Shown one piece after another: positions 1 to 64,000 of a stretch of DNA of 64,000 bases. Below the pieces are notes generated by a model that was given only the letters and a program-made list of their open reading frames with translations, made no database searches and was not told the DNA's origin. A program made the translations under genes and the position numbers. Source of the DNA: Verpa conica (lineage: Eukaryota; Ascomycota; Pezizomycetes; Pezizales; Morchellaceae); the NCBI GenBank assembly GCA_033030425.1, contig JAUFSD010000005.1, forward strand, positions 1,105,001-1,169,000, written 5' to 3'. Numbering within the stretch: position 1 is the first letter of the stretch; every line of letters begins with the position of its first letter.

Positions 1-2305
1 GAGGATGAGCTACAGCATCAGCAACTTCAAAAAAATTCCGCCAGGAGTATTTCAAGAATCTGGTGTCTTTTTGAACATTTTCGAGCCTCCCCAGCATCCC
101 CAGCATTCTGCTGCCTCAGGAGAGGCAGATTTTGAGCTTTCAATAAAAGGCTGAAAGAGGCTAGGGATGTACTGGGATACAATAGAATTGTTTAGGGGGG
201 AAGATTGTTTTTTTTCCCAAAGTTGCTGATGAGCTTCGGTCCACCACAAACAGTGGCGGGCCGGCGTACCAGCTTTCTCAGCGCCTGAGCCGCAGTGCTG
301 GCTTGCCATCGCACGATTGGGCGCTGTACGCTGCTGAATGCGGTGGCAAAGGCGTTCAGCGATGGAACGGCAGAGAGGCAACGAAGAAAGAAACTTACAT
401 CGTAACAAACTGAAGAACCGTTGCGTGAAGAAAGAAGGGGGAAACTATTACAGAGAGGGAGCAACGCTCCCTATTTATAGAAAGTTATCCCACCGCACAA
501 TGTCCTCGCCGTCAAATCACACCATCGTCCACCTTTGTTCCTTCCTGCATTAGCCGCCAAGCGACTCACCCTTGCACCCCCCCCCATCGTCCCGTGAAAA
601 GAAAGTTTCCAGGGAAACTATGGAATTGTTCAGGGGGCAAAACCGGTTTTTTCCTCCGAGGTTGAGGGTTCCTTGGACAGACTGAACGCCGGGATGCACC
701 GCTCTCGAGGCTTTGGAGTTCCGATTGTCGGGATTGCTCTTCCCGCCTATCAGCTTGCCCAGCGCATATTGACCGGTTGAGGCCAGCCTGGCGTTGCGGC
801 CACAGACTCCACTCTCTGCGCAGAAGACCGAGAACAATGGAATCTTTGGGATTTATCTAGAGCTCTTTCCTCGATCCGAACAAGCTTTCTGACTAGCATT
901 CACTCCACAAAAGTTGAAGGCATGCCCCGCAGAGTGAGGAGTCAGCCTATCCGAGCCTTAAGCCTGCCCCATTTACGGCCGCAATGGAAGGTCTTGACCA
1001 CCATACCCACTTGAGGCGGGGGTCGAACATCGTCTCTCGCTTCCCCGCAATGCAACACAAATCCGACTTAAAACCTCACAGTACTGGGTCCTGCCCAGAG
1101 TGCACACAGGCGCAACCGTGTAGGGGCTCCGGCCACTGCCGGATGAGAAGTATGAGGATAGTTTGAGGGGTGCTGGAAAGGGCCTGCTGGCCAACAAGGC
1201 AGACGTATTGAACGAACGAACGAACGAGTTGACCACAATCGCGTGGAGCCCAAGGGCCACCACACTCTCCGTGATGAGTCCCGAACAAGACCAAATGGAA
1301 ACGAAAACGGAAAAAGCTTAAAAACATGACACGCAATACATCGTAGGTAAATCTAAACGCAAAGACAAAGGCAACTTCCATCCTGCAACTTACTTCAGAG
1401 TTCTCTCTCCACTTGCTCACCGCTCGCCACATCTTCCCACACGTCACCCCATTCCCACCCTTTTCCCCTCTCATGCTCTCTCGGTCCCTTCCGTCCCTTC
1501 AACCCCTGTTTCTTTTTCTCTTGGACTCCCCAAACCCAATTCTTTGGGTTTACGCAATAGAAAACAACATCCAAAATGGCTGGCTGGTTTGGGGTTCCCA
1601 GCTCTCGTAGTAGAACCCTCGTCCTGACCTCCGTGAAGAGGTGCTCTGCGAGAGCGACTTTGACCGTATTGTTGGGGGTGGTGGGGTGTCCAGATTTAGG
1701 CCCCCGACCTTGTGTAGGGTTGAAATAGTAGCAAGGTATATGACCCCAAGAAACGCGCCTTATACGGTGGGTTCAAAGGTCTCTGGGTTGATGGGTTGGA
1801 TGGAATGTGGGGATTGATTCGTCGTAGGACCACCCAGTACCGTTCTAATCCCTCTTTCCTCACAGTGGGGTTCTCGGATAGCAGGCCCCGTTGAGAGTTG
1901 GTCGACGGGCTTAAATGATTTTAAACAGCTTTGAACAAACTTGCTCTTGCTATAAACCAAAGATTGCAAACAAAACTAGCTTTTACCTAAACAGATTGCC
2001 TTCATCTGTTTGAGTTGAACATAAACCCAATTGCTTGTGTATTTATAACCACATCAGCCAAAAAGAAATTATCCAGTAGATTTTTATTACTCACGTGGAG
2101 AAAATTTAGCCTGTTTTCCTGAAAACTAAGGGCAATTTTCTTTCAAGAAAATAGCGTAGAAATAGTGTAGACCACAAGATCCAACTAATTTAAAAGCACA
2201 ATGACTATCTATCAAACAATACTAACAGCACATTTGAACAAATTTTGAAACATGTAGGGATTGCCAAGTAATGTGCAACAAGAAAACAGTGGAAGTTTTT
2301 CTAAC
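1..2305. other. Repeat-derived stretch without a gene
   Basis: No reading frame here has the composition or structure of a gene. Two diverged copies of a short motif (an AATTGTT core followed by a G run and a T run) lie at about 183-222 and 612-651, which suggests old repeats. A GC-richer block at 970-1270 ends in an (AACG)n microsatellite at about 1211-1228 and may be a decayed retroposon. The rest is unassignable AT-rich sequence. Confidence 0.5.
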
Positions 2306-2500
2306 TAGGTTGTTAGCTCTATAATAGACTGCTTGTAGGTAGGGGTAGGCGGGTAGGAGGGAGGGGGACGAGAGGGGAAGGAGGGGGCTGCTACAGGTAT
2401 GTTAGACTGGGGACTTGGAGGACTTTGGCGAGAAATATAGGGGTTGTGCTGCTTTGGGCCGGTTAACCGTCCAAGGACTTGGCAATTTTGACGAGCTGCT
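2306..2500 (+). repeat. Dispersed repeat, copy 1
   Basis: This stretch matches 7507-7690 in order: a GTTGTTAGCTCTATAATAG head, a G-rich purine tract, then GGACTT..GAGGA.TTTGGCGAG, a ..CCG.TAACCGTC motif and AAGGACTT.GCAATTTT. A diverged inverted relative lies near 5010-5110. I infer a non-coding mobile repeat; no termini or target duplication were identified. Confidence 0.7.
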
Positions 2501-4849
2501 GGAGAGAGGAGTACCCGGATACTCTAGAGGCTACTAGCGCAGTCTCTGGGGTTTCTGGTGGCGTCAGGAGACAAGGCTTTTGCAGCAAGCATCAGGAGGC
2601 CTGGGAGACCCAGGAGACATGGGACAGAGCTTAGACAAGCTTTGTGTCAGAAGACAAAAAGCATCTTGCTGATGCAAGCAGTACCTATCTCCCAGTGGCT
2701 GTACCAATACAAAAACCTCATGTTTGATGTGTCAATGTGATTCCCAGAGAACCTCCTAGTGCAACAGTGGCAGCAAGACCTCCAGGACACCTAGCAAGCC
2801 TCCAGCAGCCTCCTACTAGTCACCAAGCAAAAAATCTAGTACCTGTACCAATACAAACACCACTTGCTCAACACATTGACTGGACTTCAAGCTGCCCCCA
2901 AATGCTACAGTAACGGGCAGGCAGGCAGTCAAGCGGAGAGCAAGCAAGAAGGAGGCAGTAAAATAGATATCTAATAAGTATATACAGATTGTTGGAATGA
3001 GTGACACTCTGTGAAGTTAAGTGTGGCGAATGCAAGGTGTGGCAACACCGGAGGAATAGAAGTCCGGATGGTCCGGCAGGGTAACCAGACGGAGGAATAG
3101 TATAACCGACGGAAGGAAATTCTACCCGAGTATCGGGAGAATGGTATGGTAACGGATGGGTCTTTACTTTGTATTGGGAATACAGGATGTTTTCTATGTT
3201 GGCACATTTGTAACTATATAAGCAGGCTTCTTCTGCGTCTTTGCTTAGGTATCAATCAAGCTTGTTCTTTAGTTACATCTATCTTCACTACACACTGAGT
3301 CTATTGTTTAAAACAGATAACCTGTATATGCATTGTACATTTAAAGTGATTTGATTGGTTGTTTCTGGTGTTTTTGTTTCATTTGTAAGTTTTGTTTCAT
3401 CATGGAAACAGGTTTTGTTCTGAATCCTCTGACTTCATTCCCAGGCCCCCAATGACGTATTATTTCTAGGCCTTAAGCAAGCATCAGGCTCTAACTCCAG
3501 TGAAGGCTAACCTAAACACTTTTACAGGTAGATACTAGTGAAGTGGGGGTTACTAAATGCTCAGCAGGAGGGCCCGACTGGCGAGTACATAAGCGCTAGA
3601 GAGTGGGAGAGGGGGGGGATAGAGGGGGGAATAGAGGGGGGAATAGAGAGGAGATAGAGAGAAGGATAGAGAGGGGAAGATAGAGAGGGGAAGTAAAAGA
3701 GGAGTGAGAGAGGAGAGGGAGCAAGAGCAGAGAGAGAAAGGGGGCAGGGTTTGCTCCATACCAGCATATACAGATATGAATCCTATTTTAATAACAGGGT
3801 CTCCAGCATCCGGCCTTTGGCCGGATACCCACTTGTATAGATTAGATAGTATAAAAAGAATAAAGGATAGAGGGTTAAGGCGCTTCTAGACACAACACTG
3901 TGTTCTACTATTATTGAAGCTTTCCTGGCATTTCCTGGACTACTAGCGTCAGCCAAGCAGGTATATTCTTATATATAGATTAGATACAACATTGAGAATA
4001 GAGAATAGAGAATTGAGACTCTTCTAGATGCAACTTTTTGTTCTACTCTTATTGAGGCTCTCCCGGCATCTTCCGGACTGCTAGCATCCGCCCTGAGATC
4101 TCCCAGAGATGACGTACAGCGTAAAGCGCTTGTGGGAGGGTAGGTTTGCAAAATTGTTGCCCCGCTTACCCCACTCTCCAGGAGAGCAGGGCGGAATCTC
4201 CGTTTTTGCTGATGTATTTTCTGATGGATAGTCAGCGTGCTCTTAAGTTAGTTGTATCTTGTGGCCTACACTATATCACACTATCTCCCTTGAAACTACC
4301 TGAGGCTCAGGATACTCAGGAAAGAATTTAAAAAGTTTTGCTGATGCAAACTAAAAGCAGAACATAATCAAAAGTAACTCCAAGAATTCTAGTGTTCATC
4401 ACGGGGGACTTGGTCCACCAAACTCCTCAAGAAACCGCGCCAAGAAACCGCCTCAAACCACTCTACAAGGCGGGGCGGTTCCGGATTTTGAGCAAAGGAC
4501 AGGGAAGACACGCATCTCAGGGCCCCAATTAGAGCAAAATCGATATATACAGCCTTTGGAGACTGCAATTGAGCTCCAAGGCACCATGGAAAGCGTATGG
4601 AAGGCGTATCAATAGTGGTATATACATAGTGGTACAGAAATAGGACTCTCCCCAGGGTGGAACCGCATCAGCAAACCTGCAATTGTGTCCCGACGCAATT
4701 GGTGTAGCAACTGTTGCATCACAGGAAGTCACCCGCGTCACAAGCATCCTCAGCACCCCAAGCGTCACCATACCACTGCCAGTGCCAGGAGCGCCCCACA
4801 AGAGGCTCTGGGAACCGTACTACTTGAAAAATTAAGTTTTTTGTGAGAG
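2501..4849. other. Intergenic, no gene; contains a polypurine tract
   Basis: I see no supported gene. At 3598-3735 there is a polypurine tract made of GGGGGGATAGA and GAGAGGGGA units; its open frames are low-complexity artefacts. The phrase CATCAGGAG/GCGTCAGGAG recurs near 2560-2610 and again at 5.65-5.77 kb and 7.85 kb, so this region belongs to the same repeat landscape as the 5-8 kb block. Confidence 0.45.
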
Positions 4850-4929
4850 AACTATTGTTCCCTCCTACCCGCAGATTACTAGTCTTTATTAACTACCGTT
4901 CTCTTCAGAAAAACAAGCGAGGTTTTGGA

Positions 4930-5150
4930 GGTGCGTTCCGCCAACCCTAACCCTACTTGGATACACCTAACCTTGCTTGGATATCCCTAACTCTACCCCT
5001 ATTCCTCCAGGGACTTCGCCAAAATTCTCTAAGTCCCTGAACACACCACACCATACCCACCTCATCGCACCACACACTACGCCTACCCCCTACCCCCTAC
5101 CCCCTACCCCCTACCCCTACCCCCTACCCCTCTCCCTATTTCTCTATTTC
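4930..5150 (-). repeat. Inverted relative of the 2.3/7.5 kb repeat, ending in a CCCCTA tract
   Basis: On the minus strand this contains a GGTAGGG tandem tract (plus strand 5083-5135), then a GGGACTTAGAGAATTTTGG motif, in the same order as the repeats at 2.3 and 7.5 kb. A short telomere-like CCCTAACCCTA lies at about 4944-4954 and is too short to be a telomere. Confidence 0.5.
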
Positions 5151-5227
5151 TATTTGAACAGTAAAAGCTAACTTATATGCAGGCTGTCTTGTTTCCTTTC
5201 ACCCGTGTCATGACGCGTTCTACCGAC

Positions 5228-5512
5228 GCGTCGTGCCAGCAGCAAGACCCTCGAGACCTCCACCAGGCAACAGCAGCAGAACCTCCTAAGCAGCAGCAGC
5301 AGGACCCCCTAAGCGACAGCAGCAGGGTCCTCGAGACCCTCCAGGCGACAGCAGCAGGACTCTCGAGACCCCCTCCAGGCAACAGCAGCAAGACCTCCTA
5401 AGCAGCAGCAGCAAGACCCCCTAAGCGACAGCAGCAAGACCTTCGAGACCCCCCCCAAGCGACAGCAGGAGGACCTCCTAAGCAGCAGCAGGATCCTCGA
5501 GACCATTAGGGT
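5228..5512 (+). repeat. CAG-rich minisatellite
   Basis: Imperfect tandem units alternate CAGCAGCAGCAAGAC, CTCCTAAG or CCCCTAAG, and TCGAGACC. Reading frames on both strands are open but encode only low-complexity Gln/Leu/Ser repeats, so I do not call a protein. Confidence 0.75.
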
Positions 5513-5671
5513 GACAAGCAGGTGCTGAGGACAAGCGAATTAGGGATATTTTGTACATATTAGATAGCATATAATAAAATAATTTAGAACCATACTAGTA
5601 CTTCTGTGATGTGACCGTGACAAGAGCGTGACAGTACCAAGCAGCATCAGAGAATGTCAGGAAGCCTACCA

Positions 5672-5729
5672 GAAAGCGTCAGAGGCATCAGGAGCCTTTG
5701 GTGTTGCGTCAGGAGCCTCTGACGCTTTC
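5672..5729. repeat. Perfect 15-bp inverted repeat
   Basis: The left arm 5672-5686 (GAAAGCGTCAGAGGC) and right arm 5715-5729 are exact reverse complements around a 28-nt loop. The loop itself repeats GCGTCAGGAGC-like phrases found elsewhere in the first 8 kb. Likely part of the local repeat family. Confidence 0.7.
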
Positions 5730-6376
5730 AGCAGAGCGCCAGGAGCCCCTGACGCCTCACAGTAGCATCATATTCGGCCAATTGCCGAATGTGGCATCAC
5801 TAGCGTCCCGTGCTACAGTTGCTCCTGACGCAATCTTGCAGGTTTGCTGATGCGCCCCAACCCATCCCGGCGAGGGAATTGCCCCAGCCAGAGTAGGTTT
5901 TTTAGTCAAAATCTACCCAAACCCGCGGTGGGGCAGGTCCAGAATTTTAGGAACCGCCCTGAATCGCCCCAAGACAAACACTGAATAATTCTCATTTCCT
6001 TTGTCTAACCTACACCGCTCGCAACATCTTCCTACATATTTTCCCACTCATCAGCAAACTTGAAAGTTTCTCTCAGATGCATCTGATGCATCTGAGGCTT
6101 AGGATACAGTTGGTGGAATTTGACGATCAGGAGACGGGGTTTGTTTCAGAGACGCTCGGCTAGCTGTCAGAGCTCTCAGGAGAGCCCCAGAGACTCCCAT
6201 AGTCAACTCTAGAGGTGTCAGGAGACGTCAGGGGACTCTATAGCCATCTCTGGAAGGGCTTTACTAGTCACACTGGTAGTCATGCTGGTAGTCACGGTTC
6301 ACAGTCTTCAAAAATTTATTTATTTTACTATGTACATTTTCTAGTCTATATACAAAATACTGCTGCTTTACCCCCC

Positions 6377-6497
6377 TCCCCACCTGCCCCCTGCTTGCTG
6401 CCTGCCTGCCTGCCTGCCTGCTGCCTGCCTGCTTGCTTGCTTGCTGCCTGCCTGCTTGCTTGCTTGCTGCCTGCCTGCTTGCTTGCTTGCTGCCTGC
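6377..6497 (+). repeat. CTGC/CTTGC microsatellite array
   Basis: Runs of CCTGCCTGC and TTGCTTGCTTGCTG give a higher-order unit of about 24 bp repeated several times, directly abutting the longer array that begins at 6499. Confidence 0.85.
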
Positions 6498-6498
6498 T

Positions 6499-7505
6499 GT
6501 CGCGCTGGGAGTCGTCTGGGGGTCACGTCGAGGCGTAGGACACGAGGGGTTTGTACTGTCACGGGTAGGTTGTTCGCTTGGTAGCCCGGAGGCTGCTAGA
6601 GGCTTGCTGGGGGTGCTGGAGGCTTGCTGGAGGTCCTGGGGGGGTCTTGCTGCAGCTGTCGCGCTGGGGGTCTCTGGAGGTCACGTCAACACGTCGGACA
6701 TGGAAGGGTTCGTACCTCGACGGGTAGGTTATTTGCTTGGTAGCCTGAAGGCTGCTGGAGCCTTGCTGGAAGTCCTAGGGGGTCCTGCTGCTGCTGTCGC
6801 GCTGGGGGTCCTCTGGGAGTTGCGTCAACGCGTTGGACATGGGGGTTCGTACCGTGACGGGTAGGTTGTTTGCTTGGTGGCTCGGAGGCTGCTGGAGGCT
6901 TGCTGGAGGTCCTGGGGGGGGGTCCTTGGGGGGTCCTGCTGCTGTTGTCGTGCTGGGGGTCCTCTAGAGGTCACATCAACGCGTCGGACATGGAGTGTTC
7001 GTACCTGGACGGGTAGGTTGTTTGCCTGGTGGCCCCCAGGCTGCTGGAGGCTTGCTGGGGGTCCTGGGGGGTCCTGCTGCTGCTGTCGCGCTGGGGGGGT
7101 CCTAGGGGGTTGCGTCGATGCGTCGGACATGAGGGGTTCATACCTCGATGGGTAGGTTGTTCTCTTGGTGGCCCGAAGGCTGCTGGAGCCTTGCTGGAGG
7201 TCCTGGGGGGATCCTAGGGAGTCTGCTGCCTGCTGCCGCGCTGGGTGTCAGCTCGAGGTCCAGTTGACGCGTCGGAAAAAGGGTATTCGTACCTGGACGG
7301 GTAGGTTGTTCTCTTAGTGACCCGGAGACTGCTGAAGGCTGCTGGAGCCTTGCTGGAGGTCTTGTGGGGGTCTTGCTGCAGCTGTCGCGCTGGGGGTTCT
7401 CTGGGAACGCGTTGGACACGGAGTGTTTGTACCAGTACGTTGATTTCTTGGTGGCTCAGGGCTGCTACCAGAGGCAGGCAGGCTTTGCTAGAGGAGGTCC
7501 TTGTG
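6499..7505 (+). repeat. Seven-unit tandem array, 138-159 bp units
   Basis: Each unit begins with GTCGCGCTGGG (starts at 6499, 6658, 6796, 6947, 7085, 7235, 7384). It continues with a GCGTCGGACATG-like phrase, GGGTTCGTACC, CGACGGGTAGGTTGTT, TTGGTGGCCC.GAGGCTGCTGG and a G-rich stretch ending GTCCTGCTGCTGCT. Open frames across it are repetitive on both strands and differ between units by frameshifting length changes, so coding is unlikely. Two degenerate stray units lie at 8930-9090. GGGTTCGTACC resembles a tRNA B-box, but no A-box partner was found. Confidence 0.85.
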
Positions 7506-7506
7506 A

Positions 7507-7690
7507 TTCTGAATAGGTTGTTAGCTCTATAATAGACTGCTTGTAGGTGGGGGGGGTAGAAGGTAGAAGATACAGAGTTGCTGCAGGTGCGCGAGACTGT
7601 GGGGACTTAGAGGATTTTGGCGAGGGATATAGGGGTTGTGATGGGTGCAGGCCGGGTAACCGTCTAAGGACTTAGCAATTTTTAGCGAGA
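7507..7690 (+). repeat. Dispersed repeat, copy 2
   Basis: Second copy of the repeat at 2306-2500, with the same GTTGTTAGCTCTATAATAG head and the same tail motifs. It follows directly on the seven-unit array. Confidence 0.7.
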
Positions 7691-7962
7691 TGCAGGTGTT
7701 TTTTGGAAGAAATAACTCCCAAAGCTTCGATAGTTACTATCAGTGCTTTAGACGCTGCCGTCAGAGCTTTTAGGGCTTCGTCAGACAAAGCTGCAGTAAA
7801 AAGTATTTTAGAGTTTTGGGTGCTCCAGGAGACTCTACCGGATACTTCAGGAGACTCCACCAAAGCCTCTGAAGCCTCCCGGGAGACATCAGGAGACATC
7901 ATGAGACTGGAGCTCCTAGAAGTTCTATCAGGACAGTGTGAATGCATCTGATGTACAATTTT

Positions 7963-8373
7963 CTAAGCCTGTATTCTGACACAGTGCTTGTCCCTCCTGA
8001 TACAAATTTTAGTTTGCTGATGCTTCCATTCTTTTTCAGGTTTTCTCTGCCTATTATCACTCTCAACTTCCGCCATTCCTTTTTCTGCTCTCCTCACCTT
8101 GCTTTTCCTTTTAAACTCTCTCCACATGAGAGCTCCCCACATCCAATTTTTTGAATTGCTTGAATAAAGAATGTCTTCTAGGATAATTGATGTCCCTGGG
8201 TCGTCCAATTCTCTCTGCAAAATGCCCCGTCGTGTTGCTGTGAGAAGGCATTCAATGAGGGCATGCTTGACCGTCTCGACTGGGTGTCCGCATGTGTACT
8301 CGTTGGTAGCTCTTTTGCCGATTTTGACTAGAGACAAGTAACTTGTTGCTAATGTACTCATTATTGATTCCAA
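7963..8373 (-). pseudogene. LINE (non-LTR retrotransposon) 3'-end relic
   Basis: The 136-residue frame ends a longer, lost protein. Its core, Thr-Cys-Gly-His-Pro followed by Glu-Thr-Val-Lys-His and Glu-Cys, has the spacing of the Cys-His knuckle that closes the RNase H/reverse transcriptase polyprotein of fungal LINE elements. The N-terminal part (LATSYLSLVKIGKRATNEY) fits the helix before it. Upstream on the minus strand (8374-8450) there are stops and no reverse-transcriptase domain, so the copy is 5'-truncated, as is usual for LINE insertions. The basic tail (about residues 90-136) is low-complexity. Family assignment is from the motif only. Confidence 0.6.
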
Positions 8374-9092
8374 TCACAATTATCAAGCCTTGTGTACAAA
8401 GGTACTACTTTGACTTATTCCTCTTGCTTAAGTCAATTCCCATAGAATTGTTTCTTTTGCTGATCCATACTCAGCATCACATGTAGTTCCTATAATATTT
8501 CCAATGTTGAATATTTTCAACAAATTCAGAACCCATACCACTTCATTCACAGTCAATGTGAAAAAGCATTGGCAAAAAAACATTGACTGTTCTCTTTCAG
8601 AGAGGGGATGGTGGGATGGGGAAATGAATGAATCAAAGAATGAAGGAATTTATTATAAATTCTAGGCATGATGAGCATGGCGAGCGTTCTACAAACCTAT
8701 CTCCCCACTGGTGTTTCACGCTGCACATCAATATGCCGCTGGATGGTAAAGGTCTGAGAGATCAGGACGAGCTGAATATTGGTGGAGCTAATAGTCACAT
8801 ATAAGGAACTCTCTATTCTATGTTATATATTCTACATAGTCTATATGCAGTGAAACGACCATACTAATACCTACTCAACTCCCTTACTTACCTAGTGCCC
8901 CCACCTACCTAGTTGCTATCACACTGAGAGTTCTCTGCCAGGTCACGTTGACTTGCGGGACACAAGTTGCTTGTACCGTGACGGGTATCCCATTGCCTTT
9001 ATAAGAGAGACCCTTTTCTTGTCGCTAGGAGGGCTGCAGTCGTCGGGCTAGGCCCTCTTCAGGCCGCGTCAAGACGTCGGGCATGGGGCATG
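8374..9092. other. Intergenic; hairpin and stray satellite units
   Basis: No gene. An 11-bp perfect inverted repeat (ACAGTCAATGT at 8549-8559, partner 8580-8590) has a 20-nt loop. Two degenerate units of the 6.5-7.5 kb array occur around 8930-9090 (GTCACGTTGAC..GGGACAC..GTACCGTGACGGGTA, and GCGTCAAGACGTCGGGCATGG). Confidence 0.5.
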
Positions 9093-9152
9093 TATGAATC
9101 AATGAATGAATAGATATATGGAGCTCTTTGGCTATGGTATTCGAGCCGGATA
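9093..9152 (-). repeat. SINE tail copy
   Basis: On the minus strand it reads GGCTCGAATACCATAGCC, then a GAGCTCCAT motif and a TTCATTCATTGATTCAT tail: the shared 3' end of the SINE-like family best seen at 16107-16408 and 26177-26285. Confidence 0.6.
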
Positions 9153-10331
9153 TAGGGTGCTTGTACGGCCCGGGTTGATTTTCAACTGGTTGACCCCCGG
9201 GTGGTACTAGGAGCCCCACCTGCCGCTATTTTCAGTTAGGATAGGTTTATAGAGTAGTAGTAGTGTACTGGAGGAACAGGAGTTGGATGTCACCCGGGCG
9301 GAGAAAGGCCGGCAACACCCCTCTGAGAGGACAGAACTCTGCGAAAAATCTCCGTGGGGGTCTTTTTTTCATCAATATAGACGACTGCAAGGGAATAAAA
9401 GTAAACGCTAGTGCCATACTTGATTATAGATTGAGGCCGATAGTCAATATCCCCAACCAGGAAGATTCAGTACCTCACAGAACTACTCTAGGGACAAACC
9501 AGAACTTTTTATATGCTACTTATAGCCTTCCGGCGCCCATACTCCAAGCCGCCAATTGTAGTTGCTTGGCCCACCACATTCGACATGGATCACGAATCAG
9601 TCTGGCCCGTGAAAACAGGTCCATCTAACGTAACGGCGACTGACTTTACCATTCGTATTGACAACTAGAGCGATACTATATTATCATCAGCGGTTATTCT
9701 TCAGGTTACCTGTACTACTAAGAATATATTTAATGGTACCTGTTGAACAGCCCTCGGATTTACAATAATTGGGATGCTATTATATGGGAAGGGGGTTTAA
9801 TATCGCCTCTCATCTTCCACTATTAATTAACTCACTCGATATCAGCTGTGAAGAGCCCCGGCGCTCGAAGTGAAGAGATCGTTTATCACTACTGCCAAGA
9901 TTACATGGTACTATAATTCGTGAAAGAAAGCAATTTTGTACACTGCATCCACATCTTATATCCTCTTGGCTGAATCTCCTGATATATATATTGCTTTGAG
10001 CACAAATATATCCCTGTTATGTACCCCCACTGGTTGCACATCAACCTAGGTCCCGTTACCCTTCATTCTACCTTGTCTTTAGGGCTAACACTATGTTCAC
10101 CTTAACTGCCCATGCTGTTACCTATATTTTAATTAGGAAAATGGATAATGTTACTCTATAATTTCCCGTTCCAGCTCACAAGGTGTTAAGATTTAGGGCT
10201 TCAGCGCCAGAACGTGCTGACTAAGCAAGCACTTACGCCCTGTCCCCGCTTCATCGCGTCGCTTCTATCTAGTAACTGACCGAACTTAGCACTAACCTGT
10301 TCTAGGTTTGTTACTATTGAGATACTATAAC
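9153..10331. other. Intergenic, no supported gene
   Basis: The longest frame (9263-9628, plus, GTG-initiated) has no recognisable motif and no splice extension that I could find. The remainder is stop-rich AT sequence. Confidence 0.4.
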
Positions 10332-10499
10332 ATGGTTAGTATACTGTCTTCCCAACAGTACTCAGCTAACCTCACGCAACAGACATACATCAAAGTCCTC
10401 CCCGACGGCCTAACAAACCTCACCCCCCACGTCCAAAATCCTACCGTAGAGTACAACCCCCCCCAGCCCCCCTACTTTACCTTTTACCTACTGACGAAG

Positions 10500-11527
10500 T
10501 AGTATCATCCTCCTCCACGGACTCGGCGGTCACCCCTCTACAACTTTCACTGGCAAGAACTCAGCCAAAGAACCTATCTTCTGGCCCGCCGACCTCCTCC
10601 CACAGCGATTCCCAACAGCAAGAGTGTTAACGTACGGCTACGCTGCCGCTATCATCGATGCAAAGAATCTGTTGGGGAGAGGTGGGGTGAGTAGGGATAT
10701 GATTAGTAACTACGGAAGCAACCTTTTGAACGATATCGCAAACGAGCGGGAGAGCGAAGACGTGGGTTCCAGATCCCTTTTTCACGCGCGCGGGAAAATT
10801 AACAGGATAGATTGAGGACCGTCCAATTATATTCGTGTGCCACTCACTCGGGGGCCTGATCGTCAAGAAGGCACGTAATATAACGCGGACCGCAGATACA
10901 CCTCGCTAATTATCCAAGGCGCTAGTATTTTCATCCAATAAACTCGACTCCCGTAGAATTATAGCATCCTCAACAATTGGTATACTCTTCATGGGAACTC
11001 CACATCGAGGCTCCTCCGCTGCTTCGCTTGAAACTCTCATCTCAAACGTATTCAAGGCGATGCTACTAAAACCCAACACGGACCTGTTACGCAGCCTTGA
11101 GCCGGGGGCGGAAACATTGAGGGATCTTTTAGAGGCGTTTCCGGATGTCAAAATGAGGTGGGGGGTGGAGGTAGAGTGTTTTTATGAGGGAAGGGACTAT
11201 GGAAGCTCAGGGAGAGTTAGGGCCCTTTCTTGCTCGGGTGTGCAGTGACAGGGCTGACTAGAAGGGTAGATTGTCCCTGAACACTCCGCTACCTTCTCAA
11301 TGGGTGAACGTACGCACTCGATCAATGCGAATCATGTAGACATGTGTAGGTTTGTAGATATAACAGACCAGGGATTTATAGCCACTACAGCGGCGATAAG
11401 AAGGTTTATTAAAGCAGCTACTAGAAGAAATAAAGATGTGCAAGGGCAAGATGGTTCGATAGGAACGGGGAGTTTAATAGAGGTTAGGAGTGGAGATTGG
11501 GGTGTTGGGAGGAGGCTAGGGGGGTGA
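10500..11527 (+). CDS. NLR-type alpha/beta-hydrolase (serine esterase-like), 5' end unresolved
   Basis: Four exons join in frame: 10500-10761, 10811-10870, 10919-11215 and 11270-11527 (stop). The protein shows, in order, ILLHGLGGHP, FWPADLLP, ARVLTYGY, RPIIFVCHSLGGLIVKKA (nucleophile Ser), LFMGTPHRGS and SINANHVDMCRF (candidate catalytic His). This is the lipase/esterase-like domain (DUF676 type) that opens many fungal NACHT/NLR-like proteins, where it is thought to act in non-self response. No NACHT domain follows, so this is either a stand-alone form or a truncation. Introns 1 and 3 are GT-AG; intron 2 has GCACGT as its donor. Upstream, a candidate start (10332) is in a different frame across C-homopolymers near 10445-10465, so the first exon may be frameshifted or differently spliced. 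Family call is firm; gene integrity is uncertain. Confidence 0.75.
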
Positions 11528-12872
11528 TCTCATAGATGCCACTTTTTTGTGCTATCAATATGGAGAATTCAAGCAACTTCACGTGGGTGATGTGGTATTT
11601 GTACCTTCTGGGGATATCTCTATTTTTTTTGCAGCCACCAGTCGAAAGCGAAGGTCTAAATAAATGAATGAATTAATTTATCATAAGTACATACAACAAA
11701 GCGAATGTCTAAATATATATTAGGAATTTCATAGAGTAAGATCTAAAAGACTGACTACGAATAGGTTAAATGTCTCTCAAAGCATTATTATAGGAATTTC
11801 TAATTCACTATACACTCATAGCTTCTACTATATACACGGCTATATATAGCGAGACACCCAGAGCTATATTATATTAGAGGAATCTAAGCTCTATTTATAA
11901 ACAAATGATCAATCAATTAACTAGAGGATCTAGTCATCCACATTAGAGCACGTGACATTAGGCGTTACGAGAGATTCCGATACTATATAAAAAAGTCAAT
12001 CTATCACAGAGCCTCAAATATAATGATAATTACGGATCCTCAGCATCTCACTGTAGCCAGAGAATATCCAAACCCATTGGCTACGTTTCACTATATACTA
12101 CATATTAAGTTTAATTATGCGTCAACATTCAAGTCTCTACCACCGAAATGTCAATCTAGAAACTAAGGATATGAGTATATGTACGTTAGTTGTATACCAG
12201 ACTTGATAAATATTAAATAACAAGTCAATACTCTACCTAATCTATGCAGGTTAGTTCTAAAGTCTTCTCTGTACTGAAAGTGTTGGGATATAGCTACCTA
12301 ACTAGGTATAACGTGGGTATATAAACAGGTATGAATGAATGAATTATTCATCAAGTACATGAAGCCTTTAGGCTATGGTACTCTAATCCAAAATATATCT
12401 AAGCAGGTATTGCTGTGGTGAAGTCTATATATTATAGAGGGCTTGGGATAGGTTTCTTTAGGGTTTTTAGGGTATCGTCAATTGGTCTATAGATATATAG
12501 AGAGGGTATGAGAGCGCTTGTCTAGAGACTCTCCTTGTCTGCTAAGCTACTGAGATACTCCATATCTACTCCATAACTTTCACAGAAAGCTGTGATGATT
12601 ATCCGAGTGATAATGTATGATTTTAACGAGTGTAAGCAGCCCAAAGATGATTTTAAAAAAAAGACAATAAAATCTAAAAGTCTACCATAAAGTCAAGTGA
12701 TTTTATTATTCTGGGTACAAAAATCTGGTGTGCAGTAGAAACTATGACCTGAAAGATTTTATTGTCTAATAGAGTTATTATAATTCACAAGTAAAGCCCA
12801 AGGAAACCTCTAAATTTAAAAATCGGAACCATAACCCCCAACTCCAAATTACAAAGAGCCGCTCTTCCACAC
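11528..12872. other. AT-rich intergenic with two SINE tails
   Basis: No gene. Minus-strand copies of the SINE tail occur at 11661-11695 (TTCATTCATTTATT after GTACTTATGATAAATT) and 12331-12390 (GTACCATAGCCTAAAGGCTT, then CATGTACTTGAT). The rest is stop-rich. Confidence 0.55.
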
Positions 12873-13769
12873 TTACCCCTTTATAACCCCTCTTACCCAC
12901 CTCTCTCCAAAGACCCTCACAACTGCCCTAAAGCCTCTCGCCTCCGCCAGTTTCACCGGCGTCAAACACCACTCTCCGTCCGCCGTCACATCCGCCCCCC
13001 CTTCCAATAGAACCTTTACAACCCCCAAAACACCAGCCATCGACGCCATGTGCAATGGCGTATACTTGTAGTTATTACCCACATTTACTGGGGCCCCCGC
13101 ACCCAATAACGCTTCTACGACAACCCTCGCACACGTTGTCCCTTGAGAAACAGCAATGTGCAACGGCGTATCCCCTTTATTATTCTTCGCCCCCAAGTCA
13201 ACAGTGTACTCTAGCAGCAGCCTCAGCATCTGCAGTTCTTCCTCCCATGTACGGAATGGTAACCAGCTCAGCATGCGCTTTGACGCGGCAGCAGCAGCAT
13301 ATGCGACGGCCTTGTGGGCCGCGGTATCGCCGAAAGCATCGCCGATATCGCATCTTGCGCCAGCGTCCAAAAGAAGACGGACAACCCCCTCGTTACCCTG
13401 GTCCACTGCATGGTGGAGCGCGGTGGAACAGGAAGGGGAGGGTCTATTGCGTGTGTGTGTGCAGTGCGCATTAACGTCAACTCCGTGCGAGAGCAGAAGG
13501 CGGACCAGGGGAATGTGACCCTTGAGTGAGGCCCATTGAAGGGCCGTCAGTGTCTCGTTCCTAGAGAGGGTGACGGGACTGTTGGCGAACGTTTGAAGGC
13601 GGGGTGCTAGTAGGGCGTTAAAGCGACGGTTTGTAAGGAGGAGAGAGTGGATGTAAGAGGGACGGTCAAGATTGTGAGCTATGAGGATCAAGAGCTCATT
13701 TGGAAGAGTTAGGAGTGTAGTTTGCGCCGGGGTTGGCGGTGACTGGGAGGCAGAGAGAGAAGAGCCCAT
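12873..13769 (-). CDS. F-box and ankyrin-repeat protein
   Basis: A single-exon 298-residue protein. Residues about 20-60 form an F-box (LTLPNELLILIAHNL, then a Leu-rich helix and FNALLAPRLQ), the segment that binds Skp1 in SCF ubiquitin ligases. From about residue 70 there are four to five ankyrin repeats with the usual TALHHAV/TPLHIAV/TPLHMAS helices and VVRLLLDAGA or VVKVLLEGGAD ends, the likely substrate-binding part. An Ala/Ser/Lys/Trp-rich loop of about 25 residues (about 157-180) interrupts the repeats. The predicted role is substrate recognition for ubiquitination; the substrate cannot be told. GC content and codon use are clearly higher than in the surrounding AT-rich sequence, consistent with an unmutated gene. 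The start is the first Met of the frame; the Gly-Ser after it could permit N-terminal modification, which is speculative. Confidence 0.93.
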   Translation of the reverse strand: MGSSLSASQSPPTPAQTTLLTLPNELLILIAHNLDRPSYIHSLLLTNRRFNALLAPRLQTFANSPVTLSRNETLTALQWASLKGHIPLVRLLLSHGVDVNAHCTHTRNRPSPSCSTALHHAVDQGNEGVVRLLLDAGARCDIGDAFGDTAAHKAVAYAAAAASKRMLSWLPFRTWEEELQMLRLLLEYTVDLGAKNNKGDTPLHIAVSQGTTCARVVVEALLGAGAPVNVGNNYKYTPLHMASMAGVLGVVKVLLEGGADVTADGEWCLTPVKLAEARGFRAVVRVFGERWVRGVIKG

Positions 13770-13799
13770 ATTTTGAGTTGAGACTTAGCGTAGTGCCTT

Positions 13800-13852
13800 A
13801 GGGGTTTACTAGAGGGGAGGGGAGAGGGAGGGGAGAGGGAGATATTATACAG
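13800..13852 (+). repeat. Purine-rich GGGGAGAGGGA tract
   Basis: A short GGGGAGGGGAGAGGGAGG tract directly upstream of the F-box/ankyrin gene on its minus strand; on that strand it is a CT-rich stretch of the kind common in fungal promoters. Confidence 0.4.
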
Positions 13853-13999
13853 AGACATTATACGGGGATTCTCAGAGTGTGGGTGGAGAAGTAAAGAGAG
13901 ATTCAGTAGCGGGGACTATATCACGACAGCGGGTGATGTGGATACGGGTGGGGATGTAAGAGATGTGGTTTGAGGGTGTAAGAGAGGTGAGAGTGTGAG

Positions 14000-14190
14000 G
14001 GGTGGATTATAAGAGAGATGAAGTGTAAGAGAGATGAGGTATAAGAGAGATGAGAGATGAAGTATAAGAGATGAGAGATGAGAGATGAAGTGTAAGAGAG
14101 ATGAAGTGTAGGATAGATGAAGTGTGAGAGATGAGAGATGAGAGATGAAGTGTAGGATAGATGAAGTATAAGAGATGACAGAAGTGCAAG
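14000..14190 (+). repeat. Minisatellite of AGAGATGAAGTGTA-type units
   Basis: Tandem units of about 14-20 bp alternate GAGAGATGA, AGTGTAAGA and AGTGTAGGATAGATGA. The minus-strand frame across it encodes only Ser/Leu/His repeats and is rejected as coding. Confidence 0.85.
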
Positions 14191-16085
14191 AGGTGACAGT
14201 ACAAGAGAGAGATTACACGGGGACTAGTATAGACTATACCCACCCCCTTGATATCCCCTATACCCCCCCTCCCCTCCCCTCCCACCCCCTGACTCCCTCA
14301 CCCGACCGTTCCTTCGGGTGTCACTCACCTGTCAGATGCGCGTGTCAACGGTTTGCCCCCTGTCGTAGCCCGCGACCCGACTACTGGAAATGTTGGGATC
14401 GAGCCCCGGGAGTAGAGAGACCCGCGACAAAGGGCTATCCGGAACGGAATGAGACTGAGATCTATTGATTACCACAGAGTGACATCTAGACTTCTATTAC
14501 CACAGCGACATCTACAATCGCCACAGTGGCAAGTCTTCCTACGCCCCTTCTTACGCAAGGCCAGTAACCAGTCTACATACATAGAAGCGAGCGGTGGAAG
14601 ACGAGGTCCCGGGTTAAAGGGGAACATCATAGCCCTAGCCCTGATCTGGTATGTCGAATACTCTCTACTGAGGCACAATACCTCCATACACTCACCTGTC
14701 ACTTCTCCATTGGCGATAGTATGTGCAACATCGCTTGGATAAGGCATTCCTGGTGGCCCCTGGCATTCCCACATCGCATCTTGATACCGCCACACGTGTT
14801 CGCCAACAGAATCATGGTCAATTAATCGTTCCACTACCGGCCAGAGCGAGGGCGTCTGGTTGGGCTCGGAAGGTGCGAAGCCGTAGGTGAAAGTGCACGT
14901 CGGGAAACAACGTATATATATAGCCGTTTTTGTCTACGCTTTTTCCCCTTTCCCTTTTCGTTCGAACCATCGAGTATACGTAACGATATATACAGGAGAT
15001 AAACCTATCCAAGTTGTGGAAGGCCAGCGCATTGCCCGATTATAATTTATCAGGTATGAATGAATTGGTCATTAATACCTGGATTGCGATTTATCCTTTC
15101 GCTTTTCTTTTACCTTGTCGAACGCCCCGACATCTCCAATACGCTCATATCATGCGTATTCTCCTTTTTGCCTCTTCTATCCCCGCCCAGACTAACGAAT
15201 TTGATCCCTAGCATCATAGAAGTAATTACTACGCTTCTTCCCCGTAGCACCACTATCTTTGTGGGCCTCTTCTAGAACGCCGCGTTCCTAGTCGTATTCC
15301 TTATCTCAAATACATCTCTAACTCTATATCTACAAGGTACCTATTTAGGGAGCACCCCAGCTTCAAAAACGTTCGTTAGGAGCGAAATAAACAAGAAATC
15401 CCCTAAAATAGAGAGTAGAGAGCCTGGTTTACTGACTCTCTAGAGGTGCTCAAACCTAACTACTACATGTACGTGAAGATCAGTGTAAAGTGAAGATGAT
15501 AATTCTATTAAAACAAGTGGGAAATCCGTCCCCTATTTATACAATAATATCTGTTACACAAAAATAATATGAGTCATTCTCGCCGGAATGCTCTTCCTTG
15601 TTCCGTAAACTTCCACAACAATCTAGATAATTCCATTATCTTAATACATGACTAATACATGACAAATGTACAATTTAACAGTACGTACTAAAGCACCCCA
15701 CCCTATGCGTCCCTTATCAGGCCCTTTCCCTACCTTTATAATGGGGTAGCTGTGTAGGTATGAGGGGGTGAATATGAGGAACTCCCCTAACAAACCTCTG
15801 GCGAACCTTATCGGGTGATAACTCATGAAAATAACTGGGCAAGACTCGAGTTCTGGGACTATGGACTGTTTTTTTATTCACTTCGTATTATTTTATGTAG
15901 AAAATCTTAATATGAGTCTACAGAGCATCTAAACGTATCATAATTCAAAGACATCACTCGTGAAATTGAGGGAGTTTCCCACCTCATTTCTGCTTTGCTT
16001 TATTTTTAAATGTGTTAGTTTCGAATACCAATATTTATCCATTCCTTATATAATGTACTTATGATTAATTCATATAATTATGATA
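14191..16085. other. Intergenic, no supported gene
   Basis: Overlapping frames at 14.45-14.83 kb exist on both strands but show no domain, and neither is better supported. A B-box-like GGGATCGAGCCCC lies at about 14396-14408 without an A-box. Nothing else is identifiable. Confidence 0.4.
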
Positions 16086-16106
16086 AAGCTATGAGAGCGC
16101 GCGAGG

Positions 16107-16408
16107 TCGCAGGTTCGAATCCTGCCGGGGACCGACTCATAGGGATATTAACCATGGATTCCTTTCCTGGCTTGGCATGTGGGTGGGTTTCTGCTCCTAG
16201 GGAGAGTTTCCCCAGCACCCGGCGCCCAAATGGGACATGTGGACCTGCGGTGGAGTGAGATTGGTGGTGTTTGCTGGCCTTGAGCCGGTTGGGGTATTCC
16301 GCACCCTTTAGGGTGAAGCCCTGCAAGCACCTCTGATAGAGTGTGGAGTGCGAGTACCATAGCCTTAGGGCTCCATGTACTATGATTAATTCATTCATTC
16401 ATTCATAT
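16107..16408 (+). mobile_element. SINE-like element with B-box and TTCA tail
   Basis: It opens with GGTTCGAATCC (16112-16122), a perfect RNA polymerase III B-box inside a T-arm-like stem (GGCAGGATTCG complement). A GC-rich body of about 230 bp follows, then CGAGTACCATAGCC, a GGGCTCCATGTAC motif, TATGATTAAT and (TCAT)n. There is no full cloverleaf, so it is not a tRNA gene. The end motif recurs in at least eight other places in the window, which is what marks it as a retroposon family. Confidence 0.7.
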
Positions 16409-17189
16409 GATAAAGCTATATAGTTAGGGTTTAAGCTGACACATTTCTCCGATTGGCTATCTTCAGATACTTTTCTATCATAATAGTTTGTCAGGTTTTT
16501 CCTCAACTATTTACCCAAACCCAATGCGTAAATAGTTTAATGGGTCTCGTAAGACTTATATTAGTAAGAGCTACTCAGAAAGGGCTACAGTCATAAATCC
16601 CAATGTTTAGAGCTGTAACGGCCTACACCAATCTATGCCAATACACAAATAAAGGAGACTAGGAATAAGAGATACCATCTCCATCTATTTCCTAGGGAAA
16701 CCACATAGTTTATTAGATGCAGTTGCTCCTCTGAAAGTAGATACTATTGCGAAGAAGAAACACTAAATCTAAGGTGTGGGTACCATCACCTCACGGTTGC
16801 ATGTACTTATGATAAATTCATTCATTCATTCAACACTAAATCTAAACAAAATAAAGATAAATATCCTAGTACATAGACAGAGTTTACCGAGAATAAAGAA
16901 CAACGAAGAAAATTCAATGTCTATTTGTGGTTTTAAGTTTATAAAACCATAGGGCAATCGAGGAAGCGAAAAAACAGCTAAAGAGCATAAACATTTATAA
17001 AATACCGTCTCGATAGCTGTTTGAAGAAGCGATTAGCTTTCCGTCTACCGAGACCACTTCATATAAGCACCGTGATCAAGAGTCAGCTGCAATAACCACT
17101 CTTGTAATGGACTCCCGTACATACACCCCCTGTCCAGAAGGAGCTACACCAAATCCTCTACTCCAACTTGACAGCAGTAGCTAGTACAC
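16409..17189. other. AT-rich intergenic with SINE tail
   Basis: No gene. A SINE tail lies at 16775-16832 (GGTACCATCACC, CATGTACTTATGATAAATTC, ATTCATTCAT). The rest shows nothing recognisable. Confidence 0.5.
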
Positions 17190-17710
17190 CCCCAAATTCA
17201 CCGCCTGCGATGTTGATATCTGCTCATTGCTCTAGAAATATTATACAAAACCTGTACTCTTATTACATAAAAGAGATGTAGTTGTGCGTTATGACCCACC
17301 ATAGCCACCGTTTCCGATACACTACTATAATTCACCGCTGAAACATAAATGTTACTCTCACTATAATATAACAACTTCATGATACCTTTGCCCCTTATCT
17401 CAGTCACAATAGCTAACACGTTCTTATTTTCATCGTCGTTGCTATTGATATCTACCAATTTCTCCAAAATAAATCTCAAAATCTTTTCATCACAGTACCT
17501 TACTACGCACTACAGTAGGTTACCGAAAAAAGAGACCTCATATCTACATATGCCCCCCGCTCAGTCCCATTTAAGACACTGTTCTAATACCCCCCCCCCC
17601 CTCCGACTATTTCTGTATAACTGTAAGCAGTGGCTGTATGCAATGCGTATCCGCCAATGCCACTCAAAGCACTTACACCAGCTCCATTATATAATATAAC
17701 CTTTATCGGT
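17190..17710 (-). pseudogene. Decayed ankyrin-repeat gene
   Basis: Read on the minus strand, three frames in turn give ankyrin-type segments: LYNGAGVSALSGIGGYALH, then TATAYSYTEIV, and further on FILEKLVDINSNDD..NVLAIVTEIRGKGIMKLL followed by a VSAVNYSSVSETVAMVGHNA stretch. The ankyrin signature (ALH.A, VKLLL, G.DIN) is visible but eroded, and the frames are broken by indels including a C12 homopolymer near 17589-17602. No intact start or stop pairing exists. It is probably unrelated in origin to the intact ankyrin gene at 12.9 kb beyond the repeat fold. Confidence 0.65.
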
Positions 17711-20700
17711 GTCGTCGCTTAAATATTATGCAGCAGTAAAGAGGTTGATCACCTGGACCTTGAGTCCGGTAAAGTATTCAGGAATCCCAGTCCAGACTTT
17801 AACAGATCTATACCAGGGACCGAAACTCATTGGTTCTTATATAGGGAGGAAAGCTTCACTATATCGCATCCTGTTAGGCTCTAGAAAGACCTTCTCTGAA
17901 GGCCTCACACGAATGCTACATATTCAAGTAGAGAATAGCTTTCAAGGTAGCTGGCTATATTCCTATAAAGGCCATCCCAAAGTCCTTGAATGGGAGATAT
18001 GTCAGACACGTCATATATACCCTACATGCCTATGACCTCATATGGACCGACTGCTGTCGACCATACTCCAACAGGTACAGTGTCTATTAGACGCTCTCGG
18101 CCAGGCCGAGACTATATATCAACTACAGATCTGAGAGGTCGGGCTTACCCCCCCTAGGCATCATCGAACTACCACCCTATTACCCGCACCCGTACTTTTA
18201 CAGTACCCACAGAAAGCTACAAGCGCCTAAAACTTCAAAGATAGTACACATGTAGGCTCAATATATGATAATTCAGTTTACATAGATTAAGTGCAATCGA
18301 TCAATATTTAAGTGACTTCAACTTTAAGCTCATCAAGTAGCCTGAACGAAGTGAAGGGTTATGGTGTGGGGTTATGATGCGGGAAGGTTATAAACCCGAT
18401 TTCAATTGGTTACTCTGATCGGACTAATGGATTCTTATGGCATCCCCCCGATCAAGAAAAACCTAACCCAACATATAAATCATGCATAGTCGATAAAGAA
18501 AGTCTAGCTCAGGGGTACATAGCAACCAATCCGCAGCCCAGCAAACCCCCCATGATAGAACTTCTAGAGAGACCAGATATCTTGAGAGTCCCCCTATGAA
18601 TAGCCTTGCTAAGTAATAGTAAAATTCCAGAGCCTAGAAAGTACTACTTTTTGTATCCATGCCAATATTCTCACGGACTTTTGACGTCCTATATATATAT
18701 AGTTGCTACCCCCGAGCCAAGCTTTTCTTTATTGGCAAGTAGCGTAGACTAGAAAAATACTCCAAACCTAAAATAATTAAAACACAATAAAGATATAGCT
18801 ATAGTACGGAGTATTGTGAAATTTACTTTATTAGGTCCTAGACCTTGGGACGCGCAGCAATTACGGGTGGAGGGCTGGTAGATCAGGGTCAGGCTAGAGG
18901 CTCTTGCACAGTTCCTTTGGTGCTCTGCCAGTGATCGTGGCCCATCACTCAGGGTATGCGACTCCTGTATGGCCACCGGGTAATGATCACGGCTGGATGG
19001 CCACACGCGCTCGGTGGGGGCCGCCGAGTATATATATGCCCCCTAAGTAGCAGGAAATAGGGGATTGGAAGGAATGTGGGAGGATTTAGGGGAGAGTAGT
19101 GATTAGGAGAGAAGGGAAAGAGAACCGGGGAGTTGAATAGAAAGAAGAGAGAAGTCGGTGTAAAAGTTCGCTAGGAGTTTTGCTTTAGTTTTACTTTAGT
19201 TTTATGTTTTTTTAGTATTCTATTTAGGCTTAGGCCTTTGGTTAAATGCGGGGTACGAGTACCTTAGCCTTTGGGCTCCATGTACTTATGATCCATTTAT
19301 TCATTCATTTAGTAGCAGGCAATATACCACCAATAACGCAGACTCACTGGCCTGTCAGGTCTCGCAAAAGTCACCTACATCACTTTACTGCTAAGAAATA
19401 TGTCTACCCTGGGTGAAAAATAGCTCCGAAATAGGGAAGAGTAATGGTTTATGAACGAGCATACCCTTTTTTAGTCTAGTCAATGACTTGTATGCATGAA
19501 TCTCACATAATTGATTATAATTGATTATAAGTCAAAACCATAACGCAACCAGATTCTTACAGAAACTTTTAAGACCTGAGAGAAGCCAGCGCTTGCGGTC
19601 ACAGTAGTTTTAAGGCCAGCATTAGGGTAAACAGGAGTCGAAGACTCTAACCAGTATTAAGTTCCTCGAGATATATATAGTCGGGGGAGATAAGTAACCG
19701 CCAGTCCACATGACAACCAGGAGCCTCACAGAATATAATACCTCCCCCTACTATTAGTCCACACACACACAAATTAATATTCAATTTCCTCTATGGTTCA
19801 GTTTCTTGTTCTTATAAATTGTTGTGCTTAGTTGGGGCTGGAATTATAGCTGTCATGGGTGAGCGGTTATTTTTGTCCCCTGAAAATATATCAGAGCTGC
19901 TGCGACAACTCCAGGTTCTGCACCGGGGGTAGGTATAGCAAGATTCATGTAGGAATGCGCGGTAGATACAAGCTAATGCGCGAGGGGTTTAGGCAGCCAA
20001 CCATTCCTACCAGCTGCCTTAATCACGCATGGAAAGAAACACAAATAAACTGACCAACCACCCCAGAACTCTTAGCCCTCACCATTAGGATATTTTACCG
20101 TGAACAGTCCTAACCCCAGGTATACTATGGTACGGATTTTATCCTTAGAGAGGATAACACGGCTCCTAATCACTCCAGAGTAGAATATACCCCACTTTCT
20201 ATGGGAAGCTAGTCCTACCGCTATATGTACCGAAGTACTAGTTACTTCATTTCAACGATGACAATGTTGTGCCCCGAGAGAGATCAGGAAGATCAAAATA
20301 AAGTTATATCGGGTCCCTACCGCTCAGAACTAGGACCCAGACCCTAGCATGAGTTACTACACAATGCCGAGATAAGGATCGTATACACACAACACCCCCC
20401 TATATAGAGCAAATCACCCATGACTAATAGAGACTTAACGGGTGTATTATATTCTATCGTTAAGAATTCGGCCTATAAGTGCAAATACTCTACAATACCC
20501 TCAGTATTTGGCGATTCTCTCTAGCAGAAGACGTTAGGATATCTAGAACGGGGTAGTAATCAAATACGGCCTAGCCCCAATATCTTGGTATAATCTTGGC
20601 GTTCCCAATAAGGATAGTGATATTTAGTGTATTAGGGTGTGTGCACGCCCAAGCCTCCAGATGCAGTGTCTAGCCGACATAGATCATACCAATAATCAAT

Positions 20701-21303
20701 TTGACTATATAGCTCCACGCCTAGCTACATAAAACGACACTTATTACTCGGCCTTCAAAACACCCTGCGAAGGACCAGTGGCTACGAAGCTGAAGTATTA
20801 TATAACAGCGCTAGTTTACGCACCAATATTACCTGACCAGCCATAATGATAAACCACCTGTACAAAATTGCAACCTAAGATAAAGACTAATGGTACCAAC
20901 CCAGTGATACTGCTTGACTAAGATATATATATATATAAAACTCATGCGCTTACCAGAGAACCTAATACTAGAATCCCAGCTGATAGTTAGCTGCCGTGAT
21001 TAGTCGCTTATATTAGTCACTTATGGTTCCATGAATATACGCAGTATCTTTAGATCCTCATCTCATTAATATTAATGAAGAACTACCAGACATTTTTAAA
21101 AGACAAGACATGATAAACAAAGTGTAGCTAAACAACTCTCCAAAAAACTGAAGAATGTGAAAAACCACTAATAGAAGAAACATAATGTTTTATCGTTTTC
21201 CATAAAAATATATTGCAATCGCAATAATTAAGAAATAAATATTAGATCACCCATCAGTAACCCCAATACTCGAGCCCGAAAGCTATGGACTATAGCGAGC
21301 AAC
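17711..21303. other. Long AT-rich gene desert
   Basis: No gene could be supported in 3.6 kb. It holds a SINE tail at 19251-19311 (TACGAGTACCTTAGCC, GGGCTCCATGTACTTATG, ATTCATTCATTT), a GC-richer island at 18850-19020 that may be an old insertion, and (TA)n runs such as 20922-20936. The frame at 17709-18035 (plus) has no motif. Confidence 0.55.
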
Positions 21304-21801
21304 TTAGTTGCTGAAGTCAACTCCTGGGTCACCGCAGTTCTGGAAGACAATGAGATTGCCCTGTAATAGCTTTCGGTTAGTAATGTCAAAATGTGGAGTG
21401 TAGGATGGACATACATCTCCGGCCTTCTGGTTGCAGCAGTAGACATACTGCTCGTTGGTGCAGGCAGCTACAAAACAAATTAGCAAGATATCTCTAAGCT
21501 ATGGTTAACTAGACCACTTACTGGCTTCAGCGCACTGGAATCCCTTAACCTGGGAACCCAAAGTAGTGACATCGGCGTTTGTAGGGACAGATCCTGCAAA
21601 AGCCAACAAGCCCTTAGCACTGCTGGTTGTGATGTCGGTCTTGTTGCAGCAAATCTGCTTAATATCAGACTTGCTAGGGCAGATGTTGCCAGTAGCTTCG
21701 GTGCTCTTGTCAATGGCGGTGGTGGCCTCATCCGGGGTAGGAAGGGCGCTAGCAGAAAGCGCGAAAGCGACAGTGGCAATGAGGAGCTTTGAGAACTGCA
21801 T
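21304..21801 (-). CDS. Hydrophobin-like small secreted cysteine-rich protein
   Basis: Two exons, 21801-21522 and 21467-21304, with a 54-nt intron (GTAAGT donor, GCTAAT branch region, TTTGTAG acceptor) and 147 residues. A signal peptide is clear (MQFSKLLIATVAFALSASA). The mature part has a hydrophobin-like Cys order: Cys, Cys-Cys nine residues on, then Cys after 37, Cys after 5, Cys-Cys after 7, Cys after 7 and a last Cys after 24, nine in all. Hydrophobins coat hyphae and spores at air-water interfaces. The five-residue gap between the fourth and fifth Cys, and the ninth Cys, do not match class I or II spacing as I know them, so this is a variant or a related secreted family. A TATA box lies about 120 bp upstream of the start. 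Confidence 0.8.
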
Positions 21802-21922
21802 TTTGAAGGTTTGAAGAAATAGTGAGGATGAGAAGAAGTGGTTGCTGTTGATTGCTTTGGATGTTGTGAAGATGTGATGAGGATGATGAGGATGGTTGTC
21901 GTTTGGAGGGAGGATGGCCGGT

Positions 21923-21930
21923 CTTTATAG
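21923..21930 (-). promoter_or_regulatory. TATA box of the hydrophobin-like gene
   Basis: The minus strand reads CTATAAAGACC here, about 125 nt upstream of the ATG, followed by a TC/CATC-rich leader: a typical layout for a strongly expressed fungal secreted-protein gene. Confidence 0.55.
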
Positions 21931-23509
21931 AGATTGAAAGCCTAGTAAAATGCTGATCTAGCGGATAGCGCACCCCTTGGGGGCAGTGGAGAGTGACTTG
22001 GACACTTGGGGTTTCAGTTCGGCATACACTCACTTGATACCTCCAAGCCTTGGCCTATGGTCTTACCCCATGAGACCCTTTCATGATGAGCTGTACACGT
22101 CCATGTGGGGATCCATCTATCCAGGGGGGTTCTTTTGTGGAGAGCAGTGTTACTCCTCATTCTAGACTCCGAGAAGCAGAATCCAAGGACTTGAGACAGA
22201 TAGACAACTAGACACCGATCCTAGGGAAATACTCTCATGCATTGACTACAAAGACTACTGAAGCGGAGGGAAACTCCATCCTGCTCTACTAATTACTCAA
22301 AGACAAAACTCACTGAGTTTACCCAAATTCTCTTGATACCTAAGGTTACCGCCAGTAAAACCAACCCTGTTCCCAAGTTAACACTGTTAGATCTCTCTCT
22401 CCTGATACATCTATAGAAGTCCACCAGAAATCAATTTGTCTCAATAATTAATTTCTTCCAGGAAGGATGTGATCCTCCGCCTACTGAGGGAGTTTTCGGG
22501 GTCATAGGGCTGGTGCTAAAGAGCCGATTCTCTACGAATTCTTTTGTTGGGATGTACCTATCTAGGATCAAACCCCGTCCCGACACGGGCTAGTCATTCC
22601 GGTAGTCAATGCTCACTCCCGAGCCGAGACGGAGCGTGTGATGTAATGATGACTTGTTGGGTAATATTAAAGCTCTACCGGTTTACGGAATAGGAAAACC
22701 CCAATGATTCCTATACTCTACAGTGCTTAAGGTCAAGATTAATTAACCCAATACTACAAAAATAACCTTATTGACTCGAGGATGTTGTGGAGAGAAGTCA
22801 GATTAAGGTTGTGTTACCCCCCCCCCCTTTCTACACTCAAAGTGATCCACGGGAACTACCGATCTGCCCCTGCCAATGCTCGAGATTTTGCGTAGGACAT
22901 TGACGTCGGATCTTTCCTCTTCTGTATTAGCATACTGTGGAGATACCATCATAGGTGGTAACTCCGTCCAGTGCCAGCGTAGGCGCTTTGCCAAAGTAGA
23001 AATACTTTGTCTCAGCCACTGTAGATCACGGTAACCTCCCCCTAATTTTAGTGCATAGATCTCAGTGGGCGGGTTCTTTACTTAATTATAGATGAATTCG
23101 GTAGGTATAGCAAGCTTCCCGATACATACCCCTGATTCGCTGTATCCAACACTTTTTTATACCGGATACCAATGAGAGAAATCTTGCTGGGCCTGAGTCC
23201 GGTTAAATTTTAGAAGAAACAAAATCCCCATAGCAGTATATTCAACTATTATCTTGGAGATGTCCAGTACCCTCAGGCACATGTTAATACAGCAGAGATC
23301 TATCGAATATTCCAAACACTCTAATATTGTGTAGTGTAGTGTAAATCCTCGGCGCCATCAGCCAAGTATTCTACCCTGGCATAGACCCAGTACCAGAGAA
23401 CCCTGCTACTCCGCATTCCCAGCCCCCGAGCTGATAAGACAACCGGAGATACTACAACTGAATACATTCTTGAGACATGAATACCAGCAAATACATACTT
23501 GGCATCCTA
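21931..23509. other. Intergenic, no gene recognised
   Basis: No frame with a domain or consistent splice signals. A C11 homopolymer occurs near 22819. Confidence 0.4.
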
Positions 23510-23977
23510 CTATTCCGCTATTTGGTCATTGGCGTTACTACTCGTCGCCGACCCGCTAGTGTTAGTCTTAGTCCATCTTAAACATAAGCTGTATTTCCTG
23601 CTAATCGGACAAGCGGGTAAGGTTCTCCCATATTGCAGCTTTACACTGATGTCCAACCACTCAAAATAGGTCCCCCGCCAGTCCTCAGGTAGATACCTAC
23701 TGCTCGGCAAAGCTTAAATGTTTCTAACTGACAGCATGTTAGTACTGATCTGGTCGGGAGGCAGAGGTCACTTGTCAGCTGACCACGTGTAGCCATACGT
23801 CCGGCTGGTGTCTGCCAACACGCGGTAACTCCCCCAAGTGCTGATCCGACTACGGTACTTGGTAAATTTCACTCCCTCTTGCTTGCAGAAAACCTTATTA
23901 GAGAGATTCCAAGTTCTATATTTTACTTGCATTATTATTAATTCTTGAGTAATTGGTAAATCTGAGCAGGAGTCCAA
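23510..23977 (-). pseudogene. Unidentified protein fragment in two frames
   Basis: Two minus-strand frames follow one another, 23977-23768 and 23710-23510, with balanced composition: the first contains STWGSYRVLADTSRTYGYTW, the second PEDWRGTYFEWLDISVKLQY. Aromatic residues recur in both and the gap between them could be an intron or decayed coding sequence. I do not recognise the family. No upstream exon or start context was found. Confidence 0.3.
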
Positions 23978-24549
23978 CCCGGGGACTCTAGCCCAAGATG
24001 GCCTTTCTCTGACACGTCTGCTCTGATAAAAGTACGGTAGCCAGATCTGTATTATCGGAGTGATCGACGCCCCTGATTGACAAGTCTAATAGCCGAACCG
24101 TGGGATCATCAATCGCTACCGTAGTTCTGAGTAGGGGGCTGGTCAGCTACGACAGAAGCAGCAAACCCCCCGGGGAAGTTTAATTCATTACGCAAAGTGA
24201 TTTGGCTACGAGACCCCTGACTATCACGTACTCTGCATACTTTTGTACCGCTTTAACAAGCCACGTGATGACCGTGTTGGCAGCACGAGCTCTACGCATC
24301 GTGCTGCCATTACAAGCAGCGGATTCAACTCTCAATCTTTCAGAGAGCTGGCATCAAGTACCACCGCGACAACTCATGAGCTGTCATACAAGTGGGATAC
24401 TCGTTTGCGTAGGTACAGTCGCTCACGGTCATTTGAGCAACTAGTATCTAGAAAGTCTCGCTACGGCTACCCCTGTTTATGTGCACGATGATATGCTTCT
24501 TCTACGAGATGGCGGAAGTATCTCCGATAGCTCGGGCCGTGATGTAATA

Positions 24550-24582
24550 CGGTCGGGCCTCTTCAAGGAGAAGGCCCGACCG
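24550..24582. repeat. GC-rich 10-bp perfect hairpin
   Basis: CGGTCGGGCC (24550-24559) pairs exactly with GGCCCGACCG (24573-24582) around a 13-nt loop, extended by one T-A pair. It stands alone in AT-rich sequence with no gene boundary nearby, and no T-run follows, so it is not called a terminator. Confidence 0.6.
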
Positions 24583-26176
24583 GTAAGATCATTGGTGGAT
24601 GTAGCTATAATGCCATGATATTAAGGTTGTGCATTGTCTTGGCGTCCTCCTGCAATGCTTAACACTCCTGCACTGCTCTCGTGGGGAGCAGTGGCCCAAC
24701 ACTCTAGTTAACGTTCTCCTGCACTCTACACTCTAGAATCCCGTGGAGTTGTCAAACGGTTTTTGCATCTCGGCTGAGATACCCCAGCTCGCTTACTGAA
24801 TTCTGGTAGCGGCAGGGCACGAGTGGACCGGAGCTGGTGTGAGTTAGGTAACAGGTTGCTCGGATACTTAGATACCTGCTAGCTTGTACCGGGATATGAT
24901 ACGTGTCCCGTGATCGGCGGACAAGTACCAAAAAAGGAAACCGAATTTTACTAACAATATCTTAACAGATCCGATCGAACTTATCCATTAAACCGACGAG
25001 AGACAAGTTCCCTCCCGAAAGCACTTCCCTATCTGTTCAAGCTTCCAAACTCGATCGTGGCACGTAGTTACATCTAGCAACGGGTGCTTCCAGCGATGTT
25101 CACCTCTATATTGAAATATGTAAGATGTGTCATAAAACATTTGATCTGGTCAATAGAAGAATCAGGAGCGTATTAATGTTAATACTGGTACCTAAATTGA
25201 GCGCCTTAGGTTATCTGTTAATAAAAACTCATAAATTAGGGTTAAGTGTGTTCAGAAAGCTAATTACTACAACGTTTTCTACGACGTTTTCTAACACGGG
25301 TCAATGAACATGCTGGTTTCGAGTGATATGACATGAACATAACAATTCAGAACGCATTAAGAAATCCTAGAGCGTATATACTTTATGGAGAGCTCTAGGG
25401 ATAGTCTCTCTACTGTTTTCGAGCGACAATCCTCGAATTCATGGAATTAAGACGGATATAATACGTTACCAATGTTGTCCTGAAGTCTATATATACTGTA
25501 ATTTAAATTAACCATATACTTGAATAGACTGCTATATATATATCAATACACCTATTTAATCTCCAAGATTTAGTATACTAGTAACAATAAGGTGCTTTTA
25601 GATAGGGTTTTAACTTCTAGTTCTATACAAGTAGGGAAATACTTTGGACAAAGGTACTTATTCTCTCGATTCTAGTTGTAATATAGTATATTAGAGTGCT
25701 AGAATGCCTGCTTCTATTAGATAAACCCACGAATACCAAGTTTATTGTGTTCACCATTTTTGTTCTTATTATTCCTTTGTAGCCCCTCTAGCCTCAGCAA
25801 TTCGATATCATGGCTATTACGTTAATGTAGATTGCTTGTGTTTATAGGAAAGTAAGCTTCGCCTGAAGGCAACGGTAAACAATAGGTTATTTGCTAGGCT
25901 TAGCAACGGCCGGCCAGGCCGCGCCAAGCTACACAAAAGGGTGTGGCTTGGGGGTCATGACAGAACTAATTTTGCCAGTCGATACGCGTTAATTCGGGTA
26001 AAAAATTTGCCATACCTTATTCTAAACACTTGGTACCATTATTACTAAAATGTTTTTTGCACTGGGGTAGAGTCAGTGGGCCAGTATTTTCATTTGTTTA
26101 CAAGCATGCATCGCGTGCTTAACAGTGTTTTAGGGTTCTATTCTGCCTACTTACAGAAAACATATAATTGCGTGTA
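24583..26176. other. AT-rich intergenic, no gene
   Basis: No domain-bearing frame on either strand and no repeat with clear ends. Confidence 0.45.
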
Positions 26177-26285
26177 CCTCTTGGTCTAGTGGTTTCAGGG
26201 GGCAAGAGTACCTATGCTATTTTGGGTTTCGAATACCATAGCCTAAGGGCTTTATGTATTTTGATTAATTTATTTATTCATTTTT
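26177..26285 (+). mobile_element. SINE-like element with A- and B-box
   Basis: The head has TGGTCTAGTGG (26182-26192), a good polymerase III A-box of tRNA type, and GGGTTTCGAATACC (26224-26237) as a B-box, about 32 nt apart. Directly after comes the family tail: CATAGCC.AAGGGCT, ATGTA, GATTAATTTATTTATTCATT. This copy therefore ties the shared tail to a tRNA-derived head. Confidence 0.7.
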
Positions 26286-26701
26286 ACCTATGCTATTCCG
26301 TAGGTTCGGTTCGTTAAACTTGGGTCAAGGCAGCCTGGGTTTTTCACGTAGTCGTAGTAACTACTACAGGTTTCGTGGAAAACTGCTGTCTTCAGAAACT
26401 AGGCCTAATATATGGCTAGGGTGTAATCCGATGAATGGAGGGGTTTATCTAAGGATCTTTCTATACATTTAGTGGCATAAGCGATTTTAAATAGAAGCCT
26501 TGGATGGTAGCCATAGCTATAAGTATTACGAGTAACTAGATATTTTCTGTACTATTTAGAGATGTGAAATAGTCTAGGTTTTGTTAGTCGACTCTTCATG
26601 TATGTCGAGATTTGAGGTACTGGAGAGTCTATTACAGAGACGCGTCTTCGTAATTAGCTACTTTCTGGGTTTTGGTAGGATCCCGTATGGTAGAAGTTGT
26701 T

Positions 26702-27274
26702 TCACTTAATAGTCGGGAAGACAGCTAGAGGGGTTGAGCCTCTCATGTCGCCTTGGTCTCCATCACCTTTACGGTCTTTATTTTTCAAATTCCGGAGCTT
26801 ATCAATAACAGACCTCACACCGGCTCGAAACTTTGCACGACGGCGACCCCTATCTTGCTTTATATCCTCATTGTCATCTCCTGGCTCATCAAGAGCCGGA
26901 ATCCATTCCCGAGTACTATGGTCAAACTTCATACCATACCTATGACGGATACCAGAATTTTCTGGCTGGTTCTTAGGGTTTTGGTGGGTACTTGACGCGG
27001 TAGGGGGGATTCTTGTGGCTTTGGGTTCATCAGCTGTAGTGGTATTTCGGGCTGGCGGAGGGGTGAAAGGAGAAGATAAGTTGGGCATTGGGGTAAGTGT
27101 ACCTGGTCGAGGGGTTGTAAGAGGTGAAATCCGGGATGACGTTTGGGATGTGTCTGAATGAGCTGTAGATGTGGTAGCTGGCTGGTCTATGGCGTAGTTT
27201 GGGAAGTTTCCTAGGACAAATGAGTTTGGAGGAGAGTCTGCCTCTACGGCCACCTGTTTGGGCTTAGAATTCAT
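26702..27274 (-). CDS. Small Pro/Ser/Thr-rich protein with C-terminal basic helix
   Basis: A 190-residue single-exon protein. Residues 1-120 are Pro/Ser/Thr/Asn-rich and probably disordered. Residues about 120-185 hold an aromatic/acidic segment (RYGMKFD...REWIPALDE) and a basic amphipathic stretch (RRRAKFRAGVRSVIDKLRNL). This layout, with an Arg/Lys helix near the end, recurs in proteins at 30.3-31.0 kb, 34.6-35.0 kb and 60.4 kb. Function is unknown; I see no signal peptide and no known domain. Composition is more balanced than the flanks and the frame is long for AT-rich sequence, which supports coding. Confidence 0.6.
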   Translation of the reverse strand: MNSKPKQVAVEADSPPNSFVLGNFPNYAIDQPATTSTAHSDTSQTSSRISPLTTPRPGTLTPMPNLSSPFTPPPARNTTTADEPKATRIPPTASSTHQNPKNQPENSGIRHRYGMKFDHSTREWIPALDEPGDDNEDIKQDRGRRRAKFRAGVRSVIDKLRNLKNKDRKGDGDQGDMRGSTPLAVFPTIK

Positions 27275-28715
27275 TAGGGGTGTAGTTAAGCTATGTATAA
27301 TGGGTAGATTTGGACTAGGTGGCTTAGCGAAATACTTAATACTGTGAGGTAAGAGTGTTCTGTTTCTGTATACTTATAGGTACCTTGTACCTATCTTCAA
27401 GTTGAGACTGTTGGTAAACATCCCGCGACTAGGGTGTATTCATCTTGATTAATGGTGAATTAGAGTGGTGAAATAGGAGTCATGTCTCAAGGTTAAGGTA
27501 TATCTCAGCTTCTAACTCAGATCAGTTAATTGATGCCGCGAGATAATCCATGGGGATACATTATTACTGGCAGTGTTGATCAGGCCTAGTGTGTATACCG
27601 CGTCCCCGGATGAATGAATGGAGGTATTTTGTTGGAGAGTTTGGGTGTGCTATATAGGTTAATACTAGATCATGGGTTGGGGTGATTTTGTTTGCGGTTT
27701 ATAAGTAGTAGGAGACTCACTCTGTAGGCGGTGGTTGTGTCGTATCCGCGAGTCCTCTAGGGTGTTTTGTCGGGGGGAGTCGCGGTAGGCTATTGAAGTT
27801 CTAGCTGCATAGGTCTGATGTCTTTTTATGTCCTTACAACCAGGTAAGGTGGGTTGTGTATCCGTGTATTCGCATCGGTGTTTCTGGGACATGAATATGG
27901 AGGGCTGTAGAGTAAGCGAGTTTGGGGCAGCAGGCCTGTTATGTGTTGGTTCAATCTCAACACCAAGCATAGCAGTGGCCAAGAACTTTTGTCCAGTGGC
28001 AACCCCTCACCCGACACCGAGTATTGTTCTCATCCACAAATGTCTCGGGGTGGACCGGGCAAACACATGTGGGCTTAAACAGACAACTCTAAGGCTCCGA
28101 ATAGGGCCTTGGCTTTGGACTCTTCTGGTGGGATGTACTTAAGTGAGGCTCTAATAGGAATTTTGTTTTTTTTAGCGCATGGTATCTGCTCGAGTGATGG
28201 AAGATATGTATGTGTAAAGAAATGTAATTCTTAGCTAGCCGATAGTCGTACTATCAGAGGCGTAAGTCTATCATTTTAAATATGAGATGGCTTCTATATA
28301 TACTCTGTATTTGGAAATCTACGGGTTCGCAGTGTATTTTGGGTTGGGTTTCATCCTAAGCTCTTAGATATACGGTGGGAATTTTTTGTCGTGAGTGTAA
28401 TTTTGTTAAGCGAAGTACACTGGGTAAGGTAATACATGTATATTAAGATGCAGTTTCTAATGGTAGTGGGATATCTGAGAGTGGTCCCCAAGACTCGTGC
28501 GCAGGTAGGAATATGGGTTTCACGAGATCTCTACTAAAACTAAGAGAAGAATCTATGTATATTGATGATGTCGAGTGAAGGAGTATGATCCCCTTATTGA
28601 GGGGTCATGTCTTAACATATGACGTAGTGATTTCATAATCTTCACGTGACAAAACAAACATCAGTTAAGGGTTAGGGTTTCCTGAATTTCTAACAAGATT
28701 GAAAATAAAAAAAGA
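27275..28715. other. Intergenic, weak ORFs only
   Basis: A minus-strand frame (27665-27982, 105 residues) has a Ser/Thr/Pro/Gln-rich composition like the small-protein family nearby but lacks the basic-helix end, and is overlapped by plus-strand frames; I leave it uncalled. A telomere-like TTAAGGGTTAGGGTTT lies at about 28665-28680. Confidence 0.4.
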
Positions 28716-29396
28716 TTAGTCGTAAAAGCGTTCGTTAGCGTCTAAAATTACACCTACGCGGAATAATCGTACATCTCTATCAGATGAATTTGGTGGGGAC
28801 TGGGAGAACCTGGCCCATGCGCTAGATGACTTCCTCAACATCCACGGCACTATTGGGATACCGACAAGCTTATCCGAACTATCACTGACACGGTCGGTAT
28901 TAGCGCGGCAATATGGGCAAGGGAATGAATCTGGCCAGTGGGCTTCATGCTCAATCCGTGACCACCACAATTTCTTGGTGCAGCTCACACATGCCCCATG
29001 CGTACAGTTTAGAAAGATAACTTTCTTGAAACGGCGGCTGCAGAGCTCGCATATAGAGCCTGTGCTTGTATCGGAATCAGAGGACGAAGAAGCAGATCCG
29101 TGCTCGGAGTACGGTGGAATTGTATCAAGCTCGAACTCTGACATATCACTATTGTTCTCAGATAAAATCTCTTCACCGGGTCTAGGAGCAGGGTTAGTAC
29201 TTATAGACCGCATTATCTCTTGTAGTGTTTGTGGATTCATCACAGCTGGCAGTTGTGTGAGACCTGAAACGGTGCTCAAAGTGTGACCTTCCCCTACTAT
29301 GGTGGGAAGTATCCTCGGTGTAGGCGGGGTAAAATCTAGGGCGTTATTGTCAGTATCCTCCTCTTGAGTACTCGCGTTAATGGTATTGTTACTCAT
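28716..29396 (-). CDS. RING-finger protein (probable E3 ubiquitin ligase)
   Basis: A single-exon 226-residue protein. Residues 116-163 form a C3HC4 RING: Cys116-x2-Cys119, Cys131-x-His133, Cys136-x2-Cys139, Cys160-x2-Cys163. Such RINGs bind two zinc ions and recruit E2 enzymes. The region before it is acidic and Ser-rich (YSEHGSASSSSDSDTSTG), and a Trp/Arg-rich segment (WMLRKSSSAWARFS) follows. The N terminus (MSNNT) and a PQTLQEIM segment at about 55-62 resemble the N terminus (MTNNT) and PQTLLSII of the protein at 30.3-31.0 kb, hinting at shared ancestry or domain swapping. No membrane segment is seen. The 20-residue gap between Cys139 and Cys160 is long but acceptable. Confidence 0.8.
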   Translation of the reverse strand: MSNNTINASTQEEDTDNNALDFTPPTPRILPTIVGEGHTLSTVSGLTQLPAVMNPQTLQEIMRSISTNPAPRPGEEILSENNSDMSEFELDTIPPYSEHGSASSSSDSDTSTGSICELCSRRFKKVIFLNCTHGACVSCTKKLWWSRIEHEAHWPDSFPCPYCRANTDRVSDSSDKLVGIPIVPWMLRKSSSAWARFSQSPPNSSDRDVRLFRVGVILDANERFYD

Positions 29397-29795
29397 TTTG
29401 GTTGGTGTGATTTAGGTGCTTGCGATAATGTGGAAGTTTTGCTAGTAGCCTTCTACCTACTTATATAGTGGTTCCTGAGATCCGCTATTCGATCGGGAAA
29501 TGATATTGCCTACTTGAATCGGCAGGAGAGATGACTATTTCAAGAATTTATATGATTCAAGATAGCTCATTCGCCTACGTAAAAACTAGAATGTGTGTTT
29601 GCTTCTAAAACTGTTAGGGTATAATTGACTTTCAACTTTCAATTGATATTGGGTAATTATTTTACTGATTCAAAAGATATATAAGGCCACAAATCTAGGA
29701 ATAAGAAGATCTTATATTTACTGGTATATTATACTTAAAAAATTAGCACAATAGCCCTAATCTATAAGTACCACAACTTTCAATTCAGTTGACTA
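29397..29795. other. Intergenic, likely promoter region
   Basis: AT-rich sequence upstream of the RING gene (minus) and of the small plus-strand ORF at 29796; a divergent arrangement. No clear motif. Confidence 0.35.
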
Positions 29796-30008
29796 ATGAT
29801 GCCAAGACCAAACGAGTTTAGTGGCACTCTTATGGGGCGTCAGGCTCAGCGTGATCGGCGCATTGCAGACGAGGATCTAGATACTATCACTGTAATTCAT
29901 GATGGCCGTCGTATGTTTTTCAACCTGCGGACTCGACGCTATACTGAGGCGCGGTCTGAGGATCCAAATATGGATTGTCGAGGTAGAGGTCTTGGTCGGA
30001 GCTATTGA
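29796..30008 (+). CDS. Small basic hypothetical protein
   Basis: A 70-residue frame with many Arg residues and a distinctive DGRRMFFNLRTRRYTEARSE segment. That segment resembles the HRYGMKFDHSTREW region of the 26.7-27.3 kb protein in its aromatic/basic pattern, so it may be a shortened relative. It starts at a double Met. No homologous domain is recognised and no splice extension was found. Confidence 0.4.
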   Translation: MMPRPNEFSGTLMGRQAQRDRRIADEDLDTITVIHDGRRMFFNLRTRRYTEARSEDPNMDCRGRGLGRSY

Positions 30009-30322
30009 TCGATCTGCAGCCTATAATCACACCTCCCAATACGTATACAAGAGTCATATTTGAAATTCACCCTCGTTGGGCCGTTAAATCGATATTCCTA
30101 TTTTATTTGATGTATACTTCTACCGCATGTAAACCCTAGACTTTGTTTCTGCGTACCATGGGTTTTACGAGACAATACGTATATACCTATTATACAAGAG
30201 CCCTACTAAATTTTTATCTATTTCTCTCAGATCTGCCCCCAGTAGCTAGCCATAATTTTTTGTATAGGGAGCCTTGTCTTTGCATTAGGTTTTGTCCCTC
30301 AGCAATCCCTAGACATCTGCTA

Positions 30323-30957
30323 TCATTTTCCTCTTTTCCTCCTCAACCCTAGTGGGTTAGAAATTTTTGCTTTTAACGCATCTCTGTTTGCTTGAAAATC
30401 ATCGTCATTATCTTTCTTTTTCAGCTTATATATGACACCTTTCACCCCGCTTCTAAGTCGGTCTCGTTTCTTAGTACTCTTCTCGCTACTCATAAAACAA
30501 TCATTTGGATCTTCAATAAACTGGGAACTGCGCCGCTCTTCTTTCTGGTTATCCCAGTAATAGTTTTCACCCGGCTTCTCAGGCTTAGGTGTTACTACTT
30601 TGGGTGATTGTGGGTTATAGGCCGATGGCTGAAATCTATTTTCTGGTTAGGATTAGCGGGGCGGCCGTCCTGGCTTGGGGTTTCGTGAGTGATTGCTTTC
30701 TCTAAAGGAGAAATAGCAGGATTTATAATTGATAAAAGTGTCTGTGGGTGGGTCACATGTGTCATGTTGCTTGGTGTCAAGTTGGCGGGGCTGGGTGGTT
30801 CCATTGGGTTTTGAGTAGTGGAAGAGTTTAGGGGTCTTTGAGGGGAAGGACGGCCCCATAGTGGCCCTGGGGCAGATGGTCTGTCCGGGAGTGGGTCAAT
30901 AATACAGAAGTAGTTTATGTTATATGTTCCGGGTAGTGAGGGCGTATTATTTGTCAT
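30323..30957 (-). CDS. Small Pro-rich protein with basic-helix end, two exons or frameshifted
   Basis: The first frame starts at 30957 (MTNNTPSLPG) and closes at 30595. A second frame overlaps it from about 30635 to the stop at 30323 and contains KPGENYYWDNQ, then KKRDRLRSGVKGVIYKLKKK. The second part clearly matches the C-terminal region of the 26.7-27.3 kb protein. An AG acceptor preceded by GATTTC lies at the start of the second frame, with CTAATCCTAAC branch-like sequence before it; I could not place the donor securely, so a frameshift is the alternative. The N-terminal half is Pro/Asn/Thr-rich and likely disordered. Function unknown. Confidence 0.5.
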
Positions 30958-31603
30958 AATCTTTGAGTTTATAAACCGAGTTAGTGCACTAATATATATT
31001 CCGTACGTAATTAGGGATTTGTATCGGGATGTTTGTATAAAAGAGTATAACGTATTTACGTAGGAGTAGAAGCGAAAGAGGAAAAAAATGTATTTATCAC
31101 ACTTATGTGATTAAACACTCAACCCGATAGACAGTTGATTATATTCCTGACTAATCTCATGTTGAATAGTTGGCGTAGTGGGGCTGCTGTATTCAACTTC
31201 TTTCGGTGGAGCTCGTTCAGTGTAGTGCCGATCGATACAAGTTGATATTCGATCACAATAACAGATATATCTCAGGTAAAAGTGGCACGGACCTGGGCTT
31301 TCAAGTCACTTTTTATATGTAGTTGACATAACCGGAGCCATTGGGATAGGCTCTCTAATATAACGTCTTCCTACCACGCGCTCACTTACCCTATAGGCTT
31401 ACAAGTCTGAATAAATTCAAGACTCTTACCCACCAACTAGTGACTACTTGACTCTATTGAGGGCCAAGCACGCGGTACGTCTATGTATGTAAGAGATACA
31501 TATGTGATTCTGAGTCAACCCTGTGGTCGCTACATCCTTATGGATTGCATCCCAAACGTCACTCCAATGATTCATCCGTTACTGAGCTCTCGGTATATAG
31601 TGG
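30958..31603. other. Intergenic, no gene
   Basis: AT-rich sequence with a plus-strand frame at 31483-31728 that overlaps the better-supported small ORF at 31604; nothing else. Confidence 0.35.
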
Positions 31604-31846
31604 TTGTCTTCGATGCTGACCGTCTACAAGATCCCACAAAGCTCCACAGATCTCTTAGAAAACACGAAATTTATTTTTTGCGACTTGTTTTTAATACATC
31701 CAGAAACAAACAAAAAGCCCTATACTAACACGTTCTTTCCTCTTAAACAAAGACCAAATACACTGTCACACTCTGCATACTCGGCTAAAAGGTGGTGGAG
31801 AGATGTTAGCAGAAGGTTGAAAATGGGACCGGGGACAGCGAACTGA
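31604..31846 (+). CDS. Possible small protein with basic aromatic C terminus
   Basis: An 80-residue frame ending AKRWWRDVSRRLKMGPG, a Trp/Arg/Lys helix like the ends of the basic-helix family nearby. Its N-terminal half has no motif. It ends just before the 3' end of the convergent acidic-protein gene. Low support; it could be a chance frame. Confidence 0.25.
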   Translation: MSSMLTVYKIPQSSTDLLENTKFIFCDLFLIHPETNKKPYTNTFFPLKQRPNTLSHSAYSAKRWWRDVSRRLKMGPGTAN

Positions 31847-31853
31847 CTCAATT

Positions 31854-33137
31854 CTAGAGCCCTGACATTGATATGTCTCCTTCGTGATCCAAACATGCAC
31901 CTTCATCCGGTGACACACCCTCACTAGCCAGGTAGTATACTTCAGAGGGTTCTGGTGATTCTTCTTTTTTGATGATTGTCTCGACCGGGAGGGTTATATT
32001 ATCTTGGTTTTCAATGCCTTTATTTTCGTCGATGCGTTGCCGCTTTGATGGTGTTGCATCTTTCGGTTCCTTCTGGTCTTCCTTGTCTTTGTAGTTTTCA
32101 TCTTCTTCCTCGCGCTGGCGTTTTGGTGGCGTCTCCTCCCTCTTTTCCTCTTTAACTTGGTGATGTTTGCTGGTGTTGCTCTCGTTCGAGTGCTGACGTT
32201 TAAGTGGTGCCATAATCTCTTCTTCATCATAGTCCCACATTACAAACTCCTCTCCCCGCTTACTATTTATTTCCCAAGTTCGCTCTTCTTTCCAGCTCTC
32301 AACATCCTCTTCAAAGACCTGGTCCTCCTCCTCCTCCTCCTGGGTGGCTCTCTCGTAACCGGTGACTGAAGAAAAATCACTCATATCTTCCTGAGTACTC
32401 TCTACCTCCCCAGATTTGTCATCATTGTCTTCGTTCTGATCTACGGGATCTGACTTATTCTCCTCGTCCTTCACCTCTTCACCATCATCCCCCGTAATCT
32501 GTGGCCCAACTTGTCCGCTCCTTACCTCCAATATACTTTCCTTTCCTTTCTCAAGATTCTCTTCAAAAGCACTCTCATAAGGTTCTTCTGATAGTCGGTC
32601 TGATGGAGGACTTGAATCTTCAGTCGAGGTAGACTCGCTCCTTCCTCCCTGGCTCCTTGAGTCCTCATCCTCATCCTCATCTTCTTGTTCATGTTCGCTA
32701 ATAGAACTTAACTCACTCTTGCCCACTTCACTTGTTGAATCTTCTTCCGCTTCCTCCTGCTCGTCATCCGAGGATGAATCCTCATCGAAATGAATTATAT
32801 CTAGATCTGGTGGGTTTTTATAACGACGTATAAATTCTTTAACAACTTCAGCGACAACCTCTCTACCAGGGGGGCCTAATTTTCCTGTGTTCAGTTCTAG
32901 CTTCTGGAGATGCCTTTGGCGACCTTCGGTATTATCGGGTAAGTGCGCTGTCTTGACATGCTGACGGAGCGACCCGGCGCAACTGTCGGATATTCGCTTC
33001 CCGCAGATCTTTCCTTGCCTGCTGATTATGATACGACAGAGACTTTCCCGGGGATAGATTGACAATTCTCCCTCAATTGGCCATGGTGGACACTCTTTAT
33101 CGCGGTATATTGCGTTTAAGGCTTTCGGAGCAGTCAT
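31854..33137 (-). CDS. Long acidic protein with N-terminal zinc-finger-like motif
   Basis: A single-exon 427-residue protein. The N terminus holds a C2H2-like motif, CGKRISDSCAGSLRQHVKTAH, within residues about 45-65, preceded by another Cys; the spacing is two residues longer than the standard finger. Residues about 120-330 are extremely acidic (runs of Asp/Glu/Ser), and a Lys/Arg/Glu-rich charged segment with repeated KRQR motifs (candidate nuclear localisation signals) follows at about 315-375. This is the layout of a nuclear, chromatin- or transcription-associated protein, but the role is inferred from composition only. The GAA/GAG-rich strand makes the opposite strand open too; the minus strand is chosen for its zinc-finger motif and full length. 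Confidence 0.7.
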   Translation of the reverse strand: MTAPKALNAIYRDKECPPWPIEGELSIYPRESLCRIIISRQGKICGKRISDSCAGSLRQHVKTAHLPDNTEGRQRHLQKLELNTGKLGPPGREVVAEVVKEFIRRYKNPPDLDIIHFDEDSSSDDEQEEAEEDSTSEVGKSELSSISEHEQEDEDEDEDSRSQGGRSESTSTEDSSPPSDRLSEEPYESAFEENLEKGKESILEVRSGQVGPQITGDDGEEVKDEENKSDPVDQNEDNDDKSGEVESTQEDMSDFSSVTGYERATQEEEEEDQVFEEDVESWKEERTWEINSKRGEEFVMWDYDEEEIMAPLKRQHSNESNTSKHHQVKEEKREETPPKRQREEEDENYKDKEDQKEPKDATPSKRQRIDENKGIENQDNITLPVETIIKKEESPEPSEVYYLASEGVSPDEGACLDHEGDISMSGL

Positions 33138-33780
33138 CCTCTTTTCTAGTTAGGGATTGGTCAGCCATCCTGCTCTAGTGTACGAATAGAACATCACAAT
33201 GAGGAATGCCAACTTGTTTGATCGAGAAATTCGTTATGGATCTTGCGCACCCGTACAGGAAATGTCCCAGCCATGGTAATTGAATTGTGCTAATAGTTGC
33301 TTGAGGCTGGTTTTTCGTGATCCCGGGGGTGCTCTGGAGAAATACTTCATTTTTAGTACCCCCCCTAAAAATTCCTACCCAGTAGGACCTTATCTCGAGG
33401 GGCTGGTTATCCGGTGACAGAAGCTGTTAGAATAACTTGGTGTTGACTCAGTGGAGTATGCGAACGTAAAAGTATCATTGTCCTGTATCTCCGTCCCTTT
33501 GCTGGTACAATTTACACAAGACTTATTCGGAATATACCCCTCACTAGGCTCGATTTAGTACATGACGTTGCGTGTTCGTACGAACCCCCTTAGGATTACA
33601 AGACTCGGGTGACTACCGAGATGTATGAATTGGGACAGAATAGTAGGCGGAGCAACTATGCAGACCAACCACCCGTATATATTATAAGGACACGTTCTCC
33701 TCCGTTGAGAAGAGTGGGAAGTCTTTGGTGGTAGAGTAACTAGTTTACTATCCACGTCCATATTAGAACTGATAGATTCG
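33138..33780. other. Intergenic, no supported gene
   Basis: A 68-residue minus frame (33555-33761) has no motif. Otherwise AT-rich and featureless. Confidence 0.35.
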
Positions 33781-34105
33781 ATGACTCATCCAGCTACTTG
33801 GACTAACCAAGACAGGGTGGCTGCAGAGTCATCTATGCAGCCTTTCCGGCCACCAAGATTCCGTTCCTCTGCCAGATCGCCCAGTATGACTCGATGCTGC
33901 AGGAACACCTGTGGAAGCGAAAAAACGTGTTCTTCCTCGTGGCCCCAAGAGGAATAGCTCTTCCCCGGTACCGGGTTACCAAAGTGACCGTCCGTGCATA
34001 GAAGGAGTCATCGTACGTATAGATCAGAAGCCGTTGGCGACGGGTTCCAGCCACTCGAGTTTTGTGCCAACCAAGATTGCCGATATCGAGGGGGCTGAGA
34101 TCTGA
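33781..34105 (+). CDS. Possible small gene, splicing unresolved
   Basis: The 3' part of one frame (about 33893-34105) has coding-like composition: EAKKRVLPRGPKRNSSSPVP, then GVIVRIDQKPLATGSSHSSF and a clean stop. A candidate ATG lies at 33781 in another frame and at least two AG acceptors sit between them, but no donor/acceptor pair that I tried joins start and end convincingly. Unknown family. Confidence 0.25.
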
Positions 34106-34249
34106 TAAACAGATAGCAAGGTGGGGGGGGGGGGTTGTAGAGTCAGAATTATCAGTGGTGTATCATTAAGAATATTATGGAACCTCCTTTGATGTCTTAA
34201 GAATACCGTAGCATGTATTGTTTCTGACAACGTGAGATTTTGTATTCAG

Positions 34250-34392
34250 TTTCTCGGTAGACTGCGTTCATGTATTTATGATTAATTCATTCATTCACAT
34301 GTTCTCACTCGATTGCACGTGCAACTCAAGACTTTTGAGGCATGAATGCATTAATGATAATTAAATGTAGCCCGAAGGATATGGTACTCGGA
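34250..34392. repeat. Head-to-head pair of SINE tails
   Basis: A plus-oriented tail (CATGTATTTATGATTAATTC, ATTCATTC; 34250-34298) is followed by a minus-oriented one (34341-34392, reading CCGAGTACCATATCC on the minus strand). The two lie tail to tail about 40 bp apart. Confidence 0.55.
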
Positions 34393-34648
34393 CCACATAG
34401 AATGAATTAATTGTAAGTACGCTTTTGGGGAGTGTAGGTAGGGATTATTATGACAAATGGGTACTTGAATAGTTTAGGACCTGAAAGGTCTAATTTATTC
34501 AACTAGGCACAAAACTGAGAGTAATTCACTCTAGGCAACTGGTTCTGCTTATCGTACGAGCCTGTGTCTTAGAGGCCGTCCTTTCTCCCGTCACAGTACC
34601 TACGACTAAGTGTTACCGGGATTTTTATCTGCCCGTCCTGGCCTCTTA

Positions 34649-34954
34649 CTACCCCTTTTCCATGAACCTTATAGCGGACCGCTTAGGAGATATACCAGGT
34701 TCAAGGAAGAAAAGGAATTTGCAAGAGGTTACCGAGCTACCCCTTGGAATACGGTAATTTCGAGGCCAAGAATTCTTCATCTTCTTCTTTCTCGCCACCT
34801 TCTCCACAAACCGGGACCAGAATGCTTTCAGTCGGTCGCGTTTTCGCTGCTTCACAGGCTTAATACCCTCGGCTGCAACGAAACGATTGTAGCGGTCACT
34901 TTGACGAGCTGTGTAGAAAACTTCTATACAGATATACGCGTTCTCACATATCGA
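34649..34954 (-). pseudogene. Basic-helix family fragment
   Basis: The open minus frame contains NAYICIEVFYTARQSDRYNR and then KQRKRDRLKAFWSRFVEKVA with a Lys run. This aligns with ENYYWDNQ...KKRDRLRSGVKGVIYKLKKK of the 30.3-31.0 kb protein. No Met precedes the conserved part, and the frame opens right after a TAG that could also be an acceptor AG, so it is either a 3' exon of an unplaced gene or a relic. Confidence 0.4.
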
Positions 34955-37461
34955 CTATGCACATACGTTAGAGTATTGTTGTGTAGGCGGTATCGGTTCT
35001 GGCTGATAGAATATCACTTTTCTGTGATGAGTCTATAGAGGTGTGTCTTTTGCTGCCTACCACTGTGCGGCTATGGTCATTTTTACATTATTTAGGTTAA
35101 ACTGTGCAGTATCTTGACGGGGGAACATAACCTATATCTCTCGCTGAGGAACATCACCACAAACCGAACCAATGCCTGGCTCTCCCGCAATCACGCGGTA
35201 CACCCTAAAATCACTTCTACATATTCCTCACTACTTTCCTCAGTTTCTCCACTCTTCTAATTTTCACCGGTAGCACAACAACCTCTCTCACAATAAAGCT
35301 AGGGCCAGCAATCTATTTCCCTAGTTCTTTATTCTATCAATCACCCTTCCTTAGATAGCGCACACGGCCAATATCCACACTCAGACTCCGGCTTCGATCG
35401 CAAGATATCAAGCCGCCTATCTCGGTAGCGTTGAGTCTGCTTATACACGGGGGGTGCTGGTGGGAGGAGACGAGGTGGATCAGAACGGTGGGCTGTAACG
35501 CGGGTAGAGATGCAGGAGGGGCGGACTCGAGGTTCGGGATGGTTAATAATATCACGGTGGGAGGGGAGAGTCTTGATTCTACGGCCTAGGGTCTACGGGG
35601 TGCTCCTGGTCATCCTGGCTGAGTAGAGGGTGTGGAACCTCTAACATCTTCTCGTGATTGTAGGGCGCTGTAGCGAAATAACTGTTTTATAGACTATTGA
35701 ATGGTTTTCGTCGTGGGTTAGACCAACTTGAAATTTGTTAGACTTTCTTATAGTTGGATAATGGTATAATACTGGTCTGCTATGTAGCATCCTGCGCTAT
35801 CCCTCTTTGGGGGATCCGTTGTCGCTAATCTACTCTTAACCCCGTGAATCTGATAAGTATTAGCCTAGTTCCCGACTTGTGTATGAAGATATTGATCATT
35901 AGGTCTGTGTTCAGGGATATGATCAAGATATAGCTTTTGATCTAATAATTGAGTGATCTGTCTAAACATGGCGCTATAATGTGTCTCATGGAGCAATTAG
36001 AGAGAGGATATCGTGGGCTCTACATAAATAGATCTTCCCGTAAGTATTGTTTTACGACGAGATCCCTAGATACAGTAGTTTAAGAGCTTTTACTTATTAC
36101 CAGCAACGATAACATCCACCAGCAATTGCTCAAAGGTTGCATCGAGGGGCTCTTACACCTTTGACTACTTGTTAGGTTTCCTAAAGCCAAATTATAGATC
36201 AGCTCCTAGCCTAGCAGTAGAAGCAGATGCGTTGTTCCCAGTTGGCAGCACGAAACACAGACAAGATGCAATTTTGTAATTAGCTATGCTCCTTTATTGT
36301 TTTAGATAATCGAGGGGCATCGCATCGCGCAAAGGGTCGAAACGACAGTACAAGAAGTTATGGCAAGGTTTTGTTGAAACGTTGGAGATTAGCAAAGGAT
36401 TATGGCGATAAAGCCTTTCTAGCGGTCGTTGTTACAAAAGTCCGTTGGGAACTCAGTGGCGTAGGTCACGATAGATGTTTTTCTGGATATTCTCAACCAG
36501 TTGGTTCTTAGAGCCTCTCTAAGCGCTGCTTGACCTATTTATGACCACCTGCCTCGAATAGCTGGATGAGACGCCCGGAGTCTGAGGCTCAAATAAAGTT
36601 TGCGGCTCTGTGGCGGGTGTCAAGTTAGATGATTAAGGACCGGTGAGCTACGGGGGGGCAATATTGGACATGGTGCACAGAGATGGAAATAGGTAGAGCA
36701 AGAGTGCGGCAAAGGGTCAAGTCAAGGCCAGGGGGATGAAACAGCCCCTAGTGATGTGGCCACACGTGATTCCCTGGCGCCAAAGCGAACAAACGTCGAG
36801 CTTCTAATCGATTGAAACCTCACTCTTTAGCAGTTGAAAGGGGTCATCGCGATAACGTGGAGAAGCCCCCCTATAAGCAGGGTCACGTGAGGTCATCATG
36901 GCTTCTCACTCGACACACTTTCTCCATTGCTGGCTCTCACGGTATATTTAGACAGCCATCAGTGCTGGATTATCATTAGGATAAGAGTCAATCACTGTCC
37001 CTGTTAATAAACGGGATCTCGAAAGCTGAGCCCCCCGACGCCGCTCGGCCCACCCCGATAAACCATGCCGCATGAATCGCATCCTGGTCGTTTCGCTACA
37101 GGGGTGCATAAGTCATCACTCGGTCGCACTCCTTTCTAGGAGTCGTGAAAGGAGAGCAATCAATCGGATCTTATTCTGAGCAGTGTTTGGCAAGGGGAGG
37201 AGTGTGGGGAGAGGGAGGGGGGGGCGTTGGTTATGTCTTCTCCTGTGTAGAGACCTTTGGACAACCACATATACCACAACCTCACTTCCCAACTTCCACT
37301 GGCACACCAATACATAGCATCTTGACACTCTTCTCGAGGATTCACTGCTGTATAGATCACTGTCTCAATATCACTCTCAATAAAGGTGGTCTCTGTGGAC
37401 GTTACTCAGATAACACCTCGCATACAACCCCTGCCGCCGATCACTCAAATATCTCAACAGA
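34955..37461. other. Intergenic, no supported gene; promoter of the proline-rich gene at its end
   Basis: No domain-bearing frame. From about 37290 the plus strand becomes C/T- and CA-rich with short AATATC phrases, leading to the ATG at 37462, which looks like a fungal promoter and leader. Confidence 0.4.
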
Positions 37462-38703
37462 ATGTCCGTCAACAACCCACTCCCTCAGCCTCCACTCTCT
37501 CCCCGCCCTCCATCCTATCGCCCTTTACCTCCTCCTCGCGATTCCTTGGGCAATGGCTCGCCCCGCCCACCACCATATGTCTCTCGATTGTCAATGCCGC
37601 CTCCGTATGAGCGCGGGGAGCACCCGCCGCTACCACCAACACCCACAGCACCACCGGTTCCACCAAGGCCCGGCGTCACTTCTGGAAGCCCTAGAACAGA
37701 TGATAAGGAATTGCCATCACTGCCGACGGTGGAGGGTATAGAGCAGGTGGTGGGTGAAAGCTTACCTGCTACACCGTTACCGATGGAGGAGCACATGGCA
37801 ACAGGAGGGCAAGGGGAAACCCCCGAACGGCCACTACCGGTGACTCCAGACGATACGCAGATTTCTCATGAGGATAATACCCAGCAATTAGTGTTTGGGA
37901 TTGCCATAGCTTACGAGCGCCCACTCCCTGCTCTTCCGGGTGGGAGGTTAGTGCCTCGAGCCGCGTATGTCCCTGGGTGGGAATTTATTCAGTCGCAGGC
38001 CTATGTGAATCTGGAACCTCCGTTACCCGCGCTCCCAAATATTGCAGAGTCTACTGATGACATGAGGCCTCTACCCCCACTCCCGGATGAGGCTCCGGGT
38101 TGGGTATACGTCAACGAGCGACCTCTCCCGTCGACTCCAGGCGAGGATCCAAGGACCCGCCCACTCCCGGCGCCTCCAGACAGCACACCTGATGGGACTA
38201 CGTCGCTTCTTCTGGTAAAACCTACTCGACCGCGGGTGGCCCACTCAAGCTCGGATGGGGACGCGCGTCGAAAGGCGCAGGCGGGAACTGATACTACTCC
38301 GCTGCTCCCGCCTCTACCGGGTGCGCGTGAAAGAATACCTCCTCCTGTGATGGCTTCGAATGAGAGAAGAGGTATAGAGGGCGCACGAAGACACTCATGC
38401 GGGAGCGAGGGCGCCCAGCTTTTACGTGAAGAGGATACTAGGGGCCGTAGACGGTGTATAGTCAAGGAGATCGTGGGGGGATTGAAGCGGAGAGGAGCGA
38501 GTGGGGAGTCATCGACCGAGAGGGGGAAGAATATAGTGGGGCCAGAGAACAGGGAGATTTCTACAGGGAGAAGGAGGGAAGAAGTGACGAGGAAGCCGGT
38601 TGTGTCAAGGAGGCATAGTACAGGACGACGTGGGAGGACTCCAGACCAGGAAGCTGCTCAAGGGGTACTGGGTATCCAGGAGTTCTTTGGTAAGGAGTGT
38701 TAG
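37462..38703 (+). CDS. Proline-rich protein with SH3/WW-ligand repeats
   Basis: A 413-residue single-exon protein. Residues 1-75 are dense in proline with PPPY motifs (RPPPYV, MPPPYE), the ligand of WW domains such as those in Rsp5/Nedd4 ligases. From about residue 120 to 250 a short motif recurs at 15-30 residue spacing: ERPLPVTPD, ERPLPALPGG, EPPLPALPN, MRPLPPLPDE, ERPLPSTPGE, TRPLPAPPDS. These are typical class I/II SH3-binding cores. The C-terminal third is basic (Arg/Lys/Ser/Gly-rich). It looks like a scaffold or adaptor in signalling, polarity or ubiquitin-ligase recruitment; this is inference from motifs. It ends 28 bp before the direct repeat flanking the transposon, so the element sits in its 3' untranslated region. 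Confidence 0.75.
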   Translation: MSVNNPLPQPPLSPRPPSYRPLPPPRDSLGNGSPRPPPYVSRLSMPPPYERGEHPPLPPTPTAPPVPPRPGVTSGSPRTDDKELPSLPTVEGIEQVVGESLPATPLPMEEHMATGGQGETPERPLPVTPDDTQISHEDNTQQLVFGIAIAYERPLPALPGGRLVPRAAYVPGWEFIQSQAYVNLEPPLPALPNIAESTDDMRPLPPLPDEAPGWVYVNERPLPSTPGEDPRTRPLPAPPDSTPDGTTSLLLVKPTRPRVAHSSSDGDARRKAQAGTDTTPLLPPLPGARERIPPPVMASNERRGIEGARRHSCGSEGAQLLREEDTRGRRRCIVKEIVGGLKRRGASGESSTERGKNIVGPENREISTGRRREEVTRKPVVSRRHSTGRRGRTPDQEAAQGVLGIQEFFGKEC

Positions 38704-38731
38704 AGCTGCGGCTACTGGGTTTGTGGAGAGG

Positions 38732-38746
38732 GGTAGACCTCTAGCG
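38732..38746. repeat. Left 15-bp direct repeat (candidate target-site duplication)
   Basis: GGTAGACCTCTAGCG is found here and again at 43858-43872, immediately outside the two inverted-repeat ends. It contains the imperfect palindrome TAGA-CC-TCTA. The next base (T) is also shared, so the duplication could be 15 or 16 bp. Confidence 0.85.
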
Positions 38747-38787
38747 TACGGAGGCCCATAGCGACCAAGGCGAAGTAAATTCAGAGT
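38747..38787 (+). repeat. Left terminal inverted repeat (41 bp)
   Basis: Starts TACGGAGGCCCATAGCGAC and ends GTAAATTCAGAGT; differs from the reverse complement of the right end at two positions only. Confidence 0.92.
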
Positions 38788-38980
38788 GCGAGATTGTGGA
38801 GTTGTGAAGTAGTGAAAATTGAAATTGTGTAATTGTGTAATTGTGTTAGTGAAATTGTGAAATTGCAGAGTGTTGCTTAGAAATTAGAATGTGGTTGTTT
38901 AGGTATGAGTATTTCTCTGACTGGGTGTAATTTTGAGCATGGGGTTCCGGAGACTCGCTTGCAGCAGGCTCAGGCCGGTA

Positions 38981-39080
38981 ACATCCCACTCAGACCGTGA
39001 ACATCCCACTCAGAGCGTGAGCATCCCACTCAGACCGTGAGCATCCCACTCAGATCGGTAGCATCCCACTCAGGTAGCAA
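38981..39080 (+). repeat. 20-bp tandem repeats in the transposon left arm
   Basis: Five units of CATCCCACTCAGACCGTGAG type, with a looser continuation to about 39145 (CAACCATCTCACC). Such subterminal repeats often bind transposase or an element-encoded DNA-binding protein; here this is a guess. Confidence 0.8.
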
Positions 39081-39187
39081 CCATCCCACCTCCCCAGTGC
39101 GCAACCATCTCACCTGCATCTCACTTCTCCAGTGCGCAACCATCATCGCTACACCACCTCCTGCTGTACCAGTACCACCAACACTCA

Positions 39188-39798
39188 ATGTCCAAATCTA
39201 CTGCACCCACCCAGTTCCTCTATCCTAATGCACCCTATGGTTTTAAAAAGGATGGCACTCCCAGAATGAGGCGTGCTCCTGGTACAGGACCCCAGTTTAA
39301 GGGGAAACCCCTTAAGCCCCTTAAAGCGCCTGCACCACCACCACCTACCTATCAATGCCCCACCAACTGTGGGCTCAGCTTTGCAGATACTAAAGATCCA
39401 CAAAATTCTCTGCTAGTGCATGTGAGGTACAAGGCTAAAAAAGGCTGTGAGCTACACCAAACTGAGCTTGATAAAATAGTGGCGGCCAGAATAACTGATT
39501 GTAAGTCCAATAATATTTTTTTAAAGATATTACTAATAAAATCTATACAGCTGAGATACTTAGAGCAAGAAAAAACGCACGCCAGAGAAGATATAGAAAA
39601 AAGAATCTAGAATGGGTTGAGTATAGAAAAAAACTTTCCCGTGGTAGGGAAAAGGCAAGAGAAATACTTGGAGCTGGTGGTGGCAGGGAAATGAAAGAGG
39701 AAGTGGAAGAAATGGCAGAGGAATTTGTTGAGAAGTGGGATATGGAGCTAGAAGCAAAAAAATTGAAAGAGAATCAGGAAATTATTGTGATTGATTGA
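39188..39798 (+). CDS. Transposon accessory protein A (zinc-ribbon-like, basic)
   Basis: Two exons, 39188-39500 and 39551-39798, with a 50-nt intron (GTAAGT donor, ACTAAT branch, ATACAG acceptor) give 186 residues. Residues 1-55 are basic and Pro/Lys-rich. At about 56-100 a Cys/His segment (QCPTNCGLSF...LLVHV...GCELH) could bind a metal. Residues about 105-186 are highly charged, first Arg/Lys-rich (ARQRRYRKK), then Glu-rich and probably coiled coil. A DNA-binding or transposase-partner role is likely from its place in the element. Without the intron the frame would stop early and lose the coiled-coil part. No known family recognised. Confidence 0.75.
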
Positions 39799-39902
39799 TA
39801 GATAGATAGATATTGTTATAAGTTTTTTCTATTTAAATAAGTATTTTTATTCATCTGTAGCTCAAGTACTTGTTGTCTGCTTCAAGTACTAGCGTTAACG
39901 TA

Positions 39903-41775
39903 CTAGTAATTATCATCCTCCTCTCTAAGCCTATCGATAATATGAATATACTCTGGTTCCATATTGTCCAAATAATGGTCACTTTCAAGCTCTTGAGTTA
40001 CCAATACGTACGTATTTGGCGTCCAGTTATAGGTCTTCTCCGGTTTTTGACATAGCAGAAGAGTTCCTCCAGTTTGAAGAAACTGATCTGCAAGTTGACG
40101 TAGATATAAATATGCAACACGATGGACTGGTGTGGAGGAATCTCCCATGTGCATACTAAATGTAATCGGAGTTTGTATTCCAACATTATGAAGTTCTTGC
40201 GAGCACCAGCTAAGCGTAGCTGCAGGGAGATATTCGTTTGGATCTAGTAAAACATTAACAGCTATTCAAATATAAATTAATATTGATAAAGTTAAAGTTT
40301 ACCGTATTCCTCTACATCTACTATTAGTCGGTTAAGAGCACTTCGATCGGGTACAAGATCATAGTCACTAACACCAGTAGGAGGGTCGTGATACAAAAGT
40401 ATAGGTTTTCCTGTCGGTAATTCAGGGCGGTTTTTTTGATATCGAATAGTATGTGCATTCCACAAATCGACAAATTCGTACACTTCCTGTCTTACCATTG
40501 GCAAGTATACATACAACATAGCTATTTGATCTGCAAAGCTCCCCGTATACTCTCCGGCGTCTCTCATACTATCAAAAAATGTCTATCAATTGTGGATTAG
40601 ATTATTATTTTAACTTTGTAAAGCATTATATTTACCTTCCATACGATTGTTTGGCTTTTACTCATTTGCCGCCACCAAGACTCGATGCGCTGGTTCAATA
40701 CAGATGTACCATACCAGTACACGTCAGTAAGCTGTACACTGGGATTGAGGGCAGTATGAAGTTGAAGATGTGCATTAGCCATCATAGTAGTTTCACTACC
40801 CCGATCAGAGCGAATTGTGAATGGTAATGTATTTGTAGTATCTATTAGATCCAAATATTGCCGCAGAATTGCAACCCCTGTTGCAGCGGATATTCCTACG
40901 TGGATCCAAGTGATAAATCTAGAATCATAAATTTAGTTAATTTTATAATGTGAGTCAAACTATAGCTGCTTGGTATAGACAGAGGGCTTACCTTGAATAA
41001 GCATCTATTCCGGCATATATTTCAATACCATAATGTGTCAATTTATGATGTCCATCAACTGACAACACACGGTTTGGACCTGCTACTCTAAAAGTCCCAC
41101 GTGGTACATTTTGTTGTCCAAATTGCCGTTCAGTAACTCCAATTGGATCCAACTCCCGTAAAATCTCATACATACGATTACGAGCAACTGGAATTCCCGA
41201 CTGCTTTAATTTGTAATAGGAAAGTCGCCGACCATAGAGTACATTTTGTCCAGATGCAAGTTGTTCCTGCAACGCTACCCGCATTATCATATTATGCTGT
41301 GGGATATTGGCTGCATCTGTACGACGTCGCATGCCAAGTGCTAGTCTAAGCTGTCTCATCCTATATAAGACATGCATTAGTAGTTGTTTCATTTATGCAT
41401 AAATAACAAAACATACTGTCGTAGACTGATTTCAAATCCATTACGACTTAAAAAACTTAGAATTTCGGTATCTCTTAATCCATACTGGTAAAATAAACGC
41501 CACATTATTTTTTCAACTCCGGTTCCAGCCAGCAATAGAGACATTTGATGCTTGCGATAGCCCCATTTGTGTAGTGCATTTTGCATTGTACGGGAATTGG
41601 GGTATGATGTAGAATTGCTTGGTGTTGCGGGGCCCATTGTGGTAACTTCCGGATATAATGACTGTAGTTGAGTAATTGTATCCGATAAAGTATTATTTTC
41701 AACAATATACCAATACCAGATTACATACCGGTATGGTTCTAGTGCAGTATAAGCTGGTCGGCCAGAGGATGACAT
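39903..41775 (-). CDS. D-D-E integrase-type transposase
   Basis: Five exons on the minus strand: 41775-41417, 41360-40992, 40918-40636, 40582-40303 and 40261-39903, giving about 549 residues with frame kept throughout. The N-terminal part is helical and likely DNA-binding. The catalytic core reads VLSVDGHHKL (first Asp), FTIRSDRGSE (second Asp, 59 residues on) and VLNQRIESWW (Glu, 41 residues on), followed by FFDSMRDAGEY and RPELPTGKP, which match the integrase core-domain family found in many animal and fungal mobile elements (rva_4 in Pfam, from memory). The last acceptor could also be 18 nt downstream without frame change. It should cut and join DNA at the 41-bp ends of this element. The start chosen is the Met before SSSGRPAY; an upstream in-frame Met exists. 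Confidence 0.85.
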
Positions 41776-41899
41776 AGTTGATAAAGCTTGATAGTTATAA
41801 AAAATAAGATAAATAGAAGAGGATTGCTCGTACTTATATACTTTTAATTTTACATAATTAATTTCTCGGATCATTTTTTGCCTTTATTATATTTCTAGT

Positions 41900-43696
41900 A
41901 TGTCTTTACAACGTCCATCAATCAATCACTATGATCTATATTGCTCTGGTCCAGAATGCGTACATCTTAAACCTGAAATAGTAGCTACGGGGCTTTTTTC
42001 TCATCTTCAGGTTGAGCACATACCATATCCACTTGGAATACCGGAGCGCTCATGTGATACATGCCATCAAATACAACCATACCAACACATTACCCGAACT
42101 AATCAATACTGTAGTCCGTCAGTTAGTATTACTAGAGATATACTCGATAGGTATTTATCATATAAACCATTTAATTAATACTTACATTTAACAATTAAAG
42201 TGCTATTGATCCAGAACTACAATCCTCTTCTCAGTCTTTATACCCTAGTATTTCAATTGCACAGCAAAAAGCATCAGGTACAATATCTAATCAACGCTTC
42301 GCCAGCCATCAAATTTTTCAAGATGCAATTTTAGCAGCTAAAGGTAGTCCAAAAGTAAGTCAATTAGCTATTGGACGTGGCTTTCCTCCTATACGAACAC
42401 AGCATACCAATTCCAAACACCAAGTGCAAAGTCAAGGTCAAGGTCGAGGTCGAGGTCGAGGTCGAGGACAAAAACATAGTCAGCAGAACCATAATTATAC
42501 CATACCAACTATACTTCCATCGCCAACTCCAAATGAATGGTTAATTAAATTATTAGTAGCTGAAGTACATCCGAACACAAATTTTAGTAAGAGGATATTT
42601 CGGGAAAGTGTTGATTCAGAAGTATGGCGTCCATCAGAAGCTCTTTTGAACAAAGTTATTCCCAGTGGAGCCCGTGAGTGGAGTAGATTTTTTGAAGAGA
42701 ATCTAGTCGAAAATATTGGGTTATGGCAAAGAGAGTTTTCCCGTCCTATACATAATGATGGACTTGGATGTAAGTTTATTTTATATATTCTTTATAATAA
42801 TATCTACAATTACTGATAACTAGTTTTTTATAGGGATTTGGATAAGCGAAGTCTATTTACTTAGTTCTTGGAGTAAGCGACTAGGTGGTGTAAGGTTACC
42901 TGAGGCCGAAACGCAGGAAACTACGACTTTAAAAGCGATTTTAAACAACTTTTTCCCTTTTTCGCAGCATAAAAAAATAGATACTTCTATTGTCTATCTT
43001 GCGATTGAATATGAATATAGACTTTATTCCAATAATATGGAAGAACTAGAGCTATCATTACCGTTAGTATCTCCTAATTGTCAATATGTAAGTATACTAG
43101 TTACTCATATAATACATTCTAGTACTCAACCAAAAATTAGTTCCCATACAGACGATGAAATACCGGTACAAGATAGTTATATTGAGCTAGACACCGAGAT
43201 TGATGAACCAGATCTTTATATAGAGGAGCAAAGAAATAGTTTGCTTCCTATAGATTTAATCAAATCTTCTGGTACTACACTATCCCTAGAAACTTTACCC
43301 GTTGCGAAATCAATACCGCAATTGATAGCAGAACAATTAGGAACAGGGAAAGAAATATCAAATAAAGTAAGTAAAACTTTTAATCAATATTTAAAGAATA
43401 ATTACTAATCTAATTTAAATTAGCGTACTCATTCTGATATTGCTATCTCTTCAAGCCCTCCAAGTAAAAATTGTGGCAAAGTATCGGCAACTGCATCACT
43501 TTCTGGAAAAGGGAAATCAGGTTCTACTATAAAAAGAACACGGTCTGGTACACGTACTATTAAAGATATTGGCAGTACTAGTGGTGTTATTGTAGATAAT
43601 ATTTCAAGTGGCTCGGCTATTAGTACTACTTCTATTATGACTAGAAAACGTAGTGCTAAAAAACACGGGAAAGGGGAAAAGACAGGATCAAAATGA
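41900..43696 (+). CDS. Transposon accessory protein C (Cys-rich, RG-repeat)
   Basis: Four exons, 41900-42150, 42201-42769, 42834-43366 and 43424-43696 (introns 50, 64 and 57 nt, GTATTT or GTAAGT donors), give 541 residues. The N terminus has paired cysteines (YCSGPECVHL and RSCDTCHQ, then NQYC) with intervening His, a probable zinc-binding module. Residues about 180-195 are an Arg-Gly repeat (GQGRGRGRGRGQ), typical of nucleic-acid binding. The middle (about 205-330) is a conserved-looking fold with WRPSEALL, REWSRFF and WIWISEVYLL. The C-terminal 90 residues are Ser/Thr/Lys-rich with possible nuclear signals (TRKRSAKKHGKGEK). The gene is divergent from the transposase, about 125 bp apart, so the two probably share a promoter. 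Not recognised as a known family. Confidence 0.8.
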
Positions 43697-43734
43697 TATT
43701 GGGTATATTGGTGGACAGGGAAATTGTGGGTTTT

Positions 43735-43800
43735 TATTTTTGTAGGCTTTTCATTTTTTCATTTTTTCATTTTCTCATTTTTTCATTTTCTCATTTTCTC
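43735..43800 (+). repeat. TTTTTCA repeats in the transposon right arm
   Basis: Six to eight units of CATTTTTT/CATTTTCT lie just inside the right inverted repeat. The left arm has a comparable A/T repeat (GAAATTGTG-type units at about 38809-38873). Confidence 0.8.
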
Positions 43801-43816
43801 GCAATAAAAACAACCA

Positions 43817-43857
43817 ACTCTGAATTTACTTCGCTTTAGTCGCTATGGGCCTCCGTA
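43817..43857 (-). repeat. Right terminal inverted repeat (41 bp)
   Basis: Its reverse complement begins TACGGAGGCCCATAGCGAC and matches the left end at 39 of 41 positions. Confidence 0.92.
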
Positions 43858-43872
43858 GGTAGACCTCTAGCG
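43858..43872. repeat. Right 15-bp direct repeat (candidate target-site duplication)
   Basis: Identical to 38732-38746; together they mark the insertion site of the element. Confidence 0.85.
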
Positions 43873-45685
43873 TCTGCTATGGTGTTTTGGCGTAATACTG
43901 GGATATGGAAAATCGTGATTTAGTCGTGGGTTAGGGTTGATTAGTCATTGAACTTAGATGTTTTAGTGCTGAGAGAATTTGGGTACGCACTTGCCCTTGT
44001 AGCTATATTAGGAGACTTGCATACTTGTGCCATCATTTACTTGTATTCAGGGTGTTGAGTGTTCAGTCATCAAAACCGCAGGTTATCCTGGTCAAATTGT
44101 GAAGGTATTATCGGGTTGTAGGTGGGATTTAAGAATCATTAGTATTATGTAAATATGCTTGGAACCGGTGTATTCATAACCTCTTTCTAGAAATAGTACT
44201 TCTCTCGGTATTAGTATAAGCTAAATCTTTGCCGAAATTCGTTAGGGCGTATAGAGCGACGTAATGTTCTGCTGAGACAGCTGTGAAGTAGGTATCTCAG
44301 GGTTACTTTGGCAATTTTTGGTTATAGTTGTTTTGTTATTGAGTATAAGAAATATTGCCCTAAGGACAGTATGGTTGCTGGGTGTAGATGACGGCGAAAA
44401 GAGGGAGTAGGGTAAGGGAGTATAGATTATGTTTAGATGGTTCTTTACGGGTACCGATGAGGCGGAGGGAGGGGAGAAAGGAAGATGGTGGACTAAGGTG
44501 CCTAATAAAACATGTTGTTGGGTTCTGGCATGGAATCAAGTGTAGGATGTGCACCTATTCTGATATATAGAATCTGGGCCCTCGCTCCAAAATAGATAAA
44601 ACTGCTCTGGCTCTTGTCTGATTTCTTTGTGGAATTTCTGAGTTTTTATATACAAAGAATGGTAATTCTCTGACTCATAGAACTGGTGGTTCTGACTCGG
44701 AGGATTTTATGAGTAATCTACATATGACTCTAGTGTTGTATATGACGTATTTTTATATATTATGGCTTTTTGGAAAAATATATTCTATTCGAGGGTATTG
44801 TTGAATGGCTTGGGCTACTTAACTTAGGGTGATCTTGATGGATGAAAAGTCGCATATATATAATGCCAACTGCACAGCCCCTAAACTATGCATAGTGGGT
44901 ATTTTGCCCCCCCGGTTAATCTAATTTTCACTAAATGTTTTCAAATGGGAAGTATTCCAATTTCCCACCGCAGTTTAAAGCTTGGGATGCGTGAAAAACT
45001 CTCGCCTCCGGTTCTTGTTTTTTTTTACTGTGGTTATTGGTGCTATTCATAGATCCTTAGGTATTCTGGGTCACAAACGTGGCTTTTGGCAAGCTTCTAG
45101 GTGGAGACAATGGCTTACAGTATTCTCAACCTTGATCGGGATTCTTTAGCTAGTATAGTACCCATAATATTCCGAGTCGACTTTGGGGTCCCTGCACAGA
45201 AACCGTGGTGGGTTGAGTCTAGAAAACTCAAATTGGTTTTGATATATTTACAACTGAGGGCTAGGATTTTTCTTATAGCCTCTTATGTTGGCCGAACTAG
45301 GGGTAATTATGGTAAACTGTCATGGAACGTGTCATCAATGTATGTCTTGGAATGTGTTATAAGAGCCTCATGCGGCTCGTAGCTTAGATCATTAGAATTC
45401 ATCATGTTATATCTTTTGTAATCAGGTCTCAGTGCTGTCGGTCTCAGTGCTGTCAGGAGCCAAGCCTTTTCAGAGCGATATTACATAAACGTTCAACCTT
45501 TGATTATTGATGGGGTTAGACTACTGACCAGACTCTATAGTAGTTTGGTATGAGGTGATAACACTTCATCGCCTTGAGCTTCATAACTGACTTAGATTAT
45601 AGGCGGGGCTGTATGTATTGTTCTCCTCTTATTTGTTTAAACAGTCTGATGCTTGAGACAGTAACCGCATTGGGTCTAGTAGATT
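43873..45685. other. AT-rich intergenic, no gene
   Basis: No supported gene. GTGGGTTAGGGTTGA near 43930 is telomere-like but short. A 15-bp direct repeat (GGTCTCAGTGCTGTC) occurs twice at 45425-45456. Confidence 0.45.
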
Positions 45686-45707
45686 CAGGCTGGGACCTCT
45701 GAGCCTG
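45686..45707. promoter_or_regulatory. Promoter-proximal hairpin shared by zinc-finger loci (1)
   Basis: CAGGCT, a 10-nt loop (GGGACCTCTG), then AGCCTG, about 135 bp before the ATG of the first zinc-finger gene. Near-identical hairpins precede two other loci of the family. Confidence 0.5.
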
Positions 45708-45841
45708 AGTGTGCAGTGGGCCTCAGGTAACACAGTCATCAATACGGCTTTGAGGGTACCAACGATAAAGACTAGCATATCCCCCCATCCTTCCTTTCTA
45801 CGCCTTTAAGGCTCCTGAGACTTTAGATTGTACTAAGATAA

Positions 45842-46608
45842 ATGGACATGGCACGCGAAAGGTATTTTTTTTTGAGCCATGACTAAAGTACGCGCAGTCG
45901 TTTTCAGAGTGCGCCAAGCGATAAACACCCTGTTTATGCCGACGACCTCCTCTTCCTCACACCACTCCTCCATAGCACCTATCTCTACCCACCCGAAGCA
46001 TATGAGATAGCAGCAGCAGTAGCATGGCCAGATACTTCCAAAGATTTTTACCCACCCGAGGCGTACGAGGAAGCAGCAGCAGCGGCATGGCCCGATACCT
46101 CCGAAGTCAATCAAGACGCGTTAGTTAATGAAGACTCTATCTCAGCAGATGGTCCAGTACAACAGCCAGACCCCGCTGGAGAAGCTGTATGTATTCAACC
46201 GAGAGCGAGAAGGCCGCTTGAAAATAGCTTCGAGTGCAGAAACTCCTGTTCTGGAGGCGTAGCGTAAGCACTGTATCCTATACTCGTATGGTGTTCTGTA
46301 GCTAACATGTATTCACTCACAGTGGACCACACAATTGTTCTCGTAACGGTCTATCTCTCACGATACAATGCAATACCAAGAGATGCTCTCGCAAATTCAA
46401 GAACAAGAACGACTTCAACCGTCACTTTGCTACTATCCATACAGAGGTTTCCGAGTCGGGCGCTATTAAGCTTTTCGACTGCCCTGTCGCTGGGTGCCCA
46501 CGTGTTGGGAGGCAAGGGTTTAAGCGTAGGGATAACATGTTGCAGCATAGGAGAGGGGTTCATGGTGAGGACATTACTAAGGTGAAATTTAGGTTCGCAG
46601 GGGAATAG
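45842..46608 (+). CDS. C2H2 zinc-finger protein, cluster member 1
   Basis: Exons 45842-45861, 45898-46263 and 46323-46608 give 223 residues; the introns are 36 nt (GTATTT..CGCGCAG) and 59 nt, both phase 2. The N-terminal half carries two copies of a YPPEAYE..AAA.AWPDTS repeat. Then come CRNSC and GPHNC, a Cys/His module split by intron 2. Two C2H2 fingers follow: C-x4-C-x12-H-x4-H with NKNDFNRHFATIH, and a second with a four-residue insertion (CPVAGCPRVGRQGFKRRDNM, then LQHRRGVH). The protein ends after KVKFRFAGE. It is probably a nuclear DNA-binding protein. A second in-frame Met at 45848 could be the start. Intron 1 is very short, so the first exon is the least certain part. Confidence 0.75.
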
Positions 46609-46904
46609 GTCGATGCTTGATTTAAGGATACTATTATGATAAACTGTACTGCAAACGATGATGATATCTATATTCTTTTTATTCCAATTACTCAATTACG
46701 TGTTCATGTTTGCGTTTTACCATTTTTATCGGCCTTATGATTCCGTAGTATATGTACTTGATTAAGCGGAGGGCACTGAAGGAGTCTAATCAGTGGGTAT
46801 CTCCGCGATCGCAGAAACCCTAACCCACTCGCCGGGTGCTTATCCCCCGTCATATGGGGCAAGATCACTAGATCCGGACGCACGACAATAAAAGCAATAC
46901 TATA

Positions 46905-47139
46905 CTAGTGCGAAAATAAAGTCTGTTCGGTTTGGTACATGGCGATGCAACCACCAACCTCACAACTAAACCTCACAGCAACTAATTTTAGGATGAAATT
47001 AGAGCTACAAAGCTTCAGAAGACTATACTAGAATTTATGTATATGAATAGGGATAAGGGGAATTTCTTGCTATTGACATTTTCATTGGGGTGGACTTTGT
47101 TGCTTGTACCAAACCGAACAGACTTTATTTTTGCACTAG
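46905..47139. mobile_element. MITE with 35-bp inverted repeats and TA flanks
   Basis: Left end 46905-46939 (starting CTAGTGCGAAAATAAAGTCT) and right end 47105-47139 are inverted repeats with one mismatch, and both are flanked by TA. The 165-bp interior has no coding frame. The TA target and size fit a non-autonomous Tc1/mariner-type element. It sits between two zinc-finger loci. Confidence 0.85.
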
Positions 47140-47284
47140 TACATAGTTAACTCGCCTGTTTGCCAAGATCTAGTATATCTGCAGTTTGGTTGGCCAGCTT
47201 TTGTAAGCAGAATACCCGTTTGGTGCTTCGTTACAGCCTCATAGTTCCATTAGCGGCGAGAGTGCCCCCGCACTGTGATGTACT

Positions 47285-47306
47285 CAGGCTGGAACCTCTG
47301 AGCCTG
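47285..47306. promoter_or_regulatory. Promoter-proximal hairpin shared by zinc-finger loci (2)
   Basis: CAGGCT, loop GGAACCTCTG, AGCCTG; one base differs from the copy at 45686. It lies about 119 bp before the ATG at 47425. Confidence 0.5.
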
Positions 47307-47424
47307 GAGATAAGATAGGTAATATTGGGGAGGGGTTGCAGTGTCGATAAATAAACCGTCTAGCCCATCTCTTGCTGCTCCTCAGATCCACACCTCTTCA
47401 TATCACCGCACAAAGATAATCAAC

Positions 47425-47713
47425 ATGGCACACGAGAGGTTTGTCCCTTGTTTTTCTTCACTCCTACTAACGATACGAAATAAGTGCCAGAAGGCGCAAG
47501 TCTCCTCCACCCAGCCGACAAGACATTACGACCGATGAGAGCAATACTTGCGCTTCCTGTCACCTATTACCGGTCGCGAGTACTGAGATATCGCTTAAAT
47601 TGTCGGGGAGGTTGCAACCGCACGGAACACAACCTCTGGAGGCACGGTCGCAAGACACTGGTATCAAACCTTTTGTATACCGTCCTCTACTTGAACCGGC
47701 CTTTGCTAACTAA
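47425..47713 (+). pseudogene. Truncated relative of the zinc-finger cluster
   Basis: A first exon ATGGCACACGAGAG (47425-47438) closely resembles exon 1 of member 1 and is followed by a 52-nt intron (GTTTGT donor, CTACTAACG branch, GCCAG acceptor), again phase 2. The second exon runs to a stop at 47713 and gives about 78 residues in all, starting RRRKSPPPSRQDITTDE, like the PSD segment of member 1, and then diverging. No zinc finger is present in this frame, although another frame has a weak Cys/His pattern (LNCRGGC..H..RHGR). Probably a decayed copy, though a short novel protein cannot be excluded. Confidence 0.45.
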
Positions 47714-47880
47714 GGAATCTAAATAGCTACATAGCAAAACATGATCTCCTACACCGCGATCTTACGCGAGGGCTGTCTGCTATTCTGTAAAGGATGGGCG
47801 GACTGCACGTCACCAGACATTTGTCAATGGTGCTCGGCGACTCGGTTGCTGGGGACCTTAGGGTCATGAGGGATTAAAAT
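47714..47880. other. Intergenic
   Basis: No gene or repeat recognised before the stem-loop array. Confidence 0.3.
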
Positions 47881-48440
47881 CCTATGAGGTACTCGAGACT
47901 AGTGCTCCTCTCTCATAGGTGTTCCAGCAGGATACAGGAGGGGTTCAAGGCGCGAATTGTGCCTCCCTCCACTCCAGCATAAATTTGGGATTTTTTTTGT
48001 GTAGTTCCTTGAACTCTTTAAAAAATTCCTAGTGCGAATTTTGGGAGAACATGTATGGGTACGGGTGTAATCCCTCCATTCCCCGTGTAAAATTCAGCAC
48101 AAGAAAGTATACTTTCTTCATTGCGCAGACGGTAATTGATGAGGATGTGTATTCTCATCTTCCGGTACGCAATATACTACGGGGAAAGTTAAGTTTTCTT
48201 TCTTCATTGCGCAGACGGTAATTGATGAGGATGTATGCCCTCATCTTCCGGTACGCAATATGTTACGGGGAAAATTAAGTTTTTCCCCCGCGCGCAAAAG
48301 GGTAAGGATGGATTTGGATGCAAGTCCCCCCCATCTACCCGCGCAAGTCAAACATAAGAAAATAAACTTTCTTAGGAGGCAGTTGGGTAAAGGTTTGGGA
48401 GAAAAGGTCTAGGACCTCCCTGTATATCCTCCGACATGCA
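47881..48440. repeat. Array of consecutive stem-loops
   Basis: Seven to eight hairpins follow one another. They include CCTATGAG..CTCATAGG (47881-47919), AGGCGC-GAATT-GTGCCT (about 47948-47964), GTGCGAATTTT..AAAATTCAGCAC (about 48032-48100), and two tandem 86-bp copies (48112 and 48198) with stems ATTGCG/CGCAAT and GATGAG/CTCATC. The last ones are GGGTAAGGATGG..CCATCTACCC (about 48299-48340) and AGGTCTAGGACCT (about 48406-48418). Several are separated by an AAGAAAGTATACTTTCTT-type palindrome (48101-48118 is perfect). There is no coding frame. In the two tandem copies the stems are identical while the loops differ. Function unknown. Confidence 0.65.
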
Positions 48441-49163
48441 ATTCGATACAGGATGTTATGTCCTCACAGCGACCTCTGCATTGGCATGACGAGAAGTCGA
48501 GCTATGGTTAGCAGGTGGATATCAACGACTAGAATTACCAATAAAAACTAGGTAGTTTTTGGTGTACCGTTGTTATAGTAGCTTAGTAGAAATGCATTTA
48601 AATTTTTTTGCAACTAGAGCTTTCCCACCGATTCATTGATTTGTGTAACCCAGAGATTCGTGTGAATTATGAGTCCGTATCAAATAAGGCCTTGAAATCG
48701 TAGTAATATGATTCGGCTTTTTCAAATCCTCATTGTGATCTTCTTGCCATATGCTGGTGCGTGTAGCAGCAAGCCCGTATTTGTTAGAGTCTAGTGTGTT
48801 TGGGGTGCCTGGCGGTTGCAACCTTTCATACCATTAAGCGGTTTGCTAGCTACCTCTGGAGCTTTCAAAGTACCATCTTCTGCCCTGCTGAGCCGCTTTG
48901 CTAGATATGAGTATGGGTGCGTACACGCGTGTGGTCAATTGGACACCTTCGCATAGACCCTAATATGGCATCATCTACCTCTGTGAGCTTAAGGGCTTTG
49001 GTGATATTTCTATCTGCATACACTGGAATCTCGTCATAACCGGAAAAACGGCTCACCAGGGCAAAAGATACATAGAAAGGGGAGGGTCGAGTGATAATTA
49101 AATCAGTAATTATGGCCAAATGAATGCATAAGTACTGACGGGCATTAGCTTCGCAATTTTCAG
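48441..49163. other. Intergenic, upstream of zinc-finger member 2
   Basis: No supported gene. Minus-strand frames at 48.6-49.2 kb lack motifs. The first exon of member 2 should lie in the last 100 bases, but I could not fix it. Confidence 0.35.
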
Positions 49164-49921
49164 TCAAGACTACGAAAGTGTATCACCACACGAAATTGCC
49201 CAAATAAATCACTTCTTGACCGAAGATTCAGAAATACCACAAATCGGATGGGGTAGTAACTACGGAGAGGCTTTTCAGGGACCCTCACTCTTTGAAAACC
49301 ACTCCTACTTACTTGCATCATACCCGTATCCCCCGGAGGCATACGAACAAGCGGCAGCTGCTGCCTGGCCGGATACCTCCGCCGAGAACCAAAACATCTC
49401 CGCCAGCAACAAATCAGCTGAAAACCCAGACACTACCAACATCCCAGAAGAGACTGATTCTGCGAATACTGTTGTAGTTGGCCAAGCGAAAGTGAGGAAG
49501 ACCAGCCCTGATGCAGATTTCGAATGCAAGAACTCTTGTGCCGGTAACCTCGCGTTAGTATTTACGCACCACGGGCCATCTGTAGGCACTTGGGCTAATA
49601 CCTAATTCTCTCAGTGGGCTGCATAAATGCTTCCGCAACGGCTTATCCCTCATAGTCCGATGTGGCATCAAGAAATGCGGTTGCATGTTCAAGAATAAAC
49701 ATGACTTTAACCGCCACTTTGCCGCTATCCACACTAACTCTTGCAAAAATGTGGCTATCAAGCTTTTTGATTGTCCTGTTTCTGGATGCTTGCGTGTAGG
49801 GAATCGGGGATTCAGACGTAGGGATAATATGCTGCAACATCGCAGAGGGGTTCATGGGGAGGTGATTAAGAAAGTGAAATATAGGTTTGGGATGGGCCAG
49901 CTCGGTCGAGAGAGAAAGTAA
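49164..49921 (+). CDS. C2H2 zinc-finger protein, cluster member 2 (first exon not placed)
   Basis: Exons 49164-49553 and 49615-49921 are joined by a 61-nt phase-2 intron (GTTAGT donor, CTAATTCTCTCAG end). One YPPEAYEQAAAAAWPDTS repeat is present, then CKNSCAG and GLHKCFRNG across the splice. Finger 1 is VRCGIKKCGCMFKNKHDFNRH followed by FAAIH; finger 2 is CPVSGCLRVGNRGFRRRDNM then LQHRRGVH. The end is KVKYRFGMGQ plus a short basic tail. The AG at 49162-49163 is a good acceptor in the same phase as member 1 intron 1, so a tiny 5' exon is expected; candidates upstream (e.g. ATGCATAA at 49124) would need a 32-nt intron and are doubtful. Role as for member 1. Confidence 0.75.
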
Positions 49922-51346
49922 TTTGTATTTTAGAGATTTATGCGGTAGTATCACGATAGTTTGTTGACGAAAGCGTTGGGTTAATTTTTGTTTATTCTTG
50001 GTGGTGATATGTTTCGAGTTGGATATACCGAGTTTCTCGACTTGATAACCACGGCACCAACACTCTATTGGGGTTATCTGTCTTGCAGTTAATACCTATG
50101 GTAAGCGAACCATCTTGGTTGTGTCTTCCAGTACAGAATCTGTGTGCTAGATATAACCCTAACCCTTAGATCAATGATTAAGTGAAATCTCCTAGGTTTG
50201 GTGATGTTATTCTTGGGACGGAGTCTGTTGAGTATATGGGAGCGATATAGGACTAGCGCATACGCCTATAACGTAGATCTAGGGCGTACCTGGTGGTAAC
50301 TTAGAAACCAGAGCAGTATTAGATAGCCCCCTAAGCCCTATGACAAATAGATTAGTGTTTGCTATTGTGCTATAAAACCATACGCAGTATTACTTAAGTT
50401 GCGTAATGTTTTGGGATGTATAAACCTCTCTCCTACCCCTCATCGGATTAATCCCCAAAACGCTGTAGCTCTAGTGTAAATTTTATGATTTTTATATTAT
50501 CATAGTGCTACCGCTTAATCCCAGTCAAATATTCAAAACTAATCTTCTAGTAGATGTGCTACTGTTGCAGAAAGCTCAGCCCAAGGAAGAGCGAATATAA
50601 AATGACATCTGGGCGGAATGAGGTAATAACAATCTTTTTTAAGTTTACTTCTAATACTAGAACTTGAGGACCATTGATTTAGTGATGTGGCAACTCGCTG
50701 AAAACAGGCGTCTCGTTAGCTCATGCAGCCTTGACCAACTCCCAATTATAAACAGGATGTAACTGCTCCGCACTGAAAGATGACCTCAAAACAATATATC
50801 AGATCACAACTGATTTTTGAGTATTGTGCTAGCAAATCATATTCGATCACTCGAGTCTTGGCATAGCGCCACCTGCATCTGGTTCGCCGGACTCCAGCCT
50901 GCTGTCCCTATTTTATTGGCTCAAGGTAGAACGGATCCTAAACGCCCAAGTGTAAGGGCTTTTTCTCGTAGTAGTTTTATCAAAAATCTTCAAGTCCCTA
51001 GACTAACGCCTCTCCCGGCGGCCCTTGTAGATGTTTTCATAGTAGCCTCTTCTCTTAGGACTTAACGCTACTGTGAGAAATTTACAGGTATGGTAAAACA
51101 AAAACGACTTTGAGAAGTGTAAAGCTGGTATTTTGTAGAAGCCTCTTTATTTCAAATAGATCTGTTTAGGGGAAGAGATCCCAGGCTAAAGCCGCGCCGT
51201 GAGCTGGTAGGATGGGTTTGAATTCCACTCTGCCTGGTACATGCCTGAGCCTGAGCCTGATCTGATCTCATATTTAACCAACTGTGAATATGATTAGCTA
51301 GTTATCACCAAACCCATACGGCTCTGTTCAGAATATGCAGGATACT
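49922..51346. other. AT-rich intergenic, no gene
   Basis: No supported gene; a CCCTAACCC motif is at about 50157. A B-box-like GGGTTTGAATTCC occurs at about 51209-51221. Confidence 0.45.
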
Positions 51347-51368
51347 AAGGCTCAGAGTTCTCAGCCTG
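51347..51368. promoter_or_regulatory. Promoter-proximal hairpin shared by zinc-finger loci (3)
   Basis: AAGGCT, loop CAGAGTTCTC, AGCCTG. It is the inverted form of the hairpins at 45686 and 47285 and lies about 235 bp before the ATG of member 3. Confidence 0.45.
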
Positions 51369-51603
51369 AGGCCTAGCGCTAGCAACACAGGCCTTCCTGT
51401 GGCTGAAGGTGCCTCAATGATAAAAATGGCACTATCCCCCACCCTCTCTCTACATCAACGCCCTCCCAAACTGCTGACACAAAATTCTACGATCGTCAAC
51501 ACCTGCCAAATAAGGAACTAACGTACGCTGCTTAGCCTCACCAGACTTGCCAGCCACTTACGAGGTTTAAGGTTACACTGCCGTGATCGATCCACTGATC
51601 GAC

Positions 51604-52399
51604 ATGGTTCAAAAGGTTTTTTTTTTCTTTTTTAAACTTTGGGCTAAAATTATGGGGCGCCATAGATACCTTTTGACCAGTACCCACCAGAGGCACACGC
51701 ATTTGCTGTAGCTACTGTATGGCCTGATCCACCCGCAACCTATCAGATTACCCTCGATGAGGGTCATCTTGGTAGAGACGTTGGGATACCCTTTGACCAG
51801 TACCCACCAGAGGCACATGCGTTTGCTGCAGCTACCGTATGGCCCGATGTACCTGCAGTTGGTCAAGTCACTCCCGGGGAGATCCTTCTAGATGGAAACA
51901 TTAGACTGCCCGACGCCCTGTTAGAACCGTTACACCCTAATCCCGCTGGGCGCGATATTCCCGAGCCAGCACTCCAAGAGGAGATCCCCCGGGAGATAGG
52001 TAGTACTCCTAAGGCCTTTGATTGCGGACCTCTTTGCGCCGGAAAGTTTAGGTAATTTTCTAAACCCCCCCCCAAAAAATAACGAAAATACTAACACCAC
52101 CCAGGGGCCATCATAAATGTTTCCGTAATAGCAAATCTTTCCGTTTCGAATGTGCGGCCAGGGGATGCTCGGCCATATTCAAGGCCAAGAACGATTTCAA
52201 CCGACACGTTACTACCGTGCACTCTGGAACCCGTAGGGTCCTACTTGACTGTCCCTTTGAAGGATGTTCGCGTGTTGGTAGGAAGGGGTTCACCCGGAGG
52301 GACAATCTTATTGCGCACAGAAGAGGGGTCCATCGTGAGGAGATCCTCAAAGTGGAGTACAGGTTTGGAGTCGAGGCTGGAGTTGCAGGAGCGGAGTAG
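51604..52399 (+). CDS. C2H2 zinc-finger protein, cluster member 3
   Basis: Exons 51604-51615, 51666-52051 and 52105-52399 give 230 residues; introns are 50 nt (T-rich, starting GTTTTT) and 53 nt (CTAACACCACCCAG end). Two long repeats are present, each IPFDQYPPEAHAFA.ATVWPD, about 40 residues apart. DCGPLCAG and GHHKCFRNS flank intron 2 in phase 2. Finger 1 is ECAARGCSAIFKAKNDFNRH then VTTVH; finger 2 is CPFEGCSRVGRKGFTRRDNL then IAHRRGVH, with the four-residue insertion. The C terminus is KVEYRFGVEAG. The two N-terminal repeats are more alike at DNA level than between paralogs, so they look like a recent internal duplication. Confidence 0.8.
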
Positions 52400-53586
52400 A
52401 ACGAGGATGAGTAGTTTGCTTTTTGTCTGAAGCCCATGAATTTGTGATAAGGCGTGCCTTTTTCTTAGCTTTTTCTTTATCTTGTCTCAATTGGTTAGCA
52501 CTCTCTACAATGTCTCTTATCTGTCTCCCCTACCTGATAGAACTGTCTCTATTTTCTCTTTTATTTATCTCATAGCAGTTGCCCTCTTTTTCTGTTTCTT
52601 TTGTCCCATAATAGTCGCTCTCTTCTTCCTTTGTTTACTCGAATAAATATCCTATAAAACCCATTCTGAGACCAAACCCGAGTTATGGCAGGCGAACCTA
52701 TTCCGTTATACCTAGTATCCACCAAGGGGATGCCAGAAAACCCTCTATCTAGTACACATGACTAGCTGTTTAAATGGGAGCACCAGATCCTATGTTATAT
52801 AATAAACGTGACTATGGGCGGATGATATTTCATGACTGAGACTAGTTCAAGCTTGGCATGAACCTGAACCACCCCCCCAATAGCATCTGTAACTACTAAA
52901 TATTCCTTGGGACTTAATTTTTATAGCTGGTTCTGCACGCTCCGGGGGACATCTCAATTTATACTAGATGTATATTTGAGCTCTAGCGGGGTCGAGTAAG
53001 ACTCGAACGGATCACATACTACGGCAGACCAAAGGGTACAAACAACCAGAAAGTAAACCATCGAGTGCGCCCCTTGGAGTTGAGTTGGGGTGTGTTTTCC
53101 GTAACTGCTATAGTAGGGTAAATTTTGATATAATTTCAGTACACTAGCTTGCATAAGATCATGTCACACGGTGGTGTCACTATTTATTTAGACCACTTAC
53201 TAACTTGCTAGTAACTCATTGAACTGAACCTATGTCTGCTAACCACCTACGCGCTTCGAAGTATAGTAATACCATGACCCGTCTGTAGCTACGAGTTCTT
53301 GGGAGCCTTTGAGTCGCATTTATGTCTTCAACCAGTATGATGGTAATTCCCTAAAGAGATTACCGGTAGTGAACTCTAGTAGGATAAAAGACTTGTCAAG
53401 TAAGTTTTTATAAGAAAATAATGGTTCAATTTGGTTTTTTGCCTAGCTAGCGCACATAAAGATAAAGCGTAACAAGTAAGATAAGAATAACTTCTGTCCA
53501 AGTGAAAGAAAGAAACAAAAAAAGCAATTTAGTCATCAATCATAACCTAGTATACCACTATCACCCAGTAACTCGTAAATGAACTA
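52400..53586. other. Intergenic, no gene
   Basis: T/C-rich downstream sequence of member 3 (52440-52630) and featureless AT-rich DNA. Members 3 and 4 are convergent across it. Confidence 0.4.
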
Positions 53587-54513
53587 CTACTCCTCACTCC
53601 TCACTCTTTCGAACATCACAAAGTCTTCGCCTCCGGTTTCGGTATTCCCAGCATCCGCACTTCCACCTGCAGCAGCACCGGGAGATACCCCTACTAGTTC
53701 GAACGTTCCCACCCTCGCATCCACTGAAGGCTCTTCAAGAGTTATACGCTCGTACCCAAAGTTAACCTTAGTACGAGGGATAATCTGCTTATGCACCTTT
53801 CTCCTATGCTGGATGAGGTTATCTTGTCGTGAAAAACCCTTATCCCCAACACGTTTGCAGCCTGGGACTGGACAATCGAGACGTGATTTACCATGGACCG
53901 TTTCTTTGTGGCGTAGGAATTCTCTCCCATGGGCGAACCTCCCTGTGCAAGCGTCCTCTTTACATATTATGGTCAAGATGTAACGTTTAGAGATCTCATG
54001 CTTTTCCCAGACGCATGAGTGGGGGATACTATTGCGAATTGAGTTAGATATATGACGAGCTATTGAGAAGGGGGGAACCTACTTGTAAGAGTCAAATCCG
54101 AGAGAGCAACATTTATAATAGGAATTGCAGAAGGGGTTTCTGAGCAGAATAGGATGGGTACTTGGGTCCGCCTTCCGACCGTGTATATGATATAAGAATT
54201 CGGGAGAGGTCAAAGGTAGTGGCGGTGGCGGTGGCGGTGGTAGCGAGGGAACCATCTCCGTATTCTCGATTTGATCTGAGTTGATACTACGGTTGGCAAA
54301 GTACCGGCGAATCTCATCGGTAGAAACAAAGGGCCACCCCTCTATCTTTTCGTGGTCGCCATGTGTGTCCCAGAGGTGATCGTACCGAGAAATATCTCCC
54401 AGCCAGAAGTGAGGAATTTCATCTCCGGGGAGCCTTAAGACCCGCATTAGCGTCAAAAAAAAAACTCACCCGCCCTGCAGGTGCATATCGTTCCCATCTT
54501 GGCTTTGAGACAT
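53587..54513 (-). CDS. C2H2 zinc-finger protein, cluster member 4
   Basis: Exons 54513-54470, 54433-54083 and 54028-53587 give 278 residues; introns are 36 nt and 54 nt, both phase 2. The protein starts MSQSQDGND. The middle has a poly-Pro run (PPPPPPPPLPL). YYKCCSLGFDSY and IPHSC flank intron 2. Finger 1 is ICKEDACTGRFAHGREFLRH then KETVH; finger 2 is CPVPGCKRVGDKGFSRQDNL then IQHRRKVH. The C-terminal 55 residues are Gly/Ala/Glu-rich and acidic. It lacks the AWPD repeats of members 1-3. Intron 1 contains a T-run followed by GACGCTAATG, nearly the same as in member 5. Confidence 0.78.
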
Positions 54514-55212
54514 GTCGAGAGGAGTGGTGTGGTGAGATGTGATTAGTCTTTGTAGTGGGGTACCTAGATTTTAAGCAGCGGTTCAGTATGGGAAAAGTTC
54601 GGGGAGCTTTAGAAAAAGGGTGGGGGAATGGCAGACTCTTTATGTTTTTTTGTACATGATACCTAGGCTGCCATTGCTAACAAGGCTGACGGGACAGCGC
54701 TAGATAGCCAACTTCACGGCCATCGTCGCATCCAGCTCTCTCACCACTTATAGACCCAATAGTTTTGCTCTTACTACCCTCGAAGTTATTTAGGCCCTTG
54801 ATTTCACTTCTATCTACATACTCTGTTTCCATTCATGTAATTCCGAGTAACTGTATTCTAGCATATTGTATTTACCTCCTTCGTGCCCGATAAATTTCTT
54901 GATTTTGTTACGTACTTGTCAAGGCTTTCTTGCTCTCATAAAAAGCCAGGGGCCTGTTTCATGCGAGGAAATGCAGATTTGGAAAAATACCTGAGGGGGG
55001 CCAACGTATTGTCTAAGGCTCGTGTGTAACATAAACACGGGATAGCATCACTGGCATTGGCGTTGCTAGAAGCACAGAATACCGGCTACATATCCGTGTT
55101 AGGCACCTCTTGGCGGTACTCTATCAAAGCTGTATTCTATCATTAGTGGGAATAGAGCCTGGTAACAAACATATCAAAGCTCTCTATTGCAGTTCCCCGG
55201 ACATCAAATAGC
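54514..55212. other. Intergenic, upstream of member 4
   Basis: No gene or repeat recognised. Confidence 0.35.
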
Positions 55213-55339
55213 TACTCGTAATCTCATGACGTTTGTAGAATGGACTGCTATTGCATACCATACAGGACTGCGCCAAGCCTACGATTTTGTATGGAATGCA
55301 ATAGCAGTCCATTCTACAAACGTCATGAGAATACGAGTA
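55213..55339. repeat. 127-bp foldback with 51-bp arms
   Basis: The left arm 55213-55263 and right arm 55289-55339 are inverted repeats with two mismatches, around a 25-nt spacer. The centre of the arm reads GTAGAATGGACTGCTATTGC. No direct repeats flank it. A transcript would form a long hairpin, as in small-RNA precursors; a foldback element or a palindromic assembly artefact are alternatives. A chance open frame crosses it and is rejected. Confidence 0.85.
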
Positions 55340-55996
55340 TACGTTGCTGTGTAGTATTTTTTAAGCTTTTACTTGCGTGTGTTGAGGTTATAAGCCTGGA
55401 TATGCTGACTAATCGCTTCATAGATGAACACTCGGCAATCCTATCAAGCTGGTACTATACCGCGATAGGTATAGAGTAAGCACTGAAAATGGAGTGGTCA
55501 TAAGGTGACGAAAGGCTTGGGCAATATATATTCTGTGATTCAATGGGTTGGATGGTATTACCTGAGATTTCTGATGGATTGTGTCAGAAGGGATCAAGTA
55601 TACATACTATTCTAGAGCGACGCATTTCGCTCTTGAATTACTGTAGGAGTAAGTTTTGCATCGCATAGCAATAGGCCCAAGCCCTTCGCCTAAATACTTA
55701 AACTATCACGCAATATTCCTCAGCAGCACTATATACTTGTTAAGCAGGTAGATCCCTCTGTGAGATCACCGGTCTTGTTTCGTGCATAGTCACCAATAGG
55801 CAAACAAAATTATATAGATACGATAACGTTCATTCAAATAAGATCATTCTTTGACTACATGTTTCCACCATCCTCCATTGCAAATTCATTTTCGGAAAAG
55901 AAATCCCCTACTTCCTACCACTGCTTCATATCATAACCACCAGCAGTACTTCCTACTCGAAATTCCTCCCAACCGACACATACCGTAGCGACATAA
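55340..55996. other. Intergenic
   Basis: AT-rich sequence downstream of member 5; nothing recognisable. Confidence 0.35.
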
Positions 55997-56802
55997 TCAT
56001 TCAGCAGCACCCATGTCTCCAGCTACAGCATCATTAGGCACAACCCTCGCTGCCTCTTGCATTCGTGCCCTACTCTTCTTACTACCAGGCGGCGCAACAC
56101 GTCTCTCGGGAATATACTCCTTGTGAATAGCCCTTCTATGCGGGTTGACGTTATCAAGGCGGCTAAAGACGCTATTACAGCCAGGGAACGGGCAATGGTA
56201 CACCGTCTTGTCGTGAGAGGTGCGGTAGTGACGGTTGAAGTCGTTCTTGCGTTGGTAGACCTTGAGACAGGTGGTGCAGGATATGGCGAGTCTTCTACCA
56301 TTCCAGATGCAATTGTGCGGGCCGCTGTGATTGATGGTGGTTAGATAGAGTACAGTAAATATTTTGGGGATACCCCACATAACGTTTCGGGCACAACGAT
56401 GTTTGCACGGAATATGGCTGGGGACCTCGATGGTGGCATCTACATGGGGCACGTGTTCTTGAGGTACCGTAGCTGGAGGAGCTGTAGGGTTATTGGTCAA
56501 TGGCACCAGGTCTTCCCCGTCATCGTCGACAAAGGATCGCTCAAGATCATCCAAGGGTGCAAACACCCAGCCTGGGAGAGCCCTGGTGTCTTGGGGTGGT
56601 AGGGTCGAGGAAATAGCCCACTCGACGTCATAACTTGGAGAGGGCCAAGTAGCGGGAAGGAGTGGTCTATTTTGGGTGTCCTGTCTAGGGCATCTTGTCA
56701 TGCACCCACTGCCCGCGTAAAACTCATTAGCGTCAAAAAAAAAAAAGTAGCGAGTCACCTGTCATGCAGGCGACCCTCGCTATCATTTCCTCGCTGAGAC
56801 AT
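55997..56802 (-). CDS. C2H2 zinc-finger protein, cluster member 5
   Basis: Exons 56802-56759, 56708-56379 and 56324-55997 give 233 residues; introns are 50 nt (GTGACT, T13, GACGCTAATG) and 54 nt. The first exon is 44 nt, exactly as in member 4. The second intron donor is weak (GTGGGG) and the frame stays open if it is retained, but its position and phase match all paralogs. CKHRCARN and GPHNCIWNG flank it. Finger 1 is SCTTCLKVYQRKNDFNRH then YRTSH (Cys spacing two rather than four); finger 2 is CPFPGCNSVFSRLDNVNPH then RRAIH, without the four-residue insertion of members 1-4. The C terminus is basic, then Ala-rich. Probably the most ancestral-looking member, by inference. Confidence 0.78.
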
Positions 56803-58999
56803 TGCTGCGTAAAACGCCAGGATAAGATGCAGGTGACAGGTCAGATATCTGCTTTAGTCTAAGAGCCCAAGAAGGGAGATTTGGTGTAGGGATATTTCGT
56901 AAACTCTTTGAAAATGGGGGTGGGAGCTGCCTTGACTTTATCATTTTTCTCTGAAGATGCAAAAGGGTAGTGGTAGGTGATACAAGTAGGCTCGTAGTAG
57001 ACATCACTACCAGCGATTCGTTAAGAGTACATTAGGCGTTTCTGCTTTAAGAGGCGTAATGCTTAGGAGCTGGCACTATATTCAACAAACAAGTGGTATT
57101 TAGATGATCAGAACTTGAAAACTAGTTACCTATAGTTATACTATATATTAGGTCCAATAGTACTAAAATATTAAGCAATTTCCCTATTTTTCAGTATGAG
57201 AAACAACATTTTGATAGCTACAATAAATCTTTTTCAGTGATACCTTTCTCGAACTTACTCCGCTCATATTCTCACTACGTGGCCTCAGATGGTGTTATTG
57301 GTCCAATGTGTTATGTCGCACAAGCTGCAGGCTCGACCTTTGATAGTAGGGGGATGGTTCCACTCGCCAGAGGAAACCCTAACCCTTATACCCGCAAGTT
57401 TAACCTATCCACTAAATTGACTCTACAAATTGACTCTACCTCCCACGCCTCTTGGGAGAGCTTTCGAAAAAAATGTACTATAAACTACTAAGGTTAGAGT
57501 TCTACCAAGTCGTTACCCAGCCCTATATAGCTCGACTAAGTATATCCCCAAGTGATACTTTGCACTAGTATTAGCGCAAAAAAATGTTCAATTTTACAAT
57601 AGTTTAGTGGGGTAGAGTTATATTGATAAGGTTTCAAGTCATTTCCCTTCAACGGTCTGTTTAAGTCACTAGGGCAAATACTTGGTGAACTTGACAGGAA
57701 GGCAAACAACAGAGGTATCGGTGGAAATAGATATATATATTGATTGATTGAATACAAAGAATCTATCTAGATAAATGTTATTATACAGGCCTTAGGACTC
57801 TGTAGCACTACATGGGCTCGGATAGTAGTTAGTGTTTGGTGGGTGAGCCTCCGGGTTTTGCGCTTAGTCATTACCGAGTGATTGACAGTGATTGTAAGAG
57901 CCGCATTGTTTTAGGGTGATATTACGACGGCATAGAGCTCTGCAGCACTAGGGACGGCCCGCCGAAAAGCCAATAGAAGATGTAGCCTTGTCGCCAAGGC
58001 CGCCTTCCAGCATCTTTTTTATGAGACTCGGTTACGGCGTATCCGATAGGCTTGTGAGGCTCTTGAGAAAAGAGCGCCTGACCTTTCACTTCGCCCACGA
58101 AATAAAACACCAAGATTAACCCTGCCACCACCAAATCGCTCACAGACACCGGATCCCTGGACTTATTGAGATATATGTTCTTACAAGGCGAGCGGGTTTG
58201 CGACTTGCTCCCCTGGAAACAGGAACAAGGTGCTCCACTTAAAACAAGGCGAACTAGTGAAAACAGCTTATATTATTCGTGGGGAACTCTTGATAAAGGT
58301 ATCAGCCTTGAAGGAGGTTCATGAGAGCGAGTGGAGTCCATGTGTTGGTGATCACGTGCTATTTATGTACGTAGTCAGGCTCGGGGACGCCAAGTCTATG
58401 TTTCAAATTGTAAGTGAAAAAACACCTTAGTATGAATGGATGGATTAATCATAAGTAGATAGGAAGAAATAATGGGCTTCTTTGAAGATTTTGGAATAGC
58501 CCTGTAGAAAGGTACGAGAGGTGCTACCTAGTAGTTGGGCCCTGATCACTAGGTTGTTTTTCTATATCATAAGTGTTGCTCAATCCCTTCACTTCCTCTA
58601 AACCTGGACAGGGGTGCAAGCATAATAGCATGCTATACAACCTCATATGGGGTATGATATATGTATTTTACTTTAATTTGCTTTACTAACGGATAAAGTG
58701 TGTACTGTGCGTTTGCAAACTATGACGTACAAACCGCGACATCTCCTGGGCTCATAAATCACCTAGCACCTCGAGCTAAATTCCTTGCCCTCTCAAAATC
58801 CCCAAGGAATCTGAGGAGGTCTATTTATTTGTACAAAGTGTTTCTGTGCACACCAATTACCTTGTGCAATTACCTGGCTTGTTACCGTTCCCTCGTGATT
58901 ATTACGGTAGGCGGACCAAGCTTTCCCGTTTTCAACTCCGTTCTGAAAAGATTATCTTGAGTCAACACGTATAGCAGAAGCCTACAACTCGATTCTACC
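56803..58999. other. Intergenic, weak ORFs only
   Basis: A 75-residue minus frame at 57922-58149 has a hydrophobic N terminus (DLVVAGLILVFYFVG) and could be an exon of an unrecognised membrane protein, but nothing joins it. A minus-oriented SINE tail lies at 58432-58466. CCCTAACCC occurs at about 57380. Confidence 0.4.
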
Positions 59000-59080
59000 G
59001 CTGGACGAGTGTTTTCCTCTCGAAGCTTATACGGTAGCGGCAGCTACTGCATGGCCAGACGTCCTCGGATGTGGAGTAGG
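59000..59080 (+). pseudogene. Relic of the zinc-finger N-terminal repeat
   Basis: One frame reads FPLEAYTVAAATAWPDVLG, clearly the YPPEAYE..AAAAAWPD motif of members 1-3. No start, fingers or splice pattern can be found around it, so it is a decayed fragment of a further paralog. Confidence 0.55.
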
Positions 59081-60416
59081 CGCTCTTATGGGCACATTAT
59101 CGAGTGATCCTACGTAGGTTGGGAGGGTGTTTCAGATACCGTCACAGAAGAGAAGATTGGTAAAGAGATAAATGGTATATCAAAAAATTTCCTACAAGAA
59201 AAAATGCACGGGTAACGTCTAGTGAGTATCCATACCCAACCACCTCCCCAGCTTACTCGACTTATGTATCCCATAGTGGTCTCTATAAGTGCTTTCTGAA
59301 TGGTACTTTATTTAAGATTGCTTTAAGAAACCATAGTTCGTGATAGTCTTAAAATAAACCATAAATCGCGAGAGAATAGGACATATAGTCTTGCACCCTG
59401 CTTAATAACACTACTGGGTTTCTATATTTACGGGAGTAGGAATAGGGTTAGGGATGTCAAACTCTATTTTATTTAGTCACGTGCCTCGAAACCTTTTCTG
59501 ACCTACCCCCTAGCTTCTATATACTCTACAACTATGGTCAATGAATCAATATCGGAATTTCCCATACAGCCAGGGTGGGAAATGGGAAAAAGAGTTTGCT
59601 TTGGGATGGTTGGTGTAAAAGTATTAGTACTGCTATTATCCTCCCTTTTCATACAATTTGGCTACAGTTGCTATCCCTTTGCCATCCATCTAGTTTCCAT
59701 ACTATTCCCATCTCATTTATATGCAATTATCATGCTGTATATCTTCCTTTACCATCCCTATAACCACTACTTTAGTGGTTCATATGTGGCATGAAGCAAA
59801 GAAAAGCACAACAACTAGTGGTCTAGTTGGTAGATGGGTTAGATATGGTGAATGCTTCAGGTTCAATTCCTAGAGAGTTCAAATATAATAATGTACATAA
59901 AATTATAGTTTTTAGGGTGTCATTTTTTCAAATTTAAAAGGGTAGAAAGGGAGAATGGCATCTGTAATATTGTATTTGGGGGAAAGCAATGACTTTCTCT
60001 CCATGAACCTTCCATTTAAACATAAAAACTGACTAGTGGAAGATTCAAGGTGCCTTTCCCAGTGCCTTTAATTCCCAGTGCCTTTCCCAGTGCCTTTCAC
60101 CCATGCTTTATCGATACAAGAGTTTGGCTAGTAAAAAGGCACATTGATTGATTAGTTACCCGAGCCTGTAGAGATATATTAGAAGAACATTTAATAACTT
60201 CTCATTTCTTAAAGAGATACCCCAGATTGCAACGTTCGCTTAATACCTAAAATTCTACTACTAAATCTACTGAATTTGCTACACCACCTCTCCGCCCGTC
60301 CTGTATGTTAGTAACATCTAAGAACTAGAAAGAAAGCAAAATCACTCAGTTCATCAAAAGACGACTCAAACCCAAAGCAAATACGCAAATAGAAACCACT
60401 CCCCCGTAAGTTCCAT
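59081..60416. other. Intergenic with a tRNA-like head
   Basis: No gene. TGGTCTAGTTGG (59819-59830) and GGTTCAATTCC (59860-59870) are spaced like the A- and B-boxes of a tRNA, but no acceptor stem forms, so this is a tRNA relic or SINE head. A repeated GTGCCTTTCCCAGTGCCTTT phrase is at about 60050-60090. Confidence 0.5.
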
Positions 60417-60782
60417 TCAAGGCGCAAGCATCCTCGGCATAACCTTCCTCACTGTACGATACGTTATCACAATCCCTCTTTCCACCTTCCTCATTCTATG
60501 CGCGCCCTTGGTATCACCATTAATCCAGATTTCATAAGCATCGAACTTTCCTATTTTTTTCTTGGTGGTATGAGGTGCCGCTGGGGGCGGTGCATGTGGC
60601 GGCGTAGTATCCGAAGCGTTCCGGGCGGGTGGTTGAGGGGGGGTATCACCATTAAGAATTAGACAAACCGAGGGGTTTGAAGTCTGCCGGAAGGGTGCGA
60701 TACGGTCGGTAACGCGGGAGGGAGTCGGGTGGCGTGAAGTTGTCTCTACCGTGGTAGTAGGAGATGAGTTCATTGTGGTCAC
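60417..60782 (-). CDS. Small Pro/Thr-rich protein with basic C-terminal helix
   Basis: A 121-residue frame (118 if the second Met is used, giving MNSSPTTT, similar to MNSKPKQ of the 26.7 kb protein). Residues about 1-75 are Pro/Thr/Ser-rich. KKKIGKFDAYEIWINGD and a basic end (RMRKVERGIVITYRTVRKV) follow, the same order as in the other members of this family. No signal peptide. Function unknown. Confidence 0.55.
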   Translation of the reverse strand: MTTMNSSPTTTVETTSRHPTPSRVTDRIAPFRQTSNPSVCLILNGDTPPQPPARNASDTTPPHAPPPAAPHTTKKKIGKFDAYEIWINGDTKGAHRMRKVERGIVITYRTVRKVMPRMLAP

Positions 60783-61719
60783 TTGATTCGGTGCTAGTGC
60801 TTATGAGTATATTACTAACAGGTTGAAGCAGTAAACTGGTGGTGATGACAGTAGAAAAGTTTTTGTGTAAATATATGTAAATTTATAGATATAGGAGAAA
60901 GCTAGAGGATAGAATTCAAGTTGAAGGTTTGCTAGCTATTGAAAGTATCGACTTCAACATCTGACATGCGGATACACTTGTAACATGGATGTGAGCCTCT
61001 TGAATCCAATACCAGAGCTAAGCTCCTTGATTAACGTTTATCCGTTCGATGAAAAACCTCACCGTAGGTTTTATTACGATATTTCGGGAATACGAACAGA
61101 CCACTTTATATAATGAACTATCGTATGTGCCATGAAGGGGCCGGGCGAGTCCACCAAATTAAACTGAATAAATGACTTGGCATGACTCTCGCTTAGATAT
61201 TTAGAATACTGTAAGGGAGTTACAAATCGTAGTTCCCGGTACTACAGAAACAACTGCGCTCTTATGTCTACTTGGGAGAGCTTTGAATAATTTACTTACC
61301 TGCTTACCGATACAGTGCGCGCCGCCTATGAGTTTAGAAAACTCTTGGTATCAACGGAAGCCTACGGCTAGCTAGCATGATTGCATTAACCTTGGCCCAG
61401 TAAGACTCTCCTCCGTGTACTTTTTCAGTCTCTAGTATTTTCATGTCACTATTCTGTCTGTGTCCGCTACCCCATTCGTCTACTGCGCCAAAACTATTCC
61501 ATATCCCGGTGTATATGTGAAAATATCTATATAATGTATACCTCGTTTACTCCTAGAGTTCTCCAAACTCCAATCATCAATCATCACCTGAAACGTCTAT
61601 AGCTGGGCTAAGACACCACACTCATTTGACCAATTATCCATCGATCCATTCACTCACTTATCCATTCATTCGTACACCCATACATTCCTTCAGTCCCTCG
61701 TTACTACAAAAACTTTACG
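60783..61719. other. Intergenic; leader of the Pro/Arg-rich peptide gene at its end
   Basis: No gene. From about 61620 the plus strand is rich in CATTC/CCATTCA units leading to the ATG at 61720, a CT/CA-rich leader. TATATAATG lies at about 61528. Confidence 0.4.
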
Positions 61720-62064
61720 ATGCGTCTTACGTTCATTTTCCTGCTCGCCGTCTGCTGCTATGCTACCTTCGCGTTTTCAACACCATTGAAGACTATATGC
61801 AGGGGCATTGCCTGCAATCGTATTAATAGTCCACTACCTCGTCCTCATATCGGGGTGACAAGACCAAATAGACCCAGCCTCCCTATTCGACCTATTCGAC
61901 CTATCCTTCCATTTAGACCAAGACCTGTCTCTCCAAGACCTACTGGGATCATTGAGAGTATACAGAATATACATTTCCCGAGAGTCGGAAGACTCCCTAC
62001 TAGGCCTACTCTCCAAAGGACTCCTCTAAGGACTTCTCGTGTAGGGGGTAGAAGAAAGGCATAG
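61720..62064 (+). CDS. Secreted Pro/Arg-rich small protein
   Basis: A 114-residue single-exon protein with a clear signal peptide (MRLTFIFLLAVCCYATFAFS). The mature part has two Cys close together (TICRGIACN) and then a dense Pro/Arg repeat: RPNRPSLPIRPIRPILPFRP, then RPRPVSPRPTG. The end is basic (SRVGGRRKA). The composition recalls proline-rich antimicrobial peptides of insects, and also secreted fungal effectors; no family can be named. The RPI/FRP units repeat with three-residue rhythm (about residues 50-72). The gene stands alone with its own promoter-like leader. Confidence 0.65.
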   Translation: MRLTFIFLLAVCCYATFAFSTPLKTICRGIACNRINSPLPRPHIGVTRPNRPSLPIRPIRPILPFRPRPVSPRPTGIIESIQNIHFPRVGRLPTRPTLQRTPLRTSRVGGRRKA

Positions 62065-63485
62065 AGTTTTATCCTTTTTCTCCGCTTCTTTTGACTCGTG
62101 ACGAACGAGGGGTGGAGTTTGGGAGTTTTGGGCGGTTCTAGATTTAGGAGGTGAATGAATTAAAGTTATGTTTGGAAGTTTCAAGAAATTTTGCTACTCT
62201 CGTGACCTTGAAGTGTATTTTTTATTTATCGTAGAGGTGTAAAAGACCCACCGAAGCCTATGGATATCTAAGTGGATCTAGGGCTGAAAGTACACTCCGG
62301 TAGAATTGACTTTGAATTGCACAAAACTTATGTTGGTGGCGCCTGGGGTTGATAGCCGGCTATGTAACAAGGGTTAGTTTTTAAAGCATTGACCCTTGAC
62401 AGCACAAGAGGATTAAATCAATATCATGCGGGGAACAGACCTCGCGAATCGTGACTAGATTTGGTTGCTTTAAACAATTATCTAGGCTGAAGGGGTAAAC
62501 CAGAGTGCCCATTAAGAATAAAAATTAGATTCTAGACCGGAATATGACTGCATCTGTAGGTGAAGGTACCGGGAATCTTGGCATGGAGCATAGTAGATCA
62601 CCCTAGAATATTTATGTAGGGTACCGTGAGGATAAGAGATGCCACCAGCTGGGGAGGCTGCGGGACTATTTCACATATAGTAAGTCTTTTCTTCATCTGG
62701 CTGTGGAGAATAATAGCCCCACCTCAGCTTCAACACGCGTTGATTAAGCGATGAGGGACCCTGCTGCAGATCTGGAGTGGGACAACCTACATGCATGTCG
62801 ACACGCCGCATGGCGTTGTCAGAAAAGGTACCAGAGTTTCGATCTCAAAACAGAGGTTGCTCACGCGAGTGGTGGGCTCGGTAGGTTGTAGGCCATCCTA
62901 GAGCCGGTTTGACTTGCCCCTCCACCGGCACTGTGGTCTCGATGGGGTTTGCGTTCACTCAGCCCTGGCTAGATTTACCCTCGCTCGGTTTACTGAGTAC
63001 CCGGCAGCCGAGTAACGTTTTAAAGTTACAGGGTGGGGATATAAACACCACATGGGAGTAATACCTTTAATCCTTTTCCTATCTAGAGCACTTGTACTCC
63101 GGAATGTTACACTGAATGGCATCTTCCGCTACACCTAGATCCTAGAACCTGCTTACCACCTAACATCTGGTATCATCAATAATCAATCAAACATCGGCGA
63201 CTTATTGCACACCATACCTACGGCGGCACGTAGTTACAAAGGTCCAGACAGCCGGGTAGCAGCGCCCAGCAAAATTTGGCCGACAGCCATGATTCGCTTA
63301 TAACCCAAACTTTTTTTTCTACCCACCCACCCACGCTGCTTATCCCCTGCCCCCTGCCCCCTGCCCCTGCCCCCTGCCCTCCTACTCCCCTCCACTTTGC
63401 TTCTCCAGTTTCCTCGAACTAGTAACTGCCTTAGAGTATCAACTTGTGTACACTGTTGAGATTTAAGTAGTGAAAATTTGAAAAC
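62065..63485. other. Intergenic with CCCCTG tandem tract
   Basis: No gene. A CCCCTGCCCCCTGC tract lies at 63341-63380, similar in style to the CCCCTA tract at 5.1 kb, and a C-rich leader follows it to the ATG at 63486. Confidence 0.45.
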
Positions 63486-64000
63486 ATGGTTAAGAGAAAG
63501 CTGGAAAACAAAAATTCCTCGAGCTTTATTTATGATGCCTTTTGTATGCTTGCGAGCAATCTTCTAAAATCCCCTAATCTTTTTGACTCCTTTCTTTCTT
63601 CCTTCGAAACCACCAACAGAGCCATTATTAGCGAGTTTGTAAGAAATGGACTTTCAGAAATGGATCTTTACTTTCATGATGAATTGTCAGATTCCGATCT
63701 CTTTTCCCAATTTATAAACCATCTTTCAGTTTGTAAAACTTGTATATCCAATGCAACTCTCACTTCGGGCCTATCAACTATGCGGACCCAACAAAAAGAA
63801 TATCGGAAAGAGCATAATCTTTTAGTGCTAAAGCTAGGACTTTCTCGGAAACCAGCTTCTCGAGATGCATTTCTTGCCGACCTTGAATCAGCTTTACCAG
63901 TTAAACTTCTCGACAATCCTTTTCCTCCACCAAACACTTGGGTTTCTTTATCAGAAAGTATTACTTCGTTATGGGAAACTCATTTGGCAACAATTCGCTT
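63486..64000 (+). CDS. Hypothetical protein, cut off by the window end
   Basis: The frame is open from the ATG (MVKRKLENKNSSSFIYDAFC) through 171 codons to the last base. It is predicted mostly helical, with Leu/Phe/Ser-rich segments (LSDSDLFSQFINHLSVCKTC), a charged QQKEYRKEH region and NPFPPPNTW near the edge. It uses many CTT and TCT codons, unlike the GC-richer genes in the window. It may be the first ORF of another mobile element, since it follows a repeat tract, but I do not recognise it. Confidence 0.6.
   Translation, partial: MVKRKLENKNSSSFIYDAFCMLASNLLKSPNLFDSFLSSFETTNRAIISEFVRNGLSEMDLYFHDELSDSDLFSQFINHLSVCKTCISNATLTSGLSTMRTQQKEYRKEHNLLVLKLGLSRKPASRDAFLADLESALPVKLLDNPFPPPNTWVSLSESITSLWETHLATIR

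What the first reader, a model, noticed from the sequence alone, without database searches (positions are those of the whole stretch)
38747..43857. Apparently intact 5.1-kb DNA transposon with an integrase-type transposase and two accessory genes
41-bp inverted ends (39/41 match), 15-bp flanking direct repeats and three spliced genes whose introns can all be placed with frame kept (549, 186 and 541 residues). The transposase has DGHHKL, SDRGSE and QRIESWW around its D, D and E. The gene set (integrase core plus a Cys-rich RG-repeat protein plus a basic coiled-coil protein) is not one I can match to a named superfamily.
Basis: partly seen in the sequence, partly recalled or inferred. Interest (0 to 1): 0.9.

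Follow-up and report, generated by a model that had tools for sequence, protein, structure and literature searches.

The report
Fungal IS3EU transposon, unusual 15-bp duplication
This is an apparently intact fungal "jumping gene" that fits a known but little-studied superfamily (IS3EU); what is unusual is that this copy duplicated 15 bases of its target where the other readable copies duplicated 6 to 8, and that it carries two partner genes that selection has kept.

Summary
At 38747-43857 lies a 5,111-bp DNA transposon with 41-bp inverted ends (39/41), a perfect 15-bp flanking repeat, and three genes that splice into open frames (186, 543, 541 aa). The claim "no named superfamily" does not hold: the transposase is an integrase-type DDE protein (Pfam rva_4; only NCBIfam match IS3, below cut-off), the ends read TACGG...CCGTA, and sister copies with a readable duplication have 6-8 bp. 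These are published marks of IS3EU. A second copy (94.5% identical) has all three genes with the same introns, though its gene C is split by an insertion; dN/dS is 0.15, 0.11 and 0.20, which points to purifying selection on all three. Gene C relatives sit head-to-head with the transposase in three further lineages of this genome; gene A relatives occur in one, and one lineage with both ends has no room for A. Possibly new: of 29 end pairs, 12 show exact 6-bp and 2 exact 7-bp duplications, 5 match with one mismatch (6-8 bp), 9 show none, and only this one has 15 bp, about one helical turn longer. That pattern is published for IS481EU, not, as far as I saw, for IS3EU.

The parts
38732..38746 (.). 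left copy of the 15-bp target duplication GGTAGACCTCTAGCG
38747..38787 (+). left terminal inverted repeat, starts TACGG
   Evidence: 39/41 complementary to the right end; same letters at both ends of copy C18:57470-63793
38969..39089 (+). subterminal array of about five 20-bp repeats (CATCCCACTCAGACCGTGAG), upstream of gene A; copy C18 has 20 more bases there
39188..39798 (+). gene A, 186 aa (exons 39188-39500, 39551-39798): a C2H2-like Cys/His pattern seen by eye (no Pfam support) plus a basic, charged C-terminal half
   Evidence: dN/dS 0.15 against copy C18; homologues; Pfam
39903..41775 (-). transposase, 543 aa (exons 41775-41417, 41360-40992, 40918-40636, 40582-40303, 40243-39903); rva_4/rve integrase core with D, D, E
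   Evidence: (dN/dS 0.11); fold of homologue P0002
41900..43696 (+). gene C, 541 aa (exons 41900-42150, 42201-42769, 42834-43366, 43424-43696): two N-terminal Cys pairs, RG repeat, conserved W-x-P and other Trp residues, basic C-terminus; head-to-head with the transposase
   Evidence: dN/dS 0.20; homologues
43748..43797 (+). 8-bp TTTTCATT array near the right end
43817..43857 (-). right terminal inverted repeat, ends CCGTA
43858..43872 (.). right copy of the 15-bp target duplication

Best explanation
An autonomous DNA transposon of the IS3EU superfamily. Its retroviral-integrase-like transposase pairs the two 41-bp ends, frees them and joins them to staggered positions in target DNA; host repair fills the gaps and leaves a duplication. 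Among IS3EU-type copies in this genome the stagger is normally 6-7 bp; in this insertion it was 15 (or 16) bp, about one helical turn more, so that both joins would lie on the same face of the DNA. Shown here: anatomy, membership marks other than a tree, relatives, low dN/dS in all three genes, the duplication lengths. Inferred: the cut-and-paste steps (from the enzyme fold and the related Styx element); that the 15-bp repeat arose in the strand-transfer step; that protein A (C2H2-like pattern, basic half) binds the element's own DNA, perhaps the 20-bp array beside its gene; that protein C (two Cys pairs, RG repeat, basic tail) is a standing partner of the transposase, perhaps in end binding or complex assembly.
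For: Ends and 15-bp repeat. Transposase: rva_4 E 5e-28, rve 1.4e-4, the latter below cut-off; NCBIfam IS3 4.1e-7, below cut-off; D, D, E invariant in 21 sequences; model of homologue P0002 (mean pLDDT 82.8) matches TnsB, Rous sarcoma virus integrase, IstA and foamy virus integrase at E 3e-5 to 7e-4 (TM-scores by query length only 0.18-0.30). Sister copy C18:57470-63793: identical ends, 6-bp duplication CCCCAG, all three genes, same introns, dN/dS 0.15/0.11/0.20. Duplications: 29 end pairs; 12 exact 6 bp, 2 exact 7 bp, 5 with one mismatch (6-8 bp), 9 none, 1 exact 15 bp.
Against: The 15-bp duplication is one case of 29 and has no second example here. Published IS3EU sequences could not be compared (Repbase not held), so no tree. 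The protein search with C found nothing, though low-complexity words may have crowded it. The transposase finds no solved structure by sequence. The C18 copy's gene C is split by a 1,236-base insertion, so only the window copy is seen with all three genes whole.
Confidence: 0.85

Rival explanations
1. The 15-bp repeat was already a tandem duplication in the target, and the element inserted exactly at its junction with no duplication of its own, or the repeat arose by slippage during gap repair.
For: Only one pair has it; 9 of 29 pairs show no duplication, so insertion or later change without one may occur; some copies show odd repair at one end, with their own terminal bases repeated before the flanking match (C3:112236-112785, C24:420298-420844).
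Against: It needs insertion exactly at the junction plus the absence of any 6-bp duplication. The 15-mer occurs nowhere else in the window and each flank matched only itself in the genome search. The length falls in the 15-16 bp class published for IS481EU (PMC10045372).
Confidence: 0.25
2. The element belongs to a separate, undescribed superfamily.
For: Gene set A + transposase + C is not described in the parts and passages of the three papers I saw; 15-bp duplication; C has no Pfam family beyond a low-complexity match.
Against: End sequence, long inverted repeats, 6-8 bp duplications in the readable sister copies, IS3-like DDE transposase: all agree with published IS3EU.
Confidence: 0.07
3. 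Genes A and C are passengers caught by chance and not part of the transposition machinery.
For: A is missing in lineage C11:1011003-1016641, where the transposase frame ends about 117 bp from the element's end; A lies in the other orientation relative to the transposase in C19, C20 and C21. Other transposase loci gave no C match at E 0.01.
Against: Both have low dN/dS between two copies. C is found head-to-head with the transposase at seven places: window, C18, C11 (two), C15, C24, C19.
Confidence: 0.2

Closest known systems
IS3EU (with GingerRoot), eukaryotic DNA transposon superfamily
   Same: TA..TA ends (TAYGG..CCRTA in TET-positive rust-fungus families), inverted repeats over 30 bp, usual 6-bp duplication, IS3-like DDE transposase with a divergently oriented partner gene
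   Different: This insertion has a 15-bp duplication; partner C shows no alpha-kinase match (the partner named for TET-positive rust IS3EU); extra gene A with a 20-bp repeat array
IS481EU (parabasalids)
   Same: Integrase-type transposase not well separated from IS3EU in the published tree; discrete duplication lengths of about 4, 15 and 25 bp even within one family (PMC10045372)
   Different: Ends TNT..AYA or TGT..ACA, a single gene, no TACGG ends
Styx of Zymoseptoria (linked to IS3EU by its authors; PMC10853768, passages)
   Same: Fungal, 36-bp inverted repeats, 6-bp duplication, integrase gene plus further genes
   Different: About 7.9 kb with four coding sequences, two of them known only from that genus; its proteins could not be compared here

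Membership tests
IS3EU | Ends TA..TA, in TET-positive rust families TAYGG..CCRTA | tested here: met
   TACGG..CCGTA in window and C18 copies
IS3EU | Inverted repeats longer than 30 bp (TET-positive rust families) | tested here: met
   41 bp, 39/41 in window; 41/41 in C18, reported as 42 with one flanking base
IS3EU | Usually 6-bp target duplication | tested here: met
   Over related copies of this genome: 12 exact 6 bp, 2 exact 7 bp, 5 with one mismatch (6-8), 9 none, 1 of 15 bp among 29 end pairs. The window copy itself does not meet it (15 bp); the source says 'usually'.
IS3EU | IS3-like DDE transposase | tested here: met
   rva_4 5e-28, rve 1.4e-4; NCBIfam IS3 4.1e-7, under its cut-off
IS3EU | Groups with Repbase IS3EU transposases in a tree | not testable with these tools
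   Repbase sequences are not held
IS481EU | Ends TNT..AYA or TGT..ACA | tested here: not met
   Ends are TACGG..CCGTA
IS481EU | Discrete duplication lengths about 10 bp apart in one family | tested here: inconclusive
   6 bp (C18) and 15 bp (window) in two close copies; only one long case among 29 pairs
IS481EU | Single gene | tested here: not met
   Three genes with low dN/dS

The most novel reading that the evidence does not exclude
IS3EU transposases, like IS481EU, can join their ends to target DNA at discrete spacings one helical turn apart (6 and 15-16 bp). The variable stagger would then be a shared property of this integrase clade, and IS3EU carries a conserved head-to-head partner protein (C) that might govern it.
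Probability: 0.45. Interest if true: 0.6.

Novelty: new variant of a known kind. Interest (0 to 1): 0.45.

Why it matters
Duplication length is used to tell transposon superfamilies apart and reflects the geometry of the transposase-DNA complex. Two close copies with 6 and 15 bp suggest that the length is not fixed in IS3EU, and give a three-gene element on which the open question raised for IS481EU (how one enzyme makes staggers a helical turn apart) could be tested in a fungus. It also shows that IS3EU elements of this fungus are multi-gene units with a conserved second protein.

Tried and rejected
Rejected: Ginger, KDZ/Plavaka, Kolobok and other superfamilies (recalled, or named in the papers), because ends, duplication lengths and transposase profile fit IS3EU; no sequences of those superfamilies were compared. 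Rejected: protein C as an alpha-kinase, since Pfam gave no such match for C or for the C15 and C19 homologues at E up to 5 (HMMER's filters drop most matches above about 0.1). The EBNA2_Core match of C (2.7e-4, below cut-off) falls on the RG repeat and was set aside as low complexity; the DUF5946 match of A (0.0014) is below cut-off; the Clr5 match of the transposase N-terminus is 7.3e-4 for an exon piece but 0.077 for the whole protein, both below cut-off. PDB sequence searches gave nothing for the transposase, only implausible matches at E 0.18 or more for its alignment, nothing for C. The protein search with C gave nothing. No empty site or second copy of the flanks was found. Elements C15 and C24 gave no second end or duplication. 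Copies at C1:3112732, C16:1482692 and C10:1298658 matched the window element only near its ends and were not used in the duplication counts; right ends at C4:2196525, C16:1381944 and C21:1337569 had no left partner within 1.5 kb. Dropped from the counts: alternative pairings inside counted elements (L048 701 bp, L081 507 bp), neither with a duplication.

Full report
What is there. The window holds a 5,111-bp element at 38747-43857 with 41-bp inverted ends (39/41) and a perfect 15-bp direct repeat abutting both ends. The 15-mer occurs only at these two places in the window. The three predicted genes splice into open frames: A (+, 186 aa), transposase (-, 543 aa), C (+, 541 aa). A lies left of the transposase and points towards its 3' end; C lies head-to-head with it. 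A 20-bp tandem array (about five units) precedes A. A reading frame of 429 aa without a Pfam match at E 0.01 ends at 38703, 43 bp left of the element.

Copies in the same genome (45.8 Mb in 25 contigs). A second full-length copy, C18:57470-63793, has identical ends, a 6-bp duplication CCCCAG, and all three genes; its gene C is interrupted by a 1,236-base insertion. The two copies differ at 276 of 5,063 aligned bases. The eight introns have matching splice sites, and no stop falls in the compared codons of C18 (7 codons with gaps were skipped, 3 in A and 4 in C). dN/dS (Nei-Gojobori style, own script) is 0.15 for A, 0.11 for the transposase, 0.20 for C. With 19, 85 and 104 changes behind them the values are rough, but all are far below 1. 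Three more places (C1:3112732, C16:1482692, C10:1298658) hold stretches related only to the end regions.

Transposase. The spliced protein matches Pfam rva_4 at 5e-28 and rve at 1.4e-4, and NCBIfam IS3 transposase at 4.1e-7, below that family's cut-off. Homologue P0002 (named as a Penicillium lagena protein) matches IS481 at 1.5e-6 and IS3 at 1.8e-6, both below cut-off. 48 proteins matched among the 7,998 candidates scored in the large search, best 53% identical over 57% of the query; those with an organism name are, from recall of taxonomy, ascomycete fungi. The three catalytic residues are invariant in 21 aligned sequences (the query and 20 that I chose from the 48) and in 28 of the 48. A model of P0002 on those 28 (mean pLDDT 82.8, pTM 0.64) matches TnsB, retroviral integrases and IstA, 34 chains at E up to 0.001; TM-scores by query length are low (0.18-0.30).

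Classification. Kojima and Bao 2023 (PMC10045372; parts 1-3 of 5 read) state that complete IS3EU families always have TA..TA ends and usually 6-bp duplications. Kojima 2025 (PMC12730594; passages only) gives TAYGG..CCRTA ends, inverted repeats over 30 bp and 6-bp duplications for TET-positive IS3EU of rust fungi, with the transposase and an alpha-kinase gene in opposite orientation. The element meets these marks except that its own duplication is 15 bp. The Styx paper (PMC10853768; passages) describes an active fungal element that its authors link to IS3EU, with 36-bp inverted repeats and 6-bp duplications. I could not compare sequences with Repbase.

Duplication lengths. I collected 29 pairs of TACGG-type ends in this genome from pattern searches and fetched flanks. 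They cover several related families, not only this one. Pairs were picked by eye from the listings, and one search listed only the first 100 of 257 places, so the set is not complete. In the searches the reversed-pattern control gave 10 places against 34, 163 against 257, 3 against 43 and 11 against 84; single places are therefore often chance, and pairing was what counted. Where the ends were scored, the pairs matched at 20 to 30 of 30 terminal bases; a few pairs with far-apart ends were not scored this way. 23 pairs were tabulated: 12 exact 6 bp; 2 exact 7 bp; 4 with one mismatch (6, 7, 7, 8 bp); 1 exact 15 bp (the window copy); 4 none. Six more pairs: 1 with one mismatch (6 bp), 5 none. Totals of 29: 12, 2, 5, 1 and 9. 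Some of the nine may be wrongly paired or decayed ends; two of them show the match only after extra bases. As a control, among 506 cross pairs of flanks from different copies 8 had an exact match of 4 bp or more, the longest 7. The 15-bp case is thus real but single. It lies about one helical turn above the norm. Kojima and Bao report the same discrete steps (about 4, 15 and 25 bp, even within one family) for IS481EU, and note that the steps are close to one turn of the helix. A full-text search for IS3EU with TSD and '15 bp' found only that paper, and in the three parts I read it assigns the long lengths to IS481EU, IS481 and IS1202, not IS3EU; most subscription papers and Repbase Reports are outside the library.

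Accessory genes in other lineages. A search with C found it, besides the window and C18, at C11:1013153, C11:1351852, C15:1334122 and C24:653150, each head-to-head with a transposase. Reading the frames beside transposase C19 showed a fifth, more distant one (BLASTP 2e-15 against the C15 protein). The two C11 places and the C15/C24 pair are each close copies, so these are three further lineages. Shared features are two Cys pairs at the N-terminus, a W-x-P motif, further Trp residues and, in three of the four aligned proteins, a basic tail; the fourth (C19) is incomplete. Other transposase loci of the genome (one search lists 24 rva_4 matches, several per locus) gave no C match at E 0.01, and their flanks were not read. 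A search with A found relatives at C19, C20 and C21 (BLASTP 5e-8 for C19), which are near-copies of one another. They lie downstream of a transposase on the same strand, within 1 kb in C19 and C20 and about 4 kb off in C21, whereas in the window A and the transposase face each other. In C19 frames repeated at 50-bp steps lie between the two genes. A fragment of A lies at C1:3113139. Two proteins of the large database also resemble A. The C11:1011003-1016641 element has no room for A beside its transposase. So C is the steadier partner and A an extra.

How it most likely works. Cut-and-paste integration by an integrase-type complex is established knowledge for this fold, not shown here; the Styx paper infers non-replicative movement for its element. 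The target stagger is read from the flanks. Roles of A and C are inferred from Cys/His patterns seen by eye, charge, position and dN/dS only.

Verdict. Ordinary in class (IS3EU), unusual in one insertion (15-bp duplication), and informative about the gene content of fungal IS3EU.

Noticed in passing
L073/L107 (C11:1011003-1016641; frame at C11:1014949-1015275, minus strand): A related 5.6-kb IS3EU-type element with TACGG-type ends and a 7-bp duplication GTTACTT carries a Tet_JBP dioxygenase frame (Pfam PF12851, E 7.6e-10, above cut-off). TET-positive IS3EU in Ascomycota was reported only from Tuber indicum (PMC12730594, passage).
   Followed up: partly
L024 (C3:112236-112785), L079 (C24:420298-420844), L033 (C4:2196525), L034 (C16:1381944): Right ends followed by a second copy of their own last 6-10 bases (one with a base change) before the flanking sequence; in two of them a 6-7 bp match to the left flank comes only after it. 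May be left by nested insertion and loss, or by faulty repair.
   Followed up: partly
L097 (C24:84314-84767): A short IS3EU-type element sits inside what looks like the right inverted repeat of another one, with 6-bp duplication GGCCTC.
   Followed up: partly
L009 about 4005-5240 (C18 copy, inside gene C): A 1,236-base insertion with inverted arms; a sequence with the same start (ACATCAGCAAAAACAAA, then a GC-rich inverted arm) also lies where the C24 element stops matching C15, near C24:650424. Family not identified.
   Followed up: no
C5:1170746-1171120, 1.7 kb beyond the right edge of the window: Another rva_4 transposase fragment (E 1.1e-14), about 3 kb from a TACGGCGGCACGTAGC end at C5:1174138.
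   Followed up: no
window 12873-13784 and 28716-29411, minus strand: Ankyrin-repeat protein with a weak F-box-like match, and a RING-type zinc finger frame below Pfam cut-off; they look like ordinary host genes.
   Followed up: no
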